Shown: one piece after another, positions 1 to 64,000 of the stretch
Layout of the letters: every line of letters begins with the position of its first letter
Position numbering within the stretch: the first letter of the stretch is position 1
Assembly (NCBI GenBank): GCA_947167125.1
Contig: CAMVGT010000002.1
Location: 46,685 to 110,684 of the forward strand
Direction: 5' to 3'
Origin: an uncultured Erysipelotrichaceae bacterium
Lineage (GTDB): Bacteria > Bacillota_I > Bacilli_A > Erysipelotrichales > Erysipelotrichaceae
DNA: 64,000 nucleotides
Made by a program: the position numbers and the translations under genes
Notes under the pieces: generated by a model
Told to the model about the DNA's origin: nothing
The model's input: the letters and a program-made list of their open reading frames with translations, nothing else
Databases searched by the model: none

Positions 1-272
1 TAGGTGAAGACAATCAGGTTGTCCGGATCGGATCTCTTGACGCCTGTCGCAACTGCCGGAGCACGTCCGTGGGCAGCTTCGATCATGTCGCAGCTGAAGT
101 AGTCATAAGCCATAACGGAGCAGCCTACCGGCGCGATGCCGACAGTCTTTCCTTCGATTCCCAGCTCGTCAATCGCTTCCGCGACCAGACGGTGCACAAT
201 ACCGTGTGTACAGCCGGGGCAGTAGTGAAGAGGAACATCAGTGAGTGATTTCGGCTTGTCAAATACGATCAT
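1..272 (-). CDS. 2-oxoacid:ferredoxin oxidoreductase, TPP-binding beta subunit (partial, runs off the left edge)
   Basis: Reverse-strand reading [90 protein letters not shown]; typical KorB/VorA-like N-terminus ([29 protein letters not shown]); next to alpha subunit. Confidence 0.88.
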
Positions 273-273
273 C

Positions 274-1347
274 TTATTTTCCTCCCTTCTCATTGGCTTC
301 CACAATTGCCTGGTATACCTGATCCGGTGTCGGGATCATACCGCCGACACGGTAGCACAGGGATACAGGAACTCTGCACTTTGTCGCAAGCTGAACATCT
401 TCAATCATCTGGCCCATGGAGAGCTCGACGCTGATGATCTGCTTTGCATGATCCGCTGCCTTCGCGAATACTGCGGACGGGAACGGCCACAGTGTGACCG
501 GACGGATGAGACCGGCCTTGATGCCGTGGGCACGGGCTTCATTGACCGCGTTTCTGGAAACACGTGCAGCGATGCCGAATGCGGCGATGATGATATCAGC
601 GTCTTCGGTCAGGTATTCTTCCGCCATAGCTTCCGTCTGTGCAATCAGTTCATATTTCTTGTAGCGCTCGATATTTGTCTTTTCCAGAAGTTCCGGATTC
701 AGATAGAGCGAGTTGATGACATTGTGTTCTCTTGCCATCTTTGTGCCGGTTGTAGCCCAGGGCTTTGCCGGCTGTTCCTTAATATCAAAGTCAAAGGATA
801 CCGGTTCCATCATCTGGCCGATGGTTCCGTCTGCCAGAATCATGGAAGTCATGCGGTACTGGTCCGCAAGTTCGAATCCTTTGATTGTCAGCTGCGCCAT
901 TTCCTGAACGGAGCTCGGTGCCAGAACGATCATGTGGTAATCGCCGTGTCCGCCGCCTCTTGTCGCCTGGAAATAGTCGGACTGGGACGGCTGGATACCG
1001 CCAAGACCGGGTCCGCCTCTCTGTGCGTTGACAACCAGTGCGGGCAGATCCGCACCGGCAAGGTAGGACAGTCCTTCACTCTTTAAGGAGATACCGGGAC
1101 TGGAGGAGGATGTCATAACGCGCTTGCCTGCGGAAGCGACGCCGTAAACCATGTTGATGGCAGCGATTTCGCTTTCAGCCTGCAGGAAGGTTCCCCCGAT
1201 CTTCGGCATTCTCTTCGCCATGTAGGCAGCGATTTCAGTCTGCGGGGTGATCGGATAGCCGAAGTAATGGCGGCATCCTGCCTGAATCGCAGCTTCCGCA
1301 ATCGCTTCGTTGCCTTTCATCAATACTTTTTCAGCCACTTCATTCAC
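274..1347 (-). CDS. vorB: 2-oxoacid:ferredoxin oxidoreductase alpha subunit (VorB/KorA-like)
   Basis: [44 protein letters not shown]... [50 protein letters not shown]; family motifs. Confidence 0.88.
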
Positions 1348-1350
1348 CTT

Positions 1351-1557
1351 TTACCTTTCCACTGTGATAATGCAGTCCGGGCACATAATCGCGCATGATG
1401 TGCAGCCGATGCACGCATCTTTGTCCGTGCATTCCGCCGGATGATGTCCCTTCTTGTTGATCTTGTCTTTGGACAGCTGAAGGATTCCTTTCGGGCAGGC
1501 GTCGACGCAAAGACCGCAGCCCTTGCACTCATCTTCCCTGAACGTTACTTTCGCCAT
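1351..1557 (-). CDS. 2x[4Fe-4S] ferredoxin / oxidoreductase delta subunit
   Basis: MAKVTFREDECKGCGLCVDACPKGILQL...CIGCTSCAIMCPDCII: two CxxCxxCxxxCP clusters; start taken at MAKV inside the longer ORF. Confidence 0.88.
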   Translation of the reverse strand: MAKVTFREDECKGCGLCVDACPKGILQLSKDKINKKGHHPAECTDKDACIGCTSCAIMCPDCIITVER

Positions 1558-1606
1558 AGTTTTCTCTTTCCTTTCCTCTTTATATGAATCCTGGATTTCA
1601 CTGTGA

Positions 1607-2272
1607 TCAGTCAACCGGACGCTTCTGCAGCTTCATCGCAAACAGATTGTCGATTTTCCCCTTCAGTTCGTCATAGAACTTTTCTTCAACCGAAGTCAGT
1701 ACCAGGGGAAGTCCGGTCAGTTCAGAAACTTCTTTCGCATAATCAAGCGAACCGAGAATGCATTCCGCATCCGTTCCCGAACCAAGATTGGAATTGTTGA
1801 TGATTCCGGTGAATTTGAGACGTCCTGCCTCTTCGATTTCCTGCATCACTTCCGCAACGCTTTGAGCATCGGGAGTCAGGGGTCTGTATTTGTTGATCAC
1901 CAGAAACATGTCGTAGTTGTTTTCTTCCGCGATTCTGCGGGAAAGTCTGCCGAGCGCCAGTGCGCCGCGGTCATCGCCGCCGACATCGATGATGCTGTAA
2001 AGACGTTCATCATCGACAATCGCATACATATCCTGCGGCAGTGCCGGGATATCAAGACTGGAGTTGGCGTAGGGTGAAACAATCAGCCGGATTCCCGCAG
2101 CCTCAAGTTCATTCTTAGAATCAAGGGTACGGAAATAGGGGTTGACGATATCAAGATCGGCAATGGCTGTATGCTCATGTTCCTTTTTGAGTTCCATTGC
2201 CATATTGACCGCGATATTTGTCTTGCCGCTGCCGTAATGGCCGGCCAGAAGCGTGATTCTCTTATAATTCAT
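1607..2272 (-). CDS. P-loop ATPase (CobQ/MinD-like) associated with the oxidoreductase operon
   Basis: MNYKRITLLAGHYGSGKTNIAVNMAMELKKEHEHTAIADLDIVNPYFRT; GHYGSGKT Walker A; start overlaps the stop of the upstream gene. Confidence 0.75.
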   Translation of the reverse strand: MNYKRITLLAGHYGSGKTNIAVNMAMELKKEHEHTAIADLDIVNPYFRTLDSKNELEAAGIRLIVSPYANSSLDIPALPQDMYAIVDDERLYSIIDVGGDDRGALALGRLSRRIAEENNYDMFLVINKYRPLTPDAQSVAEVMQEIEEAGRLKFTGIINNSNLGSGTDAECILGSLDYAKEVSELTGLPLVLTSVEEKFYDELKGKIDNLFAMKLQKRPVD

Positions 2273-4556
2273 TTCTCTTGATCTTTCCGCTAACCGTCTT
2301 GGGCAGCTCATCCCGGAACACGACGGCTCTCGGATATTTATAAGGAGCGGTCCTTGACTTGACGTAATTCTGGATTTCCTTGACCAGTGCATCATCGCCC
2401 TGCTTGCCGCTTACAAGAACGATCGAAGCCTTGACGATCTGTCCGCGCACTTCATCGGGCATTGCGCTGACACCGCACTCAAGTACATAAGGAAGTTCCA
2501 TGATAATGCTTTCGATCTCGAACGGGCCGATGCGGTAGCCGGAGGATTTGATGACATCATCCTTGCGTCCGACATACCAGTAGAATCCGTCTTCATCCTT
2601 CCATGCCATATCGCCGGTGTGGTAGAGACCGTCGCACCATGTCGACTTTGTCTCCTCCTCATCCTTGTAGTAGCATACCGCAAGTCCGGGAGGAAGGCCG
2701 TTTTTGATATTCACAACAATTTCACCTGTTTCGCCGACCGGAACCGGGACATTGTTGTTATCCACCAGGCTGACATCATAGATCGGTGCCGGTTTGCCCA
2801 TCGAACCGATCTTATGCGGTGCGCCGACCAGGTTGCCGATGATCATCGTGGATTCGGACTGGCCGAAGCCTTCCATGATTCTTAAGCCTGTCGCTTTTTC
2901 AAACTGCCGGTAAACTTCCGGATTGAGCGCTTCGCCAGCGGTTGTCATATGCTTGACGGAGGAGAAGTCATATTTGGAAATATCCTGCTTGATCATCATT
3001 CTGAGCATTGTAGGAGGTGCACAGAACGATGTGATGTGGTATTTGGCGAACATCGGCAGAATGTCTGCCGCATCGAAGCGGTCAAAGTCATAAACGAATA
3101 CAGCGCCTTCCGCAAGCCACTGTCCGTAGAGCTTGCCCCACATTGCCTTCGCCCATCCGGTATCGGAAATGGTGAAGTGAAGGCCCTTTGTATCGACTGT
3201 ATGCCAGTATCTTGCCGTATGGAAATGTCCGAGCGGATAGCGGTAGTTATGAGCCGCAATCTTGGGATATCCGGAAGTTCCGGATGTGAAATACATTAAC
3301 ATCAGATCATCGCCGCACGGGGAATCTTCTTTTCTGTCAAAGTGGGAGCTGTACATCGGATAGTCTTCATCGAAGTTTCTCCATCCTTCTCTTTCACCGT
3401 TGACAATCAGCTTGTATTTCATGCCGTCATACTTTTCGCATGCAAGATCGACCTGATGGGCAACATCATCATCGGATGTGCAGATGATCGCGCTGACGCC
3501 CGCCTTTTCAAAGCGGTAGGTCAGATCGTGCTCCTGCAGCTGGCATGTCGCCGGAATCGCGATTGCCCCAAGCTTGTTGAGACCGAGAATCGCGAACCAG
3601 AACTGGTAATGGCGCTTGAGGATCAACATGACCCTGTCGCCGCGCTTGATGCCGATGGACTTGAAATAGTTTGCACACTGGGAAGAAGCACGCTTGATGT
3701 CACGGAATGTGAATCTGCGTTCTGTCTTATCCTTTGATATATGCAGCATCGCCAGCTTGTCGGGATCGCGCTTTGCGATCGCGTCGACCAGATCAAACGC
3801 GAAGTTGAAATGATCAATGTCATGGAATTTGATGGAAGTCGGTGTTCCGTTGTCATTTTCCTCAACATCGATATATTTCTTCCAGATTCTGTTTTCCTTT
3901 TTCGGATCTTCGATCTGGGCGCGTGTTTCCTGAATGATCGGTGCCGCCGCGAGTTCGGGAATCGGCTCGCCGGCCGGATTCAGGACGATTGCGTAGAAGA
4001 TGCAGTCCTTTCCGCCGACGGCAATCATGCCGTGCGGTGTTTCGGAATTGTAGTAGATGCTGTCGCCGGGACCCAGCACTTCACTGTGTTCGCCGACCTG
4101 CACCTTGAGGTAGCCTTCAATGACAATATCGCACTCCTGACCGTCATGGCTGGTCAGTTCGATGTCTTTGGACTGGGCGGATTCATCATAGACGCTTCTG
4201 ACATAAAGCGGTTCCGCAATTCGGTTCTGGAAAGCATAAGCCAGATTGTAGTAAGTCATGCCATGCGCCTGCGAAACTCTCTGGGCGCTGCCGGCTCTTG
4301 TCAGTGCGTAGGACTGCAGAGTCGGGCTGTAGCCTTCGATAATATCGGTTACGTTGACGCGGCATTTCAGAGCACACCGGTAAATGAATGTGAAGTTGAG
4401 ATCCTGTCTGCCTTCCTCGCAGGCCAGATATTCTTCTTCACTGACACCGACACTCTGCGCCATTTCCAGCGGTGTAAAGCCTTCCGCTTCACGCAGTTCG
4501 CGGATTCGTGCGGCCATTTCCTGGATCTTATAATCAAGTCCTGTAATCTGTTCCAT
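2262..4556 (-). CDS. XRE-HTH + cupin + AMP-dependent acyl-CoA synthetase fusion (764 aa), paralog 1
   Basis: N-term HTH (IRELREAEGFTPLEMAQSVGVSEEEYLACEEGRQ), cupin (GPGDSIYYNSETPHGMIAV), then AMP-ligase motifs YFTSGTSGYPK, EGFGQSES, KTVSGKIKRNEL. Confidence 0.9.
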   Translation of the reverse strand: MEQITGLDYKIQEMAARIRELREAEGFTPLEMAQSVGVSEEEYLACEEGRQDLNFTFIYRCALKCRVNVTDIIEGYSPTLQSYALTRAGSAQRVSQAHGMTYYNLAYAFQNRIAEPLYVRSVYDESAQSKDIELTSHDGQECDIVIEGYLKVQVGEHSEVLGPGDSIYYNSETPHGMIAVGGKDCIFYAIVLNPAGEPIPELAAAPIIQETRAQIEDPKKENRIWKKYIDVEENDNGTPTSIKFHDIDHFNFAFDLVDAIAKRDPDKLAMLHISKDKTERRFTFRDIKRASSQCANYFKSIGIKRGDRVMLILKRHYQFWFAILGLNKLGAIAIPATCQLQEHDLTYRFEKAGVSAIICTSDDDVAHQVDLACEKYDGMKYKLIVNGEREGWRNFDEDYPMYSSHFDRKEDSPCGDDLMLMYFTSGTSGYPKIAAHNYRYPLGHFHTARYWHTVDTKGLHFTISDTGWAKAMWGKLYGQWLAEGAVFVYDFDRFDAADILPMFAKYHITSFCAPPTMLRMMIKQDISKYDFSSVKHMTTAGEALNPEVYRQFEKATGLRIMEGFGQSESTMIIGNLVGAPHKIGSMGKPAPIYDVSLVDNNNVPVPVGETGEIVVNIKNGLPPGLAVCYYKDEEETKSTWCDGLYHTGDMAWKDEDGFYWYVGRKDDVIKSSGYRIGPFEIESIIMELPYVLECGVSAMPDEVRGQIVKASIVLVSGKQGDDALVKEIQNYVKSRTAPYKYPRAVVFRDELPKTVSGKIKRNEL

Positions 4557-4591
4557 AGGTCGTCTCCTCTTAACAAGCTGTGCAAATAAAG

Positions 4592-4805
4592 AAAGGGCAT
4601 CCTCATATGTAAGGACGCCCTGAGCGTGGTACCACCTTGCTTGCTTCTCAAATACGTAACGTGTATGAACGGTTTCTCTTACTGCAATGTTCAGAGTAAC
4701 TAGCTCCGGGACGACTTCATTTCCCCTGTCCGCCTGCTTTCACCAAACGCAGGCTCTCTGTCAGATCCAGTCAGGAAATTACTCCTCCCCTTCGTCGCTT
4801 GCTAA
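4592..4805 (-). promoter_or_regulatory. T-box leader 1; apparent specifier GTC (Val)
   Basis: Reverse strand has AGAGAGCCTGCGTTTGGTGAAAGCAGGC (stem I apex), GGTGGTACCACGC T-box sequence, terminator GGGCGTCC-N10-GGATGCCC-TTTCTTT; specifier-loop-like AGTA / TGAA-GTC-G. Confidence 0.9.
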
Positions 4806-4908
4806 GAATTATAACAAATACCGCCGATTTAACAATGTTTTCATGAATGATTCAACCGTTTTCAGAAAGATTTTTACATCTATTTATGAAAACTTTTTCA
4901 TTGCTTTC

Positions 4909-7170
4909 TTAAAGCTTGTTGCGCTGAATCTTGCCGCTGATTGTCTTGGGAAGATGATCGCGGAAGACAACGATACGGGGGTATTTGTAAGGCGCCGTAT
5001 TCTGTTTTACGTAGTTCTGGATTTCCTTTTTCAGCTCTTCGGTCGGCTCAACGCCTTTCACCAGAACAATGCTTGCCTTGACAACCTGGCCGCGGACTTC
5101 ATCCGGTTCGGCCGAAACGCCGCATTCAAGAACATACGGAAGTTCCATGATGACACTTTCGATCTCGAACGGGCCGATGCGGTAGCCGGAGGATTTGATG
5201 ACATCATCCACACGTCCGACATACCAATAGAATCCGTCTTCATCACGCCATGCTTCATCGCCGGTATGATAATAGCCGTCATGCCATACCGACTTTGTAG
5301 CATCTTCATTGCGGTAGTAGCCTTTGAAGAGTCCGCACGGCACGTGATCCTTTGTGCTGATGACAATTTCGCCCGGTTCGCCATCCGGTACCGGATTGCC
5401 GTCTCTGTCCAGCAGCTGGATATCATAGAGCGGCGTCGGCTTACCCATGGAGCCGAGCTTGACCGTGCTGCCGAGCAGGTTTGCGATTGCCAGCGTGCAT
5501 TCGGTCTGGCCGAAGCCTTCCATGATATGCAGGCCGGTTGCCTTTTCAAACTGACGGTAGACTTCCGGATTGAGCGCTTCGCCCGCGGTTGTCATATGGA
5601 CAACGGAGGACAGATCGTATTTGGAAATGTCTTCCTTGATTAACATACGCAGGATGGTGGGCGGTGCGCAGAATGTTGTGATGTGATATTTCGCGAACAT
5701 CGGAAGGATGTCTGCAGCTTTGAAACGGTCGAAGTCATAGGTGAAGACTGCGCCTTCCTGCAGCCACTGTCCGTACAGCTTGCCCCACAATGCCTTTCCC
5801 CATCCGGTATCGGAAATGGTGAAGTGCAGACCCTGGTCGCTGACGCCGTGCCAGTATCTGGCAGTAATATAATGACCCAGTGCGTATTTGCAGGAATGTT
5901 CGGCAATCTTGGGATAGCCGGTTGTGCCGGATGTGAAGAACATCAGCTGTGTATCATCTCCGCACGGTGTATCCGCAGTTCTTGCGAATCTTGTGCTGTA
6001 GAGCTTGTATTCATCATCGAAGTCCTGCCATCCTTCACGGTTTCCGCCGACAAGAATCCTTGTCTTAAGGGTGCCGCATCTGCTCTGGGCGATATCTACC
6101 TGGTTAGGCACATCGTCTTCGCATGTCGCCACAATCGCGGTGACGCCGGCGGACAGGAAGCGGTATTCAAAGTCATGCGCCTGCAGCTGGCTGGTTGCCG
6201 GAATCGCAATCGCGCCGAGCTTATGCAGTGCCAGGAATGTGAACCAGAACTGGTAATGGCGTTTCAGAACAACCATGACACGGTCGCCCTTGCGGATGCC
6301 GAGCGCCTTGAAGTAGTTGGCGCACTGTCCGGAAGCTCTCTGCATGTCACGGAATGTGAAGCGGCGTTCCACCATATTCTTATCAATATGGATCATCGCA
6401 AGCTTTTCCGGATCCTTTTTCGCAATCGCGTCAACGACATCGAATGCGAAATTGAAGCGGTCTTCATTCTTGAAATGAATCTCTTTGAGTGTTCCGTCCG
6501 CATCCTCAACTGTTTCGACAAAGTTTTCGCATACAAGCGGATGTCTGTCTTTGGAAGGAATGAATGTGTTGCGGATCAGGGTTTCCTGGGATGAAGTGCC
6601 GGAGATGACAATTGCCAGGAACAGACAGTCTCTGCCATCCACCGCGATCATGCCGTGGGGCGTGGAACTGTTATAGAAAATGCTGTCGCCTTCGCTGAGA
6701 TATTCGATATTGTCGCCGACCTGCACTTTCATGCGTCCGCTGATGACAAAGTCGAATTCCTGACCGGCGTGTCTTGTCAGATGGATCGGCTTGTCCTGCA
6801 GTTCAGGCTCATATTCATAATGAACATAGTACGGCTCCGCGAGCTTGTTGCGGAACATCGGCGCCATGTTCTGGATTTCGATGCCGTCTTCCTTGATGGA
6901 ATTCTGCAGATGTCCCTTGCGGGTGATGGTGTAGGAGGAAAGGTTGGCACTTCTTCCTTCAAGAAGGTCGCTCATGCCGACGCCGAAAGTCAGAGCACAT
7001 TTGTGAATGAAGGTAAAAGGCATATCCGCCTTTCCGCTTTCATACTCCTGATACTGCTGCGGAGTTACCTCTGTCTTTACGGCCATTTCTTCAATGCTGT
7101 AGCCGGAAATCTCACGCAGTTCGTGGATTCGAAGCGCAGTTTCCATCAGATCGTTTTCAACTTTTTGCAT
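4909..7170 (-). CDS. XRE-HTH + cupin + AMP-dependent acyl-CoA synthetase fusion (753 aa), paralog 2
   Basis: Same architecture as paralog 1: IHELREISGYSIEEMAVKTEVTPQQYQEYESG, cupin SEGDSIFYNSSTPHGMIAV, FFTSGTTGYPK, EGFGQTECT, KTISGKIQRNKL. Confidence 0.9.
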   Translation of the reverse strand: MQKVENDLMETALRIHELREISGYSIEEMAVKTEVTPQQYQEYESGKADMPFTFIHKCALTFGVGMSDLLEGRSANLSSYTITRKGHLQNSIKEDGIEIQNMAPMFRNKLAEPYYVHYEYEPELQDKPIHLTRHAGQEFDFVISGRMKVQVGDNIEYLSEGDSIFYNSSTPHGMIAVDGRDCLFLAIVISGTSSQETLIRNTFIPSKDRHPLVCENFVETVEDADGTLKEIHFKNEDRFNFAFDVVDAIAKKDPEKLAMIHIDKNMVERRFTFRDMQRASGQCANYFKALGIRKGDRVMVVLKRHYQFWFTFLALHKLGAIAIPATSQLQAHDFEYRFLSAGVTAIVATCEDDVPNQVDIAQSRCGTLKTRILVGGNREGWQDFDDEYKLYSTRFARTADTPCGDDTQLMFFTSGTTGYPKIAEHSCKYALGHYITARYWHGVSDQGLHFTISDTGWGKALWGKLYGQWLQEGAVFTYDFDRFKAADILPMFAKYHITTFCAPPTILRMLIKEDISKYDLSSVVHMTTAGEALNPEVYRQFEKATGLHIMEGFGQTECTLAIANLLGSTVKLGSMGKPTPLYDIQLLDRDGNPVPDGEPGEIVISTKDHVPCGLFKGYYRNEDATKSVWHDGYYHTGDEAWRDEDGFYWYVGRVDDVIKSSGYRIGPFEIESVIMELPYVLECGVSAEPDEVRGQVVKASIVLVKGVEPTEELKKEIQNYVKQNTAPYKYPRIVVFRDHLPKTISGKIQRNKL

Positions 7171-7212
7171 GTTTCATGCCTCCGTCTGTTTTTGACTGAG
7201 ATCCGGTGCATA

Positions 7213-7485
7213 AAATAAAACACCCGTCTCAATCTGCTTGAGACGAGTGTATAAATTCACCCGCGGTACCACTCAAATTGCCGTAAAAATACAGCCGCTC
7301 ATCAGGATCCAACAATCCCTAAGTCTGTAACGGGACTTCCCGGGATATATCTACTTGTTTCCGTTCGTATATCCAGCTCAGAAGTGATGGTCTTTACGGA
7401 TGTCTGCTGCCGGTTTTCACCGCCCACCGGCTCTCTGTGAAGCTTCCAATCCTAACGTCTTCATCGCAGCTTTTTTCGTTTGCTG
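7213..7485 (-). promoter_or_regulatory. T-box leader 2; apparent specifier ATC (Ile)
   Basis: Reverse strand: AGAGAGCCGGTGGGCGGTGAAAACCGGC, ...ACC-ATC-ACTTCTGAGCTGG, GAGTGGTACCGCGG, terminator ACACTCGTCTCAA-GCAG-ATTGAGACGGGTGTTTTATTTT. Confidence 0.93.
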
Positions 7486-7533
7486 AGTAAGATGATACCA
7501 TCTGTCACTTTTGCATGTCAACACTTTTAAGCG

Positions 7534-10005
7534 TTAAAGTCCGTAACGTTTTACAGCATCTTCGCGCATCTTGTATTTGAGGATTTTTCCGGCCGCGTTC
7601 ATCGGGAAGCTGTCGGTAAATTCGATATACTTCGGAACCTTATGACGGGCCAGACGGCCGACGATATATTCCCTCATTTCCTCAACAGAAACCGAATCCT
7701 TTTCCTTGAGGATAATCATTGCGAGGGCTTCTTCGCCATAGCGCTTGTCCGGAACGCCGATAACCTGAACATCGCGCACAGCCGGATGGGTATAAATGAA
7801 CTCTTCGATTTCCTTGGGATAGATATTTTCACCGCCGCGGATAATCATGTCCTTTAATCTGCCGGTGATCTTGTAATTGCCTTCCTCATCCTTGCAGGCG
7901 ATATCGCCGGAATGCAGCCAGCCTTCCGCGTCCACGGTTTCTTCCGTCGCGTCCGGCATCTTGTAATAGCCCTTCATCGTATTGTATCCGCGTGAGCAGA
8001 ATTCGCCGTTCACGCCGGGCCCGACTTCCTCGCCGGTTTCCGGATCGATGATCTTGCACTGCACATGCGGGAATGCGTAGCCGACGGTTTCCGTGCGGAC
8101 TTCCAGCGAATCGGTCCATGCGGACATTGTGGAACCCGGTGAGGATTCAGTCTGGCCATAGACGCTGACAATGCCGGTCATATGCATTTCATCAGGATCC
8201 GCGGCTCTTTTCATGAGCTCCGGCGGACAGCCTGAGCCGGCCATGATGCCGGTGCGCATATAGGAGAAATCCGTGCTTCTGTAATTAGGATGATTGAACA
8301 TCGCGATAAACATTGTCGGAACGCCGTTGAAGCATGTGATTCTTTCCTGGTTGATGCAGGCAAGGGATGCCTTGGCTGAGAAATAAGGCATCGGCGACAT
8401 CGTAGTGCCGTGTGTGACGGAAGCCGTCATTGAAAGCACCATGCCGAAACAATGGAACATCGGAACCTGGATCATCATGCGGTCGGCAGTGGAAAGTCCC
8501 ATTCTGTCACCGATACATTTTCCGTTGTTTACAACATTGTAATGCGTTAACATGACGCCCTTCGGGAATCCGGTTGTGCCGGATGTATACTGCATGTTGC
8601 AGACATCATCCGGTCTGACCTTCGAAGCCATGTAGGCAATCTGCTGCCGCGGAACCATCGGAGCCCGTGCCATTGCTTCATCGAATGTCAGTGAGCCTTT
8701 CTGGCGGAACCCGACAGTGATGACATTGCGTAAAAACGGCAGTCTCTTGCAGTGCAGCGGCTGACCTGCTTCGCTCTGGGCAATCTCCGGACAGATTTCA
8801 TTGATAATTTCCCGGTAATTGGAATCCAGAGCGGATTCGATCATGACCAGGGTATGGGTATCGGACTGACGGAACAGATATTCCGCCTCATGAATCTTAT
8901 ATGCTGTATTGACGGTAACCAGAACCGCGCCGATTTTGGTTGTCGCCCAGAATGTGATATACCATGCCGGCACATTGGTTGCCCAGACCGCGACCTTGGA
9001 TCCGGCACGTACGCCTAACGATACAAGCGCTCTTGCAAAGTTGTCCACATCTTCGCGGAATTCTTCGTAGGTTCTTGTATAGTCGAGCGTTGTATAGCGG
9101 AATGCATACTGATCGGGGAATTCTTCGACAAGGCGGTCAAGCACCTGCGGGAAAGTCAGATCGATCAGTTCATCCTTTTTCCAGATATATTCTCCGGTTC
9201 CGTCATGATTCAGATACAGATGGGAACGCTTTGCATGAGAACGCTCAAAGCGCTTCATGTAGTTTAAATAATGCGGGAAGATGAATTCATAATCCTGCAC
9301 ATCCTTGACCCATTCCGGCTTCCATTCCAGGGAAATGAATCCGTCATAGTCAATGGATGCCAGAGCGCGCATCATTTTTTCAACCGGCAGAACGCCTTCG
9401 CCCATGATGGTGTATCTGCCTTCATCATCGAAGTCGCGGATATGGACAAGCTTGACATAGCCGCCGAGGTTTTTGATTGTGGTGTCAGGAGTTTCATCAT
9501 GATCCTTGAACGGATGATGCATGTCCCATAAAACACCGAGCGAATCATCTGCGAATTCATCCAGCAGATTCTTTAAACGTTCCGTATCGACATAGATGCC
9601 TCTGGTTTTGATCAGGAACGTGACATGATGCTTTTTGGCTTCCGCAAGAATTGCCCTGACATGTTCGCGGACAAGCGGTTCATTGTCTGTCATCGCTTCC
9701 GCAGCCGTAAAGGCAACGCCCATCGCCCCTGCCATTCTGACCGTCTTCAGCATTGTTTCCAGGGATTCTTCCTTTCCTAAATCAAGGGAAGTATCCAGAT
9801 TCGGAATTTCAATGCCGCCATCGCGCAGAGAGCGCATGGTAGCCATCATCGCATAGGGATCCAGCGGTCCGCCCTTATCGCTGTAGGCAGGAAATTTGTA
9901 ATAGTCATACAGTTCAAAACCGGCGAACTGCATATCTTCCGCAGTCTGAACAAATTCAGAAAATGTCAGAGCTGACCAGCCGCGGGTTGAAAACGAGAGC
10001 TTCAT
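7534..10005 (-). CDS. Fusion of N-terminal sugar-phosphate isomerase/epimerase-like TIM barrel with acyl-CoA synthetase (823 aa)
   Basis: N-term MKLSFSTRGWSALTFSEFVQTAEDMQFAGFELYDYYKF...LWDMHHPFKDHDET...FISLEWKPEW (AP-endonuclease/xylose-isomerase-like barrel); C-term QYTSGTTGFPKGVMLTH, YGQTESSPGS, GRLKDMIIRGGENIYPKEIE, AAGKILKYKMR. Confidence 0.88.
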   Translation of the reverse strand: MKLSFSTRGWSALTFSEFVQTAEDMQFAGFELYDYYKFPAYSDKGGPLDPYAMMATMRSLRDGGIEIPNLDTSLDLGKEESLETMLKTVRMAGAMGVAFTAAEAMTDNEPLVREHVRAILAEAKKHHVTFLIKTRGIYVDTERLKNLLDEFADDSLGVLWDMHHPFKDHDETPDTTIKNLGGYVKLVHIRDFDDEGRYTIMGEGVLPVEKMMRALASIDYDGFISLEWKPEWVKDVQDYEFIFPHYLNYMKRFERSHAKRSHLYLNHDGTGEYIWKKDELIDLTFPQVLDRLVEEFPDQYAFRYTTLDYTRTYEEFREDVDNFARALVSLGVRAGSKVAVWATNVPAWYITFWATTKIGAVLVTVNTAYKIHEAEYLFRQSDTHTLVMIESALDSNYREIINEICPEIAQSEAGQPLHCKRLPFLRNVITVGFRQKGSLTFDEAMARAPMVPRQQIAYMASKVRPDDVCNMQYTSGTTGFPKGVMLTHYNVVNNGKCIGDRMGLSTADRMMIQVPMFHCFGMVLSMTASVTHGTTMSPMPYFSAKASLACINQERITCFNGVPTMFIAMFNHPNYRSTDFSYMRTGIMAGSGCPPELMKRAADPDEMHMTGIVSVYGQTESSPGSTMSAWTDSLEVRTETVGYAFPHVQCKIIDPETGEEVGPGVNGEFCSRGYNTMKGYYKMPDATEETVDAEGWLHSGDIACKDEEGNYKITGRLKDMIIRGGENIYPKEIEEFIYTHPAVRDVQVIGVPDKRYGEEALAMIILKEKDSVSVEEMREYIVGRLARHKVPKYIEFTDSFPMNAAGKILKYKMREDAVKRYGL

Positions 10006-11411
10006 GAATGTTCCTCCTCATAGACGATCTTGTTGAGAGCACTGATATATGCGCTGATTGAAGATCCGATGATGTCTGTTGAAAGACCGCGTCCGGAATA
10101 GATCTTTCCGCCGACTCTCAGCTTGACAACCGTTTCACCCATCGCTTCTCTTCCTTCCGTAACCGAACGGATCTGGAAGTCATCGAGTTCATAATGGCGT
10201 CCGACAATCTGCTCGAGTGCCAGGAACGCTGCATCGACAGGACCGTCGCCCAGGGCAACGCTTTCCATGATTTCCCCGTCTTTCTTTACACGGATGTGGG
10301 CAGATGCCGCAAATACATTGGAAGAGTTGATAATGTAATTGTCCAGAATATAGGAAGGCGGTACCTGCAGTGCCCAGGAAGCGACAATCGCATCGATTTC
10401 GCGTGAGGATACCTGTTCCTTTCTCGCCGCCAGATTTCTGAATTCTTCATAAACACGGACCTGGTCTTCTTCGGAAAGATCATATCCGAGCTTCTTTGTT
10501 TCATTGATCACAGCCGCCATGTCGTCATTGACGGAGAAGGTTCTGCCGCTGACATCTTCACGGACACCGGTATCAAACGGCGATGTCTTGGATTTTGTCT
10601 CGGTAAACATTCTGGCAACCTGATCGCTCAGACGCTTGAGTTCAACCGTACGGATATTCATGCCGATGCCGAACTGCGATCCCTTTTTGGAAATCACAGA
10701 AGCCAGATTGCGGATGGATGCCATATTTTCCGGATAGACAGAAGCCTTGACTTCCTGACCGCCGGCAATCATCGCCGCAATACTGCAGGCATCTGCCATC
10801 GTAATCAGATCACTGCACGCAAAACCGAGAACAGCCTTGTCAATGGAAGAAACATTTTCACGGACATCTTTGACAAACGCGCCGAATTCTTCCGGCAGCA
10901 TCGCCCCGTCAGTATCGCAGACCGTTACAACGTCCGCGCCTGCCTGGATGGCTGCTTCCAGCACTTCATACAGGAACGGCTTTTCCGCTCTTGTCGCATC
11001 GGACGCAATGAATTCCGCCTGCGGACAGAGTGTCTTTGCATAGGCGATTCCCTGTGTCACGGCCGCTTTTACGGCTTCCGGCTTTTTGTGGTAGAGATAT
11101 TCCATCTGCACCAGAGAAACAGGAACCTTGATCTGCAGACGGGGATGGGCAGCGTTTTTAAGTGCTTCCCATGTCATCGCTATAATTTCCTGATCCCAAT
11201 CGGTCAGCACGGCCAATGTGCTGTCTTTCACCGCGTCGGCGGCAGTCTTGATAAACAGACTGTCTGCCCGCACCGCTTCGATCGGACCGATCTCGATGAC
11301 ATCTGTCTTCATCTTATCGAGCAGTCTGACAAGTTCTGTTTTTTCTCTGAATGAAAGATTTCTGGCTGAATTCTGTTTCAATGTTGCGTCACAGATCTGT
11401 ACGTTGTTCAT
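10002..11411 (-). CDS. LeuA/isopropylmalate-synthase-like protein with LeuA allosteric domain; catalytic motifs divergent
   Basis: MNNVQICDATLKQNSARNLSFREKTELVRLLDKMKTDVIEIG...; C-term RVGGKIYSGRGLSTDIIGSSISAYISALNKI is LeuA regulatory-domain-like; 4-bp overlap with downstream gene. Confidence 0.82.
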   Translation of the reverse strand: MNNVQICDATLKQNSARNLSFREKTELVRLLDKMKTDVIEIGPIEAVRADSLFIKTAADAVKDSTLAVLTDWDQEIIAMTWEALKNAAHPRLQIKVPVSLVQMEYLYHKKPEAVKAAVTQGIAYAKTLCPQAEFIASDATRAEKPFLYEVLEAAIQAGADVVTVCDTDGAMLPEEFGAFVKDVRENVSSIDKAVLGFACSDLITMADACSIAAMIAGGQEVKASVYPENMASIRNLASVISKKGSQFGIGMNIRTVELKRLSDQVARMFTETKSKTSPFDTGVREDVSGRTFSVNDDMAAVINETKKLGYDLSEEDQVRVYEEFRNLAARKEQVSSREIDAIVASWALQVPPSYILDNYIINSSNVFAASAHIRVKKDGEIMESVALGDGPVDAAFLALEQIVGRHYELDDFQIRSVTEGREAMGETVVKLRVGGKIYSGRGLSTDIIGSSISAYISALNKIVYEEEHS

Positions 11412-11452
11412 GTGTTTCCTCCTCATGTCAGACTGTTTCATCTGCATCAATC

Positions 11453-11745
11453 AAAAAGGCTCTCATCTCTTCAGGATCAATCCTGAAGAGACGAAAGCCT
11501 GTAAAATCACTTCCGCGGTACCACTCTTCTTGCCTGGCAACGGCCTCTCATACGGTCGGTCTTTATTGACGAACCGCGCTCTTTCTAACGGTGAGCACCC
11601 GGCTCAGCCTACTCATTTCTTTTCAGCCTCGCTGCTGTAGGGCCAGTGTACTGCTGTCACGATGATGCCTTGCACCAAACGGCATCTCTCTTCAAACGCT
11701 CTTCAGCAGCTTTTCTCCCTGTCTTCGCATTTCGTATTGACGTTA
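11453..11745 (-). promoter_or_regulatory. T-box leader 3 upstream of LeuA-like gene (specifier not resolved)
   Basis: Reverse strand: AGAGATGCCGTTTGGTGCAAGGCATC (stem I apex-like), AAGAAGAGTGGTACCGCGGAAG, terminator GGCTTTCGTCTCTTCAGGAT-TG-ATCCTGAAGAGATGAGAGCCTTTTT. Confidence 0.9.
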
Positions 11746-11814
11746 TCCTACATGAAGTAACCGCTTGCGTCAATCATTTTGCCAAAGTTTTTCTGAAAAC
11801 TTTTCTTTTTATTT

Positions 11815-13566
11815 TCAGTCTTCAAAATCCAGATATGCGCCTTTCATCGGGCTTGCGGCATGTTCCGCAAACAGACGCAGAGCCCCGCTTCTGTATTTGG
11901 AACGGTGCGGAACATAGTTTGCCTTTCTTTCCGCAAGGATCGCATCCATTTCCTCTGCTGTTTTTCTTTCACCCTTCACGCCGACGATATTCAGCTTTCT
12001 TTCCGGAATATTGATTTCAATCAGATCATCCTGCTCAACAAGCGCGATCGGTCCGCCGCTCATGGCTTCAGGGGAACAGTGGCCGATCACCGGTCCGGTT
12101 GAAGCGCCGGAGAATCTGCCGTCTGTAATCAGGGCAATCGATCTGCCCAGTTCCGGATCCGAGCTGATCGCTTCGGATGTATAGAACATTTCCGGCATGC
12201 CGGAACCCTTGGGACCTTCATAGCGGATGAATACGGCATCGCCCGGATTCACCTTATGATGCAGCACCGCATCGAGGCATTCCTCTTCCGAATCAAATGG
12301 ACGTGCTTTCAGGACGACATCAAACATTTCCTTCGGACATGCGGTATGCTTGATCACCGCGCCTTCCGGTGCGAGATTTCCTTTGAGAACCGCAATCGAA
12401 CCGTCTGTACCGAGCGCCTTGTCATAAGGACGGATAATGTCTTCCTTTGTCAGTGACAGACTGTATTTTTCATTGAAAGCGTCCAGCCATTTCTGACACT
12501 TCTCATAGAATCCGTTCTTCTTCAGTTCATCCAGATTTTCACCGAGTGTTTTTCCGGTGACTGTCATGACATCCAGATGCAGATGATCCTTGATTTCCTC
12601 CATGATCGCAGGAACGCCGCCGGCATAATAGAACACTTCCGCCGGCCATTTTCCGGTCGGTCTTAAATCAAGCAGGAAATGTGCGCCTCTGTGCAGTCTG
12701 TCAAATGTATCGCCATCCACTTCAATTCCGAATTCATGCGCCAAAGCAGGAATGTGCAGAAGCGAATTGGTGGATCCTGAAATTGCCGCATGGACAAGAA
12801 TCGCATTTTCAAAGCTCTTCAGGCTGACAATATCCTTTACGCATGTCCCTTCTTCCGCAAGCTGAACGGAACGCTTTCCGGCTTCATATGCATATTCGAT
12901 CAGGTCCGGACTGTCCGCCGGCAATAATGCCGAGCCCGGCAGAGAAAGGCCGAGCGCTTCCGCCATAATCTGCATGGTTGAAGCAGTTCCGATAAAGCTG
13001 CATGCGCCGCATCCCGGGCAGGCATTGTGCTTTGCCCAGTTGAGTCTTTCCAGCGGAATTTCACCGCGCTCATAGCGGGCGCTGTAGACGCCGAGTTCAT
13101 TCAGCGTTAACAGTTCAGGTCCGGCTTTCATCGTTCCGCCTGTTACAACAATGGACGGAAGATTCACCCTTGCCATACCGATGAGATTGCCCGGCATGCC
13201 TTTGTCGCAGCTTGCGATAAAGACGCCTGCGTCAAACGGCGTCGCATTGGCCTGAATCTCAATCATATTCGCAATCATTTCACGGCTGACCAGTGAATAA
13301 TTGATTCCGTCTGTTCCCTGGCTTTCGCCGTCGCACATGTCCGTGCAGAAATAGCGCGCACCATGTCCGCCCGCATCCCTGACGCCTTTTCTGACTGCTT
13401 CGACAAGCTGATCAAGATGTCCGCTTCCCGGATGGGAGTCGCCGAATGTGCTTTCGATGAAAACCTGCGGAAGTGAAAGTTCTTCCGGCTTCCAGCCGGT
13501 GCCGATCCGCAGCGGATCCAGTTCCGGTGCATTTTTTCTGAATTCCTGACTTCTCAGTTTTGCCAT
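11815..13566 (-). CDS. IlvD/Edd family dehydratase (dihydroxy-acid dehydratase-like)
   Basis: CDGESQGTDGINYSLVSREMIANMIE, ASCDKGMPGNLIGMARVNLPSIVVTGG, CPGCGACSFIGTASTMQIMAEALGLSLPGSALLPA; 583 aa. Confidence 0.85.
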   Translation of the reverse strand: MAKLRSQEFRKNAPELDPLRIGTGWKPEELSLPQVFIESTFGDSHPGSGHLDQLVEAVRKGVRDAGGHGARYFCTDMCDGESQGTDGINYSLVSREMIANMIEIQANATPFDAGVFIASCDKGMPGNLIGMARVNLPSIVVTGGTMKAGPELLTLNELGVYSARYERGEIPLERLNWAKHNACPGCGACSFIGTASTMQIMAEALGLSLPGSALLPADSPDLIEYAYEAGKRSVQLAEEGTCVKDIVSLKSFENAILVHAAISGSTNSLLHIPALAHEFGIEVDGDTFDRLHRGAHFLLDLRPTGKWPAEVFYYAGGVPAIMEEIKDHLHLDVMTVTGKTLGENLDELKKNGFYEKCQKWLDAFNEKYSLSLTKEDIIRPYDKALGTDGSIAVLKGNLAPEGAVIKHTACPKEMFDVVLKARPFDSEEECLDAVLHHKVNPGDAVFIRYEGPKGSGMPEMFYTSEAISSDPELGRSIALITDGRFSGASTGPVIGHCSPEAMSGGPIALVEQDDLIEINIPERKLNIVGVKGERKTAEEMDAILAERKANYVPHRSKYRSGALRLFAEHAASPMKGAYLDFED

Positions 13567-13614
13567 ATGATATTCTCCCGTTTTTTATCTATACCTATAG
13601 TACATGATTCATAT

Positions 13615-13655
13615 GAAAAAAGAATTCCGGATAACAACGGAATTCTTTCCCTGTC
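13615..13655 (-). terminator. Intrinsic terminator downstream of the HTH gene
   Basis: Reverse strand GAATTCCG-TTGTTATC-CGGAATTCTTTTTTC. Confidence 0.7.
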
Positions 13656-13668
13656 TGATCAGTATGCT

Positions 13669-14295
13669 TCAATTTTCGTGTTCTTCCAGCAGCCAGCTGC
13701 GTACTGCAGCCGCAATATCGGGATTTTCATCCTGACTGACGGAAATCAGAGAATTGAGATTCTTAAGAAATATGGGATTTGCACACCGTTCGGCCGCATA
13801 TTCGCCGACTCCGTTTACAAAATGTTCGACATCAAAAGGTCTCCGTGAACCGGAGCGGATTCTCGAAAGGAAGGAAGGGTCATAGTTCAGCCAGCCGGCG
13901 AGCTTGTGGTAATTCACATCCAGTTCCGCTGTCAGCTGATTGAAGTTTTTCCGTATTGTTTCGAAGTCATCTTTTTTATCAGGGACCCTCAGCAGCTCTT
14001 CCACCGTTTTCCGGTCGAGGCCTTCTGCCTGGAGTTTTTCAGCAAGATTCACAATACCTGTGATCAGCTGTTCGAGTGATCTCCCTTCACTCCTTGGCAT
14101 GCGTTGGGAATTGCAGTATCTGGAGATGGAAGCGCGGGACAGGCCGCATTCATCTGCCAGATCTTTCCGTGAACATCCCAGACGTGCCAGAATGTCACAA
14201 AGGTTGTTACCAAAATGATCCTTGTAATGCATTAACAGTATTATGTCATCCCAATCACATTCGGATAATTGGATTACCGTTTTTGTCATTGACAT
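13669..14295 (-). CDS. Helix-turn-helix regulator with two HTH-like segments
   Basis: ILARLGCSRKDLADECGLSRASISRYCNSQRMPRSEG and NFNQLTAELDVNYHKLAGWLNYDPSFLSRIRSGSRRPF. Confidence 0.7.
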   Translation of the reverse strand: MSMTKTVIQLSECDWDDIILLMHYKDHFGNNLCDILARLGCSRKDLADECGLSRASISRYCNSQRMPRSEGRSLEQLITGIVNLAEKLQAEGLDRKTVEELLRVPDKKDDFETIRKNFNQLTAELDVNYHKLAGWLNYDPSFLSRIRSGSRRPFDVEHFVNGVGEYAAERCANPIFLKNLNSLISVSQDENPDIAAAVRSWLLEEHEN

Positions 14296-14410
14296 CGTGG
14301 GAATTTCTTCGTTTTTTCACAATCTATACAATTTGACAGCTTCTGTCATGCGTGAAGAGTGATGAAAATATGGTCATTTCAGATATCCGCCTGCCGCAGG
14401 GCAAAAAAAA

Positions 14411-14656
14411 TCAGCCATACGGCTGAGGGTAGGAAACGGCGATGATGTCTTCAATGGTGCACCCGAAGATGTGGCTGAGTGCCACCAGATTTTCCAGTGA
14501 CGGAAAGGATTGGCCGTGTTCCCATTTGTACACAGCCTGCGGCGAAGTGAAGCCGATCATATTCTGTATGTCGGCCACGCGGAGTCCCCGGCTGCGGCGG
14601 AGCCGCTCAATGTTGTGTCCGGTTTTCTCCATATCGACAATCGGAAGAGGTATCAA
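14411..14656 (-). CDS. Small XRE-family HTH regulator
   Basis: IERLRRSRGLRVADIQNMIGFTSPQAVYKWEHGQSFPSLENLVALSHIFGCTIEDII; 3' end overlaps a CAGCC-GTAT-GGCTG-ATTTTTTTT terminator. Confidence 0.85.
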   Translation of the reverse strand: MIPLPIVDMEKTGHNIERLRRSRGLRVADIQNMIGFTSPQAVYKWEHGQSFPSLENLVALSHIFGCTIEDIIAVSYPQPYG

Positions 14657-14685
14657 GGTTCCCTCCTTTCTGCCTTGGGCAGTTT

Positions 14686-16167
14686 TTATACTTTTACTGC
14701 ATCATAGCGGGGATCATTCAGAACCTCCGTCATATATTCATACGGCGTGATTCCGGAATGGTCCAGAATTGAGCGGAAAACGGATGCGGAAAGTCCGGAG
14801 CAGATCTGAATCCGCGCATCGTCTCCCCGCGCATGGAATGTGTCATGACGGCTGTCGACATTCCAGAGAACCAGATTGGGCATCTGATAGCCGGCCGCTT
14901 CAAAGCGTGCTTTCATCTCATCCGCAAAGCCCCACTCGGTCTGATTGATCAAATGGTTGATTTCCCCGTCCGTGATCACAATCAAGGATTCAGGAAGATC
15001 TTCCTGTTTCAGATGATGATGGACAGCGGCGTTCAGCACCGCTTCAAATGCGGCTTCCAGATTTGTGGAAAGCCCGATGTCATACTGCAGAACATCTGCT
15101 GTTTTATCCAGCAGTGTTTCCCCCTGGATTTTCACCAGTTCCGGTTCATTGCTGAAAATCATGAAGCAGTTATGGAATGCGCCTGTGCAGCGCTCTGCGA
15201 AATAAACCGCAAGAGAAACGGATGCGGCCATCGGTCTGCCGTACATCGAGCCGGATAAATCAGCCATAATCAGAATATTGCGGCCGTCTTCAATATAATC
15301 AGGAAGCGACTTCCACTGTTCCTCAAGAACCGGATCTGTCTCCACATCTTCGCCTTCCAGAAGCGGATTGAGGTAGTGCTCTATAATATCATACGGAAAC
15401 AGGACAGAAGAATTAATTTTTTCTTTTCCGGAAGAAACATCTTCCAGATACTGTCCAAACCGCTCCGCATCCCTGCGCGCAAACGCGTTCCGGTAGATCA
15501 TCATGGCGCGGCAAGGAACTTCCGGATACTTCACTGCCGCAAGATTCTTTTCGCTTAAGCGGACTTCCGTCACATTGAGGGCGGCGCGCATGACGGAAAG
15601 TGTTCTGCGGTAGATCTTTTCGCTCATGCCGAGAAGCTTCGCAAGCTTTGCGGCATTTCTGCGTGTCTTTCTGCTGGAAGCGTTGACTGACGGCATCCAT
15701 TTGGCGCAGAGTGAAACAGATTTTCCGGCAAGAAGATTTTCCATATCATCTTTCAGCTGCGAAGCGATCAGCTTCACCGCGCTTTCTTCAAGAGGTGTGC
15801 CGAGCAATGACACAAGATCATCCCATCTGCCGTATTCCGGAATCAGCGCAAGATTCTTTTCCATGGCTTCCGGGTCCAGCTTTGCCATCATACGGAACAT
15901 CCGTCTGCCGCTTTTCCTTTCGCCAAGTCCGCCTCTTGCGTCTCTGGTATAAAAAGCAAGCTTTGCGGCAAGCAGTCTGTCTTCCTTCAAGGCGTACGGA
16001 TATTTTTCATTCACTGCGTCAGGGCGGCTGCGCAGCGATCCGCATACCGCAAACAGATCAAGAAGCGCGCCGCATCCGGCACTGCGGTATGCCGAAGCGC
16101 CGTTTTCCGTATATGTTTTTTCCATTTCTTTCGAAAGGCTTTTGATAAAAAGAGTATTTTCTGTCAT
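14686..16167 (-). CDS. DUF2828 / TROVE-like protein with C-terminal vWA domain
   Basis: MTENTLFIKSLSKEMEKTYTENGASAYRS...FYTRDARGGLGERKSGRRMF...; vWA MIDAS ADLSGSMYGRP, STNLEAAF, VITDGEI. Confidence 0.8.
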   Translation of the reverse strand: MTENTLFIKSLSKEMEKTYTENGASAYRSAGCGALLDLFAVCGSLRSRPDAVNEKYPYALKEDRLLAAKLAFYTRDARGGLGERKSGRRMFRMMAKLDPEAMEKNLALIPEYGRWDDLVSLLGTPLEESAVKLIASQLKDDMENLLAGKSVSLCAKWMPSVNASSRKTRRNAAKLAKLLGMSEKIYRRTLSVMRAALNVTEVRLSEKNLAAVKYPEVPCRAMMIYRNAFARRDAERFGQYLEDVSSGKEKINSSVLFPYDIIEHYLNPLLEGEDVETDPVLEEQWKSLPDYIEDGRNILIMADLSGSMYGRPMAASVSLAVYFAERCTGAFHNCFMIFSNEPELVKIQGETLLDKTADVLQYDIGLSTNLEAAFEAVLNAAVHHHLKQEDLPESLIVITDGEINHLINQTEWGFADEMKARFEAAGYQMPNLVLWNVDSRHDTFHARGDDARIQICSGLSASVFRSILDHSGITPYEYMTEVLNDPRYDAVKV

Positions 16168-16261
16168 CGCAATCACCCCTTTCATAGTTTCATTCATGTT
16201 TCATATCATCCGGACAGGAATATCAATATTTCAAAGATCCTGTGATCTTCAGAGATCACAA

Positions 16262-16550
16262 TCTGTTTCTTTAAAAAAACAAAGACAGACCGCGGGTCAA
16301 AACGGATGTTCGAAGGCTGCTTCATCAAGGCACTGCCTGCCCTGGATTCCGTTTCTGTCTGCCTGTTCCGGTGTATCAGCCGGTCACGGTCATTGTGGCC
16401 GCGTTCTTTTACTGTTCTCCGCAAAAGAATTGCTGTATGTGCCTTATTTATTCCAGACGCCGTCTGAGTTTTCCGCGAAGCTCATTGAGTTCTGATCTGA
16501 TTGCTGCAGGCGTCTGCCGTACCTGTTTCAGCAGGTACATTTTTTATTGT
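16262..16550 (+). ncRNA. Candidate structured RNA ending in an intrinsic terminator, divergent from the DUF2828 gene
   Basis: Inverted repeats AAACGGA...TCCGTTT (and CAGAC...GTCTG), CAGACGCC(16453)...GGCGTCTG(16509), and GTACCTG-TTTCAG-CAGGTAC-ATTTTTT at 16519-16546; no convincing CDS. Confidence 0.3.
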
Positions 16551-16618
16551 AATCATCTGTTTTCTTCTGTCATTCAACCGCTGGTTGAAAATGAAAAGAA
16601 GCAGATCGCTCTGCTTCC

Positions 16619-17131
16619 CTATTGTCTGTAAATCAGTTTTATATCCCTGCAGCCATCAAAGGCGGAAGGATGAATTGTCACATCTTCCGGCAGGATGATT
16701 TCCTTTAATGAAACACACCTGAGAAATGCCCAGCCCATGATGCGAAGATGTTCTGACTGAAATTCAATCCGCTTCAGATTTGCACAGTCCTGGAAACAGA
16801 ACGGTACGATATCTTTCACCCCGGAAGGAATCACCAGTTCTTCAAAAGAAGAGCGGACAAAGGAATACTGCCAGAATGTATTGAGGGATGATGGAAGCTC
16901 AATCTTCTTCAGATTCGCGCAGCCGTCATACACAAAGCCGCCGATATCGGTCAATGTGTCCGGAAGCGCTACTGATTCAATTTCCGTATGTCCTTTAAAA
17001 AGATCATCCATCAATACCGAAACCGGACAGCCGTAATAGGAAGAGGGAACCGTGACATGCGCATCATCGCCGATATATCTCTGTGCCATATATGTTTCGT
17101 TATCCGCATGTTTGAACCAGAAATCCTGCAT
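16619..17131 (-). CDS. Leucine-rich repeat (BspA-like) protein, small
   Basis: Repeats such as IESVALPDTLTDIGGFVYDGCANLKKIELPSSL / FEELVIPSGVKDIVPFCFQDCANLKRIEF. Confidence 0.8.
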   Translation of the reverse strand: MQDFWFKHADNETYMAQRYIGDDAHVTVPSSYYGCPVSVLMDDLFKGHTEIESVALPDTLTDIGGFVYDGCANLKKIELPSSLNTFWQYSFVRSSFEELVIPSGVKDIVPFCFQDCANLKRIEFQSEHLRIMGWAFLRCVSLKEIILPEDVTIHPSAFDGCRDIKLIYRQ

Positions 17132-17169
17132 ACCGTGTTCCCCCGTTCTATTTGTAAACTGCTGTTATT

Positions 17170-17862
17170 TTACATCAGTTCAGCTGAAACAATACCGCTC
17201 ATGCGTTCAATTTCCTTAGCGGTGCTTTCCTGAACCTCTTCGCCGCCGGCAGCCTTGAGCGTCAAAACAGCGGAATAGATGGCATTGCCATCCCCTTTAT
17301 TGCCGGTCACCTTGAGATTTGTGATGACAATATTGCTGTCTTTGCAGTATCTCAGAACTTCATCAAGATCTGTTCTGTGATAATAGCTTAAAGCGACCGC
17401 AAACTCCGGTGAGATCTGAATCTTTTTGCGCAGATCATTGAAATAAGTCTCAATAAGCAGAATCATGATGGTTCCGAGAATCGCCCCTTCAAAGAAACCG
17501 GAGCCGACACATAAGCCGATCAGGCCGCTTGTCCATAAACCGGCAGCTGTTGTCAGACCTTTGACTTTCTGCTTTTTTGTGACAACGATGGTTCCGGCAC
17601 CGATGAATCCGAGACCGGTGACAACGCCTGCCGCAATCCGTGATACATCGGTCGGCAGCTTTAAACCGACATAAAGATAGATACCGGTCAAAGATGCGAT
17701 GGATGCGCCGAGCACAACCAGAATATGGGTACGGAAACCGGCAGGTTTGTTATGATAGGACCTTTCGAGTCCGATGAATGTACCGATGATGACTGCGGTG
17801 AGAAGCTTGATCAGGACTGACGCAAAGCTCAGGCCGCGGATCGGATCAAATATATGCAGCAT
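17170..17862 (-). CDS. MgtC/SapB family membrane protein
   Basis: LLTAVIIGTFIGLERSYHNKPAGFRTHILVVLGASIASLTG...RIAAGVVTGLGFIGAGTI. Confidence 0.9.
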   Translation of the reverse strand: MLHIFDPIRGLSFASVLIKLLTAVIIGTFIGLERSYHNKPAGFRTHILVVLGASIASLTGIYLYVGLKLPTDVSRIAAGVVTGLGFIGAGTIVVTKKQKVKGLTTAAGLWTSGLIGLCVGSGFFEGAILGTIMILLIETYFNDLRKKIQISPEFAVALSYYHRTDLDEVLRYCKDSNIVITNLKVTGNKGDGNAIYSAVLTLKAAGGEEVQESTAKEIERMSGIVSAELM

Positions 17863-17874
17863 TTTCAGTCCTCC

Positions 17875-18615
17875 TTATGAAATCAGTTCTTCGATTCCGT
17901 ACACACATTCCAGTTCCGCAATCGATGACATCATATCGGAATGGGATGGATTTTCTCTGCATAAGCGCAGATTGAATATTGCGGAAGGATACTCATCCCC
18001 TTCCGCGGCGGTCCGCTCGATTTCAATTTCCTGAATCTCCGCGTTTTTATTCCGGATCAGGCCGGTGATCTCTTCCATATCATTAATATCATTGAATTCA
18101 ACAAACAGCGTGATGTTGCGGTGTCTGCGCTTATAGCGCAGTTCCAGCGGCTGCATGATATTCAATGTGATGACAATCAGGATGCAGGAAAGAATGACGC
18201 ATTCATAGAATCCGGCACCGCAGGCAATGCCCATACAGACCGATGCGAATAATCCGGTTGCGGTGGTAAGGCCTTTGACCTGATGATGGGATGTGGAAAT
18301 GATGGAGCCGGCCGCCAGAAAACCGATGCCGCCGATCACCGCTGCAGAGAAACGGGATGCGTCAAATTTCAGTCCCACCTCTGCGACTGTGTCTGCCCAT
18401 GCGCCGTTGGTCATCATTTCATATTCATACAATGCGATCATAATCGACATGGACGCTCCGATTCCGGTTAACATGTATGTTCTGAATCCGGCTGTTTTGG
18501 ATCTTTTCGTTCTTCCATAGCCGATCAGACCGGAAGAGGCAGTTGCCAAAAGCAGACGGAAGAGAACGGACATAAAACTGAATTCCCTTAAAGACTGCAG
18601 AATTCCATTCATCAT
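17875..18615 (-). CDS. MgtC/SapB family membrane protein (tandem paralog)
   Basis: LLLATASSGLIGYGRTKRSKTAGFRTYMLTGIGASMSIMIALYEY...FSAAVIGGIGFLAAGSI. Confidence 0.88.
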   Translation of the reverse strand: MMNGILQSLREFSFMSVLFRLLLATASSGLIGYGRTKRSKTAGFRTYMLTGIGASMSIMIALYEYEMMTNGAWADTVAEVGLKFDASRFSAAVIGGIGFLAAGSIISTSHHQVKGLTTATGLFASVCMGIACGAGFYECVILSCILIVITLNIMQPLELRYKRRHRNITLFVEFNDINDMEEITGLIRNKNAEIQEIEIERTAAEGDEYPSAIFNLRLCRENPSHSDMMSSIAELECVYGIEELIS

Positions 18616-18717
18616 GATTCTCCTTTTTGTCCGTGAACATTTCGGACAGTATGTTATCTCTTAACCATATTTTAGCACTGCTGAATATGGATTCCGGCAT
18701 AATAAATGTCAGCCACA

Positions 18718-18745
18718 AGAAAATCCGGGGCAATGCCCCGGATCT
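18718..18745 (-). terminator. Intrinsic terminator of the nucleoside ABC transporter operon
   Basis: Reverse strand AGATCCGGGGCATTGCCCCGGATTTTC. Confidence 0.75.
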
Positions 18746-18750
18746 GCCTT

Positions 18751-19782
18751 TTATCTTTCTTCACGGAAATAGGATATTCCGAGTGACTGCGGATTCTGGC
18801 TGTCCCGCCGCTTCCGCTTGGATACAAGTATCAGAATGATGATGGTTACGATATACGGAATCATGCGGTACAGATTCTGCATATGAGAAGGGTTCGGGGT
18901 TCCGACCGCCTTTGCAAGAACAGCGGAGATGGAACCGGGAATATAAAGATAGACCCAATAGCAGATACCGAAGACGAAGGATCCCCAGATTGCCGAGATC
19001 GGCTTCCAGCTGGTGAAGATAACCAGCGCGACAGCCAGCCAGCCGAGCGCTTCGATGCCTCCGCCGGTATCCCATGTGCCCTTGATATAGTCCATGACAT
19101 AATAGACACCGCCGAGTCCTTCAATCATTGCGCCGATTGTTGTCGCAAGATATTTATACTTTGTGACATTGATGCCTGCCGCATCCGCAGTTGCCGGATT
19201 TTCACCGACAGCACGGAGGTTCAGACCGCTTCTGGTCTTTTTGAGGTAGAAGCCTGCCGCCACCGCAATCAGAATTGCGATGTAAGTCAGGAAACCGTAG
19301 TTGAAGAAGATTGTGGAAATAATGCCGAGCTTCTGCGAAAGGAACGGAATCTGTGCGCGGTATGCGGATGAAGCAGCCGCGACTGAGATCTGTCCGACGC
19401 CGCCGGAAAGCTTGACCAGAGAGCCGCCGAAGAAGTTGGCAACGCCGCTGCCGAAGATTGTCAGGGTCAGACCGGTAACGTTCTGATTGGCACGCAGCGT
19501 AACAGTCATAAAGCAGTACAGCAGTCCGCCGAGTCCTGAAGCGATCAGAGCACAGACAATCGAAATAATCAGACTGATGACTGCGTTCGGGGCAGGATTT
19601 CCGTTTTCATAGAAGAATGCGCCGGCAAGCGCGCCGATTGCGCCGAGATACATGATTCCCGGAACGCCGAGGTTCAGGTTGCCGCTCTTTTCAGTCAGGA
19701 TTTCACCGACGGATCCGAGCATGATGATGGTGCCGAATGTTACAGCCGCGTTCAGCCACGCCAGCAATGAAGTCAATGACAT
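18751..19782 (-). CDS. Nucleoside-type ABC transporter permease (NupQ/YufQ-like)
   Basis: GEILTEKSGNLNLGVPGIMYLGAIGALAGAFFYE...; adjacent to BMP lipoprotein and ATPase. Confidence 0.88.
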   Translation of the reverse strand: MSLTSLLAWLNAAVTFGTIIMLGSVGEILTEKSGNLNLGVPGIMYLGAIGALAGAFFYENGNPAPNAVISLIISIVCALIASGLGGLLYCFMTVTLRANQNVTGLTLTIFGSGVANFFGGSLVKLSGGVGQISVAAASSAYRAQIPFLSQKLGIISTIFFNYGFLTYIAILIAVAAGFYLKKTRSGLNLRAVGENPATADAAGINVTKYKYLATTIGAMIEGLGGVYYVMDYIKGTWDTGGGIEALGWLAVALVIFTSWKPISAIWGSFVFGICYWVYLYIPGSISAVLAKAVGTPNPSHMQNLYRMIPYIVTIIILILVSKRKRRDSQNPQSLGISYFREER

Positions 19783-19783
19783 A

Positions 19784-20908
19784 TCAGCTCACCTTCTCCT
19801 TTCCCTTTTTCCCGCGGAATACAAGTTTGTAGTTGATGAAGAAGTCACTTGCCAGGATAAAGAACAGGATGATACCTGTCAGAATACTGCCGGCATAGGT
19901 ATTGAAGTTGAAATCGGATGCGATCTGATTGGCGCCTCTTGAAAGGAAGGAGAGAACGCCGGTGATCAGTGTCATTGCCGGCGGGTTGAATTTGCCGAGC
20001 CATGCGACGATGATCGCTGTGAATCCCCTGCCGCCTGCGGTCAGAGAAGAAATCGTATGCGAGACACAGGAAACTTCCAGGAATCCGGCAAGTCCGCAGA
20101 TCGCAGCTGAGATTGCCATCGTCCGAAGAATCACCTTTCCGACGGAGATACCTGCATATCTTGCTGTATTTTCACTTTCACCGACAACTGTGATTTCAAA
20201 TCCCTGCTTGGAATGTTTGAGATAGAAATACATGCCGATAGTCAGCACCGCGACAATGATGACAAGCGGCGCGAACTGCTGATTGAACAGCGAAGGCATC
20301 CAGCCTGCCTGGGTATCGCCGTTGATAATGCCGACGGAATGGGACTGTTTCTTATCCCAGATATCGACAAAGAATTCAACCAGCTGCAGTGCAACATAGT
20401 TCATCATCAGGGTAAACAATGTTTCATTGGTTTTATATCTGGCTTTGAAATAAGCCGGAATCAGTCCCCAGATGGCGCCGCACACCATGGCACAGACTGC
20501 CATCAGAATTAACAGAAGCGCATTGGGGATTTTATTGCCGAGATTGATCATGAGCGCTGCGGATACAAGTCCGCCGATCAGTACCTGTCCTTCCGCACCG
20601 ACATTCCAGAAGCGCAGCTTGAAGGCAGGCGCAAGACCGATCGCAATGCACAGAAGCACCGCCATATCCTTGAGTGTCTGCCAGATTCTTCTCGATGTGC
20701 CGAATGCGCCGGAGAACATGGAGGCGTAGACAGAGATCGGATTCAGCGAAGTGATACTCATGATGAACAGTGCACATACCAGAAGACCGATCAGCACACA
20801 GACAATCCGGATCATCCATGCCCTGGAAGGTTGGATGTCCATTCTGCGGATCAGGTGGATCAGCGGTTCTTTGACATGATCATGGGGTTTTTCATACTTG
20901 TTTCTCAT
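19784..20908 (-). CDS. Nucleoside-type ABC transporter permease (NupP/YufP-like)
   Basis: AFKLRFWNVGAEGQVLIGGLVSAALMINL...GGRGFTAIIVAWLGKFNP. Confidence 0.88.
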   Translation of the reverse strand: MRNKYEKPHDHVKEPLIHLIRRMDIQPSRAWMIRIVCVLIGLLVCALFIMSITSLNPISVYASMFSGAFGTSRRIWQTLKDMAVLLCIAIGLAPAFKLRFWNVGAEGQVLIGGLVSAALMINLGNKIPNALLLILMAVCAMVCGAIWGLIPAYFKARYKTNETLFTLMMNYVALQLVEFFVDIWDKKQSHSVGIINGDTQAGWMPSLFNQQFAPLVIIVAVLTIGMYFYLKHSKQGFEITVVGESENTARYAGISVGKVILRTMAISAAICGLAGFLEVSCVSHTISSLTAGGRGFTAIIVAWLGKFNPPAMTLITGVLSFLSRGANQIASDFNFNTYAGSILTGIILFFILASDFFINYKLVFRGKKGKEKVS

Positions 20909-22443
20909 GATGCTTTCTCCTCACTGACCAGATTTGTCATTCTGCGTCCGACTTCCTCTTTGGTTACGGAACGGGCATCCAGGACGCCGTTTTCCTTTCC
21001 GCCGCAAAGGACAAGGATTCTGTCTGCCAAAGCAAGAAGAACGTCAAGGTCCTCACCGACATAAATGACGGCAACGCCTTTTTTCTTCTGTTCTGTCAGC
21101 AGATTGTAAATCGTATAGGATTTGTTGATATCCAGACCTCTGACCGCATAGGCAGTCATGAGAATGATCGGTTCTGCTGCGATTTCACGTCCGACCAGAA
21201 CCTTCTGAACATTTCCGCCGGAAAGCTTTCTGACCGGTGTATCAAGGCTCGGCGTCACGACATCGAGTTCCTTCTGCACTTCGTCCGCGACTTTTTCGGA
21301 AGCAGAACGGTTTACAAACGGCGATCTGCCGCGGTCATATTCCTTTAACATCATGTTTTCGGTCATGCCCATGGAAGCGACAAGGCCCATGCCGAGTCTG
21401 TCTTCCGGAACGAAGGAAAGATGAATGCCGAGGTTGCGGATATCACGGACAGAAACGCCTGTCAGCTCTCTGACATTTCCATCCGGATCATAATATGTGA
21501 TACTGCCGCCCTCTTCAATTCTCTGCAGACCGGCAATCGCTTCCAGCAGTTCCTTCTGGCCGCTGCCGGAAATACCGGCAATGCCAAGGATCTCTCCGCC
21601 ATAGACATCGAAGGAGACATTGTCCAGTGCTTTGAACTGTTCATCGTTATAGACAGTCAGATTGCGGATTTCCAGACGCTTTACCGGGTTGACAGGCATC
21701 GGTCTGTCAATATCAAGCGTCACCTTTTCGCCGACCATCGCTTCGGTCAGAATCTGTTCGGTCGCGACCGGTGTCGGGATGGTTGTGATGTACTGTCCCT
21801 TGCGCATAATCGTGACGCGGTCGGACAGTTCAAGAACTTCATTCAGCTTATGGGTGATCAGAACAATCGCCTTTCCGTCCGCTCTCATCGCTCTGAGAAT
21901 TTTGAACAGACGGGATGTTTCCTGAGGTGTAAGCACTGCAGTCGGCTCATCCAGAATCAGGATGTTGGCACCGCGGTAGAGAATCTTGACGATTTCCAGT
22001 GTCTGCTTCTGGGCGACACTCATGTCATAGACTTTCTGTTCCGGATCAATATCAAAACCATACTGTTCCGCAATCTCTCTGACCCGCTTGTTGACTTCCT
22101 TCAGATCATAGGTTCTGGAGCCTTCAATTCCGAGAATGATGTTTTCGGCCGCGGTAAAGACATCAATCAGCTTGAAATGCTGATGAATCATACCGATTCC
22201 GAGTTTGTAGGCATCGTGGGGGCTCTTGATTGTCACTTCCTTGCCGTTGACATAGAAGTAGCCCTCATCCGGATAGTAAATTCCCGCCAGCATGTTCATG
22301 AGTGTTGTCTTTCCGGATCCGTTTTCTCCGAGAACCGAAAGGATTTCACCGTAGTTGATATTCATGCTGACATGATCATTCGCGATAATGCTTCCGAACC
22401 GCTTTGACACATTTTCCATACGGACTGCCGATCTGTCATCCAT
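20905..22443 (-). CDS. Nucleoside-type ABC transporter ATP-binding protein, two NBDs (NupO/YufO-like)
   Basis: GENGSGKTTLMNMLAGIYYPDEG, LDEPTAVLTPQE, second NBD LSGGNVQKVLVGRE; overlaps next CDS by 4 bp. Confidence 0.92.
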   Translation of the reverse strand: MDDRSAVRMENVSKRFGSIIANDHVSMNINYGEILSVLGENGSGKTTLMNMLAGIYYPDEGYFYVNGKEVTIKSPHDAYKLGIGMIHQHFKLIDVFTAAENIILGIEGSRTYDLKEVNKRVREIAEQYGFDIDPEQKVYDMSVAQKQTLEIVKILYRGANILILDEPTAVLTPQETSRLFKILRAMRADGKAIVLITHKLNEVLELSDRVTIMRKGQYITTIPTPVATEQILTEAMVGEKVTLDIDRPMPVNPVKRLEIRNLTVYNDEQFKALDNVSFDVYGGEILGIAGISGSGQKELLEAIAGLQRIEEGGSITYYDPDGNVRELTGVSVRDIRNLGIHLSFVPEDRLGMGLVASMGMTENMMLKEYDRGRSPFVNRSASEKVADEVQKELDVVTPSLDTPVRKLSGGNVQKVLVGREIAAEPIILMTAYAVRGLDINKSYTIYNLLTEQKKKGVAVIYVGEDLDVLLALADRILVLCGGKENGVLDARSVTKEEVGRRMTNLVSEEKAS

Positions 22444-22467
22444 AAGTACACCTCCTTAACAAACGAT

Positions 22468-22501
22468 ACAAGGGAAGCCGCGTTTCTGCGGTTTCCCTTG
22501 T
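22468..22501 (-). other. Intercistronic stem-loop between BMP lipoprotein and ABC ATPase genes
   Basis: ACAAGGGAAgCCGC-GTTTCT-GCGGtTTCCCTTGT, no T-run. Confidence 0.6.
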
Positions 22502-22538
22502 CATAAATGAATTGTAATTCCTCAGTTCAGCGGATCAA

Positions 22539-23837
22539 TCAGCCGTTGTAGTTGGAATCAATACCGTCAATGATGATTCCGAAGTACGGAGCGCAGCGGA
22601 AGCCTTCCTTAACGTTGGATTCGAGGAACGCGCCGTTCTTTACCGGATAGATGTCAGCGTTGCCGTCGAAGTCGAGGTCAACGCCTGTCTCTTCTGTCAG
22701 TTCCTTGCCTTCAACAGTGAATGTCTTTGTGTCGAATACCTGCAGGGAACCGTCTTTGATTGCTGCTTCAACTTCAGCGACCTTTGCGTCTGTGCCAGCA
22801 GCGCAGGAATCGCCGAGTGCTGTGATGTTGACAGCACCTGTTTCATAGCCTTCAGACCAGTCTGTAGCGATGTCCATAGCTTCGCCTGCCAGGAACTTGC
22901 TGAATGCATAGTTATAATATACGGACCAGTCGTTGGAAGCAGATGTCAGAGCTGCCTTCGGAGCGACTTCGAGCATGGATACGTTGTAGCCAACAGAGTA
23001 AACCGGCTTGCCTGCTTCGTTTGCAGCCTGGATTGCTGCAGGAGCGCCTGTTGTATCCGCATGCTGGGAGATGATGATGCAGCCGTCAGCGATGAGCTTT
23101 TCAGCTGTTGTTGCTTCAGCAACCTGGTTTGCCCAGGAGCTTGTGTATTCAACGATCATATGAACGTTCGGAACGATCGCCTTGACACCGAGATAGAATG
23201 CTGTGAAGCCGGAAACTACTTCCGCATAAGGGAATGCGCCGACATAGCCGATCTTGATGTCACCGTCTGCTGTATAAGCATCCGGTGTCTTTTCAGGAGA
23301 TACTTCGCCGTTTTCGATGAGTTCAGCGAGCTTCATGCCGCCGACGATACCGGAAACATAACGGGACTGGTATGTCTGGTTGAATGCGTTCTTGAAGTTT
23401 GCAAGGCCGGAACCTGCCGCTGTGTCACCTGTCATGGAAATGAATGTGACATCCGGATGCTGGCCTGCAACCTGCTGCATATATGTCTGATGTCCGTAGG
23501 AGTTGGAAATAACAAGTGTCGCACCCTGATCAACGAGATCTTCAGCAGCGTCTGCGCATGCCTGGTTCTCTTCGATCATGTATTTCCACATGATGTCATC
23601 GGAAGAAATGCCGAGATCAGCTGCAGCCTTCTTGATTCCTTCCATATGAGCTGCTGTGTAGCCCTCGTTTTCGTCGCCTACGAGGATGATGCCGATTTTG
23701 CCGTTTGTGGTAACAGCTGTTTCTTCGCTTCCGCCGTCAGTTTTTGCGCTGTCATCGGAAGCGGGTGCGCTGCTGCCGCATGCTGCGAGTGACAGTGCTG
23801 TCAGGGCAGCCAAAGCCGTGGTAAGAATTTTTTTCAT
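22539..23837 (-). CDS. BMP-family ABC transporter substrate-binding lipoprotein
   Basis: MKKILTTALAALTALSLAACGSSAPASDD lipobox; BMP family sequence GKIGIILVGDENEGYTAAHMEGIKKAAADLG. Confidence 0.9.
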   Translation of the reverse strand: MKKILTTALAALTALSLAACGSSAPASDDSAKTDGGSEETAVTTNGKIGIILVGDENEGYTAAHMEGIKKAAADLGISSDDIMWKYMIEENQACADAAEDLVDQGATLVISNSYGHQTYMQQVAGQHPDVTFISMTGDTAAGSGLANFKNAFNQTYQSRYVSGIVGGMKLAELIENGEVSPEKTPDAYTADGDIKIGYVGAFPYAEVVSGFTAFYLGVKAIVPNVHMIVEYTSSWANQVAEATTAEKLIADGCIIISQHADTTGAPAAIQAANEAGKPVYSVGYNVSMLEVAPKAALTSASNDWSVYYNYAFSKFLAGEAMDIATDWSEGYETGAVNITALGDSCAAGTDAKVAEVEAAIKDGSLQVFDTKTFTVEGKELTEETGVDLDFDGNADIYPVKNGAFLESNVKEGFRCAPYFGIIIDGIDSNYNG

Positions 23838-23888
23838 GTTTTCCCTCCATTCTTTACCTGGTTTCATCTTTGCGCAGATCTCCTGAAT

Positions 23889-23928
23889 CAAAAAACGGGA
23901 TCAAGCCTCATGAAAGGTAATGATTCCG
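23889..23928 (-). terminator. Candidate attenuator/terminator between short leader ORF and BMP gene
   Basis: Reverse strand CGGAATCA-N17-TGATCCCG-TTTTTTG (7 of 8 pairs). Confidence 0.45.
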
Positions 23929-23933
23929 CAGTT

Positions 23934-24032
23934 TTACTCTATGAAACAGGCAGATTCTGCCGCCGCATAAAAATCACATTCGTGAAAAGGCTGGATGAGA
24001 TCACTTGTTCTGGATTTAAAGAGTTCCTTCAT
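23934..24032 (-). CDS. Short leader ORF (32 aa) upstream of the BMP operon
   Basis: GAAGGAGGAGCG-ATG RBS/start; MKELFKSRTSDLIQPFHECDFYAAAESACFIE; below the ORF-track length cutoff. Confidence 0.5.
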   Translation of the reverse strand: MKELFKSRTSDLIQPFHECDFYAAAESACFIE

Positions 24033-24055
24033 CGCTCCTCCTTCGCGTGTGATGG

Positions 24056-24088
24056 TTTTGATTATAATCAAAAGGCCTGAAAAAACAA
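24056..24088 (-). promoter_or_regulatory. Promoter of the BMP operon with an 18-bp perfect palindrome over the -10
   Basis: TTGTTT-N16-TATAAT on reverse strand; palindrome TTTTGATTATAATCAAAA at 24056-24073. Confidence 0.6.
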
Positions 24089-24222
24089 TGGTCTTTTCCA
24101 ACCTTGCAATTCTGTAAGCGCTTTTTTAAACAGTTGCAGGAAAAAACTTTTTCTTTTTTTCATTCTGTATTTTCATTTTTCATTTCAGGCTTGTTTATAA
24201 TGGAAAAAGAAGGAGTCCGATC

Positions 24223-26220
24223 ATGAAAAAAATCATTTACGGATGCGCATATTATGACGAATATATGCCCTATGAAAGAATTGATAAAGATATTGAAATG
24301 ATGAAAAAGGCAGGAATCAATACCGTGAGAATTGCCGAATCCACCTGGAGCACCCACCAGCCGAAGGAGGATGTCTTTGATTTTTCATCAGTGATCAAAG
24401 TGATGGACAGAATGGAGGAAGCCGGAATCGATGTCATCATCGGTACACCGACCTATGCCATCCCCTACTGGCTTGCGGAAAAATATCCGGACATTCTTGC
24501 CGATACGGATCATGGAAAAAACATCTACGGCGCCAGACAGCTGATGGACATCACCGATCCGGATTATCTTAAAGCATCTGAAACGATTATACGGAAACTG
24601 ATGGAAGTCACTGCGCACAGAAAATGCGTCATCGGTTTTCAGGCGGATAATGAAACCAAATACTACGATGCCGCTTCTGACAGGATTCAGAAGCACTTTG
24701 TACAGTATCTGAAAGAGAAATTCCATGATGATCTCAAAGCGATGAATGAAGCCTATGGCCTGGCGTACTGGTCCAACCGGCTTTCCGACTGGGATGTATT
24801 TCCGGATGTCAGAGGCTCCATCAACGGAAGCCTCAAAGCGGAATTCGACCGCTTCCGCAGAAGTCTTGTCACACAGTTTCTTGCCTGGCAGGCGGATCTC
24901 ATCCGTGAATATAAGCGCGATGACCAGTTCATCACCCATAATTTCGATTTTGAATGGAGAGGATACTCCTACGGCATCCAGCCGCAGGTCAATCATTTTG
25001 AAGCTTCAAAGGCTTTCACAATTGCAGGATGCGATATCTACCATCCTTCCCAGGATCAGCTGACAGGAACAGAAATTGCATTCTGCGGCGATGTCACCCG
25101 CTCTTTGAAACAGGATAATTATCTTGTGATGGAAACACAGGCACATGGATTCCCGAACTGGCTGCCCTTTGACGGTCAGCTGAAGCTGCAGGCATTCAGC
25201 CATCTGGCTTCGGGTGCCAATGGCGTATGCTACTGGCACTGGCATTCGATTCACAATTCAGCTGAGACATACTGGAGAATTCTCGGCCATGACTTTGAAG
25301 AAAACAGAGTCTATGACGAAGTTATGGAAACCGGAAATCTTCTGAAAAAATACGGACCGCATCTGGTCAATCTGAAAAAGAAGAATCATGCGGCGATCCT
25401 TGTAAGCAATGATGCTTTAAGCTCGCTGAACCAGTTCCCCGTTGATCTGGATTCCTCTTTCCGGCCGTCCTTCTTCTACAATGACGCAGTGCGGTGGATG
25501 TATGATGCCTTCTACCGTCTGAATATCGAATGCGATTTCATCACACCGGAAACAGAAGATATTTCCGGATACAGAATCATCGCTGTTCCTGCACTGTATG
25601 TTTCAGATGAAAACACACCGAAAAGACTGGACGCGTTTGTCAAAGACGGCGGTGTGCTGATCGCCTCATTCAAAACCGCATATGCCGATGAAAACACAAA
25701 GGTCTGGCCTGACCGCAAGCCGCACATTCTGCACCGGACATTCGGCATGCATTACAATGATTTCACCTTCCCTGTCAATACAGGTCTTAAAGGGAAATAC
25801 TGTCAGGATGAGCAGGCTGAAACATTCATGGAGCTTTTGAAACCCGATACAGCTGAAGTGCTTGTCCGCTATGATCATCCAAGTTGGGGAAAATACGCGG
25901 CTGTTACGGCAAATCATTACGGAAAAGGATATGCAATGTATATCGGTTCTTTGATTCCGCAGGATCTTCTCATGAAGCTGCTTGAAGATTCGGCCATGCA
26001 CGCGGATATCGAACTGCCCGCTGAGCGCTTCCCCGTCATCATCCGCAAAGGCACCAATGATAACGGAAAAAAGATCTGCTATGTACTGAATTATTCTTCC
26101 GGTCCTTCTTCCTGGCGCTCGCCGTCATTTGAAGCACATGACCTGCTTCAGGAAAAAACCATCGCTCCGGATACTGAAATCACCCTGGAGCCATGGTCAT
26201 GTCTCATTCTTGAATATTGA
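24223..26220 (+). CDS. Glycoside hydrolase family 42 beta-galactosidase-like
   Basis: YYDEYMPYERIDKDIEMMKKAGINTVRIAESTWSTHQPKEDVFDF; FQADNETKYY; ANGVCYWHWHSIHNSAETYW. Confidence 0.88.
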   Translation: MKKIIYGCAYYDEYMPYERIDKDIEMMKKAGINTVRIAESTWSTHQPKEDVFDFSSVIKVMDRMEEAGIDVIIGTPTYAIPYWLAEKYPDILADTDHGKNIYGARQLMDITDPDYLKASETIIRKLMEVTAHRKCVIGFQADNETKYYDAASDRIQKHFVQYLKEKFHDDLKAMNEAYGLAYWSNRLSDWDVFPDVRGSINGSLKAEFDRFRRSLVTQFLAWQADLIREYKRDDQFITHNFDFEWRGYSYGIQPQVNHFEASKAFTIAGCDIYHPSQDQLTGTEIAFCGDVTRSLKQDNYLVMETQAHGFPNWLPFDGQLKLQAFSHLASGANGVCYWHWHSIHNSAETYWRILGHDFEENRVYDEVMETGNLLKKYGPHLVNLKKKNHAAILVSNDALSSLNQFPVDLDSSFRPSFFYNDAVRWMYDAFYRLNIECDFITPETEDISGYRIIAVPALYVSDENTPKRLDAFVKDGGVLIASFKTAYADENTKVWPDRKPHILHRTFGMHYNDFTFPVNTGLKGKYCQDEQAETFMELLKPDTAEVLVRYDHPSWGKYAAVTANHYGKGYAMYIGSLIPQDLLMKLLEDSAMHADIELPAERFPVIIRKGTNDNGKKICYVLNYSSGPSSWRSPSFEAHDLLQEKTIAPDTEITLEPWSCLILEY

Positions 26221-26225
26221 TCTTC

Positions 26226-26254
26226 AGCCGGGATCCATTCCCGGTTTTTTTAAT
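26226..26254 (+). terminator. Intrinsic terminator after GH42 gene
   Basis: CCGGGA-TCCAT-TCCCGG-TTTTTTT. Confidence 0.8.
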
Positions 26255-27128
26255 CCGCCAATAACAGCGCAGCACCGACAAGTCCTGCATCATCCCCGAA
26301 CAGCGCAGGTTCCACATGCAGGGATTCCGGAGCCAGCAGATACTGCTTGGAACGTTCAATTGCCATCTTCATATAAAGCGGATGATAGATTGCGATTGAT
26401 CCGCCGACAATAATAACATCCGGATCAATGACACAGGTCACATTGGCAATTCCTCTTGCCAGGGCATTGACTCCCCTTTCAATGATGCGGACTGCTTTCT
26501 CATCATTTTTATAGTAGAGTTCAAACAGTTCTTTCGGTTCCATGGATCGTCCGTATGCACGCTCTGCCGCTGCCTGCAGTCCGCTTCCTGCCGACTGTTC
26601 ATTGAGCGACCCCGGATTGGCATTTTTATGGCCGTACGGATCATCATTCACCATCATATTCCACCATTCTGCCGCGTTGCCATGGGCACCGTTCACCAGT
26701 TTTCCCTGATAGACATACGCCCCGCCAAGACCTGTGGAAAGACCCATGAAACAGACAGACTCATAGCCTTTTCCTTTCCCGAGCAATGCTTCCGCAAGAC
26801 CTGCGCAGTTTGCGTCATTATTCAGTTCAACCCGCATGCCGGTTTTCTCCCTGACATATTTCACGATTTCAAAGCCATCCCAGCCGATCAGATTCGGCGG
26901 ATCTATGACACTGCCGTTTTTCAGGTTCAGCGGTCCCGGGCAGCCGATGCCGATTCCTTTGAATTCTTCCTTTTTTGAAAGAATGAAGGAAATCAGTTTA
27001 TCCATATTTTCTTCACAGGTTACCGTCCGGTCATTCTTTGTTTTATAGGTTTCAATAATATTATAGTTTTCATCAATCACAGCTGCCCGCAGCTGCGTTC
27101 CCCCGATATCAATTCCGATTGTTTTCAT
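26250..27128 (-). CDS. ROK family sugar kinase
   Basis: MKTIGIDIGGTQLRAAVIDENYNII...GLSTGLGGAYVYQGKLVNGAHGNAAEWWNM. Confidence 0.88.
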   Translation of the reverse strand: MKTIGIDIGGTQLRAAVIDENYNIIETYKTKNDRTVTCEENMDKLISFILSKKEEFKGIGIGCPGPLNLKNGSVIDPPNLIGWDGFEIVKYVREKTGMRVELNNDANCAGLAEALLGKGKGYESVCFMGLSTGLGGAYVYQGKLVNGAHGNAAEWWNMMVNDDPYGHKNANPGSLNEQSAGSGLQAAAERAYGRSMEPKELFELYYKNDEKAVRIIERGVNALARGIANVTCVIDPDVIIVGGSIAIYHPLYMKMAIERSKQYLLAPESLHVEPALFGDDAGLVGAALLLAD

Positions 27129-27199
27129 GAATCTGTTCTCCCTGATTTCTGCTTTCATCATACCCGTCTGTCACCTGCAGTGTAAAGAAACAGGGACAG

Positions 27200-27226
27200 A
27201 AAAAAGAGGCCGTGCGGCCTCTTTGG
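27200..27226 (-). terminator. Intrinsic terminator after C11 protease gene
   Basis: Reverse strand AAAGAGGCCG-CAC-GGCCTCTTTTTTC. Confidence 0.8.
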
Positions 27227-27234
27227 AAAGCGGG

Positions 27235-30027
27235 TTATTCGGGAATATATTCTTCAAACGGTGTATAGCGGTCTGTACCGTAGATATCGCCGAGCTGATA
27301 GCCGAACAGCATTCTGTCCGCGCTCACATGGATATCGCTGATTTCAAGATCTGCATTTCCGCTGCCGTCATCTTCCACAACAAGCTGATCTCCGAGGAAA
27401 TAAGCATCATCGAACGATCCTTCATATGTGTAGTAATCACAGATGAAGTCGATTGTGTCACCCGGATTGATCGGCAGAAGTTTGCCGTCCACATTGGTCT
27501 CATAGACTTTTTCAGCACCGAGGACATGGCCTGTTTCATATTCATTGGAGAATTCGACAAGCAGATGCACTTCTTCGCCGTTGAGCATTGCCGGGATATA
27601 GCCTGTGGTTCTGTAATTTGTATCGCTGACATATTCATCTGTCATCATGTAATACGGAACCAGCTGGCCATTGAGGGCAAGCCACATGCCGTCATAGTCA
27701 ATCATGAGATCGCCGTCATCATCGAATTCGAAGATATTGTCAGCACCGAGATCAATATATCCGCTGCCGTCATCTACCCAGACATTCAGCTTGACGCTCT
27801 GAATCAGCTTCCATTCTTCCGGACTCAGCGCAAGAACCTTACCGCCGTTCTTGTCGCTCAGAATCAGATTCTCGGAATCGATATGCGCTCTTCCGTACAA
27901 TGCGGAGAAGAGATCGATAATGCTTGAATCATAAGAGCTGCTGGATCCAAGCAGAGCATCCAGAGCGGAAGAGGAACCGGAACCTCCGAGCAGCTGGGAA
28001 AGATCAAGCTGCTGATAGGAAGTGCCGTTAGAAACGGAACCGCCGCCGAGCAGGTTAAGCAGTGAGTTGGATGTGCTGCTGGACGCAATCTGTCCGGAAG
28101 CCGCAAGGGATGCGAAGCTTCTGACAGCCTTTGCATAGTCCGTATCGAAGTCAATGTTGTTATAAATATTCAGGATGGAGTTGACCATCTGTGTACGCCG
28201 GTATGGGAAATAGATGGAAACACCGTAGGCGTTTGTGATGTTCTTTGTACGGTTGTATTTGATGCAGGACTGCAGCGCATTGATCAGTGCTTTGCTTTCG
28301 GAAGTATTCAGCGTGGAGCAGAAGTGAATCAGGTCAATCTGATCCAGCTTGTTGGACTGCGCGAATTCTCTTGTCGCGCTTCTTGCGTCCGCAACATTCT
28401 GATAGCTGGATGTGCTGACATCGCTGGAGATCTTCTTCGCGAATGCGGAGAGCGCGGAAGGAACAGTATTCTTGAATTCCGCAAGATCAATCAGTGACAG
28501 TGTATTCTTGTCAGCGCTTGTCGCACCCTGCTGTCTCTTTGTGACAAAGTCATCGATGATCGCCTGACCGATGTCAAGAGAGGACATGGAGCTGTTGGAA
28601 GCGAACTTGGTCAGCCAGTCTGTATAGTACCAGCCTGTTCCCGGTTCTGTTTCTTCGGAAGCCAGCAGATAGTCGCCATAAGGTTCTACGGCAACAGCTG
28701 TTTCCATATTTGCCATTAAGCATGCGTCAAAGCCGATGATATCGAATTTGATTCCGCCGGCATCCAGTGCCTTGGAGATCTGATCGACAGGCATGGATCC
28801 GTTGGGATACAGTTCATCATAGCCATAGCCTGTAACAGATCCTCCGCCATGATCCCAGAAGACAAGGATATAGCGGTTTGCAGGATAGTTCGCAGCGCCC
28901 CAGCGGATGAATTCAGCCAGTGTTCCGGCATCGGTCATCGCCTTTCTGCCGAGGTTTCTTTCCAGCGGTTCAAGACCGTTGTCCACAACTCTCCAGTACT
29001 GGTTGGTACCGGCAGTTACAGCGTTGTTTCTCCATGTTTTGGTTCCGCCTGTTTCAACGATGATGTTGATCTTGTCGGAATGTGCGGCGGCAGCCATTTC
29101 GGTCAGGTCCTGGGTTGCCATTCCGTAATTGGATTCCAGATCGGTTCCGCACATGTAAACCAGCATTGTGACCTGGTCATTTCCGTTTCCGAGCAGGGTT
29201 GTATATTTCTTTCTCGAACCGGTTGCGACATTGGTGTTGACTGCTGTTGAAGACGCGTCAACATATGTGTTGGCATTGGAGATCGGTGTACCGAAATTAA
29301 ATGTGCTGGCAGTGTTCTGACCGCCGGACGGATTTGTATTTGTGCTGGTATCGGTGGATGCCGGTGTGTTGCCGGAATTACCCGAATTGCCTGAAGAAGA
29401 CGGTGTTGAGCATCCGCCTCTGCCGAACATGAACCATAAGACAAGAAGCGCGATCAGAAAAAATAATAATCCGCTTCCGCCTCCTCTCTTCCTTCCGCCG
29501 CCTGAATTTGAATTGAGCGGATAGGAATTCTGCTGCGATGCATGGGACTGCTGAGAAGAAGGCTGTGAATGCACCGCATGAGAAGACTGCTGTGAGCTGT
29601 GGGCATAATTGTTTGAATTGTTCAGCGCGCTCAGCAGGTCATCCATGGAAATATTATTGTTGTTGGTGATATTTGTGTTGGAGCTGGCCGCCTGATTCTG
29701 CAGCATGTTCAGCAGGTCGCTGATATCAATATTATTATTGTTCGTTACCTGTGTATTGCTGGACTGCAGACCGTTCAGCAGATCGCTGAGGTCAAAGCCG
29801 CCGCCGGATGCGCGTGTACCGGACTGCTGTGAACCGTTCTGCTGACGCAGAATCTTCATCACATCGTCTAAATCAAAAGCATCGGATTTTCCGCTTCCGA
29901 ATAAACCGGTCTGCTCACCGCGTCCGCTGTTGCTGGACTGCTGCTTTCCGAGTCCTTCTCCGCGGCGTTTTGCTTCCGCGCTTTTGCCGGAATCATTTCT
30001 CTTTCTGGAGTGTGGTCTTTCTGACAT
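27235..30027 (-). CDS. C11 (clostripain-like) cysteine peptidase with N-terminal low-complexity/repeat region and one TM segment
   Basis: YILVFWDHGGGSVTGYG (His) and FDIIGFDACLMANMETA (Cys); TM GLLFFLIALLVLWFMFG; start taken at MSERPHSRKRN. Confidence 0.88.
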   Translation of the reverse strand: MSERPHSRKRNDSGKSAEAKRRGEGLGKQQSSNSGRGEQTGLFGSGKSDAFDLDDVMKILRQQNGSQQSGTRASGGGFDLSDLLNGLQSSNTQVTNNNNIDISDLLNMLQNQAASSNTNITNNNNISMDDLLSALNNSNNYAHSSQQSSHAVHSQPSSQQSHASQQNSYPLNSNSGGGRKRGGGSGLLFFLIALLVLWFMFGRGGCSTPSSSGNSGNSGNTPASTDTSTNTNPSGGQNTASTFNFGTPISNANTYVDASSTAVNTNVATGSRKKYTTLLGNGNDQVTMLVYMCGTDLESNYGMATQDLTEMAAAAHSDKINIIVETGGTKTWRNNAVTAGTNQYWRVVDNGLEPLERNLGRKAMTDAGTLAEFIRWGAANYPANRYILVFWDHGGGSVTGYGYDELYPNGSMPVDQISKALDAGGIKFDIIGFDACLMANMETAVAVEPYGDYLLASEETEPGTGWYYTDWLTKFASNSSMSSLDIGQAIIDDFVTKRQQGATSADKNTLSLIDLAEFKNTVPSALSAFAKKISSDVSTSSYQNVADARSATREFAQSNKLDQIDLIHFCSTLNTSESKALINALQSCIKYNRTKNITNAYGVSIYFPYRRTQMVNSILNIYNNIDFDTDYAKAVRSFASLAASGQIASSSTSNSLLNLLGGGSVSNGTSYQQLDLSQLLGGSGSSSALDALLGSSSSYDSSIIDLFSALYGRAHIDSENLILSDKNGGKVLALSPEEWKLIQSVKLNVWVDDGSGYIDLGADNIFEFDDDGDLMIDYDGMWLALNGQLVPYYMMTDEYVSDTNYRTTGYIPAMLNGEEVHLLVEFSNEYETGHVLGAEKVYETNVDGKLLPINPGDTIDFICDYYTYEGSFDDAYFLGDQLVVEDDGSGNADLEISDIHVSADRMLFGYQLGDIYGTDRYTPFEEYIPE

Positions 30028-30179
30028 AATAATCCCTCCCGTAGCTGTTTTTATTATATCTAAAAAAATCGGGTTAAGATGAAAAAGCAATTGTCACAGA
30101 ATGCGTTTTCAGACAAATATTAAACAAAGTACGCATGTTGGTTAACAAAGTCTTCTGATTTGAACTATGCGGAAAACAA

Positions 30180-30210
30180 AACCGGCGTCCGCAGAGGACA
30201 GCCGGTCTGA
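30180..30210 (-). terminator. Intrinsic terminator after GltD-like gene
   Basis: Reverse strand ACCGGCTGTCC-TCTGC-GGACGCCGGT-TTTGTTTT. Confidence 0.7.
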
Positions 30211-30235
30211 ATAATCTGAATCTGTTTTGTATGTA

Positions 30236-31453
30236 TTACTGCTTTTCCATGTATTCCATCATGGCATAAGCAGCTTTCTTTGCCTCAGCTGCCGCTGCCA
30301 CTACTGTATTGGACCCGGTGACCACATCACCTGCCGCAAATACACCGGGTACGGTGCACATGCAGTTTTCATCGGTAATGAGAAGGCCTTTCTCATTGCC
30401 TTCAAGTCCGGCAGTTGTCAGGATCAGCTTGTTTTTCGGAGCCTGGGAAACTGCTAGAATAACGGAGTCTGCCTTGACGTGATTGAGCTCTTCTTCATAG
30501 CCGATTACCTTGTCGTTTTCATCAAAGATGGCAACTTTGAAGACCGGTCCTTCCGGTTCAATCTTTTCAATTGCCTGGCCGAATTCAAACTGTGCGCCGT
30601 CAAGCTTCGCGTAATCCATTTCATGTTCGCTTGCCGCGATTCTCTTGGATCTTGCATAGAGAGTAACATTCTGTGCGCCGTGTCTGAGCGCTGTTCTTGC
30701 GACGTCCATCGCAACATTTCCCATACCGATAATCGCTACATTTTCACCGAGGGAGAATGCGTCAGGAGTTGCCAGATACGAGATTCCGAAATGAACATGC
30801 GGCAGACTTTCGCCTTCAATGCCGAGTGTCTTCGGACGCCATACGCCGGTGCCGACAAAGACGGAAGCGTATCCGTCACGGAACAGATTGTCGATGGTCA
30901 GCGCTGAGCCGATTGCAGTATTCGGTCTGTACTGGATATCCAGTTTATCCATCAGTTTTTTATATCTGTCAATGATTGTCTTGGGCAGTCTGAATTCAGG
31001 AATACCGTATCTCAGCATGCCGCCGATGTGATCGTTGTCATCGAAAATCGTCACATCATATCCGTTCTGCGCCAGGATGACAGCTGCAGTCAGACCGGCA
31101 GGACCTGCTCCGAGGACTGCCGTTTTTTTACCTTTCTTTTCAGGCTTTTCAAATCTGACTCTGTCAAGATAAGCATCCGATACAAACTTTTCAATATTAT
31201 AGAAATGAACCGGGCTTCCTTTTCTTCCGAGAACACAATGGCCGGCACACTGTGCCTGATGATCGCAGACGATCGCGCAGAAAACAGACATCGGGTTGTT
31301 TTCAAACAGCTGCTTTCCGGCGTCCATGACTTTTCCTTCTTTGAACTCCGCGATGATCTGCGGAATCGGGGTGCTGATCGGGCATCCCTTCTGACACATC
31401 GGTACCTTGCACTGCAGGCAGCGATTTGCCTCATTCATAATTGTAAGTGCCAT
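30236..31453 (-). CDS. NAD(P)-dependent FAD oxidoreductase, glutamate synthase small subunit-like
   Basis: NEANRCLQCKVPMCQKGCPISTPIPQII; AVLGAGPAGLTAAVILAQNGYDVTIFD; AIIGMGNVAMDVARTA. Confidence 0.88.
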   Translation of the reverse strand: MALTIMNEANRCLQCKVPMCQKGCPISTPIPQIIAEFKEGKVMDAGKQLFENNPMSVFCAIVCDHQAQCAGHCVLGRKGSPVHFYNIEKFVSDAYLDRVRFEKPEKKGKKTAVLGAGPAGLTAAVILAQNGYDVTIFDDNDHIGGMLRYGIPEFRLPKTIIDRYKKLMDKLDIQYRPNTAIGSALTIDNLFRDGYASVFVGTGVWRPKTLGIEGESLPHVHFGISYLATPDAFSLGENVAIIGMGNVAMDVARTALRHGAQNVTLYARSKRIAASEHEMDYAKLDGAQFEFGQAIEKIEPEGPVFKVAIFDENDKVIGYEEELNHVKADSVILAVSQAPKNKLILTTAGLEGNEKGLLITDENCMCTVPGVFAAGDVVTGSNTVVAAAAEAKKAAYAMMEYMEKQ

Positions 31454-31591
31454 AATTAATTGCCTCCTGTGATGCCGTAAAAGCATCATTGATCTGGTTC
31501 TTCCTTATTATTGTAGAGTCTTTAAAATCAAAAGTAGATGTACAATACAGGCTTTTTTATTCACTTTTTCGATTTCTTTTTCAGAAAGCAG

Positions 31592-31619
31592 ACAAAAAGG
31601 CGGCATTTCCGCCGCCTTT
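31592..31619 (-). terminator. Intrinsic terminator after small ORF
   Basis: Reverse strand AAAGGCGGC-GGAAAT-GCCGCCTTT-TTGTC. Confidence 0.75.
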
Positions 31620-31640
31620 GATGATCTGTACTGCAGAACG

Positions 31641-31760
31641 TTAAGCTCTTTCGATGGAGCTGAATGCCCACAGTACTGTATTCCAGACAGATTCCTCTTC
31701 GAGGTTTCTGCTTTCCTTCGGTTCACCGAATAAAATTGCTGTTTTCATGAGTGTTTCCAT
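31641..31760 (-). CDS. Unannotated small protein, 39 aa
   Basis: METLMKTAILFGEPKESRNLEEESVWNTVLWAFSSIERA; AAGGTG RBS-like element, upstream promoter and downstream terminator. Confidence 0.6.
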   Translation of the reverse strand: METLMKTAILFGEPKESRNLEEESVWNTVLWAFSSIERA

Positions 31761-31860
31761 AATATATATCACCTTGACTTTCGTCATTTGCCTTTCTTGA
31801 TTATTACGCATCCGTGCGTTATATCTGATCAGATCTCAGGACTTTTTCCTGACACTGATC

Positions 31861-31888
31861 ATTATAGGTAAATGGTTTGCAAGGTCAA
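31861..31888 (-). promoter_or_regulatory. Sigma-A-like promoter for the small ORF
   Basis: Reverse strand TTGACC-N16-TATAAT. Confidence 0.7.
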
Positions 31889-31977
31889 TGGATTCTCTGA
31901 AAATATTTTCAGAAATTTTTGCAGAAACCGTTTTCATTTGTGAAAAATCTGAAAGCCTTTACAATCTTTCTACTAAA

Positions 31978-32006
31978 AAATCCCGCTTTTTACAGCGGGA
32001 TTCACA
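31978..32006 (-). terminator. Intrinsic terminator at the end of the uronate operon
   Basis: Reverse strand AATCCCGCTGTAAAAAGCGGGATTTTTTAG. Confidence 0.75.
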
Positions 32007-32020
32007 GAATAAGAGAGGAA

Positions 32021-33454
32021 TTAAAGGCCGAAATAACGGGCTGCGTTATTGTAGCTGATACCTTCAACGATCTTCTTCAGGGAAGCATCGAAGTTCGGAT
32101 ATTCGCCGTTTTCAACCCAGTTGCCGATCATGTTGCACATAATACGGCGGAAGTAGTCATGACGCGCATAGGAGAGGAAGGAACGGGAGTCTGTCAGCAT
32201 GCCGACGAAGTTGCCCAGCAGGCCGAGGTTTGCCAGAGCTCTCATCTGGTCTTCCATACCGCTCTTTGTGTCATTGAACCACCATGCGGAACCAAGCTGA
32301 ATCTTGCCCGGTACTTCATCAGACTGGAAGCAGCCTAACAGTGTTCCGAGAAGTTCATTGTCAACAGGGTTCAGCGAGTAAAGAATGGTCTTCGGACATT
32401 CGTTTGTATAGTCCAGTTCGGACAGCAGGTTTGCAATATCCTCACCGCAGGAGTTTGTGGCGATCATATCGAAACCGGTATCCGGTCCAAGACGGCGGTA
32501 CATGCGCTCATTTGCGTTTCTGTGGCAGGAATAGTGCAGCTGCATGGCAATGTTCAGGCGGTGATAAGCCTTGCCGAGCGCTACCAGAACAGCTGTCTGG
32601 TATTCTTCTGCTTCTTCCAGAGTGATGACTTCGCCATTCATGACCTTTTTGAAGGAAGCGTTGATGTCTGCCATGTCGCCCTTGCGGAACGGAATGTAAT
32701 CCAGACCGTGATCACTTGCGCGGCATCCCATTTCAGCGAAGAATTCCAGACGCTGAATCAGAGCGTCGATGACTTCTTCAGCAGAATCCAGAGATTCCTT
32801 GCCTACGCTTGCGGCCAGCTTGCCGATATATTCAGCGAAGCCTTCCTTGTTGATGTTGATGGCCTTGTCAGGTCTGAAGGAAGGGCATACCTTCACAGTG
32901 ATGGAAGGATCTTCCTTGATCTTCTGGTGCCATTCGAGGGAATCGATCGGATCATCGGTTGTGCCGATGAATGCGACGTTGGACTTTTTGATCAGTCCGC
33001 GGACTGTCATATCCGGATCATTCTGCAGCATGTCGTTGCACTTGTTCCAGATCATTTCAGCTGTTTCGAGTGTGAGCGGTTCTTCAATACCGAAGTATTT
33101 GTGAAGTTCCAGGTTGCACCAGTGATACATCGGGTTGCCGATTGCCATTTCCAGTGCTTCCGTGAATTTCAGGAAACGCTCATAGTCAGGTTTGTCGCCT
33201 GTGATGTAGTCTTCGGGAGTTCCGTTGGAACGCATAACTCTCCACTTGTAGTGGTCGCCGAAGTAGGTTCCGTCCGGGTTCTTTCCGCCCAGCCAGACTT
33301 CAGCCAGATTTCCGAAACGTCTGTCTTCATAGATTTCTTTCGGGGAAATGTGGCAGTGATAGTCTACCAGCGGCATCTTGTCCGCATAGTCATGGAAGAG
33401 ATGCTGAGCGGTTTCTGTTTCCAGAAGGAAGTTTTTGTCCATAAATGCTTTCAT
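32021..33454 (-). CDS. uxaC: Glucuronate isomerase (uronate isomerase)
   Basis: LVDYHCHISPKEIYEDRRFGNLAEVWLGGKNPDGTYFGDHYKWRVMRSNG...WWFNDTKSGMEDQMRALANLGLLGNFVGMLTDSRSFLSYARHDYFRR. Confidence 0.95.
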   Translation of the reverse strand: MKAFMDKNFLLETETAQHLFHDYADKMPLVDYHCHISPKEIYEDRRFGNLAEVWLGGKNPDGTYFGDHYKWRVMRSNGTPEDYITGDKPDYERFLKFTEALEMAIGNPMYHWCNLELHKYFGIEEPLTLETAEMIWNKCNDMLQNDPDMTVRGLIKKSNVAFIGTTDDPIDSLEWHQKIKEDPSITVKVCPSFRPDKAININKEGFAEYIGKLAASVGKESLDSAEEVIDALIQRLEFFAEMGCRASDHGLDYIPFRKGDMADINASFKKVMNGEVITLEEAEEYQTAVLVALGKAYHRLNIAMQLHYSCHRNANERMYRRLGPDTGFDMIATNSCGEDIANLLSELDYTNECPKTILYSLNPVDNELLGTLLGCFQSDEVPGKIQLGSAWWFNDTKSGMEDQMRALANLGLLGNFVGMLTDSRSFLSYARHDYFRRIMCNMIGNWVENGEYPNFDASLKKIVEGISYNNAARYFGL

Positions 33455-33466
33455 AATAATTTACCC

Positions 33467-34552
33467 TTACCTCTTGATGTCGTAGTTCATATTCATCAGA
33501 TTCCGGATGGATTCAACGTCATCGACGATGTTGCCGTCGCCATGGATTGTATGCTTGATGACACTGGACGCAACCGCGAAATTGATCATGTCCATCGGTT
33601 TGTAGTTATTCATCATCGCATAGATCAGGCCGCTGGCAAAGGCGTCGCCGCCGCCGACTCTGTCCAGAATATTGAATGTGAATTTCTTACTTTCGAATGT
33701 ATGTCCATCATACCACATGTACGCCATCAGGCTGTTTTCGCTTCCTGAATGCGCATAGCGGACATGGCGGGCAATGCATTTGATATTCGGATATTTTTCG
33801 ATAAAGCGCTGGAACACTTCATCCTGCTCTTCATAGCTCGGATGCATGGAAATTCCGTCCTTGTAATCTCCTTTGGAAGGATCCTCATCATCCTTGTACA
33901 GATGATACGGTTCAATTCCGAACAGAACATCCACATACGGCAGACACTGTGTGCAGTAGTCGCGCGCTTCTTCCCATGTCCACAGTTTGGAGCGGAAGTT
34001 GCCGTCGAAGCTGACTGTCAGACCCTTTTCCTTTGCGGTCTTCATCAGGCGCAGAATGAATTCGCCGCAGCTTTCGCTTAATGCGGGAGTGATTCCGCTG
34101 AGATGGAGCCAGTCATAGCCTTCCAGCAGTTCTTCGGCATTGATTGTCGAAAAATCAAATTCGGAAATTGCGCTGTGCTTGCGGTCATATGTGACACGCG
34201 AAGGACGGATTCCGTATCCGGTTTCCAGATAGTAGACGCCCATTCTGTGGGTCGGTGTCTGCTCTGGTGTCGAGAGAATAATCGGTGTGCAGTGGACATC
34301 ATTGGATCTGAGCATACGGACCGCACTCTTACCCAATGAGTTATCCGGTACAACACTGAAGAATGTGCTGTCAATTTTCAGGTTTGCCAGGGCAAGGGCA
34401 ATATTCGCTTCCGAACCGCCGTAGCTGATTTCGAAGGTTGTAGCGACACGGATTTTGTCATAGTTGGGCGGAGTCAGTCTCATCATGACTTCACCGAAAG
34501 TAATGAATTTCTTGCCATGATTTGTGTTCAGCAGAGGATTATGATGTTCCAT
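33467..34552 (-). CDS. PfkB family sugar kinase (2-keto-3-deoxygluconate kinase-like)
   Basis: ITFGEVMMRLTPPNYDKIRVATTFEISYGGSEANIALALANL; LDRVGGGDAFASGLIYA. Confidence 0.85.
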   Translation of the reverse strand: MEHHNPLLNTNHGKKFITFGEVMMRLTPPNYDKIRVATTFEISYGGSEANIALALANLKIDSTFFSVVPDNSLGKSAVRMLRSNDVHCTPIILSTPEQTPTHRMGVYYLETGYGIRPSRVTYDRKHSAISEFDFSTINAEELLEGYDWLHLSGITPALSESCGEFILRLMKTAKEKGLTVSFDGNFRSKLWTWEEARDYCTQCLPYVDVLFGIEPYHLYKDDEDPSKGDYKDGISMHPSYEEQDEVFQRFIEKYPNIKCIARHVRYAHSGSENSLMAYMWYDGHTFESKKFTFNILDRVGGGDAFASGLIYAMMNNYKPMDMINFAVASSVIKHTIHGDGNIVDDVESIRNLMNMNYDIKR

Positions 34553-34592
34553 AACCGTTGCCTCCTATTTTCTAATCAGTTATTGCGGTTGA

Positions 34593-35621
34593 TCAGCGCT
34601 GGATTCTTCCGGATCCATCGCCTCCGGCGAGTTTTTCAACTTCAGCGACTGTTACCATGTTGTAGTCGCCTTCGATTGTATGCTTGAGAGCAGAAGCTGC
34701 AACTGCGAATTCAACTGCAGCTTGTGTATTCTTGCCGTTCAGCAGTGCGTAAATCAGACCGCCGCCGAAGCTGTCGCCGCCGCCGACTCTGTCGATAATG
34801 CGGAGCTCATACTTCTTGGAGAAGCAGTATTCATCTCTTGCGGCATCATACAGCATTGCGCTCCATCCGTTGTCGGACGCGCTGTGCGATTCACGCAGTG
34901 TGATTGCGACCTTTTCAAATCCGAATCTGTCCGCAAGCTGCTTTGCGACGGACTTGTATCCTTCATGATTCAGCTTGCCGCCGTAGATATTTGTCTCTTC
35001 CGCTTCAATGCCGAAGACATCCTTTGCGTCTTCCTCATTGGAAATGCAGACATCGACATACTGGCAGAGATCGCTCATCGCCTGTCTTGCCTGCTCGCGT
35101 GTCCAGAGCTTGCCGCGGTAGTTCAGATCGCATGAGATTTTGATTCCCTTTGCCTTGGCAGCCTTGCATGCCTGACGTGTGATTTCAACAGCATTCTCAC
35201 CTAAAGCCGGTGTGATGCCGGTGAAATGGAACCAGTCTGCCCCTTCCAGAATTTCATCCCAGTTGAAGTCTTCCGGCTTTGCCAGCTGGATCGCGCTGTT
35301 TGCACGGTCATAGATGCATACGCTTCCGCGCTGGGAAGCACCTTTTTCATTGTAGTAAATACCGACTCTGTCACCGCCGCGGACAATCTTTGATGTATCC
35401 ACGCCGTATCTGCGCAGGCTATTGACTGCCGCCTGGCCGATGGCATGCTCGGGAAGCTTGGTGACAAATGCCGCATCCAGGCCATAGTTTGCCAGGGATA
35501 CAGCGACATTGGCTTCGCCGCCGCCGAATGTGAATTCAAGAGTATTTGCCTGTACAAAGCGTTCATAGTTGAACGGCTGCAGACGGACCATGAGTTCACC
35601 GAATGTTACAACTCTTGTCAT
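34593..35621 (-). CDS. PfkB family sugar kinase (2-keto-3-deoxygluconate kinase-like), tandem paralog
   Basis: VTFGELMVRLQPFNYERFVQANTLEFTFGGGEANVAVSLANYG; IDRVGGGDSFGGGLIYALL. Confidence 0.85.
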   Translation of the reverse strand: MTRVVTFGELMVRLQPFNYERFVQANTLEFTFGGGEANVAVSLANYGLDAAFVTKLPEHAIGQAAVNSLRRYGVDTSKIVRGGDRVGIYYNEKGASQRGSVCIYDRANSAIQLAKPEDFNWDEILEGADWFHFTGITPALGENAVEITRQACKAAKAKGIKISCDLNYRGKLWTREQARQAMSDLCQYVDVCISNEEDAKDVFGIEAEETNIYGGKLNHEGYKSVAKQLADRFGFEKVAITLRESHSASDNGWSAMLYDAARDEYCFSKKYELRIIDRVGGGDSFGGGLIYALLNGKNTQAAVEFAVAASALKHTIEGDYNMVTVAEVEKLAGGDGSGRIQR

Positions 35622-35731
35622 AATTTACCTCTGAGTCTGTGTTCTTATAATCTGTCAGAACAGATCATATTCATATTGTTATAAATGCTGTATGGATTGC
35701 AAAAATTGCAGTCTGTGCACATTGTGCCCAA

Positions 35732-36586
35732 TCAGAGCCCGTTATAGAGATTCTGAAGATAGAGTCTCGACTGTACAGCATTGTCGTTGACTGTGTTTTC
35801 CAGAGTGGCCTGAATAAACGGCTTTCTCTGTTTCATGAAGGAGAGAATCTGCCTGTAATCCATATTGCCGGTTCCCGCCGCAATGCTCTTGAGGTCATTG
35901 CCTTCCGGGACAAAGTCCTTCAGATGGACAACAGCGATATCATCGCCGAGGAGTTCGATCGTTCTTGCGAAGATTTCTTCCCGTTCATTCATGTTTTCAA
36001 CACAGAGAAGATTGACCGGATCAAAGATGATCCTGAGATTGCGGCTGCCGATGGCATCCAGTACAATCCTTGCCCTCTCGGGACTGTAGACAATGTGTTT
36101 CCAGACCGGTTCGATGGCCATGCTGACACCGTATTTTTCAGCGCATTCCACCACCGGTGCCAGACCCTTGATAAAGGTTTCCAGCGCCTCTTTGGAATGG
36201 GTGTTGGCGTCAGTTTTATACTCGGCATTCGGAGCACCGGTTTCAGTTCCGACAACCGATGCGCCGAGCAGAGAAGCAACCCGGATATTCCCGTAATAGC
36301 GTGACTGAATGTCTTTCAGCTTTTCAGGATCGGGATGTGCGAGATTCAGATAGCAGCCAAGGACTGCCACATCAAGTTCTTCTTTTTCAAACACCCTGCG
36401 GGTATAGCGGGCAAGCCCTTCCGTCAGAGCGCAGTTATCAAATGTATAGCCTTTGATGACTTTGGAATAGGCAAGATGAACACAGGAGAATCCTTCCTCA
36501 CGTGCTTTCTTTGCCCTTTCCTCCAGGGTCTGCAGTTCCGGTGCCAGCGATGCGTTGACATCATGCAGACGGATACCCAGCTGCAT
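35732..36586 (-). CDS. Sugar phosphate isomerase/epimerase-like TIM-barrel protein
   Basis: MSMAIEPVWKHIVYSPERARIVLDAIGSRNLRIIFDPVNLL; IAVVHLKDF. Confidence 0.8.
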   Translation of the reverse strand: MQLGIRLHDVNASLAPELQTLEERAKKAREEGFSCVHLAYSKVIKGYTFDNCALTEGLARYTRRVFEKEELDVAVLGCYLNLAHPDPEKLKDIQSRYYGNIRVASLLGASVVGTETGAPNAEYKTDANTHSKEALETFIKGLAPVVECAEKYGVSMAIEPVWKHIVYSPERARIVLDAIGSRNLRIIFDPVNLLCVENMNEREEIFARTIELLGDDIAVVHLKDFVPEGNDLKSIAAGTGNMDYRQILSFMKQRKPFIQATLENTVNDNAVQSRLYLQNLYNGL

Positions 36587-36609
36587 AGCGATCTCCTTTC
36601 TTATTTAAA

Positions 36610-38084
36610 TCAGAGAACGACGCCGTCTTTGAAGATTGAAATCTCACGGAAGCCTTTGCGTTCTGTGCATGTCTTCTGACCGGATGCTGTCTTGATGACA
36701 AGATCCAGCAGATCCGAACCTGCTTCATCGAGAGTTTTATCTCCGTCAGCGACAGCTCCGGCATTGAAATCAATCCAGTTTGCCTTCTTTGTCGCAAGCG
36801 GTGTGTTGGTCGCGATCTTCATGGTAGGTGCCGGTGCGCCGAACGGTGTTCCGCGTCCGGTTGTAAAGAGAATCATATGTGCGCCTGCTGCTGTAAGAGC
36901 AGTTGCGGATACCAGGTCATTGCCCGGTCCGTAAAGCAGGTTGAGTCCCTTTGTTGTAACCTGTTCAGCATATCCGATGACATCGGCGATCGGAGCTGTT
37001 CCGCCCTTCTGTACGCATCCGCAGGATTTGTCTTCCAGTGTGGTGATACCGCCCTGCTTGTTGCCCGGGGAAGGATTGTCATAGACAACTTCATTATGGG
37101 AAATGAAGTAGTTCTTGAATCCGTTGAGCATGCCGGCAGCCTTGTTGAAGACTTCTTCATTGACGCAGCGGTCAAGCAGGAAGCTTTCAGCACCGAACAT
37201 TTCAGGCACTTCCGTCAGAATGGTTGTGCCGCCCATCGCAGTCAGAAGATCGGAGAAACGGCCGACAGTCGGGTTGGCTGTAATGCCGGAAAGCCCGTCG
37301 GATCCGCCGCACTTCATGCCGACAACCAGTTCACTTGCGCTGATTTCCTCACGCTTGAACTGGGAAGCGAATGCGGCGCATTCCTCGAGCAGTTTTCTGC
37401 CTGCTTCAAATTCATCTTCAACCTGCTGGCAGGTAAGGAATTTGACACGTTCAGGATCGTAATCGCCCAGTTCCGCAAGGAACTGTTCATGGGTCAGGTT
37501 TTCGCATCCAAGGCTCAGCACCAGAACAGCGCCGGCATTGGGATGGCGGACCAGGGAAGCCAGAAGCTTTCTGGTCTGGGCATGGTCATGGCCGGTCTGG
37601 GAACATCCGAACGGATGTGTGAATGTATACAGGCCGTCGATGGAACCTGTTACCAGATCCTGGTTGTCTCTGACCAGCACTTTTGCCACATCATTGACAC
37701 AGCCAACAGTCGGGATGATCCAGATTTCATTGCGGATCGCAGCCCTTCCGTCCTTTCGGCGATAGCCCATGAATGTGCGCGGCTCAAGCGGCTGCTGAAC
37801 CGGATTCTTCGGGCAGTATGTATATTCAACTTCACCGGACAGGTTGGTTGCCATGTTGTGTGTATGAACCCAGTGTCCCTGCTGAATGTCCGCTGTCGCG
37901 TGTCCGATCGGCAGACCGTATTTGACGATTGTATCGCCTTCATGGATGTCCTTCAGCGCCGCTTTGTGGCCCTGGGGAATATCCTCCTTGATTTCAACAC
38001 CGCTGAATACAGTACCGGCTTTGATCGGATGCAATGCTACAGCAACATTGTCGGTTTCATTGATCCGGATGAAATCAAGCATCT
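36610..38084 (-). CDS. uxaA: Altronate dehydratase (UxaA family)
   Basis: MLDFIRINETDNVAVALHPIKAG SAF-like N-term; FMGYRRKDGRAAIRNEIWIIPTVGCVND; GGSDGLSGITANPTVGRFSDLL. Confidence 0.92.
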
Positions 38085-39589
38085 GCTTCTCCCTTCTCAA
38101 GAGCCTTTGCGTATGCCGCAAGAGCTCCTTCGCTGCGGATTAATTCAAGTGCCTTGCAGGCTGCTTCTTCAAATCCTTCGATGGAAGTCAGATCCATACC
38201 CCACATGCGTTCATCTGTCATGACTGCATGTGTCAGTTCAGCGGCTGTATCATTTCTGTGGTCATAGTAGAATTCGAGAACGAAACGGTCATCGCTGACT
38301 GTGTATGTGTTTCCTGCAGCTCTCCTGCATACAAGACCTGCATCTGTGAGTTCCTGGATGTCATTGGAATAGAATGCCATGTATGCACCGAAGCTTGTAG
38401 CCAGGCACTTCGGCAGTTTTCCTGTCTTTTCCTTGTATTCAATCAGGCTGGGGAGGTCTCTTGCACGCCACTTCGATGTGGAGTTGAGGGAGATGCTCAT
38501 CAGTTCATGATTGACGAACGGGTTGTTGAAGCGGTCCTGAACAGCGCTTGCGAAATTCATCAGATCGTCTTTGTCAAGCGGCAGTGTCGGGATGACTTCG
38601 TCATACAGCATGGTGTTCATGAAGTTCAGAACTGTTTCATTCTGCATGCAGTCGCGGACGATATCGAATCCGGCAAGGTAAGCACCGAGAACAAATCCTG
38701 TATGAGCACCGTTGAGAATGCGGACTTTGCGCTTCTTGTACGGTGTGACATCCGGTACAACCGGGCAGTTCAGGCCGGCCTTCTTGAACGGAAGCTTGTC
38801 TTCCAGCCATGCCGGGCCTTCAATATTCCAGACGCCGAATACTTCGCCTACATCGAGCAGCGGATCGGAATAGCCGTGCAGCTGTTCGAGACGTTCAACT
38901 TCCTTCGGATCGCGGATGCGGCCCGGAACAATTCTGTCTACGAGTGTGGAGCAGAACAGGCAGTCTTCATTGACATATCTGCGGAATTCATCGGACAGTT
39001 CCCACTGGTCGATATACTGGTTGACGCACTTGAGCAGTTCTTTGCCGTTGTTGTCGATCAGTTCGCATGACAGAATGACAAGACCTTTCTGTCCGGCATT
39101 GAAGCGTTCCAGGAGAACCTGTGTCAGTTTGCCCGGGAATGAGGAAGCAGGTCTGTCTTCCTTCTGGCATGCAGGATCATAAACGATACCTGCTTCTGTT
39201 GTATTGGAGACAACATATTCGAGATCTGCAGAGCGTGCAACTTCCATCATTGCGTCATAATCAGCATCTGAATACGGATCAAGACATCTTGAAACAACGG
39301 AAATCACTCTCTTGCGGTCTACTTTTTCACCGTTTTCACGGCCGCGCAGATACAGTGTATAAAGGCCTTCCTGTTCATTGATCAGGCCTGCAAGTCCTCC
39401 TCTGATCGGGCATACAAGAACGCATTTTCCGTTCCAGCCTGCCTTTTCATTGGACACATCAAACCAATAGTCAGCAAATGCACGCAGGAAGTTTCCTTCG
39501 CCGAACTGAAGTACCTTTTCCGGAGCCTTCTCCAGAATATATCCGTCATAGCCGGATTCTCTCAGTACTTCATAATTTATTTTTTTCAT
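38075..39589 (-). CDS. uxaB: Tagaturonate reductase (mannitol dehydrogenase family)
   Basis: KVLQFGEGNFLRAFADYWFDVSNEKAGWNGKCVLVCPIRGG...KVRILNGAHTGFVLGAYLAGFDIVRDCM. Confidence 0.92.
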   Translation of the reverse strand: MKKINYEVLRESGYDGYILEKAPEKVLQFGEGNFLRAFADYWFDVSNEKAGWNGKCVLVCPIRGGLAGLINEQEGLYTLYLRGRENGEKVDRKRVISVVSRCLDPYSDADYDAMMEVARSADLEYVVSNTTEAGIVYDPACQKEDRPASSFPGKLTQVLLERFNAGQKGLVILSCELIDNNGKELLKCVNQYIDQWELSDEFRRYVNEDCLFCSTLVDRIVPGRIRDPKEVERLEQLHGYSDPLLDVGEVFGVWNIEGPAWLEDKLPFKKAGLNCPVVPDVTPYKKRKVRILNGAHTGFVLGAYLAGFDIVRDCMQNETVLNFMNTMLYDEVIPTLPLDKDDLMNFASAVQDRFNNPFVNHELMSISLNSTSKWRARDLPSLIEYKEKTGKLPKCLATSFGAYMAFYSNDIQELTDAGLVCRRAAGNTYTVSDDRFVLEFYYDHRNDTAAELTHAVMTDERMWGMDLTSIEGFEEAACKALELIRSEGALAAYAKALEKGEADA

Positions 39590-39661
39590 AATCGCGGTTC
39601 TCCTTTCATTTCCCACAATTAAATAAGTGAAGATACTTACGTACCTTCACTCTGTTTCCTA

Positions 39662-40441
39662 TCAGGGTACGTAATCAAATCGACGGTTGATCCATGTCAA
39701 GCAGAGAGGCACCCATTGCCTGCATACATCATCAGGCGTTTCGACCTCCTGCGTACACATGGATATTCCGTGTACGCCTGTCTCAAATAGATGATATTCA
39801 AACGGTATATGGTGCTTTTTCAGCTCCACCGCCAGCATCAGGCTGTTTTCCGGCGGGACGCTGGTGTCCTCGCCGCCATGCCACATAAATGTCGGCGGAA
39901 AGTCGGAAGTCACATGATCCGGCAGATGCATCATTTCACGCATCTGAGGATCGCTTCCGCTGACCCACATTGCCGATTCCTCATGGGCAAATTCTTTTGT
40001 GCTGATTACCGGATAGCAGAGAATCAGTGCATCCGGACGGATGTCATTGCCGGTGCCGACTGCCGGATCGTTCCAGTACGCCGCGAGTGTGGCCGCAAGA
40101 TGGCCGCCGGCGGAAAATCCGAGCACGGCAATTTTTTCAGGATCAATATGCCATTCCGCACAGTTTTTCCGGATGGTCCGGATACACTGTGCCAGTTCTC
40201 TGAACGGCCTGAAATCTGCTGCTTTTTCCCCGCATGAGTATTCCAGAATGAAGACCTGCCAGCCCTGAGCCAGGAATGCAAATGCGACGGGATCTTTTTC
40301 ACGCGGAGATCTCCAGCGGTAGGCACCGCCCGGACAGATCACAAGTGCCGGACGGATCTTATGCGCCTTCAGAGTTTCATAATCCTCCTGAAGACAGCCG
40401 CGCACTTCCGCTTCATCCGCAGCGAATGAAATCAGCCTCAT
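39662..40441 (-). CDS. Alpha/beta-hydrolase esterase (acetylesterase-like) in pectin locus
   Basis: PALVICPGGAYRWRSPREKDPVAFAFLAQGW; IAVLGFSAGGHLAATLA; PTFMWHGGEDTSVPPENS. Confidence 0.85.
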   Translation of the reverse strand: MRLISFAADEAEVRGCLQEDYETLKAHKIRPALVICPGGAYRWRSPREKDPVAFAFLAQGWQVFILEYSCGEKAADFRPFRELAQCIRTIRKNCAEWHIDPEKIAVLGFSAGGHLAATLAAYWNDPAVGTGNDIRPDALILCYPVISTKEFAHEESAMWVSGSDPQMREMMHLPDHVTSDFPPTFMWHGGEDTSVPPENSLMLAVELKKHHIPFEYHLFETGVHGISMCTQEVETPDDVCRQWVPLCLTWINRRFDYVP

Positions 40442-41238
40442 CCCGGCTGCTTGCCGATGTAGGCAAGAATACCGCCGTCAACGTACAGGATATGTCCGTT
40501 GACGAAGTTGGATGCGTCAGAAGCCAGGAATACTGCAGGTCCCTGCAGATCTTCCGGTGTTCCCCAGCGTGCTGCCGGTGTCTTGGCAACGATGAACTGA
40601 TCAAACGGATGTCTCGATCCGTCTGGCTGTCTCTCTCTTAACGGAGCTGTCTGCGGTGTCGCAATGTAGCCCGGGCCGATGCCGTTGCACTGAATGTTGG
40701 CTTCGCCGTATTCGGAGCAGATGTTTCTTGTGAGCATCTTTAATCCGCCCTTTGCGGCTGCGTAAGCGGATACTGTCTCACGGCCCAGTTCGGACATCAT
40801 GGAGCAGATGTTGATGATCTTGCCATGGCCCTTTTTGATCATTCCCGGGATAACTGCCTTGGAAACGATGAACGGAGCGTTGAGGTCAACGTCGATGACC
40901 TGACGGAATTCAGCAGCGCTCATTTCTGTCATCGGAATACGCTTGATGATTCCTGCGTTGTTGACAAGGATATCAATTGTGCCGAGTTCCTTTTCAATGT
41001 CTTCAACCATAGCTTTGACTTCATCTTCTTTTGTGCAGTCAGCCACATAGCCGCGGGCGTCAATGCCGAGCTCGCGGTAGCTCGCAAGTGCCTTCTGCCG
41101 TGATTCCTCACTGCGGCAGTTGAAGGCGATCTTTGCGCCGGCTTCTGCATATGCAGATGCGATCGCGAAACCGATTCCGTAAACTGCTCCGGTAACCAGT
41201 GCGACCTTTCCGTCAAGGCGGAATGAATTCATATCCAT
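40438..41238 (-). CDS. kduD: SDR oxidoreductase, 2-deoxy-D-gluconate 3-dehydrogenase-like
   Basis: FRLDGKVALVTGAVYGIGFAIASAYAEAGAKIAFNCRSEE; adjacent to KduI. Confidence 0.83.
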   Translation of the reverse strand: MDMNSFRLDGKVALVTGAVYGIGFAIASAYAEAGAKIAFNCRSEESRQKALASYRELGIDARGYVADCTKEDEVKAMVEDIEKELGTIDILVNNAGIIKRIPMTEMSAAEFRQVIDVDLNAPFIVSKAVIPGMIKKGHGKIINICSMMSELGRETVSAYAAAKGGLKMLTRNICSEYGEANIQCNGIGPGYIATPQTAPLRERQPDGSRHPFDQFIVAKTPAARWGTPEDLQGPAVFLASDASNFVNGHILYVDGGILAYIGKQPG

Positions 41239-41311
41239 ATATAACCTCCTTACAATGCGTATCTGCCTGATTCAGGCAGATACCGCATGTCATTGTATTT
41301 TGATGAAAGAC

Positions 41312-42154
41312 TTATTCCAGGTCAGTAGGCATCAGATTGTCCATGTCATCAAATGCCTGGTTTTCTCCGCCCATTGCCCAGATAAATGTGTAGTTGGAAG
41401 TTCCGCAGCCGCTGTGGATTGACCAGGACGGGGAAATAACTGCATCAAAGTTCTTCATAACCAGATGTCTTGTTTCCTTCGGCTGTCCCATCAGATGGAT
41501 GACTGCTTCACCTTCCGGAATTTCAAAGTATGTGTAAACTTCCATACGGCGCTCATGTGTATGACTCGGCATTGTGTTCCAGACACTGCCTTCGGCAAGC
41601 TGAGTCAGACCCATGGAGAGCTGGCATGTTTCCAGAACATCCGGATGGATGAACTGGTTGATTACACGCTTGTTTGCTGTTTTGACATCACCGGTCGGAC
41701 GGTGGTTTGCATTCTCAAAGGAGAGGAATGTTGTCTTGCAGGGCTTATGAGCCGGTGTGGACGCAAGGTAGAACTTTGCAGGATTTTCCGGATCATTGCT
41801 TTCGAAATAAACTTCCTTTGTTTCCTTTGTGATATAGAGGCAGTCCTCATATCCCATCTCATAACGGACGCCATCCGCTGTGATCGCGCCGGCACCGCCG
41901 AGATTGAATACGCCTGCTTCACGGCGTTCCAGGAAGTATTCTGTTCCGAAGTTCGCCCAGATATCGATTCCCTTGTCAATGGACAGCTTTTCATGTACAG
42001 GCATAATTCCCAGGATGACCATTCTGTCGACATGGGAATAAGTAGCCTTTACAGTGTCGGGAACGTATAAATCTGTAATCAGGAACTCATTGCGGAGTTC
42101 TTCTGTTGTATATCTTTTAACGTCGTTAGGACTTGCAGAATATCGGATATCCAT
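41312..42154 (-). CDS. kduI: 5-dehydro-4-deoxy-D-glucuronate isomerase
   Basis: MDIRYSASPNDVKRYTTEELRNEFLITDLYVPDTVKATYSHVDRMVILGIMPV; MPSHTHERRMEVYTYFEIPEGEAVIHLMGQPKETRHLVM. Confidence 0.95.
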   Translation of the reverse strand: MDIRYSASPNDVKRYTTEELRNEFLITDLYVPDTVKATYSHVDRMVILGIMPVHEKLSIDKGIDIWANFGTEYFLERREAGVFNLGGAGAITADGVRYEMGYEDCLYITKETKEVYFESNDPENPAKFYLASTPAHKPCKTTFLSFENANHRPTGDVKTANKRVINQFIHPDVLETCQLSMGLTQLAEGSVWNTMPSHTHERRMEVYTYFEIPEGEAVIHLMGQPKETRHLVMKNFDAVISPSWSIHSGCGTSNYTFIWAMGGENQAFDDMDNLMPTDLE

Positions 42155-42166
42155 ATTTCATCTCCT

Positions 42167-43246
42167 TTACATAACGCGCTTTTCTGTTTCAGCATCGAAC
42201 AGATAAACGTTCTCGTAAGGGATGTAGAAATCAATGTCCGTGTCGATTTCCGGTGTGTCATGCGGATCGACTTTGAGAATTGCCTTCTCTTCGCCTGAAG
42301 TGATGTAGACGTTCGTGTTGTCACCGAGCATTTCTGTCAGTTCAACAGAAGCGGAAATCTTATAAGCTTCATCAGTCTTGTTCAGATCAATGGATTCAGG
42401 ACGGAAGCCGAAGATGATTTCTTTTCCTTCATAATCAGCTGCCTTTGCGCCCATCTTTGCCTTCAGATCAATGGTGTTGGTACCGAATGCCATCTTGCCG
42501 CCCTTTACAGCGCCGCGCACGAAGTTCATCGGCGGTTCACCGATAAATCCGGCTACGAATACATTGGTCGGATTGAAGTAGAGTTCATACGGTGTACCGA
42601 TCTGCTGAACATAGCCGTCCTTCATAACAACAATTCTGTCGGCCAGAGTCATCGCTTCTGTCTGGTCATGGGTAACGTAAATTGTTGTAGCGCCTGTCTC
42701 ACAGTGAATTGAAGCAATTTCGGAACGCATGGTTACACGCTGCTTCGCATCAAGGTTGGAAAGAGGTTCGTCCATCAGGAAGATACCGACCTTACGGATG
42801 ATCGCACGTCCGATCGCGACACGCTGGCGCTGACCGCCGGAAAGAGCTCTCGGCAGACGGTCAAGATAATCAGTCAGACCAAGAATCGCTGCGGTTTTCT
42901 TAACCTTTTCTTCAATCACTTCTTCATCAACGCCCTGCAGTGTCAGACCAAAGGCGATATTGTCAAAAACTGTCATCTGCGGATAGAGAGCATAGCTTTG
43001 GAAGACCATCGCCACCTCGCGCTCACGCGGACCAAGTTCGTTTGCACGGTTGCCGTTGATCAGGAAGTCGCCGTTGGAAATATCCTCAAGCCCGGCAATC
43101 ATTCGCAGTGTTGTTGATTTACCGCATCCGGAAGGACCGACAAAGACAATGAATTCACCCTTATCGATTTCCAGGTTAAAGTCATGCACTGCATGAAAAC
43201 CGTTCGGATAAATCTTATTAATGTTTTTCAAAGTAATGTATGCCAT
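42167..43246 (-). CDS. Sugar ABC transporter ATP-binding protein (MsmK/UgpC-like)
   Basis: FVGPSGCGKSTTLRMIAGLEDISNG; LSGGQRQRVAIGRAI; FLMDEPLSNLDAKQRVTMRSEI. Confidence 0.93.
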   Translation of the reverse strand: MAYITLKNINKIYPNGFHAVHDFNLEIDKGEFIVFVGPSGCGKSTTLRMIAGLEDISNGDFLINGNRANELGPREREVAMVFQSYALYPQMTVFDNIAFGLTLQGVDEEVIEEKVKKTAAILGLTDYLDRLPRALSGGQRQRVAIGRAIIRKVGIFLMDEPLSNLDAKQRVTMRSEIASIHCETGATTIYVTHDQTEAMTLADRIVVMKDGYVQQIGTPYELYFNPTNVFVAGFIGEPPMNFVRGAVKGGKMAFGTNTIDLKAKMGAKAADYEGKEIIFGFRPESIDLNKTDEAYKISASVELTEMLGDNTNVYITSGEEKAILKVDPHDTPEIDTDIDFYIPYENVYLFDAETEKRVM

Positions 43247-43293
43247 AAATATCGCCTCCTAGCGTATTAATGTATTGGCTGTTGGAAGACCGC

Positions 43294-44070
43294 CTACTGA
43301 TAGATTTTTGTACTTTCGGAATCAGTAAGCATCGGAGTATCGCTGACATAGTTTTTCGGAGATACCCCGTATTTTCTTTTGAACATTTTGGAGAAATACA
43401 GCGGATCATTGTAGCCGCACTGTCTGGCGACCTGGGAAATATTCAGGCCGGCTTCCGCCATCCCGAGTATCTTGGCCGCATTCTCAAGACGGATTTCAGT
43501 CAGAAACTGTCTTGGCGTCATACCGACTTCCTGCTTGAATATTTTCTTCAGGTATTCGGTACTGAACGAGAATGATGTCAGATACTGATTCAGATCGAAA
43601 TTCGGATCGGGATAGTTTTTCAGAACTGTATCCGAAATCTGGCGGACGATGTCAGTGAATGACATCTCCGTGCCGATCATTGTTTCCAATGTCGCAACAA
43701 TCAGCTGCGCATAGATCGGAAGCAGTGTGCTGCTGGCAAGGCTGTCAACTGAATAGTAATAGAACAGTGCTGAGAAGGCATTTCTCAGATGTCCGTTTTT
43801 CAGACCGGGAATGACGAGCGGTTCTGTGATGTTCAGAGAAACATCTCTCATCACGCAATGGATATTGGTAAAACCTTCTTCTCCGTTGTTTTTATGTGCA
43901 ATCATCGGCGGAATAATCGCTACGCTGTCTTCTTCATAAGCGAGCGTTTTATTGCCGAACACAAGTTCACCGCTGCCGCCGGTGCAGTAAATCAATTCAC
44001 AGTCATTGTGCAGATGCTTAGCTACATGATGGGTAAGCGAGTGCTTACCAACATATACAATGTCATTCAT
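43294..44070 (-). CDS. AraC family transcriptional regulator
   Basis: C-terminal double HTH TEYLKKIFKQEVGMTPRQFLTEIRLENAAKILGMAEAGLNISQVARQCGYNDPLYFSKMFKRKYGVSPKNY; N-terminal cupin-like domain. Confidence 0.92.
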   Translation of the reverse strand: MNDIVYVGKHSLTHHVAKHLHNDCELIYCTGGSGELVFGNKTLAYEEDSVAIIPPMIAHKNNGEEGFTNIHCVMRDVSLNITEPLVIPGLKNGHLRNAFSALFYYYSVDSLASSTLLPIYAQLIVATLETMIGTEMSFTDIVRQISDTVLKNYPDPNFDLNQYLTSFSFSTEYLKKIFKQEVGMTPRQFLTEIRLENAAKILGMAEAGLNISQVARQCGYNDPLYFSKMFKRKYGVSPKNYVSDTPMLTDSESTKIYQ

Positions 44071-44079
44071 GGGCTGCCA

Positions 44080-45213
44080 TCATGCACTTCTGCGTTTCAC
44101 TTCTGTATACGCAAGGATAAACGGTGCCACTCCTTTTGCGTCATTCTCCACAATCGGTTCAGAAATGTAGTATTCATAGGAACCATCGCGTCTTCTGTTG
44201 TTTTCAGGACCGAGTCCTGCAACCAGACAGATTCCGCCGAGGTTGATTCCCGTATCAGTGAATTTGAGGTATCTGTCCATGATACCCTGGAAGGTTTTTT
44301 CTCCGGCTTCGGCAAAGTCTTCGGAAAGAATTCCAAGACGTGCTCCCTTCAGCATTGCATATGCCATCATGGCGCTGCCGCTGGTTTCAAGGTAGTTGCC
44401 TTCTCTGCCGGGCTGATCAGGCACCTGCCAGTACATGCCGGTTTCCTCATCGGCATATCTGCGCATCGCCTTCATCAGATCCGCAAAAATCGCAGTCAGT
44501 TCATCCCTTTCGGGTCCTTCGGGAATAATTTCCGAAAGATCCGCCATGGCTACCGCGAACCATCCGAGCGATCTCAGCCAGTAGTTCTTTGAACAGCCGG
44601 TTTCAGGATCTGCCCAGAACGCAGTCTTTGAAGCATCATAGCCATGGAAATAAAGGCCTGTTTCTGCTGAGCGCATCCGCTGATTGACAGTTCTGATCTG
44701 TTTGATGATGTCACTGTAATCATGGTCGCCGAAGTATTTTTCATACAGAGCTCTGAACGGCTGTGCCATGTAGATGCCGTCCAGCCATACCTGATTGGGA
44801 TAAATTGCTTTGTGCCAGAAGTTTCCTTCATATGTGCGGGGCTGTGCTTCCAGCTGGCTGTAAAGCCTTCCGGCTGCCAGTCTGTACTTTTCCTTGCCTG
44901 TCTTTTCATACAGTTCAAAGAGCACTCTGCCCTCGTTGATGTCATCAAGATTGGCTTTATCCGCCTCAAGTGTCAGGATTGTACCGTCCTGCTGAACATA
45001 ATAGTCTGCGACAGTTTCAGCGAATGCTTCATAACGCGCATCGCCTGTGATGCGTGTCATTTCCATCAGGGCTGTAAGCATGCAGCCATCGATGTAATTC
45101 CATGTTCCCTTTTTGCCTTCCCGGATCTTCTCCAGGTTCCACATCGTTTTCTCCGGTGTGGATTCATTGACAAGTCTGAGAACATAGTCATCTATTCTAG
45201 AGTAATCATTCAT
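44080..45213 (-). CDS. GH105 unsaturated glucuronyl/rhamnogalacturonyl hydrolase (YteR/YesR-like)
   Basis: WNYIDGCMLTALMEMTRITGDARYEAFAE; WHKAIYPNQVWLDGIYMAQPFRALYEKYF; YWLRSLGWFAVAMADL. Confidence 0.9.
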   Translation of the reverse strand: MNDYSRIDDYVLRLVNESTPEKTMWNLEKIREGKKGTWNYIDGCMLTALMEMTRITGDARYEAFAETVADYYVQQDGTILTLEADKANLDDINEGRVLFELYEKTGKEKYRLAAGRLYSQLEAQPRTYEGNFWHKAIYPNQVWLDGIYMAQPFRALYEKYFGDHDYSDIIKQIRTVNQRMRSAETGLYFHGYDASKTAFWADPETGCSKNYWLRSLGWFAVAMADLSEIIPEGPERDELTAIFADLMKAMRRYADEETGMYWQVPDQPGREGNYLETSGSAMMAYAMLKGARLGILSEDFAEAGEKTFQGIMDRYLKFTDTGINLGGICLVAGLGPENNRRRDGSYEYYISEPIVENDAKGVAPFILAYTEVKRRSA

Positions 45214-46790
45214 AGATCTGACCCTTCGGTGCTGATCGATTCATAATGATCTGCGATCACTTTGTCACCGACAGCGCCTTCCACTTTTACATTCTTAAGA
45301 GAGATTTCGCGTACATTGTCAAGATACAGTCCGAGACGGCATCTCTTTTCGGCGAAATTCTGCATAGCCGGAATACCGGGCTGTGAATTCTCCGCAAATT
45401 TCACGGAGATATTTTCAAATTCAACCCGGTCGATCGGACTTTCGGGAAGTCCGTCGATGTAGCAGGCAGCCACTTCCGCGTCCACACATTCCATATTCTT
45501 GAACTCGAAGAATCCCATATGAGGTGTGCGGTCATCCACAGGAAGATGTTCCCTGCTCCAAACATATTCGGTAAAACGGTCAGGATCGACGCAGTTGTAC
45601 CACATATTGATAACAATCGGCGTCAGAACCTTTTCCATACGGATATTGTCAAAAATCACATTGGTAATAATGCTTTCCTTACCTCTTCCGCGTCTGGACT
45701 TGATGCGCAGACCGCGGTCTGTTTCCCTGAACAGGCACTGGGTAACGGAAACATTGCGGATGCCGGCAGAAAGTTCGCTGCCGAGTGTCATTGCGCCGTG
45801 TCCGAATTCCATCAGACAGTTGCGGACTGTGTAATGGTCAGCCGGCACATGGTATTTCATTGCCATATCGAACTTGCCGGATTTGATTGCGATGCAGTCA
45901 TCTCCTACCGAGAAGCGGCATCCGATCATATCGACATAATCGCAGCTTTCCGGATCGATCGCATCCGTATTGGGCGATACTTTCGGAGCTGTGATGAAGC
46001 AGTCCAGAATGGAAATGTTCTGTGAGAAGTACGGATGGATATGCCAGGACGGGCTGTTCGCCACGGTTACGCCATGCAGCGTAACATTCCGGCACCGGTT
46101 CAGGAATACCGCACGCGGACGCTTTGCCGGGAAACTGTTGAAATCCTTCCACCAGTCTCCGTTCATTCCGTTTCCGTCAATTCTTCCCGGACCGACAATA
46201 CGGACATCTTCAACATAAGAGCCCTGAATCAGCGACTGATAGCAGTCCTGTTCAATTCCTTCGAATCCGGCAACCGGAATTTCATTGCCGTCCATATCGG
46301 TGATAACTCCGGGGAGGATCGGATACTTTTCACGTTCCGTTGAACCGAGAAGAACAGCTCCTTTTGCGAATTCGAGGGTCATATGGCTTCTTAATGAAAT
46401 CGGAAGTGTCAGATATGTCCCTTCCGGGAAATACAGTCTTCCGTTTTCCGGAAGCATGTTGATTGCGGTCTGAATCGCAGCAGTATCATCATGTTCGCCG
46501 TTTCCTGCCGCGCCGAATGATCTGACATCAACACAGCAGCTTTCTGCAGAAGTTCTGAATGAAACTGTTTCGGTTCTGTCCGCAAAGCAGATTTCTGCCT
46601 CATATGCGGTATCAGGAGTCAGACCAAAAACGGAAAATACGTTTGTATTCCCTCTGTGCACTTCGTTTCCGCCGATTTTGACGGCGAATTCCTCACCTGC
46701 ACTGTAGGGAACTGTATTCTGCAGTTCCAAACATGCAGAACTGCTGCCGACATAAAGTGTTTTAATCATAATAAATTCATCCGTATTCAC
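45210..46790 (-). CDS. GH28 polygalacturonase-like
   Basis: VRSFGAAGNGEHDDTAAIQTAINMLPENGRLYFPEGTYLT; NTDAIDPESCDYVDMIGCRFSVGDDCIAIKSGK; GHGAMTLGSELSAGIRN. Confidence 0.92.
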   Translation of the reverse strand: MNTDEFIMIKTLYVGSSSACLELQNTVPYSAGEEFAVKIGGNEVHRGNTNVFSVFGLTPDTAYEAEICFADRTETVSFRTSAESCCVDVRSFGAAGNGEHDDTAAIQTAINMLPENGRLYFPEGTYLTLPISLRSHMTLEFAKGAVLLGSTEREKYPILPGVITDMDGNEIPVAGFEGIEQDCYQSLIQGSYVEDVRIVGPGRIDGNGMNGDWWKDFNSFPAKRPRAVFLNRCRNVTLHGVTVANSPSWHIHPYFSQNISILDCFITAPKVSPNTDAIDPESCDYVDMIGCRFSVGDDCIAIKSGKFDMAMKYHVPADHYTVRNCLMEFGHGAMTLGSELSAGIRNVSVTQCLFRETDRGLRIKSRRGRGKESIITNVIFDNIRMEKVLTPIVINMWYNCVDPDRFTEYVWSREHLPVDDRTPHMGFFEFKNMECVDAEVAACYIDGLPESPIDRVEFENISVKFAENSQPGIPAMQNFAEKRCRLGLYLDNVREISLKNVKVEGAVGDKVIADHYESISTEGSDL

Positions 46791-47410
46791 TGTTTTTGTT
46801 TCGTAAAAACACTCACGATAAAGTGTTTGATTTCAATCAGCAGTTGATCGAATCCCATATAGAACAGACCGAACATAATCGGCTCAACGCCGAGGATGAT
46901 CCGGTCAGCCTGGCCGCTGATCTTTACAAAGACCATGTTGATCAGGCTGTAAAGCGTGTAGACAAAGAAGAGTACCACGGCCGCATACAGGATATTCAGG
47001 AAGAAACTGACATATCCCCTTTTTGTAACCATGATGTATTTCTCGTTTTCACCTTTTGTCCGCTCCAGGAATCGAAGGGCATTGTTGGTAAGAATATCAG
47101 TGACGATACCCATACCGATTGAGGTTACAAGCAGTGTGTCATACACATCCGCCATGTAGATTCCGAGTCCCCAGATAAAGAAGAAACATACGGAACCGGC
47201 AAACCACCATTTGATCAGAAGCGCTTTTAACCATGCCGGCAGATGCAGACCGGTTTTGGAACGGTATTTTTTCAGTTCTTCTTCGGATACTTCCGGAGAA
47301 TTGGACTCATCCGCTTCCGCAAGGGCCTGAATCGCTTCTTTTTTCAGATCATAATAATCCGCTTCTTTTTCAACTTCAGGTTTTACCTGTTTCCTCATTC
47401 TTTTTGCCAT
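46787..47410 (-). CDS. Small membrane protein of unknown function (207 aa) in the pectin ABC transporter operon
   Basis: Several TM segments (IKWWFAGSVCFFFIWGLGIYMADV, FFLNILYAAVVLFFVYTLYSLIN); 4-bp overlap with GH28 gene. Confidence 0.7.
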   Translation of the reverse strand: MAKRMRKQVKPEVEKEADYYDLKKEAIQALAEADESNSPEVSEEELKKYRSKTGLHLPAWLKALLIKWWFAGSVCFFFIWGLGIYMADVYDTLLVTSIGMGIVTDILTNNALRFLERTKGENEKYIMVTKRGYVSFFLNILYAAVVLFFVYTLYSLINMVFVKISGQADRIILGVEPIMFGLFYMGFDQLLIEIKHFIVSVFTKQKQ

Positions 47411-47430
47411 GAACTCACCTGCTGTGGATT

Positions 47431-47469
47431 ATGTATCAGACAGCCGGCTCAGGCGGCTGTCTGATACAT
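47431..47469. other. 16-bp perfect inverted repeat, intercistronic
   Basis: ATGTATCAGACAGCCG-GCTCAGG-CGGCTGTCTGATACAT; no T-run on either strand. Confidence 0.8.
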
Positions 47470-47476
47470 CGTAATA

Positions 47477-48040
47477 TTATTCGTCACCGGAAATATCGAT
47501 TGCTCCGAGAGTGCCGTTATCTTCGACATCGATCGAAGTCTTGACCTTGCGCAGTGCCTTGGAATAAACCGGCAGCAGTGCGATCAGTACAAGAGTAACA
47601 GCAAGGAGAATCAGGTGTATGCGGAGATAGTACTCAGCATACGCGATATATGCGGTATTCTGCGTTACAACGATCGGGTTGACCGGGCGCTGGATCGCAG
47701 CGTAAATCTGATTCATGTAGTAAACATCCGCAAACGCGATGATTCCGAACATGACAAGCAGGAGAACCAGCATCGGCTTGTTCACCGGCTTACGGTACTG
47801 GAATGTATTGATGAATACCATGTACGAAAGCATGGAGAACAGCATTGTGCAGAATCCTGCAAATCCCATTCCGCTGCCCTGGATCTTAGCCGTTGTGTTG
47901 GAGATTGTGGAAAGATGCAGAGCGTAATAGAGGAATGTGATCACCAGTGCAACCATCGGAATATTGAAAGGCTTGCGTTTGAGAGCTACGAGGAATTTTC
48001 TCCAGACTTCTTTCAGTCCGCCCTGTTTCTTTGTGCTCAT
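47477..48040 (-). CDS. Small membrane protein of unknown function (187 aa)
   Basis: FNIPMVALVITFLYYALHLSTISNTTAKIQGSGMGFAGFCTMLFSMLSYMVFINTF...; overlaps MsmK-like gene stop by 4 bp. Confidence 0.7.
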   Translation of the reverse strand: MSTKKQGGLKEVWRKFLVALKRKPFNIPMVALVITFLYYALHLSTISNTTAKIQGSGMGFAGFCTMLFSMLSYMVFINTFQYRKPVNKPMLVLLLVMFGIIAFADVYYMNQIYAAIQRPVNPIVVTQNTAYIAYAEYYLRIHLILLAVTLVLIALLPVYSKALRKVKTSIDVEDNGTLGAIDISGDE

Positions 48041-49116
48041 AACTGACCTCCGCGGATTGCATTTGTTGTTTCCTTGTCAAAGAAGTGTTTTCTTGTGAAT
48101 TCAAAGGATACATTGTCACTGTTCTTGTAGTCAGTCCAGCCCTTGATCTTGGCTGTGACCTTAACAGACGGATCGCCGTTGATATTGCCGTGAACCAGAG
48201 TATTCATACCGAGGTTTTCGTTCATTGTGACAACAGCAGGAACATCCTTGCCGATCACGATGTTTTCCGGACGGGTTCCGAGAACAATCTCTCTGCCCTG
48301 ATAAGCAGCGAGTGTATACTTTTCTTCATCATTGAGGGATACCTGGAAGCCGTTTCCGCTCAGCTTGTCGCCGTCAACACGGACATCGAAGAAGTTCATA
48401 GGAGGTAAGCCGATGAAGCTTGCGACGAAGATGTTGTTCGGTGAATCGTAGAGTTCGAGCGGTGTGCCGACCTGCTGTACATGACCCATGGACATACATA
48501 CGATTCTGTCTGCGAGAGTCAGAGCTTCTGTCTGGTCGTGGGTGACATACATCATGGTAGCCTGCAGTCTCTTGTGGAGAAGCAGGATTTCACGTCTTGT
48601 GGCACCGCGCAGCTTAGCGTCAAGGTTGGAAAGAGGTTCGTCGAAGAGGAATACCTTCGGGTTGCGGACGATGGAACGTCCCATCGCAACACGCTGTCTC
48701 TGTCCGCCTGAAAGCTGTGCAGGCTTCTTGTTCAGCTGGCTGGTCAGTCCGAGAACTTCCGCAGCAGCGAGAACTTTCTTATGGATGACATTCGGGTTCT
48801 CTTTGCGAAGTGTCAGAGAGAATGCCATGTTTTCATAAATTGTCATGTGGCCGTACAGGGCGTAGCTCTGGAAAACCATTGCCATGTCTCTGTCTTTTGC
48901 CGGCGCGTTTGTAATATCTTTTCCGTCAAGAAGAAGTTTTCCGTTGGAAATATCTTCAAGACCGGCAACCATTCTGAGGGTTGTTGATTTTCCGCATCCG
49001 GAAGGACCGACCAGGACGATCAGCTCACCGTCTTTAACATCCAGATTGAAGTCGAAGACAGCCTGTACATTGTTGTCATATATCTTATCAATATGCTGTA
49101 AGCTTAACTCTGCCAT
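48037..49116 (-). CDS. Sugar ABC transporter ATP-binding protein (MsmK/UgpC-like), second copy
   Basis: LVGPSGCGKSTTLRMVAGLEDISNGKLLLDGKDITN; LSGGQRQRVAMGRSIVRNPKVFLFDEPLSNLDAKLRGATRREI. Confidence 0.93.
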   Translation of the reverse strand: MAELSLQHIDKIYDNNVQAVFDFNLDVKDGELIVLVGPSGCGKSTTLRMVAGLEDISNGKLLLDGKDITNAPAKDRDMAMVFQSYALYGHMTIYENMAFSLTLRKENPNVIHKKVLAAAEVLGLTSQLNKKPAQLSGGQRQRVAMGRSIVRNPKVFLFDEPLSNLDAKLRGATRREILLLHKRLQATMMYVTHDQTEALTLADRIVCMSMGHVQQVGTPLELYDSPNNIFVASFIGLPPMNFFDVRVDGDKLSGNGFQVSLNDEEKYTLAAYQGREIVLGTRPENIVIGKDVPAVVTMNENLGMNTLVHGNINGDPSVKVTAKIKGWTDYKNSDNVSFEFTRKHFFDKETTNAIRGGQL

Positions 49117-49126
49117 AATCTGTCTC

Positions 49127-49618
49127 CTATGCGACTTCGCCGATTTCTTTCAGATGTGCTGTCAGTTCGTTGGACTTCTTCAGGTTGATATATCCTGCCG
49201 CAAGAAGAGCGAGGCCGGAAATCACCAGATAGATGACGCATGTGAAGAACTGACCGTTGCCCATAACTTTCACAGTTTCGTTATTAACGATTGTGGTAGC
49301 TCCATGAGCACGCATCGGGATAATGAGGATGCGGACAAACTGCATAATTCCAAGGAAGAATAATGCATATGAATAGTTCTTGACATAGCTCTTGACACTT
49401 TCGGAAGCCAGGAAGGCAGCCAGAAGGAAGAGCAGGTTGTAAACGATTGATACGCCGATCAATACGTTGTAGTAATATGTTCCTACGTCTGATTTATAAA
49501 TATTCACGAAGTAAAGAACATTGAAGAGAATTCCCAGATAGCAAAGATTAGCGGACTGAGTGTTTTTGATATATCTCATCCGGTCACGGGCAATCAGTTT
49601 TTCATCCTGTGTCGTCAT
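49127..49618 (-). CDS. Small membrane protein of unknown function (163 aa)
   Basis: ANLCYLGILFNVLYFVNIYKS, VSIVYNLLFLLAAFLAS, FFTCVIYLVISGLALLAAGYINL. Confidence 0.7.
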   Translation of the reverse strand: MTTQDEKLIARDRMRYIKNTQSANLCYLGILFNVLYFVNIYKSDVGTYYYNVLIGVSIVYNLLFLLAAFLASESVKSYVKNYSYALFFLGIMQFVRILIIPMRAHGATTIVNNETVKVMGNGQFFTCVIYLVISGLALLAAGYINLKKSNELTAHLKEIGEVA

Positions 49619-50205
49619 TGCAGAACTCTCCTTCCTTCTTCAAGAAGCCGATCTTCTTCTTTCATCAGCTTGTACTTCCATACTGCATTGTAGACAAGCA
49701 GTCCTGCCACGATCAGCAGCAGACCGAATACAAGATAATGAATATCAAACCAGAATGTAGATTCTGTATAGAGTGTGCCCCACATTTCGGAATGTGCTTT
49801 CAAAGCCGCAAAGTCCACCTGTTTCCACTGACCCTTGAAGGCCTGGATGTAGATGTGGCAGAAAACTGTCAGGTAAACAGAAGCTGCAGCGAATACACCG
49901 ATCGCAGCATAGTTGCCGATATAGTATTTTCTGCGGCTGTGCGTATTTGTGATGAAAAGGAAAACACTAATTAAAATCAGCACAATACTGTAGTTGAGGA
50001 ACACCTTATTGAATGCCTGCATGTTGTAATAGACGATTGAACCTGGAACATCTGTCTGGAAGACATCAGCCGGGTTGCGCATCGTGTCATACAAAGCATC
50101 ATAAAGATCGGTCATGATTCCGAGTGCGTATACGAATACGATCGCACTTACAATTACCGCGGCAAGGCATAATATGCGCTGCACAGTCAGCTGTTTCTTG
50201 TACAT
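49615..50205 (-). CDS. Small membrane protein of unknown function (196 aa)
   Basis: ILCLAAVIVSAIVFVYALGIM, VLILISVFLFITN, IGVFAAASVYLTVFCHIYI, IHYLVFGLLLIVAGLLVYNAV; 4-bp overlap with next gene. Confidence 0.7.
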   Translation of the reverse strand: MYKKQLTVQRILCLAAVIVSAIVFVYALGIMTDLYDALYDTMRNPADVFQTDVPGSIVYYNMQAFNKVFLNYSIVLILISVFLFITNTHSRRKYYIGNYAAIGVFAAASVYLTVFCHIYIQAFKGQWKQVDFAALKAHSEMWGTLYTESTFWFDIHYLVFGLLLIVAGLLVYNAVWKYKLMKEEDRLLEEGRRVLQ

Positions 50206-50215
50206 TATGACCCTG

Positions 50216-50349
50216 TATGAGCATTTTATTGTGCAATGCTCATACTCTCCTTTCTGTCCCCTTTAACATAATCAGAATAAGCCGGGGGATTCAGCCTGAT
50301 TCCATGTATGGACATCTTCCCGGAGAAATGATTTCTCATTTCCCCGGAA
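50216..50349 (-). other. Two intercistronic stem-loops between substrate-binding lipoprotein and membrane protein genes
   Basis: TATGAGCATT-N9-AATGCTCATA (50216-50244) and TTCCcGGAGAAATGA-TTTC-TCATTTCcCCGGAA-like stem (50317-50349); no T-run. Confidence 0.6.
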
Positions 50350-50375
50350 AGACTGTTAACAGTTAATGATTCAGA

Positions 50376-52541
50376 TTATTTGTTGCTGTTGTAGAATTCA
50401 ACGTCACGCTTCCAGGCGTCTTCCTTGATGCCGAGGTAAGCTGCACCGTTCCAGGAGCTCTTGACTGTTTCAGCAGCGGAAGCTGCGTCTGTCATGGAAG
50501 CATCTGTATAACCGTTGACGATCAGGTTGACGAGGAGGTTGTCGCCGCCCTTCTGAGAGGAGAACTTCTCTGTCAGTTCTGTGTATCCGGAGATCTTGTC
50601 GTTTTCAACAGAAGTTGTCGGCAGAACTGTCGGAACAGATGTGTACCAGCTGTTGGAAGCAACTGCGAGTTCAGGATGCTTGATGACACCGAGAGCGATT
50701 GCCTTGGAGAGGTGGCCTGCGCCTTCCTGACCTGCTTCAGTTGTGCACTGATATTCAAATGCCTGGTTCTTGACGAAGGACAGAGTGGATCCGAGGTACT
50801 GTCTTGCGAAGTTTGTATAGTTGCCGCCGGAGTACTTCCAGAGGTCTTCCTTTGTAGCATCAGCGATAACAGGCATCTGCTTGCCGTTGAAGTCGAATGT
50901 TTCATAGCTGCCGTCAGCCTTTGTCTTGATGAATTCATCCGGTCCATAGCTCATGAGAACCTGTCCTCTGTCGGAGTAAGCGAAGTCGATCAGTGCGAGA
51001 GCTGCGTTCAGCTTGTTTTCATCGCTGCCGACACCTGCAACGGAGATTCCCCAACCGTCTGTCTTAACAGAACGCCAGGACTCTGTGAAGTGCATGTAGA
51101 CACCGTCTTCGTTTGTGCCGTCATACCAGCGGGCAACCGGGACCATAACAGCCATGTACTTTTCGCCTTCCTGCAGCACAGCATCGTTGTTGTTGAAGAT
51201 GGTCTGTGTCTGGTTGTAGTCATAGCTCATGAAGCCGAGATCCTGTTCCAGATACTTCTGGGAGTTTTCATCGCCCTGGCTTGCATAAGACTCAGAGATG
51301 AGGCCTTCCTTAAGCATTGCATTTAAGCGTTCCATAGCTTTGTATGTGTCTTCATCCTGTCTTGCGTCATGGAGAAGTCCGTCAGTACCGACATAGAGGT
51401 AGTCCTGTCTGGATTCCAGACCGCGAACACCGAAGAGGTGACCGGCGAAACGGATCAGATCAACGCGGCGGGAGTTGTTGTTTTCTTCTCTGGAGAAGAT
51501 ACCCTGGATTGTGTCTTTGCCGTTGAGTGTCTGAGGGTTGGAAACGACGCAGCGGAGAAGTGCTACGAGTTCGTCGACATCCCATGCAGCATTCTGGCCG
51601 ATGAAGAGGTTGGAACGTTCTGTTCCATAGTATCCGCCATAAGCTTCATCAATATACTTACGGAGCATGTTGACAGCATCAACACCGTTCAGTGTTCCTG
51701 CAGCGTTCATGTTGGCAACGATGTTTCCGGCTGTGTCATAGTCCTTTGTGACCTTTTCAGCAGCTGTGCCTTCAGCATTGACAACATCAACTTCAACTTT
51801 TCCGCTTGTCGGCATATAAGGTTCATAGACTGCAGCCTTGAGGTCCTTGCTTGCGTCAGCAGAGAATTCGCCTTCGCCGTCGAGGAGCTTCTGTACCCAG
51901 TCAACACGCATCAGCGGCATACGTTCAATATCGTTTACACCGTCGAAGTACGGGCTGAAGTAGATAGCGCCTGTGCTTGTGTTACCTGTGATAGAGAGAC
52001 GGACGATGGGGTTTGCATCCAGATATGCCTTGAAGTTAGGCATTCTGTCGAGATATTCAGCAATGTTGACAAAGCTTCCTGCTTCGCCGTTTGCTGTTAA
52101 CAGAGCAGCAGTACCGGAAACCATGTCGACATCTGTCAGACGTTCTTTCCAGTAGTTGAATTCATCGCTTGAACCGTTGCCCTGGTATTTGTCTTCGAAT
52201 TTAACACCGAGGATCTGCTCAACTGCCTGCCAGGTCGGCTTGAGGTCGCCTGTGTTGTATGTGACACCGTTGGCTGCCAGTGTGACACCGTTGCCTGCGA
52301 TATCCGGGTCGTAGCTGATACCTGTCTGTTTGGAGTTATAACCTGTAGCCATGCGGAGGACTGTGCCTTCTGCATATGTCAGTTCACCGGAACCTGCGCC
52401 ACCGCTTGATTCGCCGCCGCCGGAAGCACTTCCGCCGCCCTGTCCCGGATCAATGTTGATGCTGGGTCCGCAGCCTGCGAGAAGCGCAAGAGCGAGACCG
52501 GATGTGATGAAAGCCTTTGTGAACTTGTTAAAATGTTTCAT
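50376..52541 (-). CDS. Extracellular solute-binding lipoprotein of LplA/YtcQ-type ABC importer (721 aa)
   Basis: MKHFNKFTKAFITSGLALALLAGCGPSINIDPGQGGGSASGGGESSGGAG lipobox + Gly/Ser linker; adjacent permeases. Confidence 0.88.
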   Translation of the reverse strand: MKHFNKFTKAFITSGLALALLAGCGPSINIDPGQGGGSASGGGESSGGAGSGELTYAEGTVLRMATGYNSKQTGISYDPDIAGNGVTLAANGVTYNTGDLKPTWQAVEQILGVKFEDKYQGNGSSDEFNYWKERLTDVDMVSGTAALLTANGEAGSFVNIAEYLDRMPNFKAYLDANPIVRLSITGNTSTGAIYFSPYFDGVNDIERMPLMRVDWVQKLLDGEGEFSADASKDLKAAVYEPYMPTSGKVEVDVVNAEGTAAEKVTKDYDTAGNIVANMNAAGTLNGVDAVNMLRKYIDEAYGGYYGTERSNLFIGQNAAWDVDELVALLRCVVSNPQTLNGKDTIQGIFSREENNNSRRVDLIRFAGHLFGVRGLESRQDYLYVGTDGLLHDARQDEDTYKAMERLNAMLKEGLISESYASQGDENSQKYLEQDLGFMSYDYNQTQTIFNNNDAVLQEGEKYMAVMVPVARWYDGTNEDGVYMHFTESWRSVKTDGWGISVAGVGSDENKLNAALALIDFAYSDRGQVLMSYGPDEFIKTKADGSYETFDFNGKQMPVIADATKEDLWKYSGGNYTNFARQYLGSTLSFVKNQAFEYQCTTEAGQEGAGHLSKAIALGVIKHPELAVASNSWYTSVPTVLPTTSVENDKISGYTELTEKFSSQKGGDNLLVNLIVNGYTDASMTDAASAAETVKSSWNGAAYLGIKEDAWKRDVEFYNSNK

Positions 52542-52586
52542 TATAACATTCCCTTCCTTTTTCTAATTAGACGCAGACCGCAAGGA

Positions 52587-53477
52587 TTATTCCTTGACAC
52601 CGCCTACGTTTACACCCTTTGCAAAGTATTTCTGAATAAACGGATAAATGATGAGAATCGGCACGATCGAGCAGACGATCAGTGCGTAGATGACGGAGTC
52701 AGATGCATACGGCATGTTCCAGCCGGCCATCTGCTCAGCGTCTGTGAACTGTTCCAGCCTCAATCGGATAAATACCTGCAGAGGATGTTCGTTCTGGTTG
52801 GAGATCATCTGTCTTGCCCAGAAGTAACCGTTCCATCTGGAGATACCGAAGAACAGTGCGACTGTTGCGATTGTGGACTTTGTCATCGGCAGGTAGACCT
52901 GCTTGAGAACCTGGAGTTCAGTTGCGCCGTCGACGATCGCAGCTTCTTCAATTTCTGAAGGGACGCCTTCAAATGCGTTTCTGAGCAGGATGATGTTCAT
53001 TGCTGCCATACCCATGGCGATGACAACGAGCCACTTGTCATCCATGATGCCCATCTTGTTGAAGACTTCCTTTGTAGCCAGGTAGTTCAGATACTGCGGA
53101 ACGATACCGGCAGAGAACCACATTGTGAATACGAGGAAGAAATTGAAGAATTTTCTGAAGAGAAGTCTCTTCTTGGATAATGCATAAGCGCCGAGAATTG
53201 CGACGAACATTGCCCAGATTGTACCGAACAGTGTCAGGAACAGTGTGTTGGAATACGCGTTCCAGAACATGTTGTCGCCGAACATTCTCTTGAAGGCCTC
53301 GAACTGGATGTCCTTCGGGAACAGAACAACAGAGCCATACTCTACTGCTGACCTTCCGCTGATAGCTGCGCTGACAGCGAATACGAACGGATACAGGCAG
53401 CACAGAGCGAAAATGCAGAGCATTGTGTAACTCAGAATCTTAAATATCAGTTCTGACAATTCAAGTTTTCTTTTCAT
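52587..53477 (-). CDS. Carbohydrate ABC transporter permease (LplC/YtcP-like)
   Basis: YPFVFAVSAAISGRSAVEYGSVVLFPKDIQFEAFKRMF; EIEEAAIVDGATELQVLKQVYLPMTKSTIATVALF. Confidence 0.92.
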   Translation of the reverse strand: MKRKLELSELIFKILSYTMLCIFALCCLYPFVFAVSAAISGRSAVEYGSVVLFPKDIQFEAFKRMFGDNMFWNAYSNTLFLTLFGTIWAMFVAILGAYALSKKRLLFRKFFNFFLVFTMWFSAGIVPQYLNYLATKEVFNKMGIMDDKWLVVIAMGMAAMNIILLRNAFEGVPSEIEEAAIVDGATELQVLKQVYLPMTKSTIATVALFFGISRWNGYFWARQMISNQNEHPLQVFIRLRLEQFTDAEQMAGWNMPYASDSVIYALIVCSIVPILIIYPFIQKYFAKGVNVGGVKE

Positions 53478-53492
53478 TGAAGCCCCCTGTAA

Positions 53493-54548
53493 TTAGTAGA
53501 GTGATGTGTTGGATGCTTTGCGGGCAATCGTATTTGCACCGATAACCAGCAGCATACCGATAACGTTGTTCATCATTTCTGCCGCCGCCGCAATACCTGT
53601 TCCGGCGCCTGTGCCCATACCGTTGCGGTGAGCGAAGGTGGAAACTACGTCTGCAGTTACATAGGTCTTTGCGTTATACAGCAGCAATACTTTTTCGTAT
53701 CCGACGTTCAGCAGTGAACCGATTCTGGTAATCAGCATGATTACGATTGTGGACAGAATACTCGGCAGGACAACGTAGCGCATCTGCGCCCATTTGTCAG
53801 CACCGTCAATCTGCGCCGCTTCATAGCTGGTCGGAGGGATTGCGATAATCGCAGCGAAGAATACGATTGAATCGTAGCCCGCGCCTTCCCAGATACCTGA
53901 GATCTGATAGATGGAGCGGAAGTAAGCCGGGTTGTTCAGAAGACCCGCGTTTGCGGTGTCGAAACTGATCAGTCCGAGATTTGACAGGAATCGGCTGACG
54001 ATACCCATACCGGTTGTCAGGGAACCCTGCTTGACAAGCATCGTTACGAGCGATGCCATGACTACGGTGGACATGAACTTCGGCAGATAAGTCAATACCT
54101 GGAATACGCTTCTTGCGCCGTTGGAACGGACTTCATTGAAGAATAATGCCAGGATGATCGGAATCGGGAATCCGAAGCACAGACCGTAGAAGCTGAGCAG
54201 GAATGTGTTTCTCAGAGCTCTCCAGAAATCTGTGGAAAGTCCGTCTCCTGCAAACAGCAGTCGTTTGAAGTACGAGAATCCGGAGAACAGCTGTTGGGAA
54301 ACCGGCAGAACGTTGTCGGAAACCTTGAAGCAGCCCAGCAGCTCGTACATCGGGAAGTAACGCCAAAACAGGAATACAAGCAGCATCGGAATCAGCATCA
54401 GATACAGACGCCAGTCTTTGGCGATGTTTGTCGCAACGTGTTTCCAGTAATGCTTTTCAACGTCGTCGCGCACCGCCTGTTCCGGGTCTTCTCTGTATAC
54501 CCCTGTTTCTTTGTCAAAAATGAGAAAATCTGCCACCTTTGCCTTCAT
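53493..54548 (-). CDS. Carbohydrate ABC transporter permease (LplB/YteP-like)
   Basis: LYLMLIPMLLVFLFWRYFPMYELLGCFK; YEAAQIDGADKWAQMRYVVLPSILSTIVIMLI. Confidence 0.92.
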   Translation of the reverse strand: MKAKVADFLIFDKETGVYREDPEQAVRDDVEKHYWKHVATNIAKDWRLYLMLIPMLLVFLFWRYFPMYELLGCFKVSDNVLPVSQQLFSGFSYFKRLLFAGDGLSTDFWRALRNTFLLSFYGLCFGFPIPIILALFFNEVRSNGARSVFQVLTYLPKFMSTVVMASLVTMLVKQGSLTTGMGIVSRFLSNLGLISFDTANAGLLNNPAYFRSIYQISGIWEGAGYDSIVFFAAIIAIPPTSYEAAQIDGADKWAQMRYVVLPSILSTIVIMLITRIGSLLNVGYEKVLLLYNAKTYVTADVVSTFAHRNGMGTGAGTGIAAAAEMMNNVIGMLLVIGANTIARKASNTSLY

Positions 54549-55141
54549 ATTGAACCTCCTTTTTCTGCTTTCTCCTGAGCGGAAAGGCGAAGCAAATAAT
54601 GCTTTTGATCTTCATATATTCCATCCAGCCTCCTCGCGACCCAGATCACAACGAATGTGAAGAGCATCGAAATACTGTCGGTTGTAAAGAAACCTGTTAC
54701 ACTGGCCAGAGATGCGCCCTGAATCAATGCCACGATGGCTCTGCCGCACTGCATCAGCAGAAGCACCAGCAGTGGAAAGATCATGCCGAACATCCCTGTC
54801 CTTGTTCTCTCCTTGCCGAACCTCAGCAGAATAGGCACTGCAAGGGCCGAGAACAGATTTCCGAAGCAATATATAAAGTAAGAAAAGAGTTGTGCACCAT
54901 GGGAAGCGCAAAAAACCGTTCCCGCCAAAAAGGCGTGAAAACAGCCCCACCATCCCCAGCGCATGTAAACAATTGCTGTGATTGCCGCCGCAACAGAAAC
55001 CGTGTAAGGCTGGCTGGGAAACCAGGTATCTGCTGCACGTACAGTCAGAAACTCGCAGACAGCCATTATGAAAGCGAAGATTGTAAGATCAATCATCCGA
55101 TATTCTGTCAATGTCCGCTGTCTATTCATCGCCGTCTCCAT
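54545..55141 (-). CDS. Small membrane protein, first gene of the ABC importer operon (possible ECF S-component-like fold; uncertain)
   Basis: MIDLTIFAFIMAVCEFLTVRAADTWFPSQPYTVSVAAAITAIVYMRWGWWGCFHAFLAGTVFCASHGA; 4-bp overlap with LplB-like gene. Confidence 0.6.
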   Translation of the reverse strand: METAMNRQRTLTEYRMIDLTIFAFIMAVCEFLTVRAADTWFPSQPYTVSVAAAITAIVYMRWGWWGCFHAFLAGTVFCASHGAQLFSYFIYCFGNLFSALAVPILLRFGKERTRTGMFGMIFPLLVLLLMQCGRAIVALIQGASLASVTGFFTTDSISMLFTFVVIWVARRLDGIYEDQKHYLLRLSAQEKAEKGGSI

Positions 55142-55161
55142 TCTGAGGAAGAAATGTGATC

Positions 55162-55178
55162 CGTAACCGCTTACATAG
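55162..55178. promoter_or_regulatory. cre/LacI-type operator-like sequence between divergent pectin genes
   Basis: Reverse strand ATGTAAGCGGTTACGG resembles the CcpA cre consensus WTGNAARCGNWWWCAW with mismatches at the 3' end. Confidence 0.4.
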
Positions 55179-55381
55179 CTGTCAATAATAACAGTTCCAA
55201 CTCATCTTCGATTCATTCTGCTGTCGCGGGATTTCACTAAGTTAATTATGGGAATGACCTTTTTCAAAGTACATGGAGAAAGTAAATGAAAACATGGACA
55301 AAATCGATATAAAAAACTTTCATTAAATTTTCACATTGAAGATCATCTATACTGATTAAAACGCAGAAACGAGGTGAATAA

Positions 55382-56236
55382 ATGATTGATTCAACAGTAG
55401 AAAATCTACAGGAATTCATAGATTCCGCAGAACCTTACAGCGAAGTGGTTCTGCCGGAAGGAGTTTTCCGCATCAAGCTGAAAATCAGCACGCCCGGACT
55501 CTCGATCCGCGGCGCCGGTATTGATAAAACCGTCATCATCTGGGACGACTACGCAAATAAAACTGCCCCGGACGGAAAGGAATTCAACACCTTCCGGACA
55601 TGGACAGTTTCCGTTGTCAGCGATCATGTGAGTATGGAGAATCTGACGATTGTCAATGACGCCGGACACCCTGAAATCAAGGGCCAGGAAGTGGCGCTTA
55701 CCGTATACGGCGATGACTTTCATATGAAAAACTGCCGTCTTGTCTCAACCCAGGATACCGTGTTCCTCGGACCGCTTCCCGATGACCTGATCGAACGGTA
55801 TGACGGTTTCCTGACCGATGATCTGCGGCAGGACAAATACTGCCGGCAGTATTTTGAAAACTGTCTGATTGAAGGAACGGTTGATTTCATTTTCGGATGC
55901 GGGGAAACCCTGTTTGAAAACTGCGAGATCCGCTCCGTTTATGATACCCGCAATATCGGATATGCGGCAGCCCCTGCCCATCCCCTTTCCCAGACGGAAG
56001 GCTTCCGCTTTTATAAATGCCGCTTCACAAGGGAAGAAGGCGTCGGCGACAGTACCATTTATCTTGCAAGACCATGGCGCGATTACGGTTTATGCGTCTT
56101 TGAGGACTGCACCTATGAATCCCATATCAGAGCTGAGGGATTTGATAAATGGAATGATACCCACCGCGATCAGACAGCGCGCTTCTATGAAAAACCGCTG
56201 GCGGCGGGCAGAGTCGGCTGGGCAAAAAAATACTGA
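55382..56236 (+). CDS. Pectinesterase (CE8), no apparent signal peptide
   Basis: VEVALTVYGDDFHMKNCRLVSTQDTVFLGP...YFENCLIEGTVDFIFGCGETLFENCEI; TIYLARPWRDYG. Confidence 0.9.
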   Translation: MIDSTVENLQEFIDSAEPYSEVVLPEGVFRIKLKISTPGLSIRGAGIDKTVIIWDDYANKTAPDGKEFNTFRTWTVSVVSDHVSMENLTIVNDAGHPEIKGQEVALTVYGDDFHMKNCRLVSTQDTVFLGPLPDDLIERYDGFLTDDLRQDKYCRQYFENCLIEGTVDFIFGCGETLFENCEIRSVYDTRNIGYAAAPAHPLSQTEGFRFYKCRFTREEGVGDSTIYLARPWRDYGLCVFEDCTYESHIRAEGFDKWNDTHRDQTARFYEKPLAAGRVGWAKKY

Positions 56237-56338
56237 GCTGTTTCAGAACAGGACATTTTCCGCGCGTGAAAGTGTCTGTTTTGATTTTTGGATGTTCCTG
56301 TGCTTTTATAAGACAGCATATTTGCGATTTACTGGAGT

Positions 56339-57679
56339 TTGATTATGCAGAACATGACAGAAGGATCCCTGTTTTCCCACCTTTGGCGCTATGCCCTTCC
56401 GCTGATCCTGGCCAACTGGCTTCAGCTCGCCTACAACGCGGCTGATTCCATGATTGCCGGAAGGTTTATCGGCAAAGAAGCCCTGGCGGCGGAAGGCATC
56501 GCGGCTCCGATCATGAATCTTGTGATTCTGGCAGTTTCCGGCCTTTGTATCGGGGCGGGAATTTTCATGAGCGAACGCTATGGCGCCGATGATATGCACT
56601 CGCTGCGGCAGTCGCTTGCGGCTGTGCTGAAATCAGGCGTGATGATGAGTGCGGCCGTCATGATTCCGGGCATTCTGCTGACGCCGGCTATTCTGAACCT
56701 GATGGCAGTGCCGGATGAAATCTTCAATCTCACGTCCGTCTATCTTCGAATCACATTCCTCGGCGTTCCTCTTACCTTTATATATAATGCGCTTGCCGCG
56801 GCGATGAAGAGCGTCGGCGATTCCAAGCGTCCGCTGCGTTTTCTTGCGGTCTGCTCTATATTGAATATCGTTCTCGATCTGATCCTGCTCGGCATCTTCC
56901 ATCTCGGCATTGTCACAAGCGCGCTGACAACGGTCTTTGCGCAGCTTGTCTCTGCACTTCTCGCAGCCCGCTGCATGATCAGGGAAATGAAGGAACTGAT
57001 TCCGGAAAAAGACGAATGGAAAACAGACCGGACAATTCTGAAAAAGGTTATGAGCTATGGACTTCCTTCCGCCATGCAGCAGGCAGTCCAGCCGGTCGGC
57101 AAACTGCTGATTCAGTCCCGCGTCAATATGCTCGGCGTCAGCACAATTGCCGCATTCAATGCGGTCAGCCGGATTGACAGCTTCGCCTTTATTCCCGAGC
57201 AGAGCATTGCGGCTTCCATCGCAACCATGATTGCCCAGAACCGCGGGGCAGGAAAACCTGAGCGGATTAAAAAAGGATTTGCGATCGGCATTGCCATGGA
57301 AATTGTCTACGGCATCTTCATCGGCGTCACCGTACTGCTGACCGGCAGGCAGCTGGTTTCATTGTTTGTCAAAGGCAGCGGAACAGAAGAAGTCATCAAA
57401 GAAGGAATGGCATATCTTTCCATCATCGCACTGATCTATACAATGCCTTCACTGACCAACGGATTCCAGGGATACTGCCGCGGAGTCGGAAGAATTCCGG
57501 TTACCATTCTCTGCACATTCATTCAGATTTCCCTGCGCACCATCGGCACCTATCTTCTGGCCGGAAGAATCGGAATCAGAGGAATCGCGGCGGCAAGCGG
57601 GGTCGGATGGCTGGCAATGCTGCTGTTTGAAGTTCCCTATGTTCTCAACCATATGAAGCATCTGCAGGAACATCTGTAA
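56339..57679 (+). CDS. MATE family efflux transporter
   Basis: YALPLILANWLQLAYNAADSMIAGRFIGKEALAAEGIAAPIMNL; YGLPSAMQQAVQPVGKLLIQSRVNMLG. Confidence 0.92.
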   Translation: MIMQNMTEGSLFSHLWRYALPLILANWLQLAYNAADSMIAGRFIGKEALAAEGIAAPIMNLVILAVSGLCIGAGIFMSERYGADDMHSLRQSLAAVLKSGVMMSAAVMIPGILLTPAILNLMAVPDEIFNLTSVYLRITFLGVPLTFIYNALAAAMKSVGDSKRPLRFLAVCSILNIVLDLILLGIFHLGIVTSALTTVFAQLVSALLAARCMIREMKELIPEKDEWKTDRTILKKVMSYGLPSAMQQAVQPVGKLLIQSRVNMLGVSTIAAFNAVSRIDSFAFIPEQSIAASIATMIAQNRGAGKPERIKKGFAIGIAMEIVYGIFIGVTVLLTGRQLVSLFVKGSGTEEVIKEGMAYLSIIALIYTMPSLTNGFQGYCRGVGRIPVTILCTFIQISLRTIGTYLLAGRIGIRGIAAASGVGWLAMLLFEVPYVLNHMKHLQEHL

Positions 57680-57692
57680 CGGAGAAAAGAAT

Positions 57693-58790
57693 ATGGACAG
57701 GAAAATCCGCTTCGCGCTGATCGGATCCGGATGGCGCGCGATGTATTATGTCCGGATTGCCAAAGCACTTCCTGAAATCTTTGAAATGTGCATGATGCTG
57801 TGCACTTCTGAAGAAAAGGCACAGAAGATTTCAGAGACATATCATATCCCTGCCTGCGCGGATGAAAAACATCTGGCAGATTCAAAACCGGACTTTATCG
57901 TCATTGCCGCAAAGAAAGATGTCAACGCGGATCTCAGTCTGCACTGGATGGAAAAAGGATTCTATGTTCTTTCCGAAACGCCTGCCGCCTGCGATCTGCA
58001 GACACTTTACAAACTGTATGCTTCCGAAGATGCGCATACAAAACTTGTAATTGCGGAACAGTACAGTCTTTATCCGCAGAATATCGCAAGACTGAAACTG
58101 ATCGAACGCGGACTTTTCGGAAAGGCAGATTATCTTTATCTGTCCCTTGCACATGAATATCATGCGGCTTCATTGATGCGGAAATTCCTGCAGCTTCCTT
58201 GCGATGCCGGTTTTACAGTCACTGCACAGGAATGGAGCTTTGAAACAGCAAACACACTGAGCCGTACACAGCATTTCACCGACCGGAGCACATCGATGAA
58301 AAAGCGCACCGCCGCTCAGATTGTCTTTGATCAGGGTGCAGTCTGTCTCTATGATTTTGATTCTGAACAATACCGTTCCCCGATCCGCAGCAGCCACTTC
58401 CGTCTGCAGGGAGTTTACGGAGAGTTTTCGGATGATACGCCTGTCTGGCTGGATGAGAATTCTCTAATCCATACAGAACCGCTGAAAATCAAAACAAGAA
58501 CAGTCACCTCCGGCAGCGGCAACCCCAATTTCAGCAGCTTTGAAGAGATTGCCGCAATTGAATGGAAAGATGAAATACTTTATGCACCGCCGTTCGGACT
58601 CTGCGGCCTTTCCCCGGATGAAACCGCAGTTGCGCAGCTCTTAAAGAAAATGGGTGACTATGTGCACGGCAACGGTGAAGTCCCCTGTTCCCTCTTTGAA
58701 GCTCTCGCAGATGCCTATACAGCAATCCTGATGCGCACTGCGATTGAAGAAGGAATCGCAGTCCATTCGGAATTTTCTGAAATAAGATGA
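57693..58790 (+). CDS. Gfo/Idh/MocA family oxidoreductase
   Basis: RFALIGSGWRAMYYVRIAKALPEIFEMCMMLCTSEEKAQKISETY...PDFIVIAAKKDVNADLSLHWMEKGFYVLSETP. Confidence 0.85.
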   Translation: MDRKIRFALIGSGWRAMYYVRIAKALPEIFEMCMMLCTSEEKAQKISETYHIPACADEKHLADSKPDFIVIAAKKDVNADLSLHWMEKGFYVLSETPAACDLQTLYKLYASEDAHTKLVIAEQYSLYPQNIARLKLIERGLFGKADYLYLSLAHEYHAASLMRKFLQLPCDAGFTVTAQEWSFETANTLSRTQHFTDRSTSMKKRTAAQIVFDQGAVCLYDFDSEQYRSPIRSSHFRLQGVYGEFSDDTPVWLDENSLIHTEPLKIKTRTVTSGSGNPNFSSFEEIAAIEWKDEILYAPPFGLCGLSPDETAVAQLLKKMGDYVHGNGEVPCSLFEALADAYTAILMRTAIEEGIAVHSEFSEIR

Positions 58791-58878
58791 GTACGTCAGT
58801 TTGGAATTGTCCATAAACTGATCAAGAATCTCCATATATATCTAACTTATAATGAAGACGAAAGAGGAGATAAAGATC

Positions 58879-59517
58879 ATGAAAATTGCACTGATTAATG
58901 AAAACTCTCAGGCTGCCAAGAACAGTCTGATCGAAACATCTCTGCGCAAAGTCGCAGAGGCAAAAGGATATGAAGTCGTCAACTACGGAATGTATAAAGC
59001 AGATGATGAAGCACAGCTGACATATGTTCAGAACGGAATCCTGGCTGCTGTTCTTCTGAATTCCGGTGCCGCTGATTTTGTTGTCACAGGATGCGGTACA
59101 GGCGAAGGCGCTATGCTCGCCCTCAACTCCTTCCCGGGTGTCATCTGCGGCCATATCGAACATCCGCTGGATGCATACACATTTGCGCAGATCAACGATG
59201 GAAACGCCATCTCCATTCCGTTCGCTCTCAACTTCGGCTGGGGCGGTGAACTGAATCTCGAATACATCTTCGAAAAACTGTTCTGTGAACCGTTCGGCGG
59301 CGGCTATCCGAAAGAGCGTGTTGTTCCGGAACAGCGCAACAAGAAGATTCTTGACGGTGTCCGCGCAGCTGCGTTCCGTCCGCTTGCGGATATCCTGAAC
59401 GATCTGGATCCGGAACTGGTCAAAGGCGCATTTGCCGGCGAACATTTCGATGAATACTTCTTCCGCGACTGCAAAGACGAATCCCTTGCAGAACTGGTCA
59501 AGAAGCTCAAGGGCTGA
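58879..59517 (+). CDS. RpiB/LacAB-family isomerase, DhuI-like (4-deoxy-L-threo-5-hexosulose-uronate ketol-isomerase)
   Basis: MKIALINENSQAAKNSLIETSLRKVAEAKGYEVVNYGM...VVTGCGTGEGAMLALNSFPGVICGHIEHPLDAYTFAQINDGNAISIPFALNFGWGGELNLEYIFEK; resembles RpiB-type DhuI rather than canonical RpiB. Confidence 0.75.
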   Translation: MKIALINENSQAAKNSLIETSLRKVAEAKGYEVVNYGMYKADDEAQLTYVQNGILAAVLLNSGAADFVVTGCGTGEGAMLALNSFPGVICGHIEHPLDAYTFAQINDGNAISIPFALNFGWGGELNLEYIFEKLFCEPFGGGYPKERVVPEQRNKKILDGVRAAAFRPLADILNDLDPELVKGAFAGEHFDEYFFRDCKDESLAELVKKLKG

Positions 59518-59540
59518 TTCATACAGGACAGACAGTAAAA

Positions 59541-59608
59541 TGCCGTATCCTTCAAGGATGCGGTTTTTTTTCATAAAAACACGGTACTTCACTGACGTAC
59601 CGTGTTTC
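59541..59608. terminator. Convergent intrinsic terminators (DhuI-like gene on +, ChbG-like gene on -)
   Basis: + strand CCGTATCCTTCAAGGATGCGGTTTTTTTT; minus strand AAACACGGTAC-N9-GTACCGTGTTTTTATG. Confidence 0.75.
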
Positions 59609-59611
59609 TGT

Positions 59612-60376
59612 TTATTGTATTTCCTGGTAGGAAAGAAGCTGTACATGATGATTTTCAAGATATTCCCGGACTGCGGGATCGCACAGCATTGCAACTTCCT
59701 TTGTCCTGTTAAGAGTTAAGGAAGAATGCTTCAGAAGATAATCATCAACATAGCCGGGATGGCAGACAAAGATATTAGGCATATCTTTTCTTGCGTTTTC
59801 CACTGCCTTTTTCAGTGTTTCAAACGGATCGTATTCCGGATCCATGCTTTCCATCACACACGAAGCGACCGGCTTTCCGCAGAAGGAACCGATTTTTGTC
59901 ATCGGAGTCATGTAATTGAACAGAAGATGATGTTTTTCCGCTACAATCTCCAATGCTTTCCAGAGATTCTCACTCATAATTGCATGGGCTTCAAAATAAG
60001 CCGGTTCTTTTCCGGTGATTTCTTTAAAGCGGAAATACTGCGCTTCCGCTTCTTTTACTGCATCATTCAGATCAACAAGATCCCTTCCTTCTGCAAATGC
60101 ATTCCGATAAGCACTGCTGGGAAGAAATTCGCCGTTTTCCTGAACCAGGGAAGGAATCTCTCCGGGATCGCAGCACGGTTTTCCCAGGCAGATATTTGTA
60201 TGCTGGCCGATGCAGACATCCAGACCTTCAAGAAGCCTGACACCATGTTCCGCATAAGGCATATTCGGCATCAGACCCGCACTTCGGATCAGACCGTCGC
60301 GGACAGACTTTTCAATACCGTAATTCACTGCTTCGCTGTATCCGATATCATCAGCTCTGATAATCATCTGAATCAT
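59612..60376 (-). CDS. ChbG/YdjC-like carbohydrate deacetylase
   Basis: MIQMIIRADDIGYSEAVNYGIEKSVRDGLIRSAGLMPNMPYAEHGVRLL...CIGQHTNICLGKP; FVCHPGYVDD. Confidence 0.9.
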   Translation of the reverse strand: MIQMIIRADDIGYSEAVNYGIEKSVRDGLIRSAGLMPNMPYAEHGVRLLEGLDVCIGQHTNICLGKPCCDPGEIPSLVQENGEFLPSSAYRNAFAEGRDLVDLNDAVKEAEAQYFRFKEITGKEPAYFEAHAIMSENLWKALEIVAEKHHLLFNYMTPMTKIGSFCGKPVASCVMESMDPEYDPFETLKKAVENARKDMPNIFVCHPGYVDDYLLKHSSLTLNRTKEVAMLCDPAVREYLENHHVQLLSYQEIQ

Positions 60377-61200
60377 GCTTTGTCCTCCTGTTCATCAAAA
60401 ATCCGTTCCGGATTGTAAATCATATTGCCTGCTTTGCCCGGGTGTTCTTTTTCTCTTCCCCATTTTCCGGGAATGCCCATCATGTTTCCGGGAACTGCTG
60501 CGTCCGTATGATTCATGATTTCATCGCACAGATCATGCATATCCTGCAGAATTCTGTGTTCACTGGCACCCGCCCCGTGGAAACGGATCAGCAGGCTGTA
60601 ATCATCCTGAACTTCAAGAAGTCTTTCGATCGATCTCTGATAGGTCTGCACGGTCGTGCTTTCCCTGAAATGCATGAGTGTGTTTTCTCCCAATGCATCG
60701 CCGATGATCATGACACCGTCTTCTTTGATCAAAGGAACCAGACAGCCCTGCGTATGACCGGGTACTTCGATGAAGGAAACCGTGCAGTCCCCAAGATGAA
60801 AAGACATAGCCGGATCCAGCGGTGTATATGGCGCTGTTCTCTGCGGTACAAAGTTGGTTTCAGTGATTCCTTCGGGAACCGGGAACGGTCCGGTAAAGAC
60901 ATCGCTGATTCGATGCTCACGTGATGCATGCCATTTTTCCAGAGCGAAATCAGCAGGATTCAGATAAACCTCATCAAACTGCGATGCACCGCCGGCATGA
61001 TCGCAATGGCCATGGGTGAGAACCACTTCATAGGGAACTGAAACAGTTTCTTCTATAAATTCTCTCAGATCTCCGATTCCCATTCCGGTATCAATCAGCA
61101 GTGCTTTTCGGTCACCCTGTACCAGAAACATACTGACACCGAACGGTGTTTTGATTCTTGTAATATGTTCCGAAACTTTTTCCTGTTTGAACAATTCCAT
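60373..61200 (-). CDS. MBL-fold metallo-hydrolase
   Basis: LIDTGMGIGDLREFIEETVSVPYEVVLTHGHCDHAGGASQFDEVYL; EVPGHTQGCLVPLIKEDGVMIIGDAL. Confidence 0.92.
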   Translation of the reverse strand: MELFKQEKVSEHITRIKTPFGVSMFLVQGDRKALLIDTGMGIGDLREFIEETVSVPYEVVLTHGHCDHAGGASQFDEVYLNPADFALEKWHASREHRISDVFTGPFPVPEGITETNFVPQRTAPYTPLDPAMSFHLGDCTVSFIEVPGHTQGCLVPLIKEDGVMIIGDALGENTLMHFRESTTVQTYQRSIERLLEVQDDYSLLIRFHGAGASEHRILQDMHDLCDEIMNHTDAAVPGNMMGIPGKWGREKEHPGKAGNMIYNPERIFDEQEDKA

Positions 61201-61270
61201 GTGTTTTCTCCTTCTAAGGGGAAAGTGCTGCCATATGCAATGCCGGCAGCACTTTTTATGTTTCTTTCAG

Positions 61271-62527
61271 TCAGGCGTTAGCGGCTTCTCTTTCCTGTTC
61301 TTCGGCAAGAAGCTTCTTGTCATACATCTTGTAGAACGGCAGATACAGAACCATTGCCAGAGGGATTGCGATCAGCTGCCAGAGAGCGACCATCCAGTTG
61401 CCCTGTACAAGACCGTAGAGAACGACCGGAACCTGCATCGAAACCTGTGCGCCGGAAAGCGGTGTGACGATTCCGGAAACAAATCCGAGATAGAAGAAGA
61501 GGTTCGTGATCAGCGGAACAATGATGACGGACGGCAGGAACATGTAAGGATTCAGGACGTTCGGCACACCGAAGACAACCGGTTCACCGATATTGAAGAT
61601 TGCGGCAGGCATCGCGACTGTGCCGATTTCCTTTAACTGTCTGGACTTGCAGAACAGCAGCATGACCAGGCAGACAGCGACTGTGGACTGACCGACAACT
61701 GTCATTAAGGACATGCCGATCGGGTTGGTTGTTTCCCCTGCCAGACGGGCTGCATCAATTGAGAGATAGATCGGCATGAAGATACCGGCACAGACGTTGA
61801 AACCATGAATGCCGAACCACCACAGGAACTGAATGAAGACCTGCATGAAGAGATAGCCTGGTAAGGATCCGCCGACATTTGTCAGAGGAGTCTGCAGATA
61901 AGTATAGATGAGCTGGTGAACACTGCCGAAGGATGTCTTTGCGAAGATGATTGCGATGATCATGAAAATAAACGCCATCAGGAATCCCGGGATCAGGGAT
62001 GCGAATGACTTTCCGACAAAGGGAGGAACGCCGTCCGGCATTTTGATAACCCAGCCTTTTTTCTGGAAGAGAACGAATACCTTGGCTGTAATGACTGCAA
62101 CGATCATTGCGACAAAGAGACCTTTGCATCCGAGCCAGTCGAAACTGTAGGAAAGCGATCCTGCTTCATCGATGATATACGGTGTCACAATCAGGAAGTT
62201 GATCAGTGAGAGAATACCGGAAGAAAGTCCGTCTTCCCCTTCGTTGTTTGCATATGCATATCCGATCGCGAATGCCGCATAGATGGCAAACAGGCTCATT
62301 GTGACGTTATAAGGAATCAGAAGGAATCTGTCGAGACCTGAAGAAGCCAGGTAGCCTGTCCACGCTGTGATCGGGAAGTTTGCGATCAGATAGAATAATG
62401 AACTGATGATTGTTACCGGCAGGATTGACATGAATCCTTTTGAAACTGCCTGCAGAGATTTGTTACTGTTCACCCATGCGGAGAACGGAAGAAGAATTTT
62501 TTCAACCAACGAATTAAGCTTGTCCAT
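61271..62527 (-). CDS. PTS sugar transporter subunit IIC (lactose/cellobiose family)
   Basis: MDKLNSLVEKILLPFSAWVNSNKSLQAVSKGFMSILPVTIISSLFYLIANFP; FWWFGIHGFNVCAGIFMPIYLS; IFNIGEPVVFGVPNVLNPYMFLP. Confidence 0.93.
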   Translation of the reverse strand: MDKLNSLVEKILLPFSAWVNSNKSLQAVSKGFMSILPVTIISSLFYLIANFPITAWTGYLASSGLDRFLLIPYNVTMSLFAIYAAFAIGYAYANNEGEDGLSSGILSLINFLIVTPYIIDEAGSLSYSFDWLGCKGLFVAMIVAVITAKVFVLFQKKGWVIKMPDGVPPFVGKSFASLIPGFLMAFIFMIIAIIFAKTSFGSVHQLIYTYLQTPLTNVGGSLPGYLFMQVFIQFLWWFGIHGFNVCAGIFMPIYLSIDAARLAGETTNPIGMSLMTVVGQSTVAVCLVMLLFCKSRQLKEIGTVAMPAAIFNIGEPVVFGVPNVLNPYMFLPSVIIVPLITNLFFYLGFVSGIVTPLSGAQVSMQVPVVLYGLVQGNWMVALWQLIAIPLAMVLYLPFYKMYDKKLLAEEQEREAANA

Positions 62528-62535
62528 AGTTTTGT

Positions 62536-62656
62536 AAATATTCCGTTTTCAATATCTATATCGGAATATTTTCCCCCTCGGCTATAATATAGCCTTCCGC
62601 AAAAAGAATGTCAATAATATTTTCCGATTTATTTTGCTGTTTTGGGATATTTTCCG
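62536..62656 (-). promoter_or_regulatory. PTS IIC promoter with repeated GGAAwATTTTCC-like operators
   Basis: Reverse strand TTGACA-N17-TATATT; motifs GGAATATTTTCC 62563-62574, GGATATTTTCC 62645-62655, TAATATTTTCC 62615-62625, inverted AATATTCC 62537-62544. Confidence 0.6.
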
Positions 62657-62664
62657 TTTACATC

Positions 62665-62698
62665 ATTTTAAAACACACCGTCTCCGGTGTGCAAAAGT
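62665..62698 (-). terminator. Intrinsic terminator after RpiR-type regulator gene
   Basis: Reverse strand CACACCG-GAGA-CGGTGTG-TTTTAAAA. Confidence 0.65.
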
Positions 62699-63457
62699 CT
62701 ATCTGCCGCTTTTCAGCCGTGAAATGTAGTCAACCAGTATTGCGTTGAATACTGAATAAACCGGAACATTTTCCAGGAGTGATCCATGCCCGCTCGGCAA
62801 TGACGGAAGAACAATGACATCATCCGCAAATGTTTCATTAACATTGGACGACGTAATCAGTATCACTTCACAGCCGGATGATTCTTTCAGCTGTACCAGC
62901 TGTTTCATGATACCCGACTTTCCGGAAACACTGTATACAATGATCAGATCCTTTTTTCCGACACACATGTCAACCGATTTGACTGCCTCCGAAGAATCCA
63001 GAACAGTAGCACGGATGCCGAACATCAGCAGAGAATAATACATCTGCAGTGCGCTGACATGGGAATTGATCATACCGGCAAGATAGATCGATTCAGCCTT
63101 GATCATCCGCGCAGCCAGTTCCATCATCTTCTTTTCATCGGCAGTATGATGAAGCAGACGGATTGTATCTGCGTAAGCATTTTCCCCGTATGTAATTCCT
63201 GCATCTTCACTGATTCCTCTGTTCTCAGAACTGTTGACATAATTGATGACTGCATATTTGAATTCCGAATAGCCGCTGTACCCGATCTTCTGTGCAAACC
63301 GCATGATTGTTGTTTTGGTTACCCCGATCATTTCGGAAAGCTCCTGAATTGAACAGGTCTGTACCAGCTTCAGGTCTTCCAGTATCCGGTCGCACGCCTT
63401 CGCTTCGTTTTTTGTAAAAGTGCTCCGTTTCAGCTGAATATTATCCATGAAGTTCAT
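62699..63457 (-). CDS. MurR/RpiR family transcriptional regulator (HTH + SIS)
   Basis: MIGVTKTTIMRFAQKIGYSGYSEFKYAVINYVNSSEN; SIS DLIIVYSVSGKSGIMKQLVQLKESSGCEVILITSS. Confidence 0.92.
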   Translation of the reverse strand: MNFMDNIQLKRSTFTKNEAKACDRILEDLKLVQTCSIQELSEMIGVTKTTIMRFAQKIGYSGYSEFKYAVINYVNSSENRGISEDAGITYGENAYADTIRLLHHTADEKKMMELAARMIKAESIYLAGMINSHVSALQMYYSLLMFGIRATVLDSSEAVKSVDMCVGKKDLIIVYSVSGKSGIMKQLVQLKESSGCEVILITSSNVNETFADDVIVLPSLPSGHGSLLENVPVYSVFNAILVDYISRLKSGR

Positions 63458-63545
63458 ATGATCCGTCTCCTTTCGGAACATTTTCCATTTACATTATATT
63501 GTAAAAATATTTTGTTCCGCAATCAGACAGATCCGCGGAAAGAAA

Positions 63546-63575
63546 AAGGATGCGGTTTTTTACACCGCATCCATG
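63546..63575 (-). terminator. Intrinsic terminator after EIIA fragment
   Basis: Reverse strand GGATGCGG-TGTAAAAAA-CCGCATCC-TTTTTC. Confidence 0.75.
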
Positions 63576-63582
63576 CTGTTCA

Positions 63583-63880
63583 TTATTCAATCACACTGTC
63601 GCCGCGTTTGACATCGCACGGTGCTTTGAATGTGATCTTCTGATCGTTGGCATTTGTCACAATCAGCATCACAGGCATATCGTATTTTGCCGAAAGCTTT
63701 TTGAAATCAACTTCTACGATTGCTTCTCCGGCCTTGACTGCAGCTCCCTGTTTCTTTCCGAGGAGCCTGAAACCCTCTCCTTTGGAATTGACTGTATCAA
63801 TGCCGATATGAACCAGCAGTTCAACACCGTTTGCCATTGTCACGCCGAATGCATATCCGGTCGGGAACAGCGCGCTGAGC
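63583..63880 (-). pseudogene. Truncated PTS glucose-type EIIA domain (N-terminal part missing)
   Basis: LFPTGYAFGVTMANGVELLVHIGIDTVNSKGEGFRLLGKKQGAAVKAGEAIVEVDFKKLSAKYDMPVMLIVTNANDQ...; EIIA-like reading stops before LFPTGYAFG, no in-frame ATG upstream, in-frame TAA near 63980. Confidence 0.65.
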
Positions 63881-63885
63881 CGCAG

Positions 63886-63954
63886 ATGATCCAGGCATTT
63901 CTCAGCATTGTCGAATATGGAAATATCACCGCTGCCGCAAACAGCCTTTATTAA
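63886..63954 (+). pseudogene. LysR-type regulator N-terminal HTH fragment
   Basis: MIQAFLSIVEYGNITAAANSLY-stop resembles LysR N-term FLxVxExGNITxAAxxLY; abuts the EIIA fragment on the opposite strand. Confidence 0.45.
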
Positions 63955-64000
63955 ACCGGCAAGAAGACCTCGTCCATAGTTTTAAAACTTGGGCGGGGAT

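Follow-up and report, generated by a model that had tools for sequence, protein, structure and literature searches.

A conserved 39-codon gene with tandem cre-type boxes in Erysipelotrichaceae: a putative carbon-controlled small protein

Overview of the gene

The window analysed here, a stretch of 64,000 nucleotides from an uncultured Erysipelotrichaceae bacterium, contains a 39-codon gene whose family counts 15 homologous genes, spread over 13 of the 70 genomes compared in its genus (Erysipelotrichaceae/Solobacterium-like bacteria). Its leader carries hairpins that are conserved in the family, two cre-type boxes lie at fixed spacing upstream of its promoter, and the genome encodes a CcpA-like protein. 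We read the unit as a carbon-controlled gene for an intracellular partner-binding protein and give this reading a probability of about 0.5. The anatomy of the gene and promoter is well supported and the identity of the regulator is probable; that the protein has a partner is what we infer. The parts of the unit, from 5' to 3' on the minus strand, are as follows (coordinates are those of the window).

31950-31963 (-), upstream cre-like box TGTAAAGGCTTTCA; 13/14 matches to TGWAANCGNTNWCA; centre at -102.5
31923-31936 (-), cre-type box TGAAAACGGTTTCT; 13/14 matches to TGWAANCGNTNWCA; centre at -75.5 from the predicted start
31861-31888 (-), sigma-70-type promoter TTGACC-N16-TATAAT; 11/12 matches
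31836-31852 (-), 5'-terminal hairpin TCAGGA-AAAAG-TCCTGA; altered stems in 15/15 readable leaders
31806-31819 (-), middle hairpin ACGCA-CGGA-TGCGT
31775-31786 (-), hairpin TGAC-GAAA-GTCA with a GAAA loop, abutting the Shine-Dalgarno site; equivalent in 13/15 leaders
31770-31775 (-), Shine-Dalgarno-like AAGGTG; AGGAGG or GGAGA at the same place in relatives
31641-31760 (-), open reading frame of 39 codons plus TAA; homologues, selection, six-frame and profile matches
31594-31619 (-), intrinsic terminator with a 9-10 bp stem and a T run

A first-pass annotation of this DNA had described a complete gene with its own promoter, leader and terminator. The homologues, purifying selection on the peptide, the same architecture at unlinked loci and a leader structure that is kept despite sequence change all support that description. 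The AAGGTG, ORF and strong terminator that it listed are present on the minus strand, and the gene is indeed missing from the 60-aa ORF track because its ORF is only 39 aa. The functional unit extends to about 31963, beyond the 31888 given previously, because the two cre-like boxes, which had been overlooked, lie upstream of the -35 element.

The ATG is at 31760 and the stop codon TAA at 31643-31641 (-), and the encoded peptide is METLMKTAILFGEPKESRNLEEESVWNTVLWAFSSIERA. The terminator stem (31619-31596) is followed by T's and has a predicted energy of -16.6 kcal/mol. Most of the relatives' ORFs are likewise followed by terminators, the sequences of which are unlike one another.

A small-protein family confined to one genus

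A six-frame search of 100 relatives with the peptide as query gave matches in ten further genomes of the same genus (E 1e-14 to 2e-4), and a profile search recovered 14 genes in 13 of the 70 genus genomes (E 1e-18 to 1e-23). Genomes are numbered below, G000 being the genome of the window and the others the related genomes compared. The fifteenth gene is a diverged paralogue in G030. Its profile match (G030:C39, E 0.011) was retained because a single-sequence match links it to G035 (E 7e-6) and because it has the same promoter. Other matches within the genus with E above about 0.02 (in G044 and G055, for example) were attributed to chance, being located within long frames or limited to part of the profile. 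Named relatives are Erysipelotrichaceae bacterium NK3D112, the Erysipelotrichaceae MAGs S24M_St_67, S2M_St_7 and SIG229, and Solobacterium sp. RGIG2592.

Outside the genus, no homologue was convincing. The genomes searched from the rest of the order gave a single weak and partial match (G280), and no convincing one came from a sample of 397 genomes of the class or from the plasmids, phages and viral contigs searched. The search of genome contigs used a narrower alignment, which finds closer members only. Searching with the whole unit as DNA yielded no relative, and nothing beyond matches of 25 bases, the family having diverged too far for this method. The peptide had no credible family match in Pfam, NCBIfam, PHROGs, PADLOC or PDB. 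Judged from these searches, this appears to be a genuine, genus-restricted and previously unannotated small-protein family.

The genes fall at more than one kind of locus. In the group A members of the window, G037, G104, G047 and G052 the small gene is downstream of uxaC, which encodes glucuronate isomerase, with three genes between the two in G104. In G057, also of group A, it is upstream of kdgK. Group B genes are located elsewhere, for example behind a HIT-type gene (called from the HxHxH motif only) in G035 and G103. A uxaC gene is present in 12/13 carriers versus 31/57 non-carriers (Fisher p 0.009). This hints at a connection with uronate use, although differences in genome size and completeness may confound it. 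In the window, 32021-38121(-) is a hexuronate catabolism cluster, encoding an altronate dehydratase-like protein, a TIM-barrel isomerase-like protein, two PfkB-type sugar kinases and glucuronate isomerase. On one contig (L056, G014:C573) the small gene is present as two diverged copies, separated by 2.5 kb and placed on either side of a lipoprotein-like gene, with tatA/tatC-like genes adjoining; the contig comes from a contaminated 5.2-Mb bin and its host species is uncertain.

Family members are 37-41 aa long. The consensus of a 13-sequence alignment is MKTLMEAAALFGEPxYxExLxExSxWNTVLWAxxSL, and T3, P14 and W31 show no variation in this alignment. Compared in pairs, group A members have pN/pS values of 0.26-0.50; the values are 0.00-0.04 among G035, G103 and G005, and 0.19 for the pair G041/G008; these values indicate purifying selection at the protein level. 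The earlier annotation had named lack of conservation, or a disrupted frame in close strains, as grounds for doubt. Conservation was found, and the frame is generally intact, the exception being G052, where the gene is apparently split by an insertion at the start codon. From its homologues and its pattern of substitution, the 39-residue ORF is almost certainly a real gene and not a chance ORF. The G052 gene is divided between contigs: promoter and leader reach only as far as the start codon on one (L109, G052:C50), and another (L046, G052:C26:1-216) opens with the remainder of the ORF, which lacks the ATG. The break looks like the result of either a mobile insertion at that codon or an assembly join.

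Leader RNA

The leader runs for about 94 nt from the predicted start to the ORF, and two hairpins in it are common to the family. A 5'-terminal hairpin is present in 14/14 leaders scored (shuffle mean 2.9, maximum 8), and a hairpin of 4-8 bp ending within 3 nt of the Shine-Dalgarno site in 12/14 (shuffle mean 2.2, maximum 6); the shuffles preserved base composition only and the relatives are non-independent, and these statistics serve as a guide. The leader of G052, added to the 14 scored, has both. The stems themselves differ among relatives, both at the 5' end (TCAGGA/TCCTGA, CGGAT/ATCCG, GCGTG/CACGC and GTCACGA/TCGTGAC) and beside the ribosome site (TGAC/GTCA, GCAGGA/TCCTGC and CGGCT/AGCCG), so pairing has been maintained through sequence change. 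The Shine-Dalgarno site is mostly outside the stems.

These comparisons alter the earlier picture of the leader in part. All three hairpins that had been proposed are present. The 5' hairpin, previously placed at 31837-31851, is one pair longer on each side (31852-31836). The middle hairpin is swapped for different hairpins at roughly the same place in other group A members. The third, the palindrome ATCTGATCAGAT / CTGATCAG (31823-31834), is not a conserved hairpin in the family. It lies just 3' of the 5' hairpin, and its sequence is conserved in G000, G037, G104 and G057; it is possible that CTGATCAG is a protein site, at the level of DNA or RNA. The earlier description did not list the hairpin next to the Shine-Dalgarno site (31786-31775), which belongs, with the 5' hairpin, to the two structures that the family conserves. 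No curated Rfam family matched the leader.

A 5'-terminal hairpin together with a second hairpin against the ribosome-binding site suggests, by analogy, that the small mRNA would be long-lived and well translated.

Promoter and tandem cre-type boxes

The promoter described previously is present as stated, with TTGACC at 31888-31883, TATAAT at 31866-31861 and a spacer of 16; it is the best site in the 5 kb scanned. Taking the predicted transcription start as 7 nt past the -10 element, a cre-type box is centred exactly at -75.5 in 10/15 family promoters (G000, G037, G104, G041, G008, G030, G035, G103, the G030 paralogue and G052). It is at -74.5 and -77.5 in the two G014 copies (G014b and G014a, respectively). 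The match of this box to the cre consensus is 12-13/14, and composition shuffles gave a mean of 0.14 promoters with a 13/14 box. A second box is usually present 27 bp farther upstream: it has the same position (-102.5) in G037, G104 and G052 and is aligned in group B. In the window this upstream box, TGTAAAGGCTTTCA, is without the central C of the CG. G057 retains the upstream-type box only, and G047 has no box at the scoring threshold. The G052 promoter was located later on another contig, where it follows a uxaC fragment; its boxes are at exactly -75.5 and -102.5.

We searched the 70 genomes with the tandem-box pattern. There were 12 matches, comprising nine family promoters, one separated half in G005 and two others that lie within coding sequence and look like chance; in the same genomes the reversed control gave 0 matches. 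Recovery of the family promoters is by construction, because the pattern was designed from known members, and what is informative in this search is that so few other places matched.

The cre box (L110, end of G005:C88) and the core promoter (L111, end of G005:C16) of G005 are on two contig ends. A short sequence, TTCAAAAG, is repeated where they part, which looks like the work of an insertion element coming between operator and promoter, and this separation is a possible natural test of the operator.

A palindrome-like sequence, AATTTTCTGAAAATWATTTTCA, lies between the cre box and the -35 element (about 31895-31921), is conserved upstream of group A genes and resembles a CodY box. Control by CodY was considered, since CodY-like boxes are present in group A (for example AATTTTCTGAAAATT in G037), and was rejected because codY is absent from the genus: CodY (PF06018) gave no match over the cut-off in the 70 genus genomes, and control genomes matched.

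The candidate regulator

One LacI-family protein encoded in the genome of the window (G000:C23, locus L082, 1155-2147) has CcpA as its best solved relatives (E 1e-56). Its best NCBIfam model is ccpA, with a score of 247.8 that is below the equivalog cut-off of 442. The genome has 56 occurrences of the cre core versus 21 of the reversed control, and the genomic cre sites inspected adjoin genes for a solute-binding protein, a LacI regulator and an aldehyde dehydrogenase. Two further cre sites adjoin putative transporter-like and decarboxylase-like genes. Sequence evidence of this kind makes CcpA the likely regulator of the small gene.

The boxes could instead be read by a dedicated, non-CcpA regulator of the LacI type, such as a uronate sensor, giving a response to a specific sugar. 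The tandem arrangement at -75/-102 is almost unique to the small gene, genomes of the genus encode several LacI-family proteins, and group A adjoins uronate genes, all of which would suit such a protein. However, box 1 matches the cre consensus at 12-13 of 14 positions, the genome encodes a CcpA-like protein and has many further cre sites, and there is no LacI gene adjoining the small gene at the inspected loci. We consider a dedicated regulator unlikely.

If CcpA is the regulator, activation is somewhat favoured over repression. In B. subtilis a cre upstream of the -35 element activates as a general rule, as in ackA, pta and ilvB (PMC3463425). The position of the boxes does not prove activation, because the lev operon is repressed with an upstream cre (PMC3463425). 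By this analogy, CcpA with its corepressor would bind the tandem boxes at about -75 and -102, and the promoter would most probably be activated when preferred sugars are plentiful.

Protein properties and proposed role

Structure models of the peptide show two helices, at residues 2-11 and about 20/25-38, with low confidence (pLDDT 69 and 65). They correspond to the segments MKTLMEAAxLFGEP and ExSxWNTVLWAxxSL. The net charge is -3 here and -1 to -5 in the family. The best 18-residue Kyte-Doolittle mean is 0.15 here and at most 0.66 in the family, and no family member has a transmembrane-like stretch.

We propose that a stable small mRNA would yield abundant protein, and that this soluble acidic protein of about 40 residues would bind a cytoplasmic partner and alter its activity. 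Reasoning by analogy, an intracellular partner-binding role is a somewhat better than even prospect. The partner would most likely belong to central carbon or uronate metabolism, as an enzyme or a regulator. A tentative extension, which we hold with clearly less conviction, is that the genus has an undescribed family of small proteins, activated by CcpA, which would signal the abundance of sugar and act directly on a central carbon or uronate enzyme to retune it.

The first-pass annotation had offered a signalling peptide, a regulator or a toxin. Regulation is the favoured one of the three, and the other two fare badly. A peptide exported to act outside the cell, as a signal or in the manner of a leaderless bacteriocin, would agree with the short length, the partly amphipathic, Trp-containing C-terminal helix and the patchy distribution within the genus. 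However, leaderless bacteriocins are typically cationic and all members here are acidic; moreover, there is no leader, signal peptide or other export signal by inspection, and no exporter or receptor is a consistent neighbour and no dedicated one was noticed nearby, which makes export very unlikely. A type I toxin or other host-inhibiting small protein is more improbable still. It would fit the size and the private promoter and terminator, but the hydropathy values given above leave no membrane-spanning stretch, PADLOC gave no hit, the ribosome site is not blocked by the predicted folds, a scan showed no antisense promoter of note, and there is no evidence of an antitoxin.

Two other explanations concern the transcript. 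In the window and in G037 the small gene is upstream of a GltA/GltD-like oxidoreductase gene on the same strand, and it could be a leader peptide or attenuator of that gene. This was rejected on synteny, because the downstream genes differ between genomes; the change of neighbours indicates that the small gene is its own unit. The peptide is also conserved over its full length under purifying selection, there is no codon run, and the terminator comes after the complete ORF, so that attenuation is hardly credible. A dual-function RNA has more in its favour. Here the 5' segment would base-pair with targets or bind a protein and the peptide would be a second product, as with SR1 and VcdRP. The transcript is short and free-standing with its own terminator, and the first 31 or so nt of the leader are near-identical in G000, G037 and G104, in which synonymous sites differ by 0.41-0.63. 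Against this, the conserved 5' segment is mostly a self-paired hairpin and is completely different in group B, the 3' part is unconserved, and there is clear selection on the peptide; we therefore regard a dual function as rather doubtful and return to the partner-binding protein as the preferred reading.

Comparison with known systems

Small proteins under global carbon regulators are known in a handful of cases, some of which directly modulate central enzymes (SR1P and VcdP). The gene described here would be an additional carbon-controlled case, with no apparent relation by descent; it resembles them in its logic, as argued by analogy, and no common origin is claimed. SR1P of Bacillus subtilis, encoded by SR1, is a 39-aa protein that binds GapA (PMC8152036, PMC7430163). 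It shares with the present gene its length, a short free-standing transcript, lineage restriction and carbon control involving CcpA (which is probable here). There is no evident sequence relation; the pattern of the present family matched no Pfam or NCBIfam model, and SR1P is reported from Bacillales only (PMC8152036). SR1 itself is repressed mainly by CcpN and has its CcpA site about 260 bp upstream, in contrast with the cre-type box at -75.5 here. Base pairing, a feature of SR1, would belong here to the doubtful dual-function reading. If the extension proposed above is right, this would be a Firmicute small-protein effector made at high sugar, the reverse of SR1P.

VcdRP of Vibrio cholerae is likewise a small RNA gene under a carbon regulator that encodes a small protein, the 29-aa VcdP, which binds citrate synthase (PMC8672173). 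It differs in its control by CRP, its Gram-negative host, its length and sequence, and in that its partner is known; tuning of a central enzyme is only proposed for the present family. CcpA-activated promoters of the ackA type also have a cre upstream of the -35 element, and ackA needs an additional conserved sequence upstream of its cre for full activation (PMC3463425). In the present promoters the distal element, at a distance of 27 bp, resembles a cre itself, and activation is predicted. The aprE leader of B. subtilis is described as a stable mRNA (Hambraeus 2002, cited in PMC3997798) and, on that description, resembles the present leaders in combining a 5'-terminal stem-loop with a ribosome-binding site. 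The present leaders have an extra hairpin abutting the Shine-Dalgarno site, and their stability is suggested by this analogy.

The regulatory unit is unusually tidy: its operators form a pair at a fixed distance, its two leader hairpins persist while their sequences turn over, and it ends in a terminator of its own. The gene is also an example of how conserved genes of gut Erysipelotrichaceae are hidden by a 60-aa ORF cut-off. Its chief interest is that it is directly testable, and a test in culture may be possible since the genome record of the carrier NK3D112 is not labelled as a MAG.

Other features of the window

Two T-box leaders, at 4608-4804 and 7236-7476 (-), score above the Rfam gathering threshold and were the only such matches in the window. 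A 951-aa protein is encoded at 27235-30090(-). Its N-terminal part is of low complexity and rich in Ser, Gly and Asn, and it has one transmembrane-like stretch and a region that is clostripain-like by eye.
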